Positions 1 to 64,000 of a stretch of DNA of 64,000 bases are shown piece after piece; positions within the stretch are counted from its first letter, which is position 1, and every line of letters begins with the position of its first letter. Both the position numbers and the translations under genes were made by a program. The notes below the pieces were generated by a model, which did not search any database, was not told the DNA's origin, and worked only from the letters and a program-made list of their open reading frames with translations. The DNA comes from Symbiodinium sp. CCMP2592 (lineage: Eukaryota; Sar; Dinophyceae; Suessiales; Symbiodiniaceae), in contig CAJNDT010002902.1 of the NCBI GenBank assembly GCA_905221615.1, positions 723,528-787,527 on the forward strand. The letters run 5' to 3'.

Positions 1-842
1 GCCTGCCAGACGAACAGTCGCGCGGAGCTCAGGCTCAGGCGGGCTTTGTCCGGCTTTGCCGGGCCTCAGCCAAGCTGAGCTCAGGCTTCGTTGTCTGCGT
101 CGGGGCTGTTGGGCTTGGCCCTCGGCCCCGAGCTGCAAGGAACGAAGCAACACCTCCGTGCTCTGGTGCTCTGCAGTACTCTGCAGGTCCATATGGGTCT
201 CGACGCCTCTGGGCGCCTGGCACTTGAGGCCCAGGGCTGCGCTGAGCCACGGCGGCCAAAGGCGAGACCAGGGACTGTGTCCACATCGGAATCGTTTCAC
301 GACCATGTGGTTAAGCACAGTTTCGTTGCCGATGCTTCGTGTCTCGTGCTAGGCTGCTGGCGGTTGGGGCCCTGTAAGCTGCATGTGCACCAGATCTGCC
401 AAAGGCATGCGCTTTGCAAGAGTTGAATGCAGCATGTACGCAGATCGCATGACTTCTCCGTCTTGCCAACAACCGCATTCTCTTCTTCAGCTTCAGCTGC
501 CTGAACCCGCCGAGGTCATGAAGGCTTTCTCCTGAGAATGGAGGTTCTCCGGCATATGTTATGTCGGTCAATCCGTGAGCCTCTTAATGTCTGCCGAGAC
601 ATTCCTAAACTTCGAGATTGAAAGGCCTTGCGCTTTGCTGCACTGCGCGAAGCTGCGGGCGCTGCCGTGGCTGCGGCAGGCTGGCAAAGCTCGGTGCCTA
701 GAGTATTGCGTAGAGAGCTCTTACTCTATTGATTCCGCGTGCTTGCAAGTGGCACACTTCGAAAGGAAAATGATTGTCTCGAGAATCATGCGCGGCCATT
801 GAGGCAATGTCTCAGATGCCTCTGAATCTGGCTGTGTGCACT
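1..842. other. no recognisable gene
   Basis: Both strands carry several overlapping open frames of 60-110 codons, as expected for GC-rich dinoflagellate DNA. None shows a domain motif or a convincing exon with splice signals. I see no repeat or RNA gene here. Confidence 0.5.
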
Positions 843-1631
843 TTACTTGCCGCTGGGCAGAGGAGCGCAAAAGGGATTTGCACGTGGCTGCAATTGAAGT
901 CTTGTGATGAAGTCGTATAGGGCATCGTTGAATCGCGGCAACTCAGATGTATTTTTTGTTGGGGACCCGGCTGCGATTGAAGAGTCAACCTCGTAGTGTG
1001 GGCGCAGAAATCCTTCGTTGAAGCGTGTGATTGCCACAATGGTTTCACTGCGTCTGGAGGACCGGCCAGATGCCCTTGAATTTGATTTGGGAGACGGCGC
1101 TGCTGGGCAAGAATGCGGGAGCTGTTGGTGTTGAGGCTTAGCCGGGTTCCTCCTCGAGAATGCTCCTGTATTTCAAAGGTGAAATCGAGTCAACATCTGT
1201 TGTTCAATGGCAGCGAGGTCAACGAGCAGACAAGGGACCAAGGAGGGATGACTGAGTGGATTGGATTTTCTGTCGGTGCTGAGGAAGTCTCCAATGTCAA
1301 TCTGGTGGTGGAGGTTGGGCATCATGTGTTTTGTTGAACAGGATGCAGGTGAACAGCATCCTGACACATGATGCTACCTTCTTGTCTTCTTGAAGACTCT
1401 GTGAACTTTGGGGTGCTCTAAAGGCACCATAGCCCAGGTGTTTAAGCCGTCTTCCAGGGCATCATTTCTTGCTTCTCGATTCCAGATCTTATTTTGCAAG
1501 GGTGGCGCAAGCATCCATGCCGCCGGTTTGGACAACTTCTCCTTTGTACAGCCTGGAGGCACGCTGGGGCGACAGTTCTTTGCTTTCCAATTCGTTGCCG
1601 GCCCTAGGGGAGACGACCATCTGCACGTAGA
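843..1631 (-). pseudogene. decayed intronless reading frame
   Basis: Read on the minus strand, one single frame is open for 85 codons (1631-1377), then 66 codons (1373-1176), then 109 codons (1172-846), broken only by two in-frame stops and closed by a third at 843-845. That is about 260 codons with two interruptions and no frame change, unlike the short-exon genes elsewhere in the window. The encoded text looks protein-like, with segments such as ITRFNEGFLRPHYEVDSS and LVDLAAIEQQMLTRFHL, but I do not recognise a family. A plausible reading is a processed retro-copy or a remnant of an intronless element. The antisense frames at 1113-1337 and 1408-1635 (+) could instead be the real signal, so the call is tentative. 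Confidence 0.35.
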
Positions 1632-2225
1632 TTAGTGCAGCAGGGTGCGCTGTGGCAGAGCGGTTCAGATGCTCGGGTTACTGTTGCTTGCAGTGGCTTC
1701 GGAGACCTGCTGATGGCAAAGCATCCTTCAAATCTCCGCCACGATCTCTTCCGCTCACCTGCTATTCTTGTTTGCGCAGCTTGAGGTATATGTTTTAGCG
1801 GAGGAAGTCTTGTCAACCAAGCTCAGTCCACGGGATTCCTTGAGCACTGAGTCATGTGCATGGCAGGAGAGTTTGCCATCTTTGATCTGCAGAAAGGGCT
1901 AAGGCCGCCCGTTAAAGCAATTTGCTCACTGCGACCGTTTCGGAGTCTTCCCTGCCCCTTCTGTCAGGCAGCACTTGGCCCAGGCACAGCTGCTCCTGGC
2001 GGTCTCCACCCTGGGCCGCGAGGCCACTAGCACTAGCGTGCCGATAGGACGTAAGCCTGCTTCAAATGCTCATCACGGCAATGGTTTCCCGAAAGAGTGG
2101 AGCGCGGCTTGCGGGTTCAGGAGAGAATTTTTCAAGAGGGGCCTGTTGGAGGTGGTGCAAGTTGCTGGCTCCAGCATGAGCTTGGTGGGCTTTGGTTTAT
2201 TCTTTCCTCCCTCCGTCTCTTTCTG

Positions 2226-2254
2226 CATATATATATATACGCATAGATCTATAC

Positions 2255-2287
<33 letters not shown>
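2226..2287. repeat. AT / CT microsatellite
   Basis: A short alternating AT run (2226-2239) is followed by a nearly pure CT run (about 2254-2287). Confidence 0.9.
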
Positions 2288-5200
2288 CCCGTCTTTCTCC
2301 TTCCTAAACTTCCGAATCAATTTTTGTGGAGGCAGCTTTCAGTTTGACATTTTGAAGGAAATATCAACAGATGTTCACCGACACATTTTGATCCGGAGCA
2401 GGCTTCGGAGTATCGGAAAAACGCCGTGCATTTCTTGGCTAACTTCCAAGAGTTCTCCTTCTTCTTACAGTCTCACCTGCCAGGGTGGGTTCTAGTGTAC
2501 GACAGCTTTCGGGGTCCCTGCTGTGTGGCTCTATGCAACTGCCCAATCGGGAGCTTCGAGCCTTGAAGGTGCTTAGCCTGCTTTTTCTTCAGGATTCACG
2601 TCCGCTTTGGAAGAATCAGGGCCCAGGGCCTCTGGAGCTGCCGGGAACAGTCTGCACATGGCGGTCAGGTCATTGTCACCGTCGCCGAGCATGCAAAGGT
2701 TTTAGAGGTGCCTGCATGTCAATCTGACCAATTCAATGGTGGCCAGTTTCGGTGCACCGCGGTGTCGTGTTGTGGTGGTCGCTGTGGTTTCTGAGTGGCG
2801 GAGGCCTCCGGATACGAGGCCATTCTCGGGCGTGTAGCCTCGCCGGTGCCCGGCACCCTCGAGCAAGGGTCTCAACAGGCAAAGATGTGAGGAACACACG
2901 TGCGGACTTGCGGGTCTGCTCCGGCTGCAGGGGCGAGCTGTGCTTCAAGCGCCTTGATGTGGTCGAGGTCCAGGATTTTGGGCTAAGAGCGCCCATGTCT
3001 CTCTAGAATGACGTGCAAGCCGACAAGGCCGCCGGGAAGCTGGCGCCGACGCCGTTCGCGTCGCCGCTGCGCTTCCAGGCAGGAGAGAGCCTTTGTGTTG
3101 TGGAGTCTTGTGAAAGCCGTTAGTGTTGGACGTTTTCTTCCTTTTGGGAGGTTTTTGAGAGGCCAAAGCGCCTCGTGCTGGTCGGCCAGCTTGCCGACAA
3201 AGCTTTCGCCTCAGCTCGGAGCATGTTTCGCTGCAGCCCGTCCCGTACTTTCTTGTCAAGAGCTCAGCTCTAGTCTATGCCGAAGTCCATGACCGGAGAT
3301 GGCTTCAAAGTACATGAGACTCCTGCGAGTACGAAACATGTGAGTCATGCCACCGCATCGCACCAGCCGAAGCCCGCAACGCCGTCCCGGCAGAACTGCA
3401 GCTAAGTTACATTTCTTAAGACTTTAGTCCTGGCTATGGCCATGACGGATTCCAGAAGATTCTCACCTTTGAGGCTTGGAGGGAGGGCAGAGTGCGGTAG
3501 CGGAAGAGCAAGAAGAAACGATGCTGCACTATGTTAGAAGCCCTGAAGCTCAGCGGAAGGAAGACTCAAAAAGAAAAGACAGGGTGGGAAGAGACAGATC
3601 CCAGGGCTGCTTGCGCGGACTTGTAACGGTCGATGTCTCCTGTGTCACACTTTATCACCATGGTGTCCTCTGTACATTCCTTGCCAACATTTGCTGGCCT
3701 CAAATTCTGCACCCCGGCACTTGGTCAACAGCTTTGTGGCTGCACTTGCGGGCTCGCTCGTGAGTTGCTGATTGTTGCATTGTGGAGCTGGAAGCCCTCT
3801 TCATCCTTCTTCGGCCGGAGCTGGCGCCCTGGCTTGTGCCCTGCTGAGTACCACTGACCACACTCCCGTCACCCGTCCGAAAATCAACACGAGCCCGACG
3901 GCCTGGGCTTCTCCCAGTTCTGATCTCCTGTTCGGTGGCGAAATTCACACCAAGCCTTGTGCTGGCCGAATGCAATGTGCATCAAAGTCTGCGTTTCTTG
4001 ATCAACTTTCGGGTGGGTGCAGAGTGCAGCAGATGGTGCGATTGTGGAGAAAGGAGTAGTGCTCCAAAAATATTCAGATATCCTCAGTCAATCCTACACG
4101 AGTGACGAGCACCTAGCAGGTCGCGTAGTGTCCCTCAGGGAGTCTTCAAGATAGAAGGATGGAACAAGTTGTGGAAGCTGGAGTCAACCATCGCCGACGT
4201 TTTGGCATGCCGCCTTCGCGAGTACCTTGACATGTGGACTGGCCGAGTGTGTACAGCCAGAGGCAGGAGGAGTCAACCTCCCTGCCGGACCTTCCGCACA
4301 TTTGATCACACCTGTGCACTGACTCGTGGTACTGGGGTGTACGTTGGTGCTTCAAACCTAGGATTGCAGGACCCATGATGATACTTACAGTCTTACAGTT
4401 TAGACACCGGCAGGGCACTGGGACGGCTCTGCGATGCGATGTGTGGTGCTGCAGCGCGGCGGCGCCAGGCATCGAAGGCCCGCGCTGCCCCTGCTTTTGC
4501 TCATCGGCTCTTCAGTGATGTTCAACTACTTGTATGGGCTTGTTCAGATTGTGTCGGCTTCGTGCGAGGTACTGACCCGGGCACGACAGAAGTGCATCGA
4601 GCTCCGGGACAAGGATGCATCGCGGACTCTGTGTGTCAGCCTGTTGGAGAAGTTCAAGGCAGGAAATCCGGGGTTCGGCTTCTTGTCGGTGCAGCATGGG
4701 GAATGACATGTGCTCAAACAACATAGCCTCGGAAAGAGCATGTTCTCTCGAAGGACGACGCCGGCGATGACGCAGCTTGGAAGCAGAAGCGCGCAGACAG
4801 CGTCTCTGTGAACTTCAAGCTTCCGAGCCGAGCTCTGTAAGGACTTGCCTTTGCAGCATCTGCGGGCTGCGGAGCAGCACTTGGCCGCGGTGGAGCGCTG
4901 GCTCCGGGGCCAAGGCCCTGGGGCAGAGCTGTGCTGGAAAAGAGCCCACAGGCAGTGCCACAAGGGAAACGAGGCACATGAGCGCTCACACGAGGATGCT
5001 GGCCCTGGCCCTGGCCCTGGCCCAGGGAATGTCACAGCAACAGCACTTGCGTCGTTACATACCCCTCGCACGCGTCTGACCGAAGAAGGCCACTGCAAGA
5101 CCCGGAACCCTATACGTGCGGGCTGATTCAAGGCAAAGTGCCATCTGTTTTGACACGGTACCCTGGCACGTGCACTCATGTCCGCCCGGGGCCTGCCGAG

Positions 5201-6160
5201 TCCGTGAAATAAACGCAACCGTCAAGAGCCCCAAGAGCCGCAAAGGGCACAAACTTGGAGAACACATGAAAACTTCCCAAGGCTCCGGGCTGTGAGAACA
5301 TCAGCAATGCTGCGAAGAGAGATACGGCGGAAACGTCGGCCCGGCGTAGATAGGGACGAACTCTGCTGATGATACGCCCTGCAGCAGGCGTCAACTGCAG
5401 CCAGTCTCTGTCCCCAAATGCTAGCGGTATCCCGTTTAAATGCGGAGGTCTCAGACCCAGACAGTCTGTGCGAGGCCATGATGAAGAGGGCGCCGAGAAC
5501 CTGCGCAAGGCTGGATGTTGAGTTGACGTGTTTGGGGTCCTTGGAGACTTTGCTGTTGGTGCCGGCGAAGCTGAGATCTCAGGAACTGGGAGTCAGTGAG
5601 GCGCAACGGCGCATGAGCAGCAGCCCCGAGGCGAGTGTTGGGAGCACAGCCTCGCACCTTCTAATTTGTGCGTGGGTCTTCGGGTTGCCAGGCCATTGAG
5701 TTCACCCAGAACTTCGAGCAGGTCGAAGGCGCATCTCCAAGCAAGACAACACCAGGGTCTTTGGAGCTTCTGGATGCTAGATCCGGGTTTAGCTCGAAGG
5801 GGAAGGCAGGTTGTACTCTGAGTTTTGTCCGCCTCTTCGTCTGCGGCAGGTGTCTAGCCTTCATCCTGTGTGAGACGTCGTCGAAGAGTGCAGTCAGAGT
5901 CTCGATGCTGCCAGGCGAAGTGTTCGTCCAGGCTTTGACGGGCTCTGTGAAGGTAAAGAGCTTCCGGCATCCAGGTCCCTTGCATACTTCCCATCTACAC
6001 CGCACCATGTGTCCCATGCTGTGCGGCTGAGTGGTAGCTAGCTGACATTGTTCAGGCAAAGTCTTTATCACCAACGTACGCCTTTGCTTCTACTCCTGCG
6101 TCCTGGGCGTGGAAGTCTCTTGCTCCGCGAAGTGGGAAGAGATCGCCAGCTCCCGGGCTG

Positions 6161-6206
6161 CAGTCTGGGAGTCTCTGGGAGTCTCTGGGAGTCTCTGGGA
6201 GTCTGG
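6161..6206. repeat. 10-base tandem repeat
   Basis: The unit GTCTCTGGGA occurs in about four head-to-tail copies with a degenerate last copy. Confidence 0.9.
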
Positions 6207-6964
6207 GGAACTGTTTTGATTGCCTCCAAGCATGTGGACTACGACACACCAAGGCTTGAGGTTGGTAGACACATCACACGCCCAGACATACCCTGTGCTC
6301 GTCTACTTCAAGGATGAGATCGAATTCGATGGTCAGGCGCATCGGTGTAGCCGCTCTCAATTGACAGGCTTATCTCTGCCTTCTTGGCCCGAGGGCGTGA
6401 AAGAGCTGGACTTGCGGATATTCGAGTTCGCGGATCTCGGAGCGCTGCAGAAGAGTGCGACCTACTTCGTGCCGCTGGCAATTTAGAACAGTTTCCCTCG
6501 ATGGTTGCGCTTTTTGGAGACTGAGCTGGGGGTTGCATAGGGTGTTGCTTTGCCCATCTAGAAAGAAACATGCGCAAGTGAAACACTCATTCGGGCGGTT
6601 TGGGTTTGGTCTGTCAAATCTGCAAATCACTCTGAACCAACAAGAAGAGTAGCTAGCTTGCCCGCAGAGAATCTTACGAAGACGAGAAAGACTCTCACAA
6701 GGGCTTCGATGACCAAACGACTCGCTTTGAAGGTGGGTGCAGACCTTTTTGGCATCTACGAGGAGGCTGAGGCCAAGAAACCTGCTCCAGTGGCGACAGC
6801 ATCGTCCGCGATCACCCGCCTGGAGCGCACGTCTTCGCTGATCTCGCCGGAAGCAGTTCCTGGGCAGAGATAGCGTGTGCCCACAATCTCGCAAGTGACA
6901 GCATCCCGTGCTGTCATCTTGTGCAGCGTTTGAAAGTGCTGGCCCACTTCTTGCGAACTCCCAG

Positions 6965-7245
6965 GTGCTGAAAGAGCTGTCCATGTGGGAACTGGAGCGA
7001 CGAACCAATCTGTTCAAAAACAACTGGAAGGCACCCTACTTTCCACATGATGGAGTCGGGAAGTTGCCTGGTGTGCATCCGACTGGCAGAGGGCCGGGCA
7101 GGTCGAGGAATAGCGTAGCACTCGTCAAGACCTGCTGCACCCTGCTGTCGCCCAGGATGAAGTGGGTTTCCTTCGAGGACAACTCCTACTCGCGCCATCC
7201 CTTCATCCCTGAAGGTGTTGACGAGCAGAAGATTTCAGCAGCTCA
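6965..7245 (+). CDS. possible two exons, unknown protein
   Basis: After an AG acceptor at 6963-6964 the frame reads VLKELSMWELERRTNLFKNN and continues WKAPYFPHD. A second stretch after an acceptor at 7154-7155 reads MKWVSFEDNSYSRHPFIPEG. Both have the amino-acid balance of real coding sequence and lie on the strand used by the other genes here. No family is recognised, the connecting intron ends are not certain, and upstream and downstream exons were not found. The 6658-6873 frame (RLALKVGADLFGIYEEAE) may belong to the same gene. Confidence 0.35.
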
Positions 7246-9620
7246 GATTCAGAACACCAAGCAAGTTCAGTCTTCTGTGCGCATGGCCACATACACAGAG
7301 TGTGTCTGCATCGCAGTCCGAGACAGTCGGAAGCTGCCGTGTGGCTAGAAGGGTTGCTGACTTAATGGGAAATCAATCGGGGAACTTGAATTTGAATGAT
7401 AGGGTCGCCGCAACTAGAAAGACTGGAGGCGATATTCGGATAGAAGTGAAAAATGCAACGAAAGCGAACAAGACGACCTCTGAATGCCAGCATACCCAAG
7501 AATCAGAATGTCACCACGAGTAAACAAGCAAGAGGAGCACACAAGGAATGGAAGATCATACGAGAGGGAGAGCCGAGGCCAGTGAGACACCTCCGGTGGA
7601 GGTGGTGGAGTTTCTCGGCGAGCGCCGGCGATGCACCTGGAGAGCGTCCGAACATGCATCACCACTCGACACGGAAGTGTGCACTTTGCGTTTTGTGGAC
7701 CGTCTGCGTTGTTGCGACCAGGAGCACTTTCCCGGTGGAGGGCGAAACGGATGAGCTTGGCTGGCAGTACTCCACGGACTTTGCATCTGGACTGCACCGT
7801 AACTGCGCAATACTGCTTCTTGCGATTCATTCCATTGGAACTGAGGTCCTTGGCAACACCGGCTGGCTACCATATTGTGCGAGCATGAGCTTCGTCAGGC
7901 GTAGGCACGTTCCGCCTAGCATGAGTATTTGAGACCGTTGGTGCCTACCTTGGAGGGAATGCTTTAGGACGGGATGCTGTCTTGACCGAAAGGACTGAAT
8001 CCGATTTGTTCGATGAGGGAATGTGACACTGCGACACCTGAAGATCTTGGAATCTTGGGTAACTCCAATCCCTCGAGGTGTTGGAAGCCTTCATTCTACA
8101 CGGATGCGGAGGATGATGCTAAGCAGAGAGACCGAGCACCAACGACCATTCTGCAGAATAAGGCAGGGTGGAAGTCCTTACAGACTGCGGCTGCATCCCG
8201 CTTCGAGTTTGTTTATCTTTCGAAGCAGCCAAGAGGATTCGACACGGGCCAAGTTCCCGATCTTCGAGCAGGTCCTGGGGGACATCTCCTTAGAGGCTCC
8301 GGTGTGATCTATGCTAAGCTTGTGCAGCACGTTGTGGTCTGAGCTGCTTAAGGGCAGGCATACTTGTTGCCTGTAGCTGGTGAGGTATTGGGCCAGTCTC
8401 TACTCACTGACGACTGGCGCGATCCCGATTGCCTCATGAACTTCTATTGGGAGGCACCGCGGCTGAAAGCCTGTCGACCCCCACACGTCTTTTGAAAGTC
8501 TGTTACTGACCATTACATTACATCCAGAATCTAGAAGTTTGCTCGATATCCCAGACAAGTTTTGAGTCATTCCCAAGTGGGACAAGTCGAAACTTCAAAA
8601 CACAATTCACAACACCTAAGGATTGTGTAGGTGGAAAGAATGTGGATAAACACTACATGATACGACTGCTACAAATTCACGGGTCCAGACTGTGATCATT
8701 CTCGGCGGGTGGTTTGCATTCATTCGAAGACCCCTTATTCCGCAGCATCCCGAACGCCGGTGCAAGGTCCTTAAGCGGGAAGTCATTCGTTACCTGATAG
8801 TAGATGTTCTAGATCTCGCCATTTTCATTGTTTTGTTAGCAAGCGATTGTTCGTTCACCCATCCTTGGACGCGTCCTTGTCCAATTCGGGCTATCTCTCC
8901 GTCATGAGCTTGCGCACCTTTTCAGCACACGAACAAGAGAACAGTTGCTGGCACCGGGACTCACGTCTGCCGCAGCACCTGGGTTGGCAGAAAGCGTCAG
9001 GAGCTTCTGTGCGAGGCTCGTGGGACCTTCAACAGACCTGAGTTGTGCTGGTCTCGCCAGCCCTTCAGATGAGTCTTCACTCATGTACTTGTTACTCGGG
9101 GTCTATTCTCGCTCGCTCGGGTCGCAGACGCTGGAAATGCTAAACCTGAAATCTGCAGCTAACCCTTCGATCGGCGATGGTCAGTCCCGAATGGAAACGA
9201 AATGCTTGCCGGTATTTTGGGCAAAGCGAAGAAGAAGATCGCTGAATCATTATGTTCAATTATGCGACATCGCACGATGCCCCTGCCCTGTCGCTGGGAC
9301 CTCATCCCAGAACCCTAAACGCTTAAAAGCTCGGCACGGAGAGCGAAGAGAGTCGGGAAAGATGACAGACAGAGTCGGGAATAACAGAGAGTGGGAGTTA
9401 CGAATCTGCCTTACAAGAGTCAGGCATCAACTGCCTACAACAATGAATGTTTTGAGTTGTGGGGCCTAACTTAATGACTTAAAGTCCAGGTAGCAGCTCA
9501 CAGGTTCTGTCGGCTTCAGGCCCGCGTTGGTTTTACTTCGAGTTTTGAGACCAATTTTTTGGCCCGAGCCCGCGCAGTTTCGGGCTCCGGCCGGGTCATG
9601 AACAGCCAGCATTTTCCTCG
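7246..9620. other. no recognisable gene
   Basis: Only overlapping short open frames of unclear meaning are present. No motif, repeat array or RNA gene was seen. Confidence 0.45.
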
Positions 9621-9627
9621 TGGAGTT

Positions 9628-10352
9628 GCTCAACCAACATCTCCTTGCAGGATTTAGGATTTTTAACCAGCATCTCATTTCCTTTTGGTGTTTCGATTCC
9701 TCAACCAACATCTCCTTGCGGTTTTGGTTTCTCAACCACAATCTCCTTTCACGGATTGTTTTTTTGGCCGGCATCTTGTTTGAGGTTTAGGTTTAGGGTG
9801 TCCCAGCTTTCATCACCTTCTGGGGTGCGGGGTGTGGCCATCAACATGGGCTTGTAGGTTGCTGTCGCAGGCTCGGCATCCAACATGTCCTTTTCGTGTT
9901 TACGGTTTTGGCAGCCAATATCTCCTCTGTATTTGCTTTTAGGGTTCACGGTTGGCCAGCTTTCATCTCTGTTTAGGGTTCCGGGTTTCGCAACCGACAT
10001 CCTCTCCTTTGAGGGTTTCGGGTTTGGCAACCAACATCTCCTTTCAGGGTTTAAGGTTTCTCCAGAATTTGGGGTTTTGGCAGCCAACGTCTCCTTGTCG
10101 TGCTCTGGGTTTCACAGCCAACGTCGCGCTTTAGGGTTGTGAGTTTCTCAACTCTCAACCACCACCTCCTTTTGTGGTTTGGGTTTTCCAACCAACGTCG
10201 CCTTTTAGGGTACTGGGTTTGTTGACTAGTGACTAGCATCTCCTTTTCGGGCTTGGCGTCTGGCGTCCAACATCTCCTTTTAGGGCGTCTTGGGTTTGGC
10301 AGCCAACATCTCTCATGAGGGTTTAGGGTCTGGCAACCAACATGGATTTCAG
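9628..10352. repeat. degenerate minisatellite with telomere-like motifs
   Basis: About twenty diverged copies of a roughly 36-40 base unit are present. The most conserved core is CCAACATCTCCTTTT, followed by AGGGTTT-type sequence and then a GG(C/T)TTGGCA-like link. The TTTAGGG/GGGTTT part resembles the plant and dinoflagellate telomere repeat, but it is embedded in a longer unit and never forms a pure tandem telomere array. On the minus strand the units translate to repeated RRCWLPNP-like peptides; these are best read as by-products of the repeat, not as a protein. Confidence 0.85.
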
Positions 10353-12369
10353 GGAGTTCTGTGCCCGTTGGAAACAGCGCTGCCATGTAATTGTAGCGTA
10401 AGAGGTCGGCTTCAACTCTCAATCCATCCTTTCAATGGGGGCTTTTCGGGGAAGGAGATGGGCTCCGTGGACTTGGAGATCAGCGCTTGGAGCGATGGTA
10501 GCAGCTTCGCCTCCGTGGTGAAGGGGAAGGTCACTCGACGGTCTCTTGCGAAGTCCCCACCCTAAGTCCCAAGAGTTGGATCTTGAATAGGACGATTTCG
10601 ACAAATGCCACGATGTCATACCCATGGCATAGGAGTGCTGGACGAGCCGGAATAGCTGGACAACCCTAGACTGTGTTACAATATTAGTGCACTATGGCAG
10701 CAAGAAGACGGAGTGGCAGACTACGTGAACGGCAGCCTAGATAGAAATGAGAGGTACGAAAGCATACTCGAAAGCATAACGTAATGTCACAGTCACATTA
10801 GAGCGGTAACAGCAGCGATGGAGCACCACTGGAGCACTCTATGTTGAATCGCACGGAACCGAATGCGAGGACAGCATATGCCCCCTTAGAAGTGAATTAT
10901 CGAGGCTAAGGTGGTAAACGAGTAGATTTTCCGAACCAATACACACATGCTGTCTTCACAGCACAACGATAGAACAACCGAGCCCGCAAATCATGTCCAA
11001 ATCAAACACCGAGCAAATCACGAGCACGGATTCAGCTTCGGAGCGATGGAGGACGATACAAGTAAATGGACAGGGAACAACCAAGAACAGTCTCATCCAA
11101 TGACGTTTTAATTTTTAATGCAAAGCAAAATCATGATACACTTATCGGGTCAGGGAGAATGCTCGATGATGAGTGGGTCTGTCTGTGCAACCAGCAAGGC
11201 TGGCACTGAGACAGAGAAATCAAAGCGGGACAAACGGAGAATGGGCTCAACAGAACAGAACAAGCCGAATCATCCAGCAGCACAGTAGGTCAGACAGGAG
11301 TGGTAGACTCAACAGACCACTGGGGTTGACGCGGTTCGGATAGCAGGGAGGCAGGCTAAGACTCGATTTCTCGAATCGAACGAGAGTATTAAGTCATGTA
11401 TGGTTCTGTGTCTTATCAGACCCATGAGTCTGGCAGCTGGTGAACAGAAGAGCCCGAGCGGTCCCTGAGGTCAGAACCATCGAGATGCGATCTCCGGTGC
11501 CACCCGCGCCTATGTGTCCGAAGGCGGAGTGGGCGGAGTACTGTGAAGCCTACAACCGTGAAAGAGCGACTGTCGTGATGGGTTGCGCTTGTTTGTAGTC
11601 CTTCCCCCCCCCCCTCGTCCGGGACCCCCTCATACGGGGGTCCCGGGCTGTTGAACCGGACTCCGTGAACATGTGTCTACATGACCATTGCAACAGTCAA
11701 TGCGCAGTAGCTGACTGTGCAAGTCATTTTGAGCTTGTGCAGTCTCGGCCAATGGCCTAATCTCCATGCGCCGAATTGTCTGCTGTCCAAGCCCTGAGGA
11801 GACACGCGTGCAGAGCACATGGCATGTTGTCATCTTGGAGGACAAGGCGGCAGCAGCGAAACTCTCAGGGTCTTGCCTGTCGACTTGTATCACAGGAGGA
11901 GGGTGGGGCAGTACTAGAACACCTTGTCCCAAGATATACAAGGGCCCTTGCTTGGCCCTTGCTGGACCGTGAGGGTTTAAATATGTACGTTCTCTGTCCC
12001 AACGGTGTTGGTACACTGAGCAGGCACCTTCCAGCACCTGAGAGACTCTGCCAGGTGCTGCTGGAGAGTGTTTCCATGTCCTTGGATGTTCCTTGTGGCG
12101 GCATGGCGCCATTTCATCGGTTTGATGCGTGGTACTGGTACACAGCCAGGCCAGCAGGGCTTGCCTGACTCAGCAGTGAGGTCCTGAATCGAGCCTGTGA
12201 TCAGGCTAGGACTAGGATGATCGTGCATTCGGAATCTTCCGTTGTCCGGAAAGAAACACCAGTCAGAAAAGTGCCATGAACACACGGCAGTACTAGTAGC
12301 TCAACTAAGCCCGTGTCCAATCAGATTTCGGAGAATCGGATACCCGCATACACTCACTTAGGGCGTTTA
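10353..12369. other. gene-poor stretch
   Basis: From about 10.63 to 11.63 kb there is no open frame of 60 codons on either strand, which is rare in this GC-rich window. The flanks hold a + strand frame at 10420-10563 (SVDLEISAWSDGSSFASVV) that could be an exon, a C-run at 11604-11614 and a strong hairpin at 11619-11646. Nothing else was recognised. Confidence 0.5.
11619..11646. other. perfect GC-rich hairpin
   Basis: Two 11-base arms (CCGGGACCCCC and its complement) are separated by the six-base loop TCATAC. It follows a C-run and lies at the edge of the gene-poor stretch. It could be a structured RNA element or a small inverted repeat; no T-run follows it. Confidence 0.6.
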
Positions 12370-12480
12370 GGTTTTACTTGGATCATGTGTCTTCCACGAC
12401 TGAGAGCCGAGGCACCAACTTCAATGTCATTGCCTGCGACACCTTCAGCGTGCAAGATGGCAAGCTGAAAATGGTCAGGA
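12370..12480 (+). CDS. NTF2/SnoaL-like domain exon (partial)
   Basis: The + strand frame beginning after a TTTAG acceptor reads FYLDHVSSTTESRGTNFNVI and continues ACDTFSVQDGKLKMVR. The pattern of a small residue-rich strand followed by V-x-D-G-K-(I/L) is typical of the last two strands of the NTF2/SnoaL-like fold, where x-F-x-V-x-D-G-K is a recurring signature. Only this exon is recognisable. The sequence 12555-13023 downstream may hold further exons, including a possible C-terminus (AVDEKARELFLA then stop at about 13023). The assignment rests on one short motif. Confidence 0.35.
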
Positions 12481-12559
12481 CCGGACCTGGAAGTCTGGAA
12501 GCCCGACTTTTTTTCTGCATGGGATTGCGAGCTAAGCAGGACTTGCGGCATTGAGTGGC

Positions 12560-13717
12560 TTCAGAGCACCTGGTTGAAGAGCTCCTTAGCTGCTTCGAAA
12601 GACCACGGCACCGATGGCTTGAAGCGGTTGAGCTGTCCCAGCAAGTTAGCATGACCGTATCGGCGGTTCCAACCCATGAACCCATGCACATGATCTGGCG
12701 CGCGGCCAAGGCATGATCGAGCAGAACGTTCCACCCCAGCTTGCTGCCGTGGGCGAGCGCATGGCAAAAGTGGTGGGGCGCTGGTGGCAGAAGGCCTGGC
12801 CGTAACTGCAGCAGCTGCAGGAGTCAAGCCCAGGGTAAAGGCTTGGAGAAGGATTAAAGTTGGAACTCTTGCGTTCAGGCTGGTTCGAGCCAGAACGATG
12901 GTGCAACTAAGTGAGGCGTCGCTCGATGGTCTCGCGCTTCGGCAAAGCCCTGTTTGAAAGATTGTTTCGGGCTTTGTTGCAGTCGCGGTGGACGAGAAGG
13001 CAAGAGAGCTCTTCTTGGCCTAAGATGGCCAGCCTCACGCTCACCTTCGTTCAATGGAGCCTTCCAATGGATTGCCTCGCTGTAAATATTCTTCCTCTTA
13101 GAGGAAACCTATCGGTTCCAAAGCTTCGTTGAGAAATGGAGTTGCTGCACGCAAACCGCATTGCAGCCCTTGCGCAAAGAAGCAGCAAGCTAAGCCCTTT
13201 TCTGATGTCATGGGTTTCAGTCTTCAGTGAGTGATCAACATGATGTGCCGATAGGATCGACAAGTCTAAAGCTGGTCTTTTTGTGTCCGTTGCCGGCGTC
13301 TGCAGAAATTCACATTGTCAAACGTCGGTACGAGGTTTCTACGCAGCAAAGCACTGCCATCTGGAAGGAGAAGGCAGGGCCCCTTCACCTTTGAAACGCA
13401 GCTGTGTCGTGAGACAGTGCCACCACGCTGACACACACGCCGTGGCAGTCTCCCCCGCCACTGCCCTCCGGCGGGGTTCTGACCACAAAGGTCGCTCGGA
13501 CACGTGTTCATCAGTCTCGCTTCCGTCTCTGCGTCGGCCGCTCTGCCCATTGGCTGCTTCAGCCGAAGCTCAAGCGAGAGAGACAACAGCAGCGACAGCC
13601 AGCAAACTTTTCCTCATCCGCACTCGAGAAAGTAACATGAAAGCATTCTGCTGCCCGGGATGGAGAAGTTCCGCTTTCAGAAGCCGTTTTCGGAAGCCCT
13701 GCTCCTAGCTCCTGGTT
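12560..13717. other. unassigned, possible exons on either strand
   Basis: The interval 12561-12720 is open and protein-like on both strands: minus GWNRRYGHANLLGQLNRF, plus EHLVEELLSCFERPRHRWLE. I cannot decide which is real. A frame at 13283-13708 (+) has no recognisable motif. Confidence 0.3.
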
Positions 13718-14680
13718 ATGTTTGCTGCATGGGCACGCTGGCTGCTTCTTCTGGCCGCGGTGGCGGTCGGCATGGCCGGAGATGCCGTGTCAGAGGTTGG
13801 GGGCCCCTTGGGGGGGCTTCTGAAGCGCTCCACTGAGCTATAGCAGGCGTTGCTCGGCGGCCGCAGCGCTTTCGTCCGATTCTATGCTCCCTGGTGTGGC
13901 CACAGCCAGGCTGAAGGGACGAGTGCAGGAGTGGATGACCGATGCACTTTGTGGTCGGGGCATCTGCCCAACTCAGAGGCAATGCAGCCGGCATGGCAGC
14001 AGCTGGCCAAGGCTTACCAGAGCTCAGGCCCGAAGCGTGACATGCCATCCAGTCATCTTGTCATCGATTTGCTCGCCAGGCGATATCCTTATTTCTGATA
14101 TTGACTGCACGGTGCCAGACAACGAGGACCGACGACCCATCATGCTGCAAGTTGCCGATGACACGGTATCTCTGAAAGCTTGCTTATCGAGAATAGGTTC
14201 CGGCAAGACTTGTGAAGGAGCTGTGCAGAAATCAGTCCATTGAATCCTACCCGACGCTGAAGTACTTCAATGCTGAAACAGGCCTCAGTTCTAATGTGTT
14301 AATACAACAAGACCAGAGCAAGCGAACGGGTTTGCAGTTCCGGCTAGGCCATGCAGGCCGCACCTATGCTGATGCTGCGGCCTCAGACAGGCCAGAAAGA
14401 TGCCCTGAAGGTGCTACAAGCAAGTTTCTGAAACGCTTCAGACCCGTTCCTGCGCTGCCAAGGCACGCGATTACGAGTCGCTTCGGCGCGTGGCCGAGCG
14501 TGTGATGATGAGGCGCCCGAAGATAGCTTGATTGTAGCATATCGGAGATACTTGCGCACTGTTCAGGTGTGTTCCAAGCACGAAGCAGGCCACCGGATTC
14601 GTTCACGATGTACGCTTGTTGACTAGCGTGTCAGACGAGGACTGCGATGCTCGTCAAAAGGCCTACATCGACAAGATGCA
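13718..14680 (+). CDS. PDI-family ER thioredoxin-domain protein
   Basis: Exon 1 (13718-13795) starts with ATG and encodes a typical signal peptide (MFAAWARWLLLLAAVAVGMA). Exon 2 (13844-13909) gives AFVRFYAPWCGHSQ, the strand and active-site turn of a PDI thioredoxin domain. Exon 3 (13979-14027) gives AMQPAWQQLAKAYQ. Exon 4 (14080-14111) gives DILISDIDCT. Exon 5 (about 14206-14281) gives LVKELCRNQSIESYPTLKYF, containing the cis-proline Y-P-T loop. Further exons read GRTYADA and KDALKVLQ, and one near 14626-14680 gives DEDCDARQKAYIDKM, a C-terminal motif of plant/alga ERp-type PDIs. The active site is CGHS rather than CGHC, so the resolving cysteine is missing and a chaperone or monothiol role is more likely than full oxidase activity. 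Several donors are GC. The join between exons 4 and 5 is not clean by eye, and the end of the gene was not found. Confidence 0.75.
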
Positions 14681-16003
14681 GCTCGGACTCGTTCGTCGTC
14701 GTTTGCTTTCGGCTTTGCGCGGAGCTTCGCTTCGGCTGGGCTTCTGGGCTGGGCTTGAGGCAAGGCGCCGGCGCGGCAGTGCGGGAGCAGGAGCTGAACC
14801 GGTGGCCTCCCTAGGACCTGTTACCTGTTTCTGCATGTAGGCGTGACCGTACACCCGCACAGCAGTCGCAGCATGCCGCAGCTACGGCTTAAAAGCTCTG
14901 CCGACCAAGGCTTCTGCGGCTGTCCCAGCCCGAGCCGGAGGCCTCCGCAGCCAGGCTCGTTCGGAGTAGCGCGGAGCTGCTTTCCGCACGCCTTCTGCAC
15001 CTGCGCCCATGCCGCAGAGGCGGGCATGGCTCAGCAACAGGATCGCGCTTCTCCAGGGTCTTGGAGGTTGGCTTGGAAAGAGCTCTTTCATCTTTGGCAC
15101 CTTCCTCGCATGCAGGTGAGAATGTCAAGGAGCTTTGAGCCGCGGTGGGGAGCACCACCTGGCCCCGAGTCGATCACGGAGCAAGAGCCAAGCACCACAA
15201 GCGCCGCAAGCGCCGCTTCCGCGGCGATAGAGACAACAGGCGGAAGCGCAAGGAGGTGACGCGCCCGTTGAGGTGCAATGTCAAAGCCAGAGGCACTGTC
15301 ACACGTCGCACATGGCAGAACGACAAGTAGGAGAGACATTGGACGATTTGGACGAGATCATAGGTACCGATGTCGAGCCCGATCACTGTACCTGTCTTGC
15401 TTGTCCGAGACAGCAGTGACAGCAGAGCAACTTCCGTGGAATACATGCAATTCGCAGGTTTCATTCGATGAAACTATTACGTTTCACATGAAGTCACCGA
15501 AGTTTGCCTGACCGGAAAAGTCCGGATCTCTCTGTCAGAGTCTTTCGGCCACGTCGACCCCTTAGTGACTTCACAACCGGGCCTACCATCTTCCCTGCCA
15601 GGTACTGGCCAGCGGAATTGAAGAGGCCAGGCATCGTGGCGTTGTGTGACTTGCGGCCCATGCCATCTCAGCAGGTTACCATCGAGTTCACAGACGTGCT
15701 GACTGGTGTTGCACTTATGAGAGCCTTCAGATCAGCTTTGCATTCTATAGGGTTTGGCCTGCGAATCATCGCTTGACAGGAAAGCATAGAGATTGGGCTT
15801 CGGTATGGGAGCTTCAGACTAACCAGACATGGGACTCTGGGCTTGGGCTAAACTGGTTAAGGCATGGGCCTCGCTGAGGTGGTCCGACCTGCAAGCTAGG
15901 TTCCGACGGAGCCACACGAGACGTGAAGCTCGCATTCTCCTTTCACAGCGCCGTTTCGGCCCGCTTCCGGGCCTTCCGCCGATGCCGCGGCTGCCTGGGA
16001 GCG
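14681..16003. other. no confident gene
   Basis: This may hold 3' exons of the PDI-family gene, but none is recognisable. The + frame at 15504-15776 (ARYWPAELKRPGIVALCDLR) is protein-like without a known motif. No repeat stands out. Confidence 0.35.
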
Positions 16004-16770
16004 ATGGCAGACGCCGCTTCGAAGCGGCAGAAGGCAGAGGCCCCGAAGCACCTTAGGTGCAATCGTCCGTCAGCGGCTTTTCCTCGGAGCTCTGCGCAGG
16101 AAGCGGATGCGGTGCCTGAGCAGGAGCATCCGCCACCCCTAATTCTTGAGGCAATTCTTGGTTCTTTGTTGCAATTTTTGAAATTCCAGTTTGTTGCGTT
16201 GCTAACTCTGACTGGAGGAGCCGCAGGCCAAGAGACAAAAGGCGGGCGGGCGAGCCCGTTACAGGAACGGCACGTGGCACTGGCCTGAGCAGTGTCCTTG
16301 AGGCGGAGCAGGCTGACGAGCTCGCCCCAGCGCCTCGACAAGACCTGAAGTGCCGTAACTTCGTAACGTTTCTTTGCCTGCAGCCCGGGCTGCACGGAGG
16401 TAGGGACGACGGACGCAGAGGGCGACGAGGCCCGGAGCCGGTGTGAGAAGCAAACCAAGCACATTCTGCTTTTCCGGCCGAGGAATCGAAAGCAGAAAGT
16501 TCCTCCAGTGACGACGAGAGCGACACGTCTTCCTCCTCGTCCTCCTCTGACAGCTCTGCGGCCTGGCGGCATAGGGCCCAGGCACTGCAGGTCTCTTCAC
16601 GGAATGCAAGCGGAACGCAAGGAAAGCTCCTCAGACGAAGAGAGCGAAGCACCTGCGCGGATCCCGGCTCCTGTGAGTGAGCTTTTCAGTTCTTGCCGGA
16701 TAGACTAAGGCAGCCGAAGATGTTGCGGAGACGCCAAAGGAGGCCGAGGTGGCCTACTTTGGGCTGCGTC
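16004..16770 (+). CDS. acidic serine-rich, probably nuclear protein (partial)
   Basis: A possible start at 16004 gives MADAASKRQKAEAPKHL before a GT donor, resembling a basic nuclear-localisation N-terminus. After an acceptor at 16481-16482 the frame reads ESKAESSSSDDESDTSSSSS and ends at a CAG|GTCT donor (16590). The next exon, ending at a GTGAGT donor (16672), reads ERKESSSDEESEAPARIPAP. The following exon (from 16710) reads AAEDVAETPKEAEVAYFGLR. Alternating Ser and Asp/Glu clusters are typical of nucleolar phosphoproteins such as Nopp140-like proteins and of splicing or helicase tails, so low complexity prevents a family call. The phase between the second and third exon is uncertain. The long minus frames here (15943-16652) are shadows. 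Confidence 0.45.
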
Positions 16771-17039
16771 TGCGTGCACCATTCGGACAGCCAAAAATGT
16801 TGAAGAGCTGGCTTCCTCATTCCTCAGATGGCTTGCGCAGGATGCGAAGGCCGCGCGACACCTGGGCACCATTCGGCTGGCACAGCTGAAGCGGGGAGCT
16901 TTGCTCCCAAAAGCTGGCACAGCGCAGGAGTTTTTAGCCGGGGTAGTCGGAAGACAGGTGCCCGCCCTCAACGTTTCGGCCAGGTATATGAAAACGCAAG
17001 AAACACTCCTAGCATTGGAACGTTCAATGCTAAGAGAGA

Positions 17040-17850
17040 AAGCTGGTTATCGGTTTGAAAAAAAGCTGCAAAAAAGCTGCCCGAAAGGCAATCCCATGAT
17101 GCAGCAAGTCCCGGTAAGGGTTGTGAAAAAGCTACGCAAAAGCTGAAACAGGCTGAAGTAAAGCTACATATACAAAGGTGACAGGCAGGACTTTGCTAGA
17201 ATAGAGATTGGGTAGCTTTTGCATAGCCGTTGCAGCCCCAAAGCGAGCATGGAGGGCGGAACGGAGTCTGGTGTGGCCTTCGTGGCTTCTCCCTAGGGAA
17301 AAGCTAAATCAAACCTGAAAAAAGCTAAAAAAAAGCTGAAGAAAAGCTAAATAAAAGCTGAAGAAAAGCTAAATAAAAGCTGAAGAAAAGCTAAATAAAA
17401 GCTGAAGAAAAGCTAAATAACAGCTGGAAGCAAGCTAAAAAGCTGCAATCTGACACAAATCTCCAGTCTCCCACAGTTCTGTGTGGCTTTTGCTTAGTAT
17501 TCTTTTCGGCATTGTTTAGCTTTTTGTCAGCTGTTATCTAGCTTTTTTTCAGCTTTCATTTAGCTTTTTTCCAGCTTTCCCTCAGCAGGAAGCCACAAGG
17601 GGCACCGTGCCCGGATCCCACATGGGACTCTGCCCCTCCCCTCCATCCTCTTTCTGGGGTTGCAAGGGCTATGAAAGAGGCTGTCCGTGTTCAATTCTGG
17701 CTGAGTTCTGCCGCTCAGCCTTTGCATATGTAGCTTCATTTTCAGCTTGTTTTCAGCTTTTGTTCAGCTTTTCCGTCGACGCAGGATCAGCTATTTTCCG
17801 CCTTTGTTTCAGCTTTTATTTAGCTTTTAATTTCCTTTTTTTCAACTGCT
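17040..17850. repeat. inverted arrays of AAAGCT / AGCTTTT
   Basis: From about 17040 to 17450 the + strand carries dozens of AAAAGCT-type words (AAAAAAGCTG, AAAAGCTAAAT). From about 17515 to 17850 it carries the complementary words (AGCTTTTT, CAGCTTTTATTTAGCTTTT). The two halves are separated by roughly 60 bases and form a loose large inverted repeat. AGCT is itself palindromic, so each half also has local self-complementarity. Confidence 0.85.
17331..17418. repeat. 22-base tandem repeat, four exact copies
   Basis: The unit consists of AAAAGCTGAAG followed directly by AAAAGCTAAAT. It is repeated four times without mismatch (17331-17352, 17353-17374, 17375-17396, 17397-17418) at the core of the forward AAAGCT array. 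Confidence 0.95.
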
Positions 17851-18427
17851 GTTCCCTGGTCACTGTTAGGTAATGAACCTTCCAATCCTAGCAAGCCTAC
17901 TGCTGCCAACTGGCCGACGAAAAACATTGCGGCTCCACTTAATTTCAAGTGCTCTCAGAAGAGCGACAGCATCGTTATCGAGACGCAGGAGCCGGACCCT
18001 TCAATTCCATGAAGGTGTGATAATCCAGGCTGACAGCCCCTCCGACATTGTGTGGCATCTTTCAGTTGCGGGACATCCACCGCAAGCTCGTGTCGTTACT
18101 CCTGGTTAGGGTCGGAGTCGGACTAGTCGGCCTTGTTCGTGACGTCAGTGACTGCCACTCGTTTTGCTTCAGACCCGGTTCCTTGTCTTTGTTGCAAGCC
18201 TTCATGTTGGCCATGAGACCAGTGGAAAAAACAGTGATGTAGAACTAGGTCCCTAGGTGTGGATCAGCTTAGCAGTGGCCGAGGCGAGGCGAGCTGGTGA
18301 ACCTGCTTCGTGACTTGCCGCCAGAGGCCGGCAGTGCTCTGCCTCTTCGTGTAGACTTTTAATTGGCCTGACTTTCAAGGAGCATGACTCGCACATCAAG
18401 AGTGCCTTTGTGCTCGTGAAGGCACGG
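17851..18427. other. no recognisable gene
   Basis: Short + strand frames (17873-18109 and 18048-18242) show no motif. No repeat was seen apart from the flanking arrays. Confidence 0.45.
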
Positions 18428-18463
18428 TGCTGCCGCTGCTGCTGCTGCTGCTGCTACTGCTGC
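18428..18463. repeat. GCT trinucleotide microsatellite
   Basis: A run of CTG/GCT triplets with two interruptions (CCG and CTA). Confidence 0.9.
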
Positions 18464-18562
18464 ATGGCCCACGAAAGGAAGTGATTCGACAAAGGCTGAC
18501 TATCCAAGGCTCCACCTGAACTTGACACCTGCACTGCCAGGACTGTTGAGCCCTTTTGTAGA

Positions 18563-20907
18563 ATGGTCCTGATCCTGCCATACGCCGAAAAGTTCTCTTG
18601 TCAGGTTAGCGAGGCCGATGAGGTCATGGCCGAGGTGGTGTGTGCAGAGCCTTCTGCTGCCTACCATGTGCAGAACCTGGATTTCCCGAAGGAGGCAGAG
18701 CACGAAAGCGGACACATGCATGGGTAAGTCAGCAGGAGGGGGTCGCATCGTTTAAGTCTAGTGAGTCTAGTGTCACAGTTGACGCAGTCGAAACGTCGTC
18801 TGGCTGGTGCACCCCAACATACCAGGTGTCGATACTAGCATTGCAGATGGCGCCGATAATTGCTCCGAAGGTGAAGGTGCTGAAGTACCAGCTGCGCTGC
18901 AAGCGAGGTGGGATCTGTCAGTCGTCGATATGTCGACACGACCTCTTTTCTCGGAGTAGATGCGAGGGGACTGGAGCGTCGCCAGGAACGGCCGAGAAGC
19001 TGATCAAAGCCTCGGCTGTGAGCAACGGCATGATTGAGGCCGGAAACTCGCGACACGAGTTTTCTGCAACTTGCACTGCATCCTTCTTTCAGGAAAAGCA
19101 CCTGAAGCAATGGAAAAGCTTGATAAATCGCAGATGCCTCAGGGGCCCCACCACGGCCTGTGAACCAAGCACAAGCAGCGGCAGTCAGGGCAGTGCCGGC
19201 ACTCAGGTTGCAAAATAGATCCCGAATTGATTCTCGACAACATGCAGGAAAGGGCCCAGCAGATATGCAGGAGCCCAGCATGGGATTGGTGCATTCCGAA
19301 GCCTACTTCGAGAGTTTGACGAAGGGTTCCTCTAGGAGCAAGTCCATCAAGTACGACGAAGCAATGGTGGCTCGTCTTCTCTCGCAGAAGAAGCAGCTGG
19401 TCAGCTTTGGGTAAGTGGACATAGAAACTGTCCTGACTGCTCTTGCAATTTTCCTCCTCCAACGCTTGTCTCCCAAACTCTCTTGACGCTCACTGCTTGG
19501 ACTCGAGGCCGATCGAGTTCGATGCGCAGAGGCAGTCGCGAATGGCTGCTCAGGTGCAGCCTCTCGGCCGCGGGGAGTTCAAGAGCTGGCTCTGGAGCCC
19601 CTCCTGCTGGGTCACAGCTGCACAGACCGTCAGGATTGGTTTGACGCAGATGGACATCAGCAGCATCCGGGAGTTTGAAGTGCTCAAACTCGGGAAGGAA
19701 CATGCTGCTTGGTTGTCAGAAAGGGGGCAATGCTGGTAGATCATCGCCCCTCCTCTTGCACTTGAAAGGGGTGAGTTCAACGTTGTGTGCCGCTGGGGGC
19801 AGGCATGCCGGACAGTCAAGCCTGGACTGAGGAAATCGCCAAGCAGCAGTTGCACCAAATGCAAAGAAAGGAGACGTGCAGGGTTTTGGATATTGATGCA
19901 CATCGAGGAATGCTTGCAATTTGCAGACTTCTCAATGGCTCTAATCCCGTCGCATCCCTGCAGTAGTTGCCCCAATGTTCGGAAACCCTTTGATGCGGCT
20001 TGGATGAGCCTGGAAGGGAGTGCAAGGCATTCTGTAAGAGCAATCGACCGCAGGAGTACGAGAAACACGAAGAGTGGTTCCAACATGCACGCGGTCTTTT
20101 CAGTTCGAGGCTCAAGTCAGCCTTTGTGATGATCACTTGAGGTGCATATTTGGTTTGCCATACGTTGCACTGCACGGGGTTTCCATATCCCAGTTCTCCT
20201 TACTTCCACGAGGGATTGGAGATTCTTGAGGTGCCAAGGAGGTCAACCGAATGAACCACGATCGGCAAGTTCGAGATGACAGACATGCGCTTCAGCCCCT
20301 TGGCAGCGATGCAGATTCGATGATTCGCGGAATCGTCACGGAACCCGGAAACCCATTTCCAGCTCAGGTATGCCCTTGACAATGAGAGGAGGGAGGACGC
20401 CGGTGCAAAGTGCACGAGATGCCCAGAAGCATAGAAACGCACAAAGCAGCCACAAATGCGTAAGATCTTGTCACCCGGCAAAGCCTGTTTTTTTTTTGGT
20501 TTTTTTTCTTTCAGGACGCAGAGACAGGCAGATTGAATCCCTTCGAGAGAAGGCTGGAGAATGGAGCGTGCTGGAGCTTTGGAGCTTGGATATGCAGTGC
20601 TGGACGGAAGCCCTGTACTAATCATATCATTCTCCGGTTTCCCATTCTGTGCGGCATTGACACATACGGGATTTTTTGGACGAGTTGGAGGGTGAACCCA
20701 AAGCCATCCTGCGAGGGCCTGCCGACCAGTGTCAGCCTGGGACACACGGCTCAGCCAAAGCGAGGCGCCAGAGAAGACTTCGCCATTGATTGCATGAATT
20801 TCTGCATGAAGATGTCCCATCCCACCCCATCAGAGGAGCTGGAGCAGTGGAAGCTGGCGAATGTTGCCACGGCCCTGGAGTCCTGGAGTCATCCCGATTG
20901 GACATAA
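18563..20907 (+). CDS. multi-exon gene, function unknown
   Basis: A set of + strand segments has protein-like sequence and good splice signals. The first, from ATG 18563, reads MVLILPYAEKFSC and later AAYHVQNLDFPKEAEHESGH, ending at a GTAAGT donor near 18724. A segment ending at a GTAAGT donor near 19410 reads SKSIKYDEAMVARLLSQKKQ. The next reads FDAQRQSRMAAQVQPLGRGE and, later, SIREFEVLKLGKEHAAWLSE (about 19500-19735). Another near 19805-19960 reads AWTEEIAKQQLHQMQRKET. A last segment ends in EELEQWKLANVATALESW and a stop at 20905-20907. No domain is recognised, and they need not all belong to one gene. The direction agrees with the neighbouring genes. Confidence 0.35.
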
Positions 20908-21238
20908 ACCCACGTAAACCGGCATGAAACATATCTACTCACGTGTCAAATGTCAAACATCTCAGTGTTGGAAACACGTATGTGCCAGATCGATCATCAT
21001 CCTATGGCAGGTTTGCTGCTAAAATCTTAGACCGCCATTTCAACCCAAAGCCGGCTTTCCATCTTCGCGTTCCGACCCGCAGCCGCCGGAAGCTCATACA
21101 AGACACCTGACCAAGCAGGCAAACAATCACTAGTTTCACAAGCGAGTACCAGTAAGCACGCAGAACCCTTCAAGCCTTCTCAAGCCCTCTCAAGCCTTGA
21201 TATCTCCTCGGACCCATTTCTACCAACACTCCGTGCAG

Positions 21239-21298
21239 GCGCTGCGCTTAGAGGCCACGCGTGCTGCGGAGGCAAGAGCGGCAGAGCTGGCGAGGTAG
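21239..21298 (+). CDS. C-terminal exon, coiled-coil-like
   Basis: After a GTGCAG acceptor the frame reads ALRLEATRAAEARAAELAR and stops at 21296-21298. The alanine/glutamate/arginine spacing suits a charged helix. It probably ends the gene upstream of the carboxylesterase, but its link to the exons at 18.6-20.9 kb is unproven. Confidence 0.4.
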   Translation, partial: ALRLEATRAAEARAAELAR

Positions 21299-21500
21299 AA
21301 GTCACAGGGAGCGGGGAGATTTTCCTCAAGGGCCGAAGATGTGGAGTTCGCACTCCTTTTCATGCCGGGATCAGGATGATTGCTGCTTGCGTTTAGAGGA
21401 GCAGAACGTTTGTGCGGCATTGTCGGGCGGCTCGAGACAGGGTCGATTGTAGTAGCTCGTAGCTGAGGTTTGCTGGGCTTTTGGGCTTGATTTCGGCACA

Positions 21501-23800
21501 ATGCCGTCTGCAGGATATGTGGTGCTGGCTTCGGGCGAGGGCGGGCGGGGGCACCGTGCTTCCACCTGGATGATATATTTGGGCTTGTTGCTGACGTGCC
21601 TGGTGATGCTACCTAGCTCTTGGGCCCGTCATGCCCGGAGAACGGTGGATGTGCTCGTCACAAGTCCACCAGTGGTCGTCACAACTTGCGGAAGAATACA
21701 AGGTCGCTGGGAAACGGCTGCAGCCAAGTCCATTGCGGCCTTCCGGGGTATCCAGTTTGGCACGGCTGTAAGATGGATGCCACCCAACCTCGCGTGTCCA
21801 TCAACGACAGTTGCGACCGCAGATGGCCCTGCGTGCTTCCAGCGTGATCCAAGTCGGCGCCATGCTGGTCAAAGCGAAAAGTGTCTGTACCTGAATCTTT
21901 TTTCACCTCCACTCTGTGCCGCAAAGGGGTCATGTTCTCAACTGCCGGTGGTTGTGTTCCTGACCTGAGCTGTGCCTTACTGTGAAGTTTTCAGCATGGG
22001 CCGTGGTAAGTATATGACACCCTCAATACGGACCTGCGAGGTTTCTGCATGGTGGAGGCCTACAAGGAGGCGATGCGTCTGGATACAACGGCATCCAAAA
22101 CCTTGTGGCGTTGTCCGGGGACATCATATTGGTTACTTGCCAATACCGTCTTGGTGTGCTGGGCTTCATGGCGACTCGCAGACTGTCGGAGAGAGATCCC
22201 CGTGGTGTCAGTGGGAATTATGGCTTCTTGGACCAACAGCTTTGCTTGCGCTGGGTTCAGCAGCATGTCGCAGCTTTCGGGGGCGATGCAGGGAACGTCA
22301 CACTGCTGGGACATTCGGCAGGTGCCACAACGATCAATGCGCACTTGGCCGCGCCGAAGTCTGCGGGCCTCTTTCACCGTGCGATCCTCCTCTCCGGGAG
22401 CCCCGGAACTCCCAAGTTGTCTCAGAGAGAGAAGGAGCTGCAGGATACCTCTCTGTGGTTGCCGAGCACAGGCTGCAGGGACTTGGAATGTCTCTTAAAC
22501 CACGATGCAGGCAGGCTTTCGGATTCATTGCCGCAGCGCTACAGGCAAGGGGAAAGTTGAAGTTTGCTCATGCCGAGTCCATGCCGAGTCCAGCTTTGGG
22601 GAATTTTTCGGGCCCAGGCACTTCGACCAGAGCGACTATCCCACTGCCCCGGCTCCTCAAGAAATAGCTTGGGCCGAGCTGCTTCACGTGGATGGCGTCT
22701 CCATTCCCTTTTCGGCAGCAGAGGCTTACCTCGGGCCATCGGAGGGCCAGACTTTTGGAAGCTGCTTTAGGCTGCAATCCCCCTGCCTACAGTGACAGTA
22801 GGCGTTCCGCTGCGCCCGCACGCCGCTCCTGATCCAGACCATGGAGGCTGGCTGATGGCTGAAGCAGAAGCATGGAAGAGCGGAAGAGCAGTCATCATCA
22901 TCGCAGGCGGAGATGGCCGGGTAGCCCCCGCTGCTCCCGACCTTTGCAACAGCCGAAGCCTTCCGGGAATTTCTTCGGAGCAGGCGCGAGCTGTTTGCCT
23001 CACGACCGGGGACCTGCTGGGGTCGAGATGCCAGGATGGGTACGGGCTTTGGGCCCAGCTTTGCCGCTTCGCTGGCTGAAGCCTACGCGGAATTCGAACC
23101 GAACTTGGCCAAGTACGCCCTCGACAGCAACTCGGTGCTCAAATGAGTTTGCAACCTCCAGCAGCACGAGAACAACGGTCGTGCCGTAATGCGTAAGGTG
23201 TACAGCCGAAGTTTCCAAATCCACGGAATGTGGCTGAGGCGAGACCGGCAACGGTTGCGGGTACAGGGCTCTTGCACAGCTTGCTGCTGCGGGCGGCAGC
23301 CAAGTTCACATGGGTATGGTGAGGCCGCGGTTCAGTTTTCGGGGCGCGTCCGGCGCAGCTGTGTTGGAATGTTGTGCCTTGCGAGATTCGGCCCAACCAG
23401 ACCAGTGAGATGGAGATCCGACTGCACGAAGATCATGCACCCGCACCTGGGCAAGAACAATACACGGGAGCGAGGGAAAAAACAGTGGGGCTGCGAAAAT
23501 CGCTTGACCGGATATGAGGTATCCCTTCCATGGCTGGGAACTTGCGGCTGCCACCGGCGCCTGGAGCCAGCTGTGGTTTGGAGCTTGTGAGGAGTACGTG
23601 CCGTCCAGTGAGCGGACTGCATCTGGATAACCAGCGGGTGTTCATTGCTTGCGCAGTGTGGCCCGGCACCTGCGCAGGTGAGGACGCATCCTTTGGGGAC
23701 TTTCAGAGGAGTGCGTGGTTAGCTTTCGTTCGACACGGCAGCGGCGGGCTCTCTGACTTGGGATGGGAAGCCCTGAGCGATCAGCAGCCACTTGCCACCT
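21501..23800 (+). CDS. type-B carboxylesterase (cholinesterase-like)
   Basis: Members of this family hydrolyse carboxylic esters with a Ser-Glu/Asp-His triad. Exon 1 (21501-21955) starts at ATG and has a hydrophobic signal anchor (YLGLLLTCLVMLPSSWA, about residues 28-44). It then has FRGIQFG and SEKCLYLNLF, the family's SEDCLYLN motif with K for D. A GT donor at 21956 and an acceptor ending at 22040 restore VVVFLHGGG, the oxyanion-hole loop. Exon 2 (22041 to about 22510) carries QYRLGVLGF, GNYGFLDQQ and the nucleophile elbow GHSAG (Ser near 22317), then AILLSGSP. A later segment (about 22680-22745) reads VDGVSIPFSAAEAYLG. One at about 23675-23800 reads EDASFGDFQRSAWLAFVRHG, matching the conserved C-terminal helix before the end of the fold. 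The catalytic histidine exon was not located. The protein is probably secreted or membrane-anchored. Middle exons are incomplete, so an inactive or partly decayed copy cannot be excluded. Confidence 0.8.
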
Positions 23801-24069
23801 GCCTGACCATAGGCAGCTTGTCTGTGTTAAGCCTGTTAAGATCCTGTTAAGTCACTGCCAGGAAACGCAACCGCACATGTCCAATGACATTGCACACGCA
23901 CGTGCAAACACAGTTCCTGCGAGGAAGCCTCGGCGAGACTGCGCGTTCCTTCGCCAGCGCCGCGCGCTGCGAGATGTGGGCCCGTCATAACGTCAGCAGC
24001 AACTGGTACTGGAACAACCGCTAGTTGCGCTACCCGCCGCGACTGGTGCAGCAGAGCAGGGGACTTCAG

Positions 24070-24210
24070 GATTCCGAGAAGTTGCCGAGAAATGCAGGAA
24101 GACATGCTGAAGTTGGCCATGGAACTGTGAGGTGAACCTGCTCTTTCAGAGGAAGGGGAAGCACAGAAGAACATCGCGTTATACATGGACCTCGAGCTGC
24201 AAGGTAAGCA
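24070..24210 (+). CDS. possible helical exons, unknown protein
   Basis: Two neighbouring + strand segments read REMQEDMLKLAMEL (before a GTGAGG donor near 24128) and EEGEAQKNIALYMDLELQ (before a GTAAGC donor near 24205). Both look like amphipathic helix sequence. Their phases do not join cleanly by eye, so the intron model is unresolved and the family is unknown. Confidence 0.3.
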
Positions 24211-25754
24211 GGCACAAGGAACACTTAAGAGTTTGCGGCTGCATCAGCGGTGGCGACTTCTCAGAAATGCCTGGCCGTGTGCTTGATGCAGATTCTAGAA
24301 GCGTCCGGCTCCGATTCGTTGTGCTTGGTCTGCGTGCGAAAAGAAGGAGACTGGGGCCTTAACCTGTCATAGAGATTTAATCTCGGGAGACACGCATGTG
24401 CCACCTTACAATATCCTTTGGTATCCTAAGCGGCTTGCAGGTCAAGCTCAAGGGCACGACGCAGGCCAGTGTTATCCAGCGTTGACAAGAGATCCGTGGT
24501 CAGAGAATCACAGTTTACATGTTGCGAAGACATTGATCGGAAGTCCGGAGTCGCCCTAACTGCGTCAGGCGCAAGCAAAGAAAGCCGAGGAGCGAGCTAG
24601 CCGCTAGCCTTTGCAACAGACCACGTTCCTGAAGTGTCGAAGTACAGCAGGGCCACAGCAGAACTCATTCTGAAGTGGCGGTGCTTGCAAGCGAGTTGAA
24701 AGTTCTGTGACACGCCGAGCTGATGTCGGAGCGCTAGACCTGCGATTCAACCCAGGTCTTTCAGGATGCACGTGCCGTGTCAGGGATGCCTTCGGACAGT
24801 GTGAGACTCATGTCAACCTGCTATTACGTACACCATCATCGTCATCAGTCCTCTTCACCACCATTCCCGTTGCGCACACGACCCGGAAAAGAGCAGGAAC
24901 ATCGTGAGTGAGATTGGAATGAGAGAGGTAGGGTGGACTGACGGATCTTTGAAGGAGCCGCCATCGACGGTTGGTACCAACTCGGACCGAACGGAGGCGC
25001 ACGGGGTGTTAGAGCCTACTGCGGTGATTGCGTTTGGAGCGTCACCTCCGAAAGCATCCGAGAGCATCTCTGTTAGAGTCTCTTTTTTCTGCGCCAGGAG
25101 ACTCAGCAAAGCGCGGAGGAGTGGCTGTGGACACTAACTGCAACCATCAAGTTAGCGTGCATCGACACTGCAGGAGCCCTCACACTCGGCTGGGGACACT
25201 TCGAACCGGGTCGAGGCAAGCAGTTTGAGTTGCATCGCTTTGCGCAAGGCAGAGAATTGCCTCGCGACGGCTTGAAGTGAACGTGTGTGAAGTCGTGTCG
25301 GCTTCGCTGTTGGAGAGCGAAGGAGCCGGCCTATGCCTGCCGTGACTTGCAGAAGGGACGTTTCGCTCGCTTTCGATTCTTCTCGGTGGACCTTACACCG
25401 CGATCGAATGTCGAGGCTTTTGAGGCTCCGGAGTCTTCGTCAATACTCCTGCAGACTCGAGTCGCGCTCAACCTCCCTGCAATCTGGTGGGCTTGGGCTG
25501 TTTGCCGCAGGAAGACACTGCGCAAGAAAACTCCGAAGCGGAGAGGCTCAAGGCTGCACCCTTGTGCTGTCTTTAGGGGAAGGCGAGTCTTGGTGCAAGT
25601 CGCCAAGTCGCGTGCCAGGTCGACCTCGAGATGCTGGAACTCATGAGACAACACTACGAGACTTGAGCCTCCGAAAAAGCGTTAAAAGCTGCTGCATGTG
25701 ACGACGTGACGACGTGACGATGACGACACGGTACTCCGCCTGGGATATCCATTC
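24211..25754. other. no confident gene
   Basis: Frames on both strands at 24855-25137 are open and mutually antisense, and neither has a motif. The same holds for 25287-25701. A GACGACGTGACGACGTGAC repeat lies near 25700. Nothing else was recognised. Confidence 0.4.
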
Positions 25755-26193
25755 TTGGAAGATGCTCAGCTACAGAAAAGCCCAAGACTAAGTTTGAGGC
25801 CGAGGCTGGCACCGGTGGCACCGGGATTTCCTCGCACTCGCGGCCATGGCACAATTTCGCTCACAGGCGGGGACCGGGCCACAGAAAGCAAGGTCAGGTG
25901 TTCCTCAGCCTTTGCTCGGCATTTCCAAGCCTTTGACACCAGGCCGCGTGTCTGGAGCTTGCCGAAGCGCCTTCGGGGCATCTGGCTCAGCGTTCCTCGC
26001 ATTCGAACGCATTGTGCGCAAACCACCGCGAGCTCTGCGACAGGCTCCGGCTGCACTCGCTCCCGCAGGCGAACCACCTGCCCTTTCAATTGTATGACGC
26101 ATGAGCAAAAGATCGTCACGCAGAGGCACTGCGGATCCGGCTTCCGACAAGTGTGGCGGCGCAGGAGGAGATTTTCGAGCTCGTTCGGCACCC
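25755..26193 (+). CDS. possible exons of an unknown protein
   Basis: Within this interval the + strand gives FARHFQAFDTRPRVWSLPKR, then in another frame CANHRELCDRLRLHSLPQAN, then (26124-26193, after a CGCAG acceptor and before a GTGAGT donor) ALRIRLPTSVAAQEEIFELV. The change of frame between segments is what short-exon genes produce. No domain is recognised. The 141-codon minus frame over the same interval is judged a shadow, but the evidence is not decisive. Confidence 0.3.
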
Positions 26194-28639
26194 GTGAGTG
26201 AGCTTGCGGGTAACTCTCGTGGCGGGTGAGCTTGTGGAGTCTTGTGGAAGGCCGGGGTTATGTCATGTTTGTGTCATCATCCGCTCCCGCTCTGCGGATC
26301 TGGATCTGATGGGCTGAGCTGCTTCATGAGCTTAACGGGCTTAGCCAGTCCAAGACACAGGACGCGCCGCTGATAAGACACCACAGCATGCTGGCGCTTG
26401 CTGGCCACAAAGCGGTGCGCTTCATGATCCGCATGAACGAGACCCGTAGCAGATTATACAGTGTATGCAGAGAACAGAATCAAGTTTCTTCTCGACCGCC
26501 CCGGCTGGGTCAGATTCAACAATCACGTCAACACAGCACACATAGCACTGCTACCATGCCATGAGCTGCAATGTCCTCGACAAAGGGCGAGGACTCGCGT
26601 CTTTGAGCGTCTGAGACGTCCGTTTCAGACGTCTCCTTTGCAAGGACACCGAGCTGGGGGAATCCCACCTGGCCTGGGACCCTGGGACCCTGGGACCGAG
26701 CCAGCCGCGCTCAGGAGTTGTGGCAGAACGCAGAGAGCGGGACCGAGCGGCTCTGCGGCTTCCAAGGTCGCTTCGGGTTCCGAGCTGCCTGGAGCCGTGG
26801 GCAGCGCCGAGGACCCAAGCAGGGAGACGGGGAGAAGGGGAGCCCCAAACACCCGAAGCGACGATTCGACGCACTCCCTTCGGAGTGAAGCCTTGCTCGG
26901 CCAGGCCCCGAAGCCCACGGTGCGTGTCGCCTCGCCAGAGCCGGAGGCGGGAGGCTTAGGCGATGATCCGGAGTCACTTTGCAATCTCGCAGGCGACGTC
27001 GGTGTCTGTAGCACCTCCTGATGATGCGCCACCGAAGTGCGCAACACGGCTATGAAAGTCCCCGAGCGTCCGACCGGAAGTAACACTTTTTCATGCTGAG
27101 GTAAGGTGCGGAAACACGTCGTGCAGCAGTGGAGTGCGTGTGCTGTCGTGGCCAGCCACAGGCATCCCCCAACAGCCATGGGAAGTCCTACATCGAGCAG
27201 AAGATAGGTCACCCGGCTCACCGTTTTTTTACGGTCAAAGCTTGTGCAGAGTGCTTCCAGTGACAGATGAGCTGTGCATCGGGGCCCTGAACAAGTTTCA
27301 TGCAAAATCTGCATTGAGCCAAAGGTGCCTGGGTGTCCTTTAACACCCTGCATTCTGATGCGATGAGCACGAACATGGAGGCGCTTTTCCTCCGAGTCGA
27401 ACACTGATCACAGTCAGCTGCTGATCACAGGATCCCTTCCCCAGTGTCAGCTGGCAGTGGGAGCACCGGAGTGGCCTTTCGGGCAGCACTGCTTCAAGTT
27501 TTCCACATGCGAACATGAAGCGGCCAGTGCTGCAGCGACATTTTTTCCTGGTCCCGACTCGCTTTGAGCTGAGGCTGGCGAGACTATCCCCGCAAAGTGA
27601 GCACGAAGATCGAGCAAGCTTATCGTGCCGGGGAGACCAAGACGAGGGTGCAGACTGGAAAGACGCTTGGCTTGGTTGTGTCGTTGTGCACTGTCCTCGC
27701 AGATTGAAGATAGACGGACGGGCATGTGACACTTGTGTCGGTCTGCCTTTTTCAGGAAAGGATCCGTACCCATGGAGATTTTCTTTGAGGCTGGTCACTT
27801 CAATGGCAACTTCAATCTAACAGCTCGGATCAATAGAACAGGACATGCTGCAGCATGATCCCATCTCTGGCAACACCCGGAACGTGAACAGGGCAGGTGA
27901 CTTTTCCTGCCGACGCTTGTTGAAGGAACATCTGCTGGCGTTCCTTTGAGTTTGGTTCGTGTCATTGACTTGTTGCGCCATTGGTGCTCGCATGAGCCTT
28001 CGGCCTGTGGGCTTCGTGCATGTTGCGACTCAGTGCCAGTACGCATGTCGCGCCAATCTTGCGTATCCAAGGACAGAAGCTCGTGCGTTTCCTGGGCGGC
28101 ATAGTCAGGATGCCGGCGTGAAATGAGCACACCATAGGGGACGATGCTGTAAGCAGTGCACAGCTCTGAACACATCCCGTGCATGGACAAGTCAACCTTG
28201 TTTCGACTGATTAACCGGAGAGCTCAAGCTATGGACTGAGCTTCGCACAAAGGAGACACATCATGAACCTACCATGCTTGATGGGCATGCAGAGCGTTTT
28301 CCGTGCAGAAGGGAGCAGTGACGACACCATTCACCGATGCATAACACGACATGACATGTGTAGACAAGACGAGCTTTTGCCCATTTCCAGGACGCTGGAG
28401 ACGGGCAAACCTCGGAAGGCGAAGATGCCATAAACCTTGGCCCAAGTGCCATTGCTTGTGCGGTCTGCCTTTTGACAGCGAGCGTCGAGTGTCCGGGCAG
28501 ATGGGGTGTCAGGATGTTGTCCAGAGCCGTTACATATTCCTGCAGCAGGAGCGCTTCCACGATTACCAGAAAAGGCGCAAGAGGCACGTGGACCCAGATG
28601 CGCACCAGGAGCCCCATGAGCCCGCATGAGCTTTCTGTT
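26194..28639. other. unassigned, may hold N-terminal channel exons
   Basis: A proline/serine/glutamate-rich + frame at 26700-27020 (for example TVRVASPEPEAGGLGDDPES) could be disordered coding sequence. A + segment at 27760-27850 reads MEIFFEAGHFNGNFNLTARI after a TTTTTCAG acceptor. Another near 28551-28629 reads ERFHDYQKRRKRHVDPDAHQ. All lie just upstream of the channel gene and on its strand, but no link can be shown. The long minus frame 26625-27404 is considered a shadow. Confidence 0.3.
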
Positions 28640-31600
28640 GCCCGAGCTAACCCTGAGGGTCGGTTGAAGAAGAATGCTTTAAGGCTGGTGTTGGATATGT
28701 TTGGGAATCCCAGGAGCCGGTGAAGGAGAGTCCCTATCACAACGGCTGCTGCGGGCTGGTCGCTGCAAGCCCTGTCTTCTTCTCTTGCTACTGGGCTTTC
28801 ATAGGCGCTGGGCAGGGCACATCTCATGGGGTTTTGATTCAGTCCTCAGGTTGTGAGGTTGCAGAATGCAAGGTTCGATGGGCATGGTCATCGCCTACTG
28901 TTTCTGGCTTGGCATTGAAGCCGCAGCTTGCCTGCACTGGACTATACTGGTTGCTACGACGACCGGCCTAGCATTGGTCGCTGCCTTCCAACTTTGTGCT
29001 CTGGGCCTTCAGTGTTCGGTCAGGACAACAACACGCACAAGTCGCACTCCCTCTATCAAGCCGAGGCTTAGAACTGTTGTCAAAGGATTGGGTATGAAGC
29101 CCTGCCTGTGCAGTGCCAGGTACGGGATTCTTCAGGGTTTTGGGACCATGGGGACGGTCTTCGGCTCGGGTGGTTAGTTGGAGGTCACAGCCTGGGCGCG
29201 GGAGACAGGGCATTTTCTCTTACGAAGGAGCAAAGCACGGGAAGGCTTTGCCCGCCGGGGACTAGAGTGCTACTGGTATCCATGCCGAGGAATCTCGGAG
29301 CGTTGGCCGTTGCAAGCAAGAGCCATGCAAATCTAATGTCGCGAAAGTCTCTCACCAAGCCCTCCTTTGTCCCATGCTCGCATAGAGGTTTTAAAACCTC
29401 GCATTCGCTGACCTGGCAGTCGTGCCATGTTTGCTTGTGGTCCGAGAGACCTTTCTTCGGCCGGCCTTTGTCAGGTCAACCCCATCTTCGCAGTGGTTGA
29501 GAACATCTTTTGTGTGGCTTTGTCTGCATGGGGCCTGGGAAACGGTGCCCCCCGGAGACTTTGAAAACCATCGTTTCGGCTTGCCCTGATCCTACATGGC
29601 TGCGACTGTCTTGACGATTTTGTTTGCCTGGAGCGCAGGGTGTTGTTACTGTACAAGCTCAGCACACGCGCACACAAACAAACAAACAAACAAACAAACA
29701 AACAAGCAAACAAACAAACAAACAAACAAACACGCACACACACACACACAAACAACCAAGCAACCAAACAACAAACAACCACACGAACACACAAACACAC
29801 AAACAACCAAGCAACCAAACAACCACACAAACACGCAAACACACAAACAACCAAGCAACCAAGCAACCAAGCAACCACACAAACACACAAACACACGAAC
29901 ACACAGCCACACAACACACACACACAAACACACAAACACACAAACACACAAACACACAAACACACAACACACACACAAACACACAAACACACAAACACAC
30001 AAACATACATACACACAAGCACACAAGCACACAAGCACACAAGCACACAAGCACACAAGCACACAAGCACACAAGCACACAAGCACACAAGCACACAAGC
30101 ACACAAGCACACAAGCACACAAGCAGGCACACACACACACAAGCACACAAACACCAACACAAACAGACACAGACACAGACACAGACACAGACACAGACAC
30201 AGACACAGACACAGACACAGACACAGACACAGACACAGACACAGACACAGACACAGACACAGACACAGACACACACACACACACACATGCATGATCTCGG
30301 TTCTCGGTTCGCCGACCCGCCCTTTCCAATGGTATCCCCCCACCGCCCCAAAACCGTCATCTGTCACGAGGATGGCGTCCCAAAGACGCCCGATCCGTGT
30401 GACAGTACAATTATATCCGGCACGATTCAAACGTGAGGCCGCCAAAGCGTCAACAGTCACCAGGATCGCGTTCCAAAAACACACCCGATCCTTGTGACTG
30501 TGGACACTTCTCAACGAAAAACGCTCCGACATGAGTGTCTTATACAAGGCAACCGTCACGAGGACCGCGTTCGATGACAGGCCCGATCCCCGTGACAGCT
30601 GGCCCGTTGTAACCTTGTGGCAATTGCCCCCAAATGCGGCAGCTGTGTCGAAGATAGTGGCCCTACGACCTACGATCAATAAAGCCATAATCTTTACCAG
30701 GCACGTGACAGAAGACACCCGACGACCAACCAAAGAAACATTAAGATGTTTGAGATAATGATGATGATGATGGTCATCGTCCCCATCACCATCATCATCA
30801 TCATCACATGATCATCATAGGGATGAGTATGCCAAACGCCCAAAGCAGACCCGAAAACGCAGGGGGGAACCACCGCAAGAAAACCCGAACCCACACCATG
30901 CCACAGACCCACCCCGGGACCACACTACACCACAGGGAGGGGGAAGCAACCCACCACCACACCACACCACACCACAGGAAGGGGGGGGCAGGGGAACCAT
31001 TGGTGGGGAAGGGGGGGGCGGGCCGAATCGGGATCATATGTTTACATTTAAGTATATATTTATATATGCCAAGTCCTGAAATAGATAGAGGTATAGGTTG
31101 ATAGATAGATAGACAGACACGCGCGCAGCTAGCTGCGGCACCTCGCAACGCAGGTGTTCTTCACTGCGGAGCTGATAATTCGCTTCTGTGGCTTTCGCAG
31201 AAAGCGGAACTGCTTCCATGATATGTGGTTCATCTTTGATCTGGCCGGGTCCCAAGTTCACAGATGTTGTACCGCTAGATGATGTGGCATGAATTCGTCG
31301 CAAAGCTCCCCGCATGCATAGACTGCAGCCATGCCATATACCGAGAGTGTGTGAGTGTGCATGTGAGAGTGTGTGCTTGTGAGTGTGTGTGTGTGCGCGT
31401 GCATGCTGAGATTTTGGTGATCCTGATGGTGGCCGAGCTTTGGATCGTTCCGATCATCATCATATTTTTGCCAGATCTGAGTTGGGAGCCCGGATGTCGG
31501 CTCCTGGAGAAATCAAGCCGATCTAGTCCGAGTGATTTGCAGAGCAGATGGCTCAACCCTTGCAATCTTCGGCCGTTGGTTTGTCTCGTAGATTGCATGT

Positions 31601-34600
31601 CCTAGTGAATGCAATGTATACATGTCACAAGTGTCCAGATGCGCGGACACACACACACACACATATTGTGAATACAAATACAATAGGTTCAATAGATCTA
31701 AACAGATGAGTGATTGAACAGGCAAGTGCACTGTTTATGTGTGTATGCATACAAATACAAAGTCTTGATGTTGTCATATCATATTACATGACTCTACATA
31801 TTATATGAAATATCAACATCTATACTGGAGCATCATGCCCAGATGTCAATTATGTGGTCAGCGCATTCTGCCTTTGAGCTCCGCTTGCTCTCCTCTCCGA
31901 GGCGAGGCGCTCCAAGAGTTCCAACTTCTTCGCGCGCCCGGAGCTCAGAGAGCCAAGGAGCCAGGAAAAGGAAACGGTGAGAAGTGATATTGATAGGTTT
32001 CATAATTTATATCTTTGTCTTTTATACCAGAGGAGTCATCTTGTTGTAGACCTATCGGAGTGCATGCATGAGCCGGTCTACGTGCGGGACGACCGTATGG
32101 ATCATTACGAGATGGTAAGATGTAGAGAAGGAGAGTCTTCTTTCCAGCTCAGGCTTCGGTTAGTGCGCATGGCACGACTAACGAGCCTTCTTCGAGCTTT
32201 TCCAGAAGCGATGATGCTGCTGAAAGGCGAGGAGGGGAGAAGCATGTTGCCAGGCCTAACCAATCTCGCGCGTTTTCCGGCTGCTGAGAAGTTGACCGAA
32301 CCAGAAGCAAAGTTTCGTTTGTGCTCCGGGAGGTTTCATAGCCTTCAAGCGAATGCCCATTCAGGAAAGTCCGGACTAGCTGGTCATCATCGCAGCATGC
32401 TATGTGGATGCATTCGTTACCGTGGTCTTGTCGAGGTACATGCCATATGCCCCCGTGCAGAGAAGTTGCACCTTGAAGTCAGAAACCAAAGCACCTCTCA
32501 GCAATCCACGTGTGGCCAGGCATCTCGGCAGCCATGCGGGGGGTGATGACCACCATGTGCTTGCTGCTGGGCACAACTTTGGGAGGAGTTTCCTCAAGCG
32601 ATTGCAAGGCTTTGCTTCAAACATAGGGTCTGAGCCCAAAGGGCCTCTCGGCGAGCCCTCTTCCGACGTCTGAGGCTGTTGGTCATCTTGTTCATGTGCG
32701 CACTGATTTTCAAGTTCGTTGTGCAGGCATCGTGGGGCCCACAGCCCCGAAAAGCAGCAGACATGCATGCAGGCTTGTTTTTTCACCCACTCGTTCACTC
32801 GCTCTCGTTGGCTCTCGGTCCAGGACAGAGAAAGCCTCTAAAATCAGATTTTGCAGGCTCAGTTCCTTGAGGTTCGCGGTCTTGAAAGATGCACGTGGCG
32901 GTTACGGATTTGCACATGGTGCGATTGCAAAACCTGTCACGGGCTAGGCTTTAGCAGGAATTCCAAAGCCAGGTCATCGAGTTCACGTTTGAATGGTGCA
33001 TGTGGCTTTCATGGTTTTGCAGAGCCAGACAAAACTAGAAGGTTCACAGCGAAAACTAGGTCTGTGGAGAGTGTGGTAGTTGGTTTAGCAATCACATGTA
33101 GTTGCAGGCCACAGGGCGCAAAATGCAGTCAGGTCCTTGTCAGGTCCATTAGCAGGAGACTACCATAAGGTAGTTGCATACATACATACATACATACAGA
33201 TGTACGTGCATACATACATATGTACATTCTTGCATATAGGTATACCATACACGTATTTTCAAAAGCAGACGTTTGTCATTGTTTGCTGTCCTGTCTGTCA
33301 CATGTGCGAGACCTTGCCAGTTGCGGCTGGCCGAGATATGTCATTCAATACAGCCCAGTGCTATACAAGCGAATGCGACGATGATAGATACTGTCTTAGT
33401 TAGGCCATCAAGCGTACAAGCTGTCTTTGGGCCGCAATTTCGTCGGCGTAATTTAGCAGCGGCCTTTGCATGCGTGCCAGTCGACCGACTCCGACGCCGC
33501 GAAGTATTTGGAGACCAGATATTTCAGCAGCGTCGAGCAATCGATGAGGCCTGGCCGTACCAAGTTGTAGAACTTGCTTGCAGGGGCTGTCGGCAGCAAT
33601 GGTCGCGACATGTTTAAGTGGGAGCTGCTTACTTTACAGAAACAGAAGCGGTCATGTTCTTGCAAGCAAATGCACCATATCAGGTCACTCTTCATGCACG
33701 CGACCCTCGTAGACGGTCCAGCCGTTGTTCCTTTGTTCTGCATTTCGATCCAGCTGCTTGTTTTGCGAGTTGTTTCGAGTTTCACATGTGATGACCAGTA
33801 GAGACTTTTTCCGTGCCACGCATGTTCATCTGTGCTCGCACTTACCCGGTAAACGCGTAGCACTCGCTTACGGTGCCAAACTGGGAGTGCGTAGCACGCA
33901 CTGGGCGCTGAGGTGTTCGACGCCTCTCGGCTGGTCTCGATGGATGCCCTGCCAGAGTCGCCTACTTCGGTAGGACGCGCAGCGAGGCTTTTCTTCGCTT
34001 CCCGAGGAGATAGCAGCTCTCGGTGGAGCTCTCGGCAGCATAATGGTCCACTCCTGAGTCACAGTCCGGGCCAGCTGATGGTGCGGGAATCGCGCCCACC
34101 ATGGTTGTCGAAGTGTGCTTAGGCCTACCTTTTCCTCGGTTGCATTATCCTGAGCGCCTTCACGGTGGCTCGGCCTGCAGTCAGGTGCTGCAGTGCTCCG
34201 GCTTTCCAAACCTGGTGGCTTGAAAACCGAACGAACAGATTCGCTCATCGCTGCTCTTCTTGTTCCCAAACCTGCTCGCCGAGGTGCTCAACATGCTTAT
34301 AGGAATCTTGTGTGAGGTCCGCATCCAAGTTTGCTCATCCAGCCAGATGAACCTGCAGAGCATCATGAGAGCGATGAGGTGATCAACAAGGTGTCTGAAG
34401 CGGAAAAGGAGGAGGCTCCAGCGATGCTCTGCACTCGCTTGCCCTTGTCGAGCATCAGACAGCACCGTCACAGGGCGAATTAGAGCAGTCACCATGTTAT
34501 TCTTCGGGAGCACAGTTAGATTCCAGATCTTGCCTGTTGTTAACTGGCCAAGCTGCAAGCAATGATGCGATGAGAACAAGGGCTCTTCCGTGACAGCGAT

Positions 34601-35500
34601 GAGCATCGGCGCAGGCACAGATTCGGTACCTGAAAAGACATCTTCAGGACATTTTCGAGTGCTATGCTGCGGCCTTGATCCGTGTACGTGATCTGTCCGG
34701 GCAACTCTTCCGAGTTGGATGAGCACCGAGGATGTGAATCAGGACAAGTCCATCGGTGAGAAGGAGTTTGCACTGCTCTTGCAAAACCTGGAGTTCCGTG
34801 AGATCCTGTCAAAGTTTGGTGAGTGGCCTAGATAGTCTGCACTCCCCCCGCGCGCACCGCTTGCACTGTGCAGTGCTGAGGTACGGATATCCAAGATCTG
34901 CAGGACATCATGGCCGTGCCCTGCATAATTCAGTTTCAGTCGGACTCGGACTGCATTAGACTTAGTGTCGTATGTGTCTGGGCATGCGCCGTCCATGCAC
35001 AAAGGCCGTCTACAACGAGCGTGCAGGCAATGCGTGTGATCAAAGCAGTTGGTTGCAGCAAGCTGCGATGAGCACAGAGCAGCACAGATTTAACATTGGG
35101 ATCCCTTTGCCCCTTGTCTTCTCGTGAGTCCTGTGCAGATGCGCCCCCCCCATTCGTGGCTGTAGGCTATCAGCTCTGTAGTGGGGGTTGGGCATGGAAG
35201 TGTTCGAAGCTATAGATCTTTGCGCACCTGCAGCGCATGAATCGCGACCGATTAGCATTTTTCAAAGTCCGCGATGGGGAGTTCAGGCGCAGATTTCATA
35301 TCGCAGTCTGACTTTGCCTGCAGGCACCAGTGTCGAGTTCAATGAACTCATTGGAGTAGTGTTGCGCCTCAAGGCCGGGGGGCTTTTAAGTGAGGCCGCA
35401 AATTATTGTAGTCTGAGTGCTCCACGGGGACTTGCAGCGAGTCGTTAGTTCCAGGGCGGCAACAATGCGCAAGTCACAGACATCGTGGACTTGCGAAAGC
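28640..35500 (+). CDS. single-domain voltage-gated cation channel with EF-hands
   Basis: Exons joined across splice sites give one six-helix ion-transport domain. The exon ending at 28698 (LKKNALRLVLD) joins 28865-28925, giving GSMGMVIAYCFWLGIEA (S1). Exon 31154-31243 gives VFFTAELIIRFCGFRRK and DMWFIFDL (S2). It joins exon 31411 onward, ILVILMVAELWIVPI (S3), in phase across a GC donor. Exon 32148-32226 is the voltage sensor LRLRLVRMARLTSLLRAF (S4), with repeated Arg. Exon 32656-32726 joins in phase: ALFRRLRLLVILFMCALIF (S5). A segment from about 33684 reads SLFMHATLVDGP, resembling the pore loop. Exons 34284-34316 and 34379-34414 join as VLNMLIGILCE / VINKVSEAEKEEA (S6 and its cytosolic extension). 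Exon 34715-34818 holds an EF-hand loop DVNQDKSIGEKE (Lys at the usual Gly position). Exon 34881-34915 gives TDIQDLQDIMA; 35324-35373 and 35455 onward give VEFNELIGVVLRLK / GGNNAQVTDIVDLRKLL, a second EF-hand half. Not found: the S1-S2 linker, full pore exon, N-terminus and true end. It probably conducts Na+ or Ca2+ under Ca2+ control. Confidence 0.75.
29662..30289. repeat. CA-rich microsatellite inside a channel intron
   Basis: The array runs from an (AAAC)n block (about 29677-29730) through ACAAACAC and ACACAAGC variants to a nearly pure hexamer block CACAGA (about 30166-30268) and a short CA run. It lies between the S1 exon (ends 28925) and the S2 exon (starts 31154) of the channel gene. 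The long open frames on both strands (Thr/Gln/His repeats on +, Cys/Val repeats on -) are translations of the repeat, not genes. Confidence 0.95.
30754..30807. repeat. ATG/CAT triplet inverted repeat
   Basis: An ATGATGATGATGATGG run is followed, after a short spacer with GTCATCGTCCCC, by CACCATCATCATCATCATC. The two halves are reverse complements and can fold into a hairpin. Confidence 0.85.
30950..31024. repeat. CCACA repeat and G-run cluster
   Basis: An ACCAC/CCACA run is followed by several G runs of 4-9 bases (GGGGGGGG and similar) within about 50 bases. The G runs are dense enough to form a G-quadruplex on the + strand. The site lies in the channel intron before S2. Confidence 0.7.
31079..31119. 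repeat. GATA-type microsatellite
   Basis: Short degenerate GATA/GACA run just upstream of the S2 exon acceptor. Confidence 0.85.
33175..33246. repeat. ACAT-type microsatellite
   Basis: ATACATACATACATACATAC followed by diverged copies, inside the channel interval between the S5 and pore exons. Confidence 0.9.
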
Positions 35501-35811
35501 TCCTTGGATTTCATCGAACAGCATGTGTGCAAGAGGTGTCTGCAAACACTGGGCAAGCGAGGTGTGTCAAGTCGGTCTCCGACAAGCTGGAGTGCCTCCT
35601 GGACCCCACCAAAGGCCAGGATTTAACAGCATTAGGCCTTTCAGCAGGCGGCAGTCGTGCCATGTACAGTACGCGTTCTCATGGCAGTCCCTCGCGGCCC
35701 ACCGCAGCCACTCATCGAGTCCATCGAGGACTCGAAAGGGGCTCTAAGTCTAAGTGAAATGCGAAGTCTAAGTGTCTCACGCTGAGGGGCAGTGGCTTCC
35801 CTCTGTAGCAG

Positions 35812-37480
35812 GTGCGCATCATCAAGGCTCGCGGCCTGCGGAATGCGGACCTCGTTCCGCTCACAGGCCCAGCACCCAGCACCCTCCCTGTGGTTCAGTT
35901 CAGTTCGGCGGCTTCCTGTGGGTTGTTGTTGCAGAAACTCGCCCACCTGCGTCTGCAACGCATCGCGAAGAGGCAAATCCGATGTGTACTGCAAATGCAG
36001 GGGCCTAAGACATTCGTGGTGACAGCAGCAGCGTGCTATTGCGAGCCGGGATGAGTCATGATGTAACGATGGGTACTAGTAGCAAAAGGTAGAGCTTGTA
36101 ATTGTGGTTGTATGATGTATGGCGATCTGGAAGTCGCGGATCTGGAGATGTTTGCATTGGGGACGGCGGAACTACAGCTAAGATTCTTCGACAGGTGTGG
36201 TACTTGGAAAGCCTGGCACTGGGGTGGTCACGCGCGTCATCCACGCCGCAGACTCAACACGCGCTCCTTTTTCACCATCTTCTGCACAAGATCGGGATGC
36301 AATGTGAGCGATGCGATGCAGGACACCACGAACCCGGTGTGGGACGAGGCTGTTCGGCCCTGCAGATAGTGCAAGCTGAAGTCTTCTGAAGCAGACAGAG
36401 TTTTCGACCACTTCAGCATATGTATCAAGCGCCGTGACGGTGCTGCGTGAAGTTTTTGTCTGCACGCAAGGCCTTCGTGATGGCAGACTACCAGGCTGGA
36501 GAGCATCTGCGGTTCCAGCTCTTCGACCAAGACTGGCGGATCATCAAGGACCCGATAAGTGCATTCAAGCTCTGTGACGATGGGACTGCGGTAGATATGC
36601 GCACCCTCATGCGTATGCATTCGGACTTGTTTTCCTTCCAGTGTCAAAGCCCTACAGGAAGATGACTACCTTGGCTCCACGGTGCTCGAGAGCCAGTGCT
36701 TCTGTCCGCAGGCTCTCCGTCGGTCGGCAAGAAAAGTTTCAGAGCAGACCTAAACGCCCAAAACCTGTCGCTGCCAGGGCTTCGAAGGCGAGCTTCGTCT
36801 CTTCGGGGGCGGTAAAGGCCAGCTGGACGGACGAGTTTGCGGTAGCGCAGAATTTCACTGCAACCTGCGTTGCCTCGTCAAGGCATCGAGGCATACCTTG
36901 AAGTCAAGGCGATGGATCATGGTGAAACTCTAATCCGCCTTCCGCTAGCACCGTGCCTTGTGGCGAGGTGACGGTGAAACTTATGCCAGCCGAGGGCTCA
37001 GCAGCGAGTCCGAGCACCCGAAGCACCTGAAGCTGAAGCGCTCTTCGCCAGGTGGAGGAGAAGAACGACAAGAAGTCGACCCTGTCTGACTCGAGCATCA
37101 CCTCGGAACACAGTGCAGGAGCGGGGCTTTCAACGGGGGCACATCCGCCGGGTTGAAAGCTTTTGGTGATCTTCGCAGGCACATCCAACATGGCGCTGCT
37201 GCTGGCACGACTCGATGACATCTATGCCAGCCAGCGGCGGCTCTCGACGTCCCTGCAGCGTCTGCAGCTTAGAAGCGAGAACGGAACGAGTCCGAGTCCG
37301 TTTCTTGGCATCCGCGGCGTTTCGGTCCCACCGTCGCCGTACGCGACGTCTCCTCTCCGCGGGCGGGGCGACGCGAGGCCTCGAGGAGCGAATGGATGTG
37401 GTGGAAGTCGCGGTCGCCGCCTCGGCCTCCGCGCAGCAGAATGATGCGATGATGCCGCAACGCGCAACGCAAGGCGCAAG
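35812..37480 (+). CDS. C2-domain protein with coiled-coil tail
   Basis: C2 domains bind membranes, often through Ca2+. Seven short exons give the strands in order: 35812-35866 VRIIKARGLRNADLVPLTG; 35973-36002 GKSDVYCKC; 36322-36351 DTTNPVWDEA; 36471 to about 36536 FVMADYQAGEHLRFQLFDQD; 36658-36711 EDDYLGSTVLESQCFCPQ; 36778-36817 GFEGELRLFGGGK; 36883 to about 36921 GIEAYLEVKAMDH. These match the C2 signatures D-x-Y/NPVW/F-D-x-D-W/D-D-x-L-G. The Ca2+ loops keep SD, DQDW and EDD acids, so Ca2+ binding is plausible. Phases fit across GC or GT donors except between the fourth and fifth exons. Downstream, 37190-37290 reads MALLLARLDDIYASQRRLST and 37380-37460 GLEERMDVVEVAVAAS, both coiled-coil-like, probably the C-terminal tail. 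The start is unknown; an ATG at 35681 (MAVPRGPPQPLIESIEDS) is possible. The first exon begins only about 300 bases after the last EF-hand exon of the channel, so one continuous gene is not excluded. Confidence 0.75.
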
Positions 37481-38838
37481 GCGCAAGGCCCGCACTATGA
37501 TATGCGGATGCCGCACAACGCATCTATTGCGCGCGGAGTGTGCCCTGCTGGAAGAAGATTTCTTGGATCCCAGGTGACGAGGACGACGCCCAGTCCGGAC
37601 TTGCGGCTCTAGCACTGAGACTTCCGATGACAAAAATGTAGGTAGGGGCCAGTAGGGATGCGTGCAAGACCAGCAGCGCAATCTGGAATCTAGCTCAAAC
37701 TAGCCTACACCCTCTGGCGTGGGCCTTCGTAGGACAGGATGGCCGTTCTTGCCCGCTTTCGGATTTCGTGCAGTCTTCCAAACAATTTGGACGGCATGCA
37801 AAGGATTTTCCGCTGCAAGAGTCTTGTGTAGCAGGAGGCGCGGTCTTGCCTAGCCTCTCTTGCAGATCGATTGCTAGCCACTTCTAGTCCACCTGAGCTC
37901 CAGAGGAGCAACGGTGAGAAGCTTCCCTGTGGGCTTCTGAAGCTTGGATCGGATTCTTTCCGAGGCACCTTCAAGGCAGTGCGCCGCAGAGAGAAGAGTG
38001 CGGAAAAGTCCGACATTTTCAGATAGTATGCAGTTTTGCCAAATGGCACTGCAGACGATCGCTGAAGGTTACACACACCCGCGCAGGGGCTCCAGCAGAA
38101 GCCGTCAGGGAAGAGTCGCGTCATTCTGGAAAATGCAAGTACACTTAAGGTACCATCATCAGTCCAGATATATCAGAGCCTCAAAGCAACAAAATAAGTA
38201 ACAAAATACGCCACTTCAGTGCGGGATTCCTTAACCTTCGGACCAATGCACATTGCGAAAGTGCTCTCAGCTCTGTGGTAGGAGGGGCTGTTCCTGCGTT
38301 CTCCAGAGCTTGATATCGTGCGTCCAACTGCGAACATCTAGTAGAATTTAGAAAAGTAGTGCCAGTAACGGAAGCACTCGAGCTGAGAGTGTGTCGGAAT
38401 AGCTGGTTCGGAGCAGCAGACACTGTTCCGAGTAGACGATGCATGCTGCGGCTTTCTTATGCGCAGTTTTCACCTCGCACGAAAAGAATACTCGCACGTT
38501 CCTACCTTTCGCGTAGCGGTGAACTACCAATGTGCTACCCAGCCCCGGAATGCGCCGTGTCTGAGGTGCCTGCTGCCTCAGAGCCAGAGGAGGAGCAGGA
38601 GGCCGACACAGCTTAGGCTCAGCGTGTTTCAGAGAGAGTTCAAGAAAGGTCTCAATCAGAGACGGTCTACTGGATTGCTGGACATGATCCAATTGAGACA
38701 AGATGTAGATAATCGAACCACGCAATTTGAAGAGTTTTGCCTGCCTCTTCTGCGGGCAATTCGATTGTCAAACGACGCTGGGCCTGGATCTTGTGTGGCT
38801 GCTCATGTAGCCTCGAAATTGTCACTAACTGTAATCTA
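37481..38838. other. no recognisable gene
   Basis: A + frame ending CAVSEVPAASEPEEEQEADTA and a stop at about 38616 could be a C-terminus. The rest shows no motif or repeat. Confidence 0.4.
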
Positions 38839-38839
38839 G

Positions 38840-40200
38840 GATGTCAGGGCTGAAGTGGTTGCGACGATCTTCCAGCTCGGCAATGGCAACACAACTCTGA
38901 TGCTCTGCACGCGTGCCACTGTGGACCCGAGATCATTTCACTCACTTCACTTAGCAGCTTTGTCCCAACCACTGAGACCGCAAGAAGATGAGGAGATTTC
39001 GCCCTAGTGACCTGGCAAAGGCTGGCAGCGAAGCTCGCAAACCGCAGGCCGCAAGCCTGGTCCGTGCTTCTGTGGAAACTTGTGCAACATTGCCCCCCAG
39101 GCCCTACAGTATCGCATCCTATAGGGTCACCTAGTCGCAACCAACCAAGTTCTGAAGTTAGGACAGTATGAGCCGAGGCTCTTGCTGAGCTTCAGGTTCA
39201 AGGTTCTTCAGCCCTTAAGGGAAGGGTTGCAGTGGTCGGAGAGTTCTTGGGGTTTGAAAGGAGGCGGGGGTGAGTGTCTCGGGAGTGCTGAGGCAATGCA
39301 CGGACTTGCAATCCTAACAAGATCTATGCCGGGTGTATGTAAGCCCAGATCACAGCTGACCATGGGTGAAGAGCAGAGCTCGGCAAGGATGGAGCCGGTA
39401 CGGACAAACAGTATACAAGCAAGTCGTTCGTCGTGTGTGCGTGGTTTTGCCAGTAGGCTGCATGTCGTGACTATGTCACAGACCCACAATTGAACGTTTG
39501 ATCCAAAAGCGGGCACAGGCCGAGTTGTAGCTGCCCATGTTTCATGGCAGTCGAGCATGCACGAGTTCCCGTCGTGCGTAGGTGGGCGCAGTGACTGCAT
39601 CTCGCCTCACAGAATTGTGGTTTGTACAGAAAGTCTTGCCAGATCGACGCTTGATTCGTGTCTGCCGGCTTGGGGTGCAGGATGCCGAACCCCTGGTCAG
39701 ATTCAATTGGCTGGTGCGGCCCCTTTAGTTGCCAACTCTTTGCAACAATCCGTGCGGTGGAGAGGTTGTAGTGCTGTTCCGGCTTGAGAAACAGCACTCA
39801 CGGTACATGGCAAGCTTTAATGGTGGCTTCGTCTTTGTAGCTAATCAGGATCCGTGTGCAAGGCCAAGGTCAGGGCTTCGGACCCCTGGAGATAAACGAA
39901 GGGGTTTGTGCTTGCAAGGCCAAGCTTCCAACTGTAATCGTTTCTGGGCTCAAAGTTCTGCCTCGCCCCGTACTCGTGCGGACACGGGGAGGCGCGGCCC
40001 TTCTTGCAGCTCTGTGTCTCGACTCCAGTCTTTCGCGACGCTTCCCGACGGAGTGCAGGTCAGACATCACCGCGTTATAATGAAGCTCCTTGGTTCTGAG
40101 GTGTGTGCGCAGTCCGTCTTGTTTGCAGTCTGAGTTTGTCATCTGGCACATCGGTGGACTAGAACTGAGAGTGACGTGGTTGTCGTCAACCGTCTGCAGC
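38840..40200 (+). CDS. one probable exon, otherwise unassigned
   Basis: After a CTAG acceptor (38838-38839) the frame reads DVRAEVVATIFQLGNGNTTL followed by MLCT, with convincing protein composition. No family is recognised. Between 39 and 40.4 kb there are only short frames on both strands without motifs, so the rest of the gene is not defined. Confidence 0.3.
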
Positions 40201-40523
40201 CATTTACAGGTCAGCATTGTGTCGGGGAGGCTCGCCTGCAATTTATCCAGTCTTGTGAGGTGACGAGCCTCCTTCAGTCTTGTGAAGCTTTCAGTTCCCT
40301 TGTGCTGGCACATGCTGCTGAGGTGACCTACCATAATGTCATAGAGTGAACTAGCGCATCTGGTTAGGACCATCTGGTTAGGACTAGGAGCAGGCCTGTG
40401 GATGAAGTTTAAGCCTTGTGCCCCAGTTACGACAGAGCCAGAGAGCCACTAGTCACTCGTCCGGCCGAGGCATCATTGCCCTGCTTGCCTTGCCAATCAC
40501 TGCTGGAAAGTCACTGTCTCCAC

Positions 40524-41953
40524 ATGGCGTCACTTGTCGAATTTGAGCTTGCAGAGACTGGTGACATGCGCGCGTATACTTTCTCGGTGAGGGTGCCAGC
40601 CCGCGCATGTCTGATTTTTCACGTCGGTCAACATACAGCAGCCATCCAAAACCAGCACGCTCCGGGATGCGACCGAGATCAACATCGAAAGCCTTGCCGG
40701 GGTGGATCACATGCCAGCGGCGATTCAGGCTCCTCGGACGTACGTGCTTGCGAGATCTTGCGAACTTCCTTTCGCGAAGGAGCAGAGGTCGAGCTCAGAG
40801 GTAGTTTAAACAGTGTTGTTTTGGCAAGGCTGCAGCTGGCGGATCTTCCCCAAACCAAATCGGCAGTGTTGAAGGAGACTTGGCAGCTCAGCAGTTGACA
40901 TGCGTCTTCGTGATCGCAGTGCCCGCAAGGAGCACTCACCAACTTGCTGAAGCATGGTGCGGGTGCAGAGGCACGTCGCTGAATTTGATTCAACGATAGG
41001 TCAAGTGGCAGAAAGCAAGGACCCATGAAAAATATTCGCACTGTCTCTAACCGCCCTTGCCAGGGCAGCAACAACACCGCAGTAGTTTCTACCATCCTCG
41101 AGATCGTCAACGTCACGATGAGGAACCGCTTGTTGACGGCTCACAAGAACAGCAGCATGGCAAATCATGGAAGCGGATCCTTCGCGTAGCTTCAGTCCAT
41201 CGACTCGATGTCAACTGCTTTTGCGGGTAATCCAAGGTGAGACGAAAATCAAAGCAGCGGCGCAGGAGTATGAGACCTGCCTTGCAGCGTACAAGGCGCA
41301 GTGCTTTGTCTCGAGCGTGGGATTATTTCCCGGCGTGGACTCTGTGAGGTCTTCTGCATAGCCAGCTCTGCAGTCCCAGGACTCGTGTCAGAAGGAAGCT
41401 TCGACCTCCATGTCCTGCCAGGCTGCCGACAAGGTGCGTTTCCCTCCTGCTGTGTGGCCTGGTCGCATACGTGGCAATGCATCGCGCCATGCAATGCCCC
41501 AATGCCTTGGTACCGAGGCTCCTGCAGGGAGATGTCTCGAAGCAGACGGAAGTCGAGGATTGTATCGAACACACTCAAAGGGCTCGCCGGCTCGCCGTCC
41601 TATCGACTTCAGTGTTGAGCGTCGCGCCTGAGGTCATTTCACTTTAAGAGTCTGTGCAAGAAAGTCCCAGTAGTATTCCAACGTGTGAGCTTGCGGACCT
41701 GGTAGAGCCGCGAGGACTACTTCGCGGCTTATGCCTGGTGCAAGGAGTACGAGCAGAACCAAAGCGCCAATTTTAATGCATGTGCCGGGGCCTTAGAAGT
41801 GCCTGACCCCCATGTCTGTGAGCTCGTGTCGCGTGTGTGTTTCTTTGGAAGGGCGCTGTGTAGGAGCCTCTTTCGGCCGAGGAGTATTCGTGCCGGAATG
41901 AGACGATTCCGCGTGAGGAGTGCATCGAGCTTGGCAAGGACTGCACGCAATGA
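40524..41953 (+). CDS. multi-exon cysteine-containing protein, unknown family
   Basis: A chain of + strand segments, each with splice-like ends, leads to a stop at 41951-41953. A possible first exon is 40524-40586 (MASLVEFELAETGDMRAYTF) before a GTGAGG donor. Further segments are 40660-40795 (ATEINIESLAGVDHMPAAIQ) before AG|GTCGAG, 41067-41150 (NTAVVSTILEIVNVTMRNRL), 41230-41300 (IKAAAQEYETCLAAYKAQC), 41374-41434 (DSCQKEASTSMSCQAADK), 41520-41580 (LLQGDVSKQTEVEDCIEHTQ), 41711-41802 (EDYFAAYAWCKEYEQNQSAN then FNACAGALEV) and 41880-41953 (EEYSCRNETIPREECIELGK then DCTQ and stop). Cysteines recur about once per exon, suggesting a secreted or luminal protein, but no signal peptide or known domain was recognised. 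Some joins do not keep phase by eye, so a few exon ends are wrong or exons are missing. Confidence 0.45.
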
Positions 41954-42075
41954 GCGTTCTTGTACGACGCATCTATTGCCAGGGTCTGTGCTAAGATGCC
42001 GTAGCCACCGTCTCTGACGGACAACATGCTTCCGTCTCATGCCTTCAAGATCGTGACCACCCGCCAACGTGCCCA

Positions 42076-42660
42076 GCCCACACACAACACACGCACGAGA
42101 CACCCACACCAAACCACTCACCCACTCACCCACTCACCCACTCGCCGACTCACCCACTCACCCACTCACCCCACTCACCCACTCACCCACTCACCCACGC
42201 ACCCACGCACACACGCACCCACGCACCCCCCCTACACACACACAAGCGCAACACACAACGCACAACACAGAACACAGAAGACAGAACACACAACGCACAG
42301 CACCCCACGCACAACACACAACACCCAATACACAACACACGACACACAGCACACGACACACACGACACAGGACACCGGACACAAGACACCAGACACACGC
42401 GCACAGAAACACAGACAGAGACACACACACACACACACATTGCACACAACACACACAACACACACAACACACACAACACACACAACACACACAACACACA
42501 CAACACACACAACACACACAACACACACAACACACACACACACACACACACAACACACACACAACACACACAACACACACAACACACACACAACACACAC
42601 ACACAACACAGACAACACACATAACACACATAACACACATAGCACACACACAGAGCTCGC
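42076..42660. repeat. CA-rich microsatellite array 1
   Basis: Begins about 120 bases after the stop codon of the upstream gene. It runs through an ACTCACCC block (about 42117-42200), mixed ACAC/ACGC sequence, and an ACACACA repeat (about 42440-42650). The long frames on both strands here are repeat translations. Confidence 0.95.
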
Positions 42661-42935
42661 TCACACTGACTGATTCGGCCAAGAGAGTGAGAAGAGGAGA
42701 GTATGTTGTATGTTGTTTGTCTAATCTGGACACCACAGGGGGCCTGTCCTCAAAACTAATCTTGGCACCACAGGGGGCTGCCAAAAGGTTGCAGGTACGC
42801 CGAGTTGATCAGACTCGGTATCCCATGACTGTGGTAGCTTCGTTGAGTGCGGTCCCACAGCCATGCCGCACTCCCCTGCAATCGTGAAGGAGTGACCCTC
42901 TGCTCCCATGTGCTAGGGAGGTTCACACACACACA
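42661..42935. repeat. 275-base direct repeat, copy 1
   Basis: This segment immediately follows array 1. By eye it is identical over its whole length to 43989-44263, at a constant offset of 1,328 bases. It contains two internal copies of ACCACAGGGGGCNTG-like sequence. It lacks an open frame of interest and has no obvious LTR ends. In this copy the closing CA run is short and is followed by GCCCCACC. Confidence 0.95.
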
Positions 42936-43079
42936 GCCCCACCTTGGGGCGGCTGTGTGCAGTGAAATAAAGCCACGCCAGGGCTCCAAGACCTAAACGA
43001 ACCAAAACTAAACCACAAAACCCTGTGGGCTGCAATGCCCGCTTGCAAATCTTGTCGATGTGGTCCGGAATGTTGTGGT

Positions 43080-43620
43080 AGTCCAAGATGTAGTGAGGCG
43101 TTAGGGTTTAGGACTGTCCTTCAGCTGGGCACGCAAGCCCCCAGAAGCGACAGAGGGGAAGGAAGGCTGATCAGCTGCCCTTGCAAGGGCCCAGATCCAG
43201 CCGGGGACTGTTCCTCAGCTGGGCGCGACGGCCCCCAAAGGCAACAGTAAGGAGGGTTGAAGGAAAGACTGCTACCCAGCTACCCTCGAAGGGGTCCAGG
43301 GCTAGCAGCTTCTGACCAATGTATTGCACATGTGTTTGTATGTTGTAATTAGGGGGTGAGATTAGGGTGAGGACACTCCTTCCAGCTGTCACCAAAGACC
43401 CAGGAACGGAGTGACTACTGCCCAGCTACCCGAGCAGGGTCCAAGGCCAGTAGCAGGATTAGGGAACTCCACCCTCCAGCTGTGTAGCAAAAGACACCCA
43501 GGAGCGGCGGACCATCCTCCAGCTGTGCAGAAAAGCACCCAGGAGCAATGGAATGAGAGGTACCACGTCCTGCGTGGTCCTCAACTTAGGGTGTGGGGTT
43601 AGGGGGAGAGAAAAGCGAGA
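43080..43620. repeat. degenerate minisatellite between the direct repeats
   Basis: Several imperfect copies of a unit with the core CCAGCTGTG, then AAAGCACCCAGGAGC and similar (about 35-70 bases) alternate with TTAGGG-containing links. The more diverged early copies read CTTCAGCTGGGCACGCAAGC. No coding potential was recognised. Confidence 0.7.
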
Positions 43621-43656
43621 GGCCGAGTACTCTCCGAAGAGAGCGCTGTTTCACTT

Positions 43657-43850
43657 GCACTAGCCGTCGATTACTGCAACTGCACTCATGTCGGATGCAC
43701 ATGCCCTTGCATTCCCTGAGAAATAAAGAAGCGGTCGACTACGGGACAGACTAGGGAGGTAGCACCTGCTCACTAGACGCACTTACCGCATTAGCCGTCC
43801 ATTACCGCACCTGCACTCATGTCAGACGCACATGCGAGCATCAGAGAGAG
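43657..43850. repeat. diverged tandem pair, 130-base spacing
   Basis: Two related segments of about 50 bases start at 43657 and 43787. Both contain TAGCCGTC(G/C)ATTAC, CTGCACTCATGTC and GCACATGC. Both are followed by an A/G-rich ATAAAG sequence. Confidence 0.75.
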
Positions 43851-43988
43851 AGAGATAAAGTAGCATCGGGAGAATCTGAACGATCTGAACGAAGGCTGAA
43901 CACCCGGTTCATCACCGGTCTCCCCGGAGGGTCACCACGGCGCCATGACGGAAAGCCGTTGCTCTGGAGTCTCAACGACCCACGCTAG

Positions 43989-45597
<1,609 letters not shown>

Positions 45598-46787
45598 CAC
45601 AAGACAGACGAACGGAGAGACGGATGAACAGCTGCCCGGCCAGGCACACAGGCAGCCAGGCAGGCAGTACACAGCAGACGCACACATACAGAGACCCAAC
45701 CATGCTCAGCGAAATTCGGGTTTCGCCAGCTAGGCGACGATGCTGTATGCATGTCTGAAAAAGTGTCAGTACATCTTTACGCAAGACACCGGAACACGGA
45801 GAAGGGCAAAGTTCGCATGCTGATGATGTGCCGATGTTGTCGCAGTCTTTGGATTGACGTATTTTCGCGATGCCAAGCTGCCAGGGGCTCTTCTTGGATT
45901 TGCTCCTCAAGCATGAATGCAAGCAAGGTTGTGTCATCACCGGACGGCTGGACGACTTCCTGGTAGACGAGACTTCACATGAAGTGCTCCTTTCGAGTGT
46001 AGTAGCATGGCAGGGTTATTTGTACGCGGAAACCGTCGTTCCTGCCAAGATGTTGGAAATCTCTCTGGGTCCCAAAGTCTGCTGTTGAATGACTCACCCT
46101 CGTGTTTCGTGCCATGGGCGACTGAGCACCCGATCTGTCATTACGGCATTTATTCTACAGCACTTCCGTTCACAATGCGCGTGGCATGGGAATTTTCGTG
46201 TTGCGTCTAGGTAGCAGGCGACTTAATGGATGTATCATTCGCTTCTTCGGAGGCTCGATATGTGATTAGTGTTAGGGGGGCTGCCAAGGGGTGCCTGGAT
46301 TGGTTCATGAGTTCAGCTCAGCACATGGGCTCGAGTTGTGAGCAATGCTCGACTTGTTTCAGGCTTGCGACAAGCTCGATTGTGCACCTGTCGCTCACGA
46401 GGGCTACCGAGCGACTCGCTTAGCTTTTGTGTTGGCCTAATGCTGGTTGGCAGGGATGTGCATGTAAACTGCAGTGATTGCCCAGTCCCGTCTGTTGAGT
46501 CTGTTACTGGGCATAGGTGCAATGTGCGGCATTACCTGGCATCGACAAGATCTGATAGTTAACTTGCCCATCCCAGTTTACGTGTGAACGTGCTCTGCAT
46601 TCCATGACGTTTTGAGGCCTATTTGACCCGCATGCTCGAGCATCTAGAGAAGAAGCTGGATACAGTGGCCTGCCTTGTTGACTGCAGCGTGCATATCAAA
46701 CATGCTTTTAGGATAGCTTGCAGCTCAGCATGATAGCAGTTGGTTTTGATTGACATGACCAACCTGTGAAGATCATGTATTGCCAAG
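45598..46787. other. no confident gene
   Basis: A + frame at 45870-46088 (LFLDLLLKHECKQGCVITGR then LDDFLVDETSHE) is protein-like and may be an exon. No motif was recognised elsewhere, and no repeat beyond the end of array 2. Confidence 0.35.
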
Positions 46788-47573
46788 AACGCAAACTGGA
46801 CCTTCCACGAGAGCAACGACAAGAAGCCCCTTTGTTTGCAAGGCATGCTTCGATTTGTGCGATCAGGCAAGACCGAACGCGTAAGTATGTCGCCAGTTGC
46901 TGTGCAGCGCAGTCCGAGAGACGAGGTAATCTTTTAAAGACTCAGCTTTAGATAATGTGTGCTGACCGACGGACATGCCGAGAGTTGAAGGAGCCCTGGA
47001 AAGATAGACCAAAGATCGATCCCATTTGCTGAGGTGCCGGCAGGTCCCAGAGATTGTACATAAGTGCTACGAGCAGCTCGGCGGCCTCTAAGTACGAATG
47101 CCATCTTTTTCGCAAGGTTTCAAGTCGTGCCCTTTCGGACGAGGAGCTGCGATGGCATCATCAGCGAAGTGAAGCCGAAGAATGAGTCTCCTGGCGGGTG
47201 AGATGAAGGTGCAACAGATTCCAGCTTCTGACCCGAAGGGTGTTTGGCTGTCAGCCAGAGGATCGCGAGAGAGAGTGCTGCAGTGTAGTAGAGTGTGGCA
47301 GAGTTTAGCAGAGTGTAGTGGTATGCAATGATGCCGCAGAAAGCTTTGCAGTGCGCAGCTCGTGGTGCCGAGGACCATGCCGGGAGCTTGCTGCGCCCCC
47401 CGCTCCTCCGCCGAGACTGAGACCTGCAACGTTCTCAAGTCGAGGAGGCAGTTTCAGTGGAGCCGGGCCGAGCAGACAAGCACATGCTTTCCAAAGCTCT
47501 GGTTGCAGGGAAGCCTGGGAAGACTATGACACCTGAAGCTTGGCACGAGCTTGAAGGGATCTTTGGCGTCTGA
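46788..47573 (+). CDS. probable exons of an unknown gene, with C-terminus
   Basis: Exon 46788-46880 is exactly 31 codons long, flanked by an AAG acceptor and a GTAAGT donor, and reads NANWTFHESNDKKPLCLQGM then LRFVRSGKTER. A C-terminal exon from about 47421 reads QRSQVEEAVSVEPGRADKHM then ALVAGKPGKTMTPEAWHELE and stops at 47571-47573. Intermediate exons were not identified. No family is recognised. Confidence 0.45.
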
Positions 47574-48187
47574 GTTTGTCCTTGTCGAAGCATGCCTTGC
47601 ACCATGACGGATGCCGGCCTCTGCCCGAGGCTACGATGCGGCTGCCACCAACTGGGACACCGTGAAGGCCCTGGGAGCAGAAAAACAGAAACCCACACCC
47701 AACGCGTGGGAAAAGGCAGATTAGATGAGTAGTCGGAGGTGTGCTCGGGAGAGGCGAAAAGGCAAAAGCATGCGCAGAGTCGTCGCAGTCAGAAACTCTG
47801 AGCCACGCCGCGCCAGACCGAGCACGAGGCTGAGGGTGTTTCCCGTATGGCCGGGGCCCCAAAGTTTGCTGATACTTGCCGATCTCAGTGCCTGTGCGTT
47901 CACGCATGTCTCAGGCATACCTCCATGTCATCCATCTTGTCCACATCTCTGTCTGACTGACTGCTCGTGCACTGGTCTCCGCTTGCCTCTCCCACTTGGC
48001 TGTCACGTCACGGCTCTCGCTCTCGCTCTCGCTCTCGCTCTCGCTCTCGCTCTCGCTCTATCTCTCTCTCTCTCTCTCTCTGTGTCTCGGTCTCTCTCCC
48101 ACGCAACCGCTTCCCTGCACTGTGCAGCGCAGTTTAGTGAAAAACAGCGATTGATCCAGCTCGCAGCCTAGCTGTCTAAAGGCACAG
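47574..48187. other. intergenic, microsatellite-bearing
   Basis: Contains the CTCTCG/CT repeat near 48.0 kb. The frames on both strands (47524-47907 minus, 47725-48171 plus) have no motif. Confidence 0.4.
48008..48082. repeat. CTCTCG then CT microsatellite
   Basis: About eight hexamer copies of GCTCTC are followed by a CT run. Confidence 0.9.
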
Positions 48188-49096
48188 ATGCGCTCCGTGC
48201 TTCGCATGACCTGCCTCATTGGCTCGTTTGGGCCCGACCAGAGCACCAAGCTCAAGAAATGTGCCTTGCTGGCATGGCAAGGATGGCTTTCGTCTCATAG
48301 GGTGTCGGGGTTTGCAGCTTGTAGTGTTGATTCTGGACTGGATGCGTCAGGTTTCACAATTATACGCTTCTTGTAGAAATTTGGTCACGAGTTTGCGAGG
48401 ACCGCAGTTCTCTAACTTGAGCCCCGCAGTGGTCGCAGATAGCAGCACAGGCAAAGAGAAACAGCACAGCAAATGTAGTCCATCGCCTCAACAGAGGGTT
48501 CACGTGAGCCCTGCAGGCATCGAGACGAGCTACGTCAACGATCCTGCTGTCCTGCAGATGAAGATCGATGCAGGCCTTGCTCGGTATCCCCACGGATCTG
48601 ACATGAGTGAGAAAGCCCAGTACTTGGCAAAATGCACGAGGTGAGATTGCCACCTTCCACGAAAAGCTCGAAGTCTTCAAATGCAATGCCAGCAGCAGCC
48701 ACAGGATCAACCCAAGTATGTGAGCAGCGTCCGGCTCTGCGCTTCCTTCATTGTCCGTACACTTGCTTCGTCTCCTTCTGCCTGGAGACAAAGAGACAAA
48801 AAGTTGAACAGCAATTGAGAAGAACTCCTAGAATCTTGGAGCTCATTGTCTGGGTTCAGCCGCCATCAGCAGCTGCAGTGTTGGATACAAGCTCACACTA
48901 CCATGTCTTCTACCATCTATGCTTATTTGCCGAGAATGAATTCGAAAATCTTCCCGAGCTCCATAACCGACAAGTTACGCATTGTCCGTCAAGGATCGTA
49001 GCGCGATGCCTAGGCGAAGTACCAGGAACCGACGAGTTCGATGCCATCCACTATGCGAATCTCCCGAAGGGTGCGAGATTCTGTGTGGCTGAGTGA
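48188..49096 (+). CDS. possible exons, unknown protein
   Basis: A segment from 48188 reads MTCLIGSFGPDQSTKLKKCA then LLAWQGWL, where the K-C-A-L-L-A-W-x-x-W spacing resembles Sfi1-type helical repeats common in dinoflagellate proteins (a weak match). A second at about 48500-48650 reads VNDPAVLQMKIDAGLARYPH then DMSEKAQYLAKC. A third ends TDEFDAIHYANLPKGARFCV and a stop at about 49096. The connections are not established. Confidence 0.35.
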
Positions 49097-49660
49097 TGTC
49101 GGGAATGGGCATTGCCGCTGTTTCTTGGGCTTGAACTTCTGTTTAGGCTTTGCAAGTGCTTCTCAGTGTTTATACAGCAGCACCCTGGCCTTGTACTTTC
49201 ACTGCTTGATCGAACAGGTTAGGTTTACCAGCCTACGTGAATCCCGTTCATTGCTTTCCTGGTACGAAAGGCACATCAGCTACAGAGCGGGTAGCTCCGC
49301 CCTTCAATCGGTAAGCCTCATGAATCAACAATCCATAAATGCCCTCACTGGAGCTTTGCCACCTCGTCAGTCTCCTGAACGCTTGAGCTGGGCCCTTGAC
49401 GGTGAGCGCCCCCTTATTCTTCGACGCGGTTCTTTTTTTTTCATGCCACTGAAAACGAAGGCTGTGACAAGTGCTTTTGTGTTCGCCTGCTCTGTGCGAG
49501 GCCTCAGCGCCTGCCCGGTCGTGTCTTGCGAGGATGCTTGCGGGCTCTCCGACACTTCCAAACAGTTCAAGGAGCTTGGGCTGCCTCAATGCATGAAAGC
49601 CAGATCCCGACGGTCCAACTGTATAGTCTCCACAAGACCTCCGACGAATAGCTAAATAAT
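49097..49660. other. no recognisable gene
   Basis: The + frame 49041-49655 shows no motif and seems to be open by chance. The interval leads into the AT repeat in front of the retrotransposon. Confidence 0.4.
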
Positions 49661-49711
49661 GCTGTATGTATACATATGTATACATATGTACATATATATA
49701 TATGTATATAT
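49661..49711. repeat. TA-rich microsatellite at the insertion site
   Basis: Runs of GTATACATAT and ATATATAT directly abut the left target-site duplication of the retrotransposon. Confidence 0.9.
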
Positions 49712-49726
49712 ACACATGCATACGTA
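49712..49726. repeat. target-site duplication, left copy
   Basis: ACACATGCATACGTA, identical to 55373-55387. The pair brackets the element exactly, with the right copy following an A8 tail. Confidence 0.9.
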
Positions 49727-49910
49727 GGCTCGAGCAGCAGGACGTCCCCAGCCCGGGGAAGCCCCACGCCCGAATCCGGGCATAGCGAGCCGAAGCGCTC
49801 TGCGCAAGCAGAACATACGCGTCACACACTTCACTGCCCTAGGGGTCACACAGCATCATGCCATAGAGGCACACACAGCTCACTTAAGTTAGTGAGTACT
49901 TAAGTTAGCC

Positions 49911-50075
49911 ATGACAGCGGCGCCCTCGCCCGAGCAAGCCATGGCCCCTTCGGCGCCGACTGACACACCAGTTTCTCCTCCAGGGATCTCGCAACCACCG
50001 GCGGCAACAGAAGTAGTTCAAGCCTCCCCAGATATGGACCTAGAGTTAGTGAGAGAACTTAGGGACACCTGTTAG
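49911..50075 (+). CDS. short leader ORF of the retrotransposon
   Basis: ATG at 49911 opens a 54-codon proline/alanine-rich frame (MTAAPSPEQAMAPSAPTDTP ... MDLELVRELRDTC) that stops at 50073-50075. After that stop the same frame continues readable (KDTGITKGKVRKHYLFCW) for about 18 codons, so the stop may be a mutation in a once longer ORF1. No nucleic-acid-binding motif is visible. Confidence 0.45.
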   Translation: MTAAPSPEQAMAPSAPTDTPVSPPGISQPPAATEVVQASPDMDLELVRELRDTC

Positions 50076-50122
50076 AAAGACACTGGAATAACAAAGGGAA
50101 AAGTACGGAAGCATTATCTCTT

Positions 50123-53100
50123 TTGTTGGTAGCACGCGGGGATCATGCAGTCATCGTTACCCAATCGTGGTTGGTAATGCAACTCCAATTCATTAAGGGA
50201 CCCTACCCTTGGAAAGCCCAATGGCTCACACCCAGGCTATCCCTGCCGCCCAGGTGCATTCCGATGATCTCTCCCAGAACTCCACCGGTACCTCAACAGA
50301 GACAGCCGCAAAGCCTTCTCCAACACCCTATCCTGAATTCCAAGCCCCCTCCAGGATGTAACCTAACAACCCCATCGACGACGATCACTTACGTTACCAA
50401 GACTTACGCTACCAAGGTGCCAAAGCGGCACCAGACGACGGTACGACGGACGACAACTTACGTTACCAGTCATTTACGTTATGCCCATTGGGGCGCGAGT
50501 TTCACCGTAGCTGGCAGAAGCGGTAGTTTAGGACACTGTGAGGGGGCTACCAAGGCAGTGAACGCTGTGAGGGCAGCACGCGTTTTCTCACAAGTAGCTT
50601 TAGAGTTTCACTTTTTCCAGGGTGCACGCCTCCGAGCTAGGGTTTTTTGCGGTTTTTTAGTGCTCAGGAGACCTCTGCACTCGTCTCACCCCACTTCTCA
50701 CTCCTCGACAGCCCCGCTCAGCACCGCACGAGTGAGTTTTTCACGTTTTGCTGGTGGCTTAAGTAAGGTAATGCACGCCCTTAATGGTAACATCATGTAT
50801 CCTGCGGCAAAGCCAAAGCCGCGCAGCTCTTTATGGAGAGACTCTTTCTATCTGCCCAATGGCATGACGGTTTTTCGATATGCCTTTTACGGCAAAGATT
50901 CCCTCTGGCTACACGCCACGAGAAGAGGGCATTATTCTGAATTAGAGACGACGCGCAGTGACTCCAAAACCCTATACGGGCACGTCCTGAGAGCGGTGGC
51001 CTCCAAGAAAGGCGAGCCGGGAAGCCGCTGGCCTCTTTTGCAGCAGTATAAGAATCAGCTTGGACCTATCACTAGCAACAAAAAGATAAGCTCAACGCAA
51101 TATTGCCAGCATTCGATTTCTGGGACCTATTCTGGCCCGGATAAGACGACGGACGACCACTTACGTTATCCACACTTACGTTATGATTCAGCTTGCGGTC
51201 CAGTAACGACATCTAGAGCGCCGTTAAAGCCAAGCGGCTACCAACACCGCGGAGTTCACGGGGGATCTCATAGAGGATATAGATCGCAGACAGCGGTCGA
51301 AAGAAGATATGATCACTGGCAAGCGCGACGTCGCGCTCGGCGCCAGGATTACCGGCAGTGGAAGACACACCACCAGGACGTTGCCCTGAAGGTGCACGGC
51401 AACAATAGTCCGCCCCCGATCCACCTAAAGCCGACTACGCAAACTCGTGTAACTAAACAGCTATCCCTTGCTCAACACAACTCTACAATTTCTTCTTATA
51501 ACCAAACCCGATCCTCTGACTCTGCTTTGTCCCTACCGCTTCCTACTGGCACCCCTATAGGAATTGGCACATGGAACGTAGAAGGTCTCAAAGAAGTAGC
51601 CAAGTACGACCTCCTTTTGAACTTTTGTAAACAGTCACAAGTATCTCTCCTTTGTGTTCAGGAAACCAAGGTTACTTCAGCTCACACATTCCAGAAACTA
51701 GGTTGGGAAATTTTGCACTCCGGTACCCCAAAAGACCCGCACCATGGGGTTGGCTTTTTTGTTTCTCCCTCCTTACGCTCTCATGTTAGGGATTTTAAAC
51801 CACACTCCTCTCGTATCTGCGAAATCACGCTCGACACTCTACCGCATCCTATCACTATCTTTATTATATATGCTCCTAGTACTGTTGATACTCCCGCATT
51901 GGACCGAGAACGTAAATCCCAATTTTGGGAGGCGTTGGAGGATATACTTCTTAATCACCCTAACTCCTCCTACCTCTTGTTACTGGGAGATTGCAACGCC
52001 AGACTTGACCCCAATATCGACATATCTCAGTCCCACGTCGGACCCCACGTGGTGGGCCGCAGACAAACCATCCCAGACGTAGATAGAGACAACGCTCTCT
52101 TCTTAATCGATCTCCTTGAAAGCCACGGCTTGGAACTGCCCCAAACATTCCAGGATTTGCCTTTTCGGAAACGGGTCTCCTACAAGGAAATAACCTGTAA
52201 AGACCCCCTTCTCGAAGGCGAAGACGTCGCCGACTGGACGACCCTCGATTACGCTATTGCGCCTCAGGGCTTCCGCCAGACTCTCACCTTTGTCGGCGCG
52301 AATTTTCAGCAACTCGTCAACTCTCGCCACCTCCCGCTTATTTTTTCCCTTAAAACACAATTCCAGTCTTCTCCCCCAAAACAATCTCTCCGAAAACCAG
52401 ATTACACACAACTCTCCTCATTTTACACGCAATTGGAGCTTTCCCTCCTTGACAAAACAGACAATGCTTTTATCTTTCCACAACCATCCTCCACGCAAAT
52501 CATTGCTTATACTGACGGCTCCTGCCCTAACAACCGCACAGTCTCCTTTGATAACCCAGCCGGTTGGGGTTTTGCCCTCACATCGGGATTGGATCTGCCC
52601 GCACACCCCCCGGTGGACTCCACCTGGCTCCAGTCTTGGGGTAAGGTTCGTGCTGCTCCTACTCAGTACCTGCCGGAGCTGCCGGGCTCCAATACAAGAG
52701 AGCTAAAGGCACTCATTGAACTCTTTGACTTCTTATTATATCATTCCACTTTTCAGTTAGGTGACCAACTTACCATATACACAGATTCACAATACGCCCT
52801 CTCCCTCCTTCTTGGCTCCTCCGTCCCGACCACGCACCACCAGCTAGTCACTCTGGCCCAGCAGTACTACACGGCACTCAGATGCCGTTTTAGGGTACAC
52901 CTCTTGAAGGTGCCTTCTCATGAAGGTATAACAGGAAATGAGTTAGCCGACACCTTGGCTAAACGCGGAGTTCACTCCTTTGGATCTCTTGGCAGGTTCG
53001 CAACTACTCCTTCTAAATCTCTCCAGCCCCCTGAAATAGGCTTTAACAGACAAGGATGGGACTCCTTAGCCGTTATGGAGCAGGATGATTTTCTCTGCTC

Positions 53101-53885
53101 CAAGATCAAAGAATACAGCACTCTCATTCCTATCCTGCCACTATCCGCCAAGAAGCCTTGGATTTCCCCCCATACACTCCACCTCATTCAGGTCTTTCAA
53201 AATACTCAATTCACTGATACATCCGCCCTCAAAGCGGCCAGAACAGCTATTAAGAAATCCGCCCGCCGAGACAAAAAACTCTTCATTGCTCAGAATCTCC
53301 AGGAGGACTTTTACGGCAGCTCCATCCAACAATGGACCCATGCCCGCCAAATTAGATCCGAATTCCGCCCGCACGTTGCGGGCCTGTATAACCTCCAAGG
53401 AAAACTTGTCTCCTCTTCCCAGCGCGCCACCACCTTTGCCGACTATCTCTCCACACAGGTGTGGCATACGACAGGAGACCCCCCTATTCACCAACATAAC
53501 CCCCACTCTCCTGTTCCGGAGATTGACTCCCCCTTTACAATGCATGACCTGGACTCTGCACTCAAAAGACTCAAAAATCATAAAGCCTCCGGTCCCAACG
53601 ATATTCCTGGAGAAATTTACAAGCATGCTCCTTACATACTGAAACTGTACCTTCTCTCTCATTACAACCAATGTTATCAGGAGGCTAGAGTACCCCCCTC
53701 ATGGCTCTTTTCTGAAGTCGTTATGATTTTAAAGAATACACAAAAAGACGCCCGTCTCCTTTCCAATTATCGACCCATTTCTCTTACTAATATATCTTAT
53801 AAGATTTTCGCCTCTATGCTACAACAGAAATTAGAAAAAGGCTTAGATTCCAGAGTAAGGGACAGGCAGTTTGGCTTTCGTAAAA
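50123..53885 (+). CDS. retrotransposon polyprotein: endonuclease, RNase H, RT N-part
   Basis: The open frame is continuous from about 50123. No ATG is certain and the first 450 codons have no recognised domain. An apurinic-type endonuclease starts near residue 478: GTWNVEGL, CVQETKV, IYAPS and GDCNARLD carry the expected Asn, Glu and Asp. The usual S-D-H near its end reads S-R-H (Arg at 52325-52327). An RNase H domain follows at about residues 793-950, with AYTDGSCP, NTRELKALIE, YTDSQYA and HEGITGNELAD giving all four acidic positions. The RT begins near residue 1136 (KASGPNDIPGE, NYRPISLTNISYKIF, RDRQFGFRK). The frame then breaks in an A-run at 53882-53885. RNase H placed before RT is unusual. 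The track frame runs on to 54193, but that tail is out of frame and meaningless. Confidence 0.9.
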
Positions 53886-55293
53886 CCGGTCCACTACCCA
53901 GCCTATACATATTATTCGCCGTCTCTTGGAAGTCTATGAAAGGCAAAACTCACCATTTCATGCCCTCTTCATTGACTGGAGCAAAGCCTTCGATTCCGTT
54001 ACCTTTACGGCTATCGATGCGGCTATGGTACACGTTGGGGTCCCGGACCATACCCGAAAAGTGGTTATGGCTCTGTACGATAACCCTACCTTTTCTGTCA
54101 GAGACTCTTTGCAAAAGTCTAGCATACGAACACAGACTAAAGGCTTACGTCAGGGATGCCCCCTGTCTCCTTATTTGTTTGGCTTTGTTCTGACTCATCT
54201 ATTTCATGACGTTGAAAATGATTATCAAGCCAGATTTGGAGAAATCTCTGGGGTATTTCATGTCCCTTCACCGCTGTGGGACTTAGAGTATGCTGATGAC
54301 ACTGTTCTCCTTTCTTGCTCAGCAGAACAACTTAACCGCCTTCTCCACTCAGTCCAGCACCATGGCTTCAAACGGGGCCTCCTTCTCAATGAAGATAAAT
54401 GCGAGCACTTACGGTTGCATTCGCCTCACCGCATATACTATGCGCCCTTGGCGCAAACCCTTTGCCAATGTAAATATTGTGGCGGCATCCGCGCCCCTCT
54501 TACTCCGGTCCCTCTCTCGGAAGAGATCAAATATCTCGGGGTTTATCTAGACCCAGCTAACAGTAACCGTAAGAATACCTCTTATAGGATCTTTCAGGCG
54601 GTCGCAGCTTCGAAGCTGCTCAGGCCGTTGCTTACCCATACCGGTCTCCCGCCGAGTTGGAAACTCACGGTATATAGGAGCATTGTTCTCTCTATTCTCA
54701 CTTATGCTATGGATAGTGTTCTACTCACGTCACCACAGCTTCGAAAGCTTGATTCCATACACTACAAAACATTGCGGCGTATTTTTAAAATCAAATCCTC
54801 ATTTTATCATAGGGTTCTTGACCCTTCTGACTCCCAATGCTCTAACCAGTACCTTGCGTCTCTTTCCTATAGATCCCGTAAGGTCATTACTCCCTCCCAG
54901 CTATACTCGCAACAAAGACTGCGGTTATTTGGACACATACATAGGCATCCTGAGTCCCTAGAAAGTCAGTGTACCTACATGATTTCGCATGCGTATAGAC
55001 ACATCAGGGCTCCTAATAGATCGGGCCGGCCTCGCATACATTGGGCCGAATCCTGCATGACACAGGCTGCGGAACGTATTGATCATTTACTCTCGGACGC
55101 TGCCCCCTCCCATGAGCAAATACAACACAGCTTCTATCAGTTACCCAACCCTAATAGCATTGCTGCAGCACACAGCTCCTCCGGACTAGTATGGATGGAC
55201 AATACGTCCCTTTATCGCAAGGTGCAGCCACGCTGCCAGGACCGTCAATTCTGGGCGAAAGTAGTACATAAACCTCCCAAGGGCCGTGTATAA
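53884..55293 (+). pseudogene. retrotransposon RT palm, thumb and C-terminal part (frameshifted)
   Basis: Continues the polyprotein in the -1 frame. Starting just after the A-run it reads RSTTQPIHIIRRLLE, the motif expected to follow QFGFRK. It then has the RT catalytic motifs FIDWSKAFD (A), GLRQGCPLSPYLF (B) and YADDTVLL (C), then GLLLNEDKCEHL (D) and IKYLGVYLD (E). Both catalytic aspartate sites are intact. Between D and E lies a small CQCKYCG cluster. The C-terminal part contains QRLRLFGHIHRHPESL and GRPRIHWAESC, common in LINE C-termini. It ends with a stop at 55291-55293. The open frame first offers an initiation-like codon at 53926, but it surely represents the second half of one ORF. 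The break is consistent with loss of one A from an original A5 run; programmed -1 frameshifting or a sequencing error are alternatives. Confidence 0.9.
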
Positions 55294-55372
55294 TTTAAGC
55301 CACCAGTAACTGAATTAGGATAGGTCGGTGCTGATGGGCTTGTAGACGACAGCCTTCCGCGTTCGAAAAAAA

Positions 55373-55387
55373 ACACATGCATACGTA
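55373..55387. repeat. target-site duplication, right copy
   Basis: ACACATGCATACGTA directly after the A8 tail, identical to the left copy at 49712-49726. Confidence 0.9.
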
Positions 55388-56530
55388 CGCGTTCGCATAA
55401 GCATGCTGCATGTAAGTACACAATTGCCTGGACAGAATGTGGATGATAGGGCACACCTGAGAGTCTGCAGTCCTTCGACCATGCCTGAATCGTCCACGAG
55501 GAGGTCGAGGTCTGCGTGGAATTGGAACCATGGCAGAGCACTCCCATCGGTGCCTTGGTGAAAGAGATTGCGGAGTGTGTTGAGTGAAGAGGAGAGACGG
55601 ATGTGGACTTTGAGAGCTTTGCAGAAGCTGGGAGTGGTGGTACGTACAGCAGTGGTACTCGTGTTCAAGCACCTGGTGATCACAGTGCTTTGCTCAGACA
55701 CCGCTATGGGCTGGAGCAAGATGGGCGATGCATATGCCCTGGGCGCACAAGTGACTTGCGAAAGCCAGCCTCCCGGGAAATAGCTGAGACATGCTGTGAC
55801 GCACGACCAGATCATGACATGCATTGCCACATTCGACTGAGGCTCCTTCTTCTGGAATGTGGGCGCCTCAGCTCTGCTTCCGCGCAAGCTGCGTTTCTCT
55901 GATGCGGCCGAGGTCGGTTCCGGAAGCTGCCAGTATGCCAAGTGCCCGGACAACTCCCTTCGCAACGTGGAGGACTGGTCGCTCTCGCAGCTCTCCGCCG
56001 GCCTTGTACCCCCCAAGCTTCCTCTTGCTGGCAAGGACGGCGCTCCGAACATCACCGTCCCCACGAAGGGCCCGGGGGAGTGCCCATGCAAGGCAGAGTT
56101 GCGGTCTGGGGTGTAACAAGGGTATCTCGCGGATAGCGAGTCTGACGATGTTTGCAACTCCCCGCAGACGAAGATGCAGCGCCGCATCGAGGCGGCGCCC
56201 TCGCTTTGGACTCGAGGGATGCTGTTTCCATCGTGGCTGGAAGCAAAACTCCCTCTCGTTCAGAAGATCATTGGATGCTGGGCGCCCTCAACCACTGGGC
56301 ACCCTCAACCGCTGTCCCGGATCAGGAAGCGAAAGTGCAGAGCAAAGCCGCGTTGACGGCCACCTGTTTCTCTGGGTGCAGGGCTCGGGTAGAGATGCTG
56401 GGTGCAGCACTTCAGGATCGGGCCAGGAGCTTCGGAGGTCCTCCAGAGCTTGCAGTGTCGTGCCTGGCAGACCCCATCCCAATCGCACCAAAGCTACCCA
56501 GGTTGAGTCAGCAAAGTCCGGTGTACTGGG
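55388..56530. other. unassigned, possible exons
   Basis: A + frame at 55859-56116 reads SCQYAKCPDNSLRNVEDWSL then KLPLAGKDGAPNITVPTKGP and CPCKAEL and is protein-like, perhaps an exon of the gene that follows. No domain was recognised. The minus frame 55315-56187 crosses the end of the retrotransposon and is a shadow. Confidence 0.35.
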
Positions 56531-56534
56531 CCTG

Positions 56535-56830
56535 GAGCCCATTTGCCAAGCTGACGGGGATCGACGAGTCTGGGAAGCTGCTTTGGTAAGCACGAGCACG
56601 AGGGTCTGATGCTGAGGACTTTGGATCCTCCCAGCCGGTCGGGAAGGTGGAAGCCAAGGCATAGCTTCAGGAACAGAGCAGAGTGTGTCTCGAGTCGTGA
56701 CAGTCTGTGACAGTCTTGGCGTCTTGCACTGTGCAGGTGAACCCTGGCACCACTGAAATCGAGGCCTTCCCACTTCCCTTCCCGAAGACGAGCCATGAGA
56801 ACTGGAAGGTTCGAACTCCGCAGCCCGCAG
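56535..56830 (+). CDS. possible Vgb-type beta-propeller exons
   Basis: One segment reads FAKLTGIDESGKLLW before a GTAAGC donor near 56585. Another, after a GTGCAG acceptor (56735-56736), reads VNPGTTEIEAFPLPFPKTS. The second matches the blade pattern N-P-x-T-x-x-I-x-x-F-P-L-P of virginiamycin-B-lyase-like (streptogramin lyase) propellers, and the first resembles the adjoining D-x-x-G-K-x-W strand. The two cannot be joined directly in phase, so an exon is missing or a boundary is wrong. Such propellers occur widely and do not imply antibiotic breakdown here. Confidence 0.3.
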
Positions 56831-58000
56831 GTCTTCATCACCGACACTGGCCCAGGAGGCAGCCTCCAGACCTCAGCCTCCAGACAGCATGCATATGGCA
56901 TATGGAGCACCCAAATCAAATCCCTCTTCCTTCCGCCATTCTTCCGGTTCTCGGTCGCCCGTTTTGGGGAGCTGAGGAGTCCTGCGGAAAGATCACGAGC
57001 CAGAGCTCGGCGGACCCTCGGTCAGAAACAGACGGGACGGCTTTCCTTACGTGCGGCAACCTGCCTCTTGTGAGGACTGCGTGTCACACTCTGGTGGTCG
57101 CTTCTTGGTGTCTCAGCCGAAAGCCTCCCGTGGAGTAGGTGGCAGTGTCCCTTTAAACTCTGCTGCGAGAACGTCATACAGTTCTCTGCTTTAGCTGCTG
57201 GGCCATTGTGTCCCAGGTCTTGATGGGCACGGCCGATTGCTTCGGTGGCCCCAAGTGCAAGCCCACATGGTGCCAGAGACTTGGGCTTGCTCATGCTGAG
57301 TTCCAGTCGCAGCAAGGTGAGCTTCCCAAACACAGCTGATAAGATAGTCTCGGAAGCTGAAAAAGACTTCAATGGTGTCATGTGCAGAGCATCCTATACA
57401 CCGACGCAGCGCGGACGGATGTTGCGCAACAGTCAGGGTTTGAACGACTCGAAGTCATTGCGAAGCCGCTTGACGCATTGCGCACTTGCTGCTTTTATTT
57501 GTGCCCAGGCAACATGACTGTGGAAGGCACTGATATGAAGCAGGCGCTTGGGAGGGATCGCGTACACCCCACAATGGAAGGAACGCTTCGGAGTCCTTGT
57601 CGAGTTGTTCTTGCCTGCAATTGGTTTTGGTGCTGTCGGTGCCCTCGTGCAGGGGTGTCGCAGAGAGTTCCGTGTGGTGGATGCATCGATGCCTGCTGGA
57701 TCCCACCTGTTGGAAGGAGCCGGTGCAGGGAACAGGCAATCTCTACATGGGCCAGGCGCTTGCCTTAGCCGTGTTAGGCCTGGAGGATACGACACAGGAT
57801 GGTTCACTGCGCTCTGAAAGTCAAGGTCTTGACCACCGTCTGAGAGGAGAAAGTCTCCCAGTGCCAGTGCTTAGCAGTGCTTAGTGTGAGCAGCTCCGAC
57901 CCCAACCTTTGAGCCGCTCCTGGACCAAAGAATAAAGAATGCCTCAACCGTTGCGCAAGGGAGAGCTCCTTGTGCGCAAGTAGGCAAGCGTCTTCGTGTT
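56831..58000 (+). CDS. possible exons, unknown protein
   Basis: Protein-like + segments are SILYTDAARTDVAQQSGFER (after GTGCAG near 57388), GIAYTPQWKERFGVLVELFL then PAIGFGAVG (57548-57640), and VWWMHRCLLDPTCWKEPVQG then GNLYMGQALALAVLGLED (57665-57790). The middle one is hydrophobic enough to contain a membrane segment. No family is recognised. They may continue the gene above. Confidence 0.3.
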
Positions 58001-60837
58001 CTGTTGCGCCAGTCCCCGCGCCCCTCGTGCATCCTGGCTGACCGCTTAGGGAGGAGGCAGGTGGGTTGCCATCCGTGGTTGCGGCTTGGGGCTGCTCAAG
58101 TTCTTTTGCAGCCCTCTTCTAGGTTGAGCCGGACTAAGCACCTGGGCGACACCCTCCATGCGGCCGCTGCAGCTGCTTGTCAGGTTTGGGAGATTTCGGA
58201 GGGCCTTCCTTCTCTCGTTCCGGTGTACCACTGGGCCAATGGGACCAAGGCCCTGGAACTGGCGCGCTGCATCGAAGATGCCCCTGACCTCATCCGATCC
58301 GAGTGCGATCGCACGTGCTGGCGAGCAGAGCGCGCAAAACAGAGGTGACGCTGGCCCTGCAAAAAACCGACCACACGGGGTTAGAAACTCAGGGACTTGT
58401 GAGTCCACGGATTGCCATTGCTCTTGCAAGCGCTTTCACGTCTTCAAGGAAAGAACTGTGCCATGTGTTGCGCGGTGCAGGAGCAGATCTGACCCGAAGG
58501 GAACCGCGGACGAGGTGTGCCTCCGGTCTAGCGGGGGAGGGTTTGTGGATGCATCGTTTTCAACATAACACTTGAGCAACCGTTTCGACTCTTATCGCAT
58601 GTAGGCTTGGATCCAGATGCACAGAATATCGCATCTTATGAAGCAAAGAAGATCCTGAATCATCGGGTCGTCTCATTGGCAGGTTTGGAGCTTTGCCGTG
58701 ACCGGTGCCACGACGCTGCAGGCAGCTGTAGCTGAGTCGACGCTGCTTTAAAAGATCTTGAACGATTGTGCCTGTGGGGTAGCAGCTGCCCTTGATCAGG
58801 CTCAAGTTCGGTAAGTTGTAACATCCCGATTCGGATCTCGAAGGTGAGATGCAGCGGAATGTTGGGCGTCGAGCTCACTGCACTGGATCCCTCCACAGTG
58901 CGCATCAGCTGCCTCTCCAGGCGGCAAAAGCTCGGAAACCCAGCACTCTGTGAGCAAGTGTGCATGGCTTAGATTCCAGGCGTCTTCCACCAAAGGAGGT
59001 CGCCGTACCGAACTGAGAGCCCTTCAGCCGCGGAACGGCAATGGCCGTGTTGTCTTTGCTTGTCCTGCCGAGCCTGTTGGGACCAGGTCGTGGCCAACCT
59101 TCGGAGCTTCTTGAGCAGCCTCTCGAATTCTGCAGGAGGACGCTGCAAGAAGGGGGGGGGTCATGGTTGCAAGTGCAAAGTACGACGAAGACATTTCTTT
59201 CTCACATGTCTTCCCACACAAGCGCAGTCACAGAGGGGACTGCGCGATGCTCCTGCAGTTTCGTGATAGAACAATGTGTTCATGGGGACAAATCGCGGAA
59301 GATACGTCGGAGTGGTTGGCGGTGTGAACACTGTTCCTGCTTCACCTCCTCGACACGTCTTCGGTTATCAATGCTGGAGAATTACACGACGGGGGAAGTC
59401 CAAGACCTCGCGGGTGGGTGTGACCGCTCCAGAGAAGCAGCACCGCATCAGAGCCGTCGTCGCCGAGGTGAGGGCTGTTGTTTGCGCTGCAGTGGAGCGC
59501 CCTTGGGATTTGCCAGTTGCCGGTCAAGCCGGCAATCGGGTTGACCGGGCATGTCCGGGCTGTTAACCGGGGCTGCTGTCCTGGCTGCTGCCTTTTTTGC
59601 GGGTTGTTGTCCGGAGTCCGGCGTGGTTGCGCAAGGCGGGCACAGAATGCGCAACCCGTGCAGACAGTGTGAGGGCGCTCTATGCTCTGCCAGGTGCACG
59701 GCTGTCCTTTTTACGGCCAAAGGGGACAATTTCGGGCTCCAGTTTCGGTGCCAAAACGTGATCAGCGTGGGGCTTGCTTGGTAGACGTGAGTTCGCAGGG
59801 GTAAGTGCGCGTTCTACCGAAGCAGATCGATGCGAGTGCCCAATTTCAATGTGCCCTTGCTGACAGAACTCCGAGACTTACTGATTGGCCCGGCATTCGC
59901 CCAACCAGCAGATTCGCCGCGGAAATGGTTGCTTTGCGAAATTTCGCAACGGATTTTGCGTCAGCAAAACAACTTCCAAATTGCCGACTCGAGCGCCATG
60001 GAACGTAGTGACAGTGATCTTTCGGGCACTTGGCGTGCATTGATTGCTCGAACCCGAGCACGCGGATTGAATCCTTCTCCAACTTAAATCCCCAGGCTCC
60101 AAGAGCAAACTGGGACCTGCCCCTAGCCTGCTGTGTTGCAAGGGTTGATAGTTCTGTTTTTGCAATGTTGCAGACCTGTTCGCACCACGGGCTCGGTGAT
60201 TTTGGTAATGTTGGTTTCAAGCTTGTGGCGCCCGCCGGCAGCCCTGTAAATTTGGAAGTGCACTCACACTCCAGAGTTTTAACGATTTCATTTGATGCTT
60301 GTAGCAGCAGTATTTCGGAAGCAGGGCTTGCAATGATATCTGGCTATGGTTCTCCTTCTGATTTTAAGATCATCTTGGCGGAGCTCATTCAATTCTCAGT
60401 ACCCGATCACGCGCAAGCGGAGGAATCTTGCCCGGAAGCCAGTCATAAACATGGAGGGAGTCCCGAAGCACTGTCAATGTCATGACAGAGTCATGACGCT
60501 GGGCGGCCGCTTCGAAGGCTGTGGGCGGGTCGGCCTGGTGCCTCTGCGACTATGAAAGAAAAGGCTTCCCAGAACCCGAAGCTCGAGTCGCGCATGTCGT
60601 GAGCTGCATCTGACCCTGGTGAAGGAGGGCCGAAGGCTGGCGAGCCAGGCTGGAGCTGGTTGCAGGAGTGTTCCTTTGATGTTAGGGATGGAAAGACGCA
60701 CGTCCCTTGATTACCCACCGTCTCACGTCTCCCTGCGAGGTCATGGCGATGCTCCGGGTCAGTTGCTGCGCTTCCGGCCGGGAGAGCTCGCGAGGCGTTG
60801 CTAGGCAAGCATCCATAGCCTGCCGGCCACGGGCAAC
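58001..60837. other. unassigned
   Basis: A + segment at 58190-58330 (LPSLVPVYHWANGTKALELA then RCIEDAPDLIRSECDR) looks coding. The rest has short frames on both strands without motifs. No repeats apart from a G8 run at 59151-59158. Confidence 0.35.
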
Positions 60838-60950
60838 GCTTCCTTTCCTTCACAAGAGCTTGGCGCTCCTTGATTTCCAAGGCTTGAGCTCGCTTTGGCT
60901 CTACTTGCGACTCTACACGCTGCTGCTGAAAGTCTACCTCCTTCATCCCC
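60838..60950 (-). CDS. possible minus-strand coiled-coil exon
   Basis: Read on the minus strand the interval gives KEVDFQQQRVESQVEPKRAQ then ALEIKERQALVKER, a convincing charged helix. The opposite strand also has a frame (LWLYLRLYTLLLKVYLLHPH). This would be one of very few minus-strand coding signals in the window, so it needs caution. Confidence 0.3.
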
Positions 60951-61301
60951 ACAACGGTCCAGGCAGGTGATTAGCAAAGGATGCAGCAGGGCTGAAACCG
61001 CTCCGACGCTTGCACTCGTTTCGGAGGCCCTTGGAAGCTGCGTGAGCTAGCATCCGCACCGGGCGAGCCACAAAGATGGGCCAGGGGCTCGGCAGGAGGG
61101 AGCCGACGGGCGGGGGCTTCATCCTTCATCCTTCGGCCCTCGACTTCCGCTTCCAGTCCGAGGTGCGCTTGGAGGTGCAGCTGCCCTGCGCCAACGCCAC
61201 GGCCTGCCTGGACTTGACCTCCGAGGCGGGAGCCGGGCGTGGACTTAAACGTCTTAGCAGCGGGTCTTCTGCTGGGACGTCCTTTGAGAAGCCTTGCGCC
61301 G

Positions 61302-63605
61302 ATGCCGCGTCGAGCCTTTGAGGCTGTGAGCTCCACGGAACGCCGCGAGAAGCGGCGGCGGCTCAGCGAGGCCGCGGAAGTCCCAAACCAAACGCCCTCT
61401 GCATCCCTCTGCCGCAGAAGGCCCCAGAGCCCAGAGCTACAGTCAAGTGCCTCAAAAGCATTCTTGGAGGGCCTGTCGATCCGCTTCTCGTGCCGCGCCT
61501 CCCGGCAAGCAGGCCCGCCCCGTCGTTAAAATGAAAGCTCTCGGCTGTGCTGTGCCCCTGGTGATTTTGGCAGGCTCCGAGCAGGTTGAGGCAGCTGGTA
61601 GTGTTAGTTTCGACGTGTCGTGATCGGAGCCTGTTCGTGCTCTGCAGGATCTCCGGGCCTTCGAGGCCTTCTTTGCAAGGTATCTGGCAGATGCAGCCAG
61701 GACTGACAGCTGTTTCCAACTTCACACTGCCTTGCACAATTTCTGCGACTGAAGCTTTTCGCTTGCCAGCAGCATTGGCGGATTCCAAGCAGAAGTGCTT
61801 GCATCGCGCAGGAAGCAGGGCGACAATGCCACTGAGGAGTTTGACTTAGATGCTCAGATTGCCGGAACTGATGCACTTCCTTTCGGTTGACCACGTCGAG
61901 ATGCTCAGATGCAGCCGAATTGGGAGAGACTGCGCACGTCTCGTCTCTACCCGCAGCAGTCCCAGCTTGCTTGCGCTGCTCGGAAGATGCTTGGCACAGC
62001 ATCGTAGATGCATTGTGGGGTGCGCAATTCCTGCGACTTGAGATGACTGGAGGCTTCTTCAGCTCCTCTGCGCGTGAACCTCGCCCGGTTTTGTGCCGAA
62101 CTGCGGCAGAAGAACGCATGGAAGTACAGGTCGACGGTCGACATAGGCCAATTCCAGGGTCGACGACTGGTAGCTAATGGCTCATCATAGCTCATCTTCT
62201 TCCTATTCTCTGAACTCCCGCAATCCACTCTGCATCCTCGCCGAGCCTTCATGAGATGCCAGGCCGCAGCGGTGGATGCTGCGGGAGACCTCACGTCTTC
62301 TTCCTCCACTTCGGCGTGTCTGGGTCCCATGAAAGAGTCCCGGAAGCCTACAGTGTGCAAAGGAATGGATCTGGAGTAAGTGCCCAGGCGACGCTCTCCC
62401 GTGATGGTGCCGCCGAAGGCCAGCCAGTTCAGGCCAAGGCCAAAAGGCCAGCGCCGTTTGACGACCGAGGCATCGTGGAAAGTGCCTGGCAGCCTGTAGT
62501 CGGGCTCCCGGAGTTCTTGGGAAGAACCCATGCCGCGCCGCCGTGCCATCGTTCTGCTTATCTTTGGCATGAGCGTGCAGACTTTCGAAGGTCGAGCGCT
62601 TCAGCTTGCGCAACCTGGCCGCGACCTTGGGGCCAAGGAAGACAGACCTGTATGCCTTCGGCGTATCTTGGAAAGCCAGAGTGGCCCCCACAGAAGCTTT
62701 AGAGACGGGACGCTAGAAGACAAGCTCGGAGCCAGGAACAGGTTCCTCAGCGTTGGCAGCTTCACTTCACGTTGGCGGCTCCTCCACAACAGTGCTTGAT
62801 TCCCAGTCTGTCAGCCTGATCCAGGACTCTGTAATTCAACGGGCAGGGCAGAAACGACTTCAGTAGACCAGACGTTTCGTCCCAAGTCCGGGGGACAACG
62901 ATCTGTGCCTTCCCAGGTGCAGTGATGCTGAGCACCATGCTGAAACGAGGCCAGAGCTGAGACTTCTGTGCCGCCACTTCGAATCGGATTACAAGAGCTG
63001 CGAGATGTGAGGAAGCGGAAGCACTTCGGACGAAGCCGCGGGCCGAGCCGGGCTTCCAACTTCCCCACACCCCGCATGCCAGCTGCTGGCTCTGAGTTGC
63101 ACGTTCCGATAACCGTACGTTTTGATCCCGAATCTGCTTCAAAGGCGAAGACTTGTGTCAAAGACGCTAGAAAAGGCCTCGTCCCTTTTGCTCCGAGGTG
63201 GAGGGCTGGGAGTCTGTCCTTGTGGACGGCCAAGCTCTCTCGGAGTTTGTCCGCGCCGCAAAGTCAGCTTCCGGACCTTCCGGACCGGGCCATGGTAGCA
63301 TTCTGGAAGCTGCATGTCCGAAAGTCGACTCGTTGAGCAGCTTTCAGACTGAAGTTTGGCCCAGCTGTCAAATCGACGTAATGCAACTGTCGAGGAGCAG
63401 GATTGAAGGCATGGTCCGTCGCAGCTGCCTTGAGAAGCCCTGGCCTGTTTTTGGTTGCATGTGCTAGCTATGGATTCATCAGATTTGTGTATGAACAAAC
63501 CTCATTTCAATGGCTGCTGTCAGAACCGCCCTACTTCCTCAATGAGCTCCTTCCTGCGCTGCTGGATATTCTGACCGTCGTTCATATTGAAAACAAACCT
63601 TAGCC
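61302..63605 (+). CDS. multi-exon gene or genes, unknown function
   Basis: A possible start at 61302 reads MPRRAFEAVSSTERREKRRR then LSEAAEVPN, like a basic nuclear N-terminus. Later + segments are DLRAFEAFFARYLADAARTD then SCFQLHTALHNFC (61649 onward, after CTGCAG), EVLASRRKQGDNATEEFDLD (about 61792), LRVNLARFCAELRQKNAWKY (62071-62129, before AG|GTCGAC), AAAVDAAGDLTSSSSTSACL (before a GTAAGT donor near 62369), ITVRFDPESASK (about 63108), VEGWESVLVDGQALSEFVRA (from 63199) and a last stretch IRFVYEQTSFQWLLSEPPYF then LNELLPALLDILTVVHIENK ending at a stop at 63601-63603. No known domain was recognised and the exon chain is incomplete. Confidence 0.4.
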
Positions 63606-64000
63606 ATGACCCTCTTGAATGGGAAACGAGAAAGGTTCACGATTTTGACTGAAGGATTTCAATTAGGATTAAATTTAAAGATGGCGGATTTGAGCGCTTG
63701 GGACCGGTGCCGAATAATTTTCATCTTGTGTTTGAAAATGTACTGATGAAATTTTTGTAAGTTTCTAATATTATCCGCGGTTTGATTTTTAATATTAAGA
63801 AAATATAGTTTTTATCGAAATTGACTATCTGAATGCAAATATACGATTCAAATATTTTATTATATATATAATATATATCTATATTTTCAAGAGAAGATAA
63901 TTCATGAACAGATAGAGAAATTAGTTGAATTTTTAGATTCAAATATTAAGTAGGATCGTATGGTAAATTTCTCTCGTAATTGAAATGAATTCTAGGAATG
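63606..64000. other. AT-rich tail of the window
   Basis: From roughly 63700 onward the sequence is dominated by A and T (ATATATATAATATATATC and similar), in sharp contrast to the GC-rich remainder. The 74-codon minus frame in it is Ile/Tyr/Asn-rich and shows no motif. It could be organelle-derived DNA, a foreign or contaminating join, or simply an AT-rich intergenic block. Confidence 0.8.

Follow-up and report, generated by a model that had tools for sequence, protein, structure and literature searches.

The locus raises the question of what kind of retrotransposon lies between two exact copies of a short target sequence in Symbiodinium sp. CCMP2592, whether the copy is complete, and how its order of domains compares with that of known elements. 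The window, meaning the whole 64,000-nt stretch of DNA analysed here, had been described in a preliminary description as containing an element that encodes an endonuclease, an RNase H and a reverse transcriptase (RT), and Pfam recovers all three in exactly this order (Exo_endo_phos, RNase_H, RVT_1; Table 1). The endonuclease lies upstream of an RT with LINE-type motifs, there are no terminal repeats, and the target-site duplications are variable and accompanied by an A tail, which places the element among the APE-type non-LTR retrotransposons. It very probably belongs to a LINE lineage that carries its RNase H between the endonuclease and the RT, and the window copy is a shortened member of its family that inserted recently and is no longer intact. 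The preliminary description gave the domains in their correct order but passed over the order itself, which is the unusual feature.

The boundaries are marked by a 15-mer, ACACATGCATACGTA, which is found exactly twice in the 64-kb window (at 49712 and 55373); among the 22 exact 15-mer direct pairs that lie 3-8 kb apart in the window, this pair alone falls outside tandem arrays. The genome, a 1.098-Gb assembly of 5,383 contigs, was searched with the element DNA and gave at least 49 matches, and both ends recur in other copies, in keeping with the perfect duplication and with the ends that had been defined essentially to the base. The 5' end had been placed at 49727; that it recurs is correct, but the exact base is not, as the true start lies one base earlier at 49726, because the sister copies C776a and C4545 carry this A outside their own duplications. 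Since A49726 belongs to the element, the certain duplication is 14 bp, with the 15th base shared. At the other end, the A-run of the window copy spans 55366-55373 and its final A is common to the duplication. The 5' terminus AGGCT(C/A)GAGCAGCAGGACG is present in 10 of the 11 copies checked (7 of 8 long, 3 of 3 short), a count that leaves out C1591, in which the upstream DNA is masked, and C5129. The sole checked copy without this terminus is C2223, where the upstream DNA examined is homologous only ~2.4 kb above the shared region. The genome search proposed in the preliminary description has confirmed in this way that the 5' end recurs. Of the 10 copies that have the terminus, 9 show a perfect duplication of 12-16 bp abutting it, and C501 has no exact one. 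The 3' terminus is the same across the 18 copies read at this end, two of them with one base changed.

The targets differ, the nine copies with perfect duplications occupying nine different sites. All nine duplications start with an A in the upstream flank, preceded by T (six) or C (three), pointing to nicking of the lower strand at T/A or T/G. When the insertion in the window is removed, the flanks join into one 69-bp perfectly alternating pyrimidine-purine tract, and the target therefore lies inside this tract instead of at the edge of a TA microsatellite, as had been reported. Alternating runs of at least 20 bp, the target tract included, account for 445 of the 64,000 bases of the window. 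Pairing between the template and the CGCGTTCG found at 55388, in the flank past the duplication, was rejected as a component of the process, since priming does not need such pairing; CGCGTTCG directly follows the duplication in none of 17 other copies, and C501 has a similar string ~35 bp downstream. As to the surroundings, the window has a G+C content of 54% and is depleted in TpA (0.51 of expected), the 20 ORFs outside the element have no Pfam match above cut-off, and no spliced leader was found in the 64 kb. The base composition, the TpA depletion and the lack of Pfam matches, together with the size of the genome, would suit a dinoflagellate host.

Table 1. Features of the element and its target site, in positions of the window.
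Feature	Positions	Strand	Remarks
5' target-site duplication, ACACATGCATACGT	49712..49725	+	15th base, A49726, common with the element
Whole element, short form	49726..55372	+	starts AGGCTCGAGCAGCAGGACG, finishes CGCGTTCG-A7(8)
Paired motif 1, ACTTAAGTTA x2	49882..49907	+	3 nt ahead of ORF1 ATG
ORF1 N-terminal remnant	49911..50075	+	ATG at 49911
308-bp deletion junction	50066..50067	+	2-bp CA overlap; segment present in C776a and C4545
AGG in place of ORF1 stop codon	50234..50236	+	TGA in 11/15 copies examined
ORF1-ORF2 spacer	50237..50770	+	substitution rates equal at the three codon positions
Paired motif 2, in spacer	50387..50411	+	
Paired motif 3, in spacer	50456..50481	+	69 nt past motif 2
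ORF2, first part	50771..53881	+	conserved ATG to frameshift in A-run 53882-53885
Paired motif 4, in ORF2 N-terminal linker	51159..51183	+	ahead of endonuclease
APE-type endonuclease	51566..52336	+	PF03372 on its first part, E 9e-13; final catalytic motif SRH, not SDH
RNase H, between endonuclease and RT	52496..52972	+	D-E-D-H-D residues; PF00075, E 7e-14; PDB matches
Linker ahead of RT	52973..53509	+	no Pfam match in 52979-53560
Reverse transcriptase, split by frameshift	53510..54546	+	PF00078; PDB LINE-1/R2 matches; YADD at 54289
ORF2 C-terminal region and stop	54547..55293	+	no Pfam match in 54571-55290
3' UTR	55294..55365	+	
A tail	55366..55372	+	
3' target-site duplication	55373..55387	+	

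Both sister copies, C776a (98% identity) and C4545 (99%), match the window element end to end, the latter interrupted by other DNA. This identity and the intact duplication agree with the recent insertion that had been suggested. The same description called the element nearly full-length, which does not hold, as seven longer copies measure 8,547-8,648 bp against the 5.65 kb of the window copy. The window copy, C776a and C4545 constitute a short form from which ~2.5 kb of ORF1 is missing; against the long copy C1447, two pieces of ORF1, ~2.26 kb and 0.27 kb, are missing from C776a, whose total length is 2.6 kb less. In C1447, ORF1 begins with an ATG at nt 281, encodes 1,047 aa and ends with a TGA at 3422-3424, with ORF2 in the same frame. 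Of the seven long copies, C1447 and C413 have both frames open, and stops or frame changes interrupt at least one frame in each of the five others. A tree of 18 copies, which leaves out C4545, nests the window copy and C776a with the long-form C776b (0.976) and then with C2223 (1.000). The window copy also carries an RT frameshift and a 308-bp deletion, both absent from the two sister copies. The frameshift falls in the A-run at 53882-53885 and leaves stop-to-stop frames of 50063-54193 and 53884-55293, and it is because of the deletion that the ORF1 remnant is closed by a stop. Reading the missing 308 bp as an intron was rejected, since its ends are without a GT/GC/GA-AG pattern and a 2-bp overlap is present.

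The same order of domains is found in two open ORF2s elsewhere in the genome, with the endonuclease at 446-592, the RNase H at 756-915 and the RT at 1174-1440 (RT E ~2e-36). Between the last endonuclease motif and the entry motif of the RT lie 422 aa, compared with 251, 249 and 232 aa in three comparison LINEs that have no RNase H match, and the excess fits an RNase H domain. Comparators came from the prokaryote genomes, where four LINE-bearing contigs in MAGs were taken for this use; three scans of viral contigs found no relatives, and phage records gave no match. An RT tree of seven rows, including two R2 and four unnamed LINEs, has long branches. The RNase H aligns with that of HIV-1 (PDB) and has the D-E-D-H-D residue set named in the accessible part of PMC4640811; a single-sequence structure model of the domain had a pLDDT of 37.9 and was not used. 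All five residues are present in the 16 of 16 copies that could be read in one piece, C111 and C613 having an internal stop, and in the split copies C2223, C5102, C5309 and C761 every readable residue is as expected, with one gap position in C761. Comparison of C1447 with the window copy gives dN/dS values of 0.04 for the endonuclease, 0.04 for the RNase H (dN 0.050, dS 1.359) and 0.02 for the RT, and comparison with C501 gives 0.05, 0.07 and 0.03, respectively. Values are higher for C1447 against C111 (RNase H 0.25, at a low dS of 0.070) and against C5309 (RNase H 0.24, a broken copy). At a dN/dS of 0.04 against the window copy, the RNase H is under strong purifying selection. The endonuclease has SRH instead of SDH in all 19 copies readable at that position, whereas the three comparison LINEs have TDH or SDH there; lacking the Asp of the SDH motif, its chemistry may differ. 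From the ORF2 stop to the A tail there are only 72 nt, and a 3'-UTR hairpin was rejected, as the RNA fold of 55291-55372 is not significant (z -0.46).

How widely RNase H accompanies RT was read from genome searches with each domain, which gave 150 RNase H matches (the best 150 of 391 candidates scored) and 122 RT matches (the best 119 of 3,569 candidates scored), every match being compared by position, with partners sought on the same strand up to 3 kb away. An RNase H match precedes the RT in 68 of the 122 listed RT matches and follows it in none of the 122; the other 54 have no RNase H match nearby. Among the 86 listed RT matches below 70% identity, RNase H is upstream in 38, downstream in 0 and without a nearby match in 48; these 38 pairs come from 35 contigs, their RT identities running from 37 to 66% and their gaps from 742 to 1,534 nt. 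In the contig C5056, the RNase H and RT matches share their reading frame and one 2,513-aa open frame. Divided by identity, RNase H is present with 38 of 57 RT matches at 37-69% and, within 3 kb, with none of 29 at 36% or below among the matches listed, a distribution that would be consistent with a single capture at the root of the lineage. The distant elements without a paired RNase H may lack the domain, or their RNase H may lie beyond the best-scored candidates. The full endonuclease-RNase H-RT order is established for the family of the window element only.

The coding layout upstream of the endonuclease was read from the separator codon and from differences per codon position. In 11 of 15 copies, C776b among them, the frames of ORF1 and ORF2 are separated by TGA with CTA next to it; in its place the window copy has AGG, C776a and C4545 have AGA, and C5309 has CGA. 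With eight copies pooled, each compared with C1447, the end of ORF1 gives differences of 0.047/0.012/0.205 for the three codon positions, the stretch from the TGA to the next conserved ATG gives 0.102/0.091/0.094, and the first 102 codons after this ATG (window 50771) give 0.053/0.016/0.172. The following stretch of ORF2, which holds paired motif 4, is flat again (0.087/0.058/0.078), and where the endonuclease starts the differences are 0.065/0.027/0.180. This succession of coding bias, flat rates and coding bias again is read as ORF1, a non-coding spacer and an ORF2 with its own start, although in C1447, C413 and C501 the spacer has no in-frame stop, which counts against a purely non-coding nature. 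The ATG at 50771 is kept in all eight compared copies, and ORF2 would probably be translated from it. A Pfam search with the ORF1 of C1447 gave nothing above cut-off, the best match (E 0.1) being unrelated.

A further feature of the family is a pair of 10-bp motifs, ACTTA(C/A)G(T/C)TA, spaced 15-16 bp apart, which occurs four times in the window where none would be expected, each time inside the element. All four homologous places are filled in four near-identical long copies, the window copy and its two sister copies, and eight other copies read have one to three paired motifs, some of them being read short of the 5' end. The exact paired pattern occurs 45 times genome-wide, compared with 0 for a reversed control, and every listed motif contig also has an element DNA match, except for C5180 and C5253, which instead have an RNase H match at 71-72%. 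As the phase of the motif relative to the ORF2 frame varies, the pairs are taken as nucleic-acid signals, and an internal promoter or an RNA-binding site would be candidate functions. Internal promoter activity is reported, in the accessible part of PMC2881922, for most characterised 5' UTRs.

These features suggest a model in which the full element would consist of ORF1 (1,047 aa), a stop, a ~540-nt spacer and ORF2 (1,508 aa) translated from its own ATG. Insertion would begin with the endonuclease nicking the lower strand at a T/purine step; the T released in this way would prime on the A tail, and the RT would copy the element RNA, while the RNase H, just ahead of the RT in the same protein, would act on the template and remove it. 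A second nick 12-16 bp away would then generate the duplication. In these terms the window copy would represent the short form, with ORF1 mostly deleted, to which the 308-bp deletion and the RT frameshift were added.

How the short form was mobilised, and what directed it to its target, allow other readings. The proteins of the long form could have moved the window copy in trans, in which case it, and perhaps the short form in general, would be a non-autonomous derivative; we consider the chances of this appreciable, if somewhat below even. Most of ORF1 is deleted in the short form, none of its three copies is intact (C776a has an in-frame stop in ORF2, and C4545 a frame change and an ~8 kb insertion), and the genome has long copies, C1447 and C413, in which both frames are open. 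However, ORF2 of the three short copies gives pairwise dN/dS values of 0.29, 0.26 and 0.27, as if it were still selected, from synonymous/nonsynonymous counts of 43/41, 20/17 and 39/35. It is much less probable that the alternating pyrimidine-purine tract was hit through a microsatellite specificity of the whole family. Simple repeats form the window site and the (AGT)n site of C1447, and AGT/ATT-type repeats lie at the 3' flank of C1591 and C501, neither of which has a perfect duplication that could be found, but seven of the nine copies with perfect duplications lie outside simple repeats. With only two of nine targets in such repeats, family-wide microsatellite targeting was rejected.

Readings that concern the protein itself were weighed in the same way. 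The TGA between the two frames could be a programmed readthrough stop (UGA CUA) that yields a single ORF1-ORF2 fusion protein, an interpretation that was initially preferred. The frame is the same on either side of the TGA CTA kept in 11 of 15 copies, and the 180 codons after the TGA contain no ATG and are open in C1447, C413 and C501. When the larger 1.8-kb 5' region is shuffled, a run of 179 open codons is attained in the top 5% only, which makes an open 540-nt spacer somewhat unlikely by chance. The codon-position test moved readthrough to second place, as the rates are flat past the TGA and coding bias returns only at the conserved ATG, and we now regard it as unlikely, with separate initiation of ORF2 as the preferred reading. 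The order of endonuclease, RNase H and RT might also have been chimeric, or a product of misassembly at this locus, given that the window has one copy only. This is refuted by the two open ORF2s elsewhere that repeat the order, by the 68 of 122 listed RT matches with RNase H upstream and by the single open frame of C5056, and we give it practically no weight against a genuine family trait.

As far as the accessible parts of the papers cited by PMC number describe these systems, RNase H ahead of RT was called unique to the oomycete Utopia elements in 2015 (PMC4640811). Utopia resembles the present family in this order, but its endonuclease is restriction-like, its target is U2 snRNA, and its archaeal-type RNase H has Arg where the present family, with dispersed targets and an APE endonuclease (Pfam), has His. 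In the literature covered, the order is described for one other, different group only, and Repbase or subscription papers may list it as well. LINEs of the I group, such as the I factor (PMC2881922), similarly combine APE, RT and a His-type RNase H in one ORF2, but there the RNase H is given with and after the RT, while here it precedes the RT and no RNase H match follows. Plant Ta11 and oomycete L1 elements (PMC5348765) are also APE LINEs with an acquired RNase H, in their case archaeal-type, C-terminal and with a CCHC motif upstream of it; here the RNase H is upstream of the RT, and C1447 showed no CCHC motif in a pattern search. SymbioLINE-Dnmt (PMC5890265), likewise a two-ORF LINE and hosted by a dinoflagellate, differs in having a DNA methyltransferase in ORF1, where C1447 has no Pfam match above cut-off. 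Dualen/RandI elements carry both an APE and a restriction-like endonuclease; an APE was found here, and the C-terminal 240 aa have no match to the general Pfam profiles used. RNase H domains have been reported in 134 Symbiodinium gene families (PMC5670126), which could include elements of the window type.

We lean modestly towards the view that a large and old APE LINE lineage captured a non-archaeal RNase H between its endonuclease and RT, independently of the I group and Utopia, and has kept it under strong selection. In the same view, the lineage uses an endonuclease whose SDH motif is changed, has paired 10-bp cis motifs of its own in front of coding blocks, and has given rise to a short form that lost most of ORF1 while its ORF2 still evolved under selection. 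An RNase H ahead of the RT in an APE LINE, across many diverged elements of one genome, bears on how and how often LINEs have acquired this domain, and on whether it must trail the RT in order to clear the template. As natural experiments, the changed endonuclease motif and a short form that is missing most of ORF1 likewise bear on which parts a LINE needs.

Within ORF2, the frame of the element that encodes endonuclease, RNase H and reverse transcriptase, the codon-position comparison with C1447 as reference (a long copy in which both ORFs are open) identified a stretch at window 50987-51316 (C1447 element nt 4271-4590; borders approximate in window coordinates) where divergence is low and equal across the three codon positions. 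Judged by this pattern, the stretch behaves as if it were constrained as nucleic acid rather than as protein.

Directly after the target-site duplication, the first 8 bases of the 3' flank (CGCGTTCG, window 55388-55395) are identical to the 3' terminus of the element, a match which is probably due to chance. Elsewhere in the window, several other repeats are present. CA-rich arrays precede the first copy of the direct repeat and follow the second, and AT skew is 0.70 in the CACA-type array region at 44-46 kb. The inverted repeat overlaps tandem units of 11 and 22 bp.

Repeats elsewhere in the window
Feature	Position	Details
Direct repeat	42661-42935 and 43989-44263	275 bp, 100% identity; copies ~1.3 kb apart
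Long CACA-type tandem arrays	29671-30285, 42079-42652, 44252-45606	strong strand asymmetry
Imperfect inverted repeat	17127-17376 / 17512-17772	72.5% over 262 bp; window self-comparison

LINE sequences were also found within genomes catalogued as bacterial MAGs (L001, L002, L003 and L004), most likely as eukaryotic contamination. At L044 (G000:C4545:299145-307097) in the window's own genome (assembly G000), other DNA, ~8 kb long, splits the short-form sister copy C4545 at around position 4,734 of the element. The long copies on contigs C1447, C413, C454 and C2135 of this assembly share 99.3-99.7% identity over the 5' 3.3 kb and each has a separate duplication, which together suggests recent activity.
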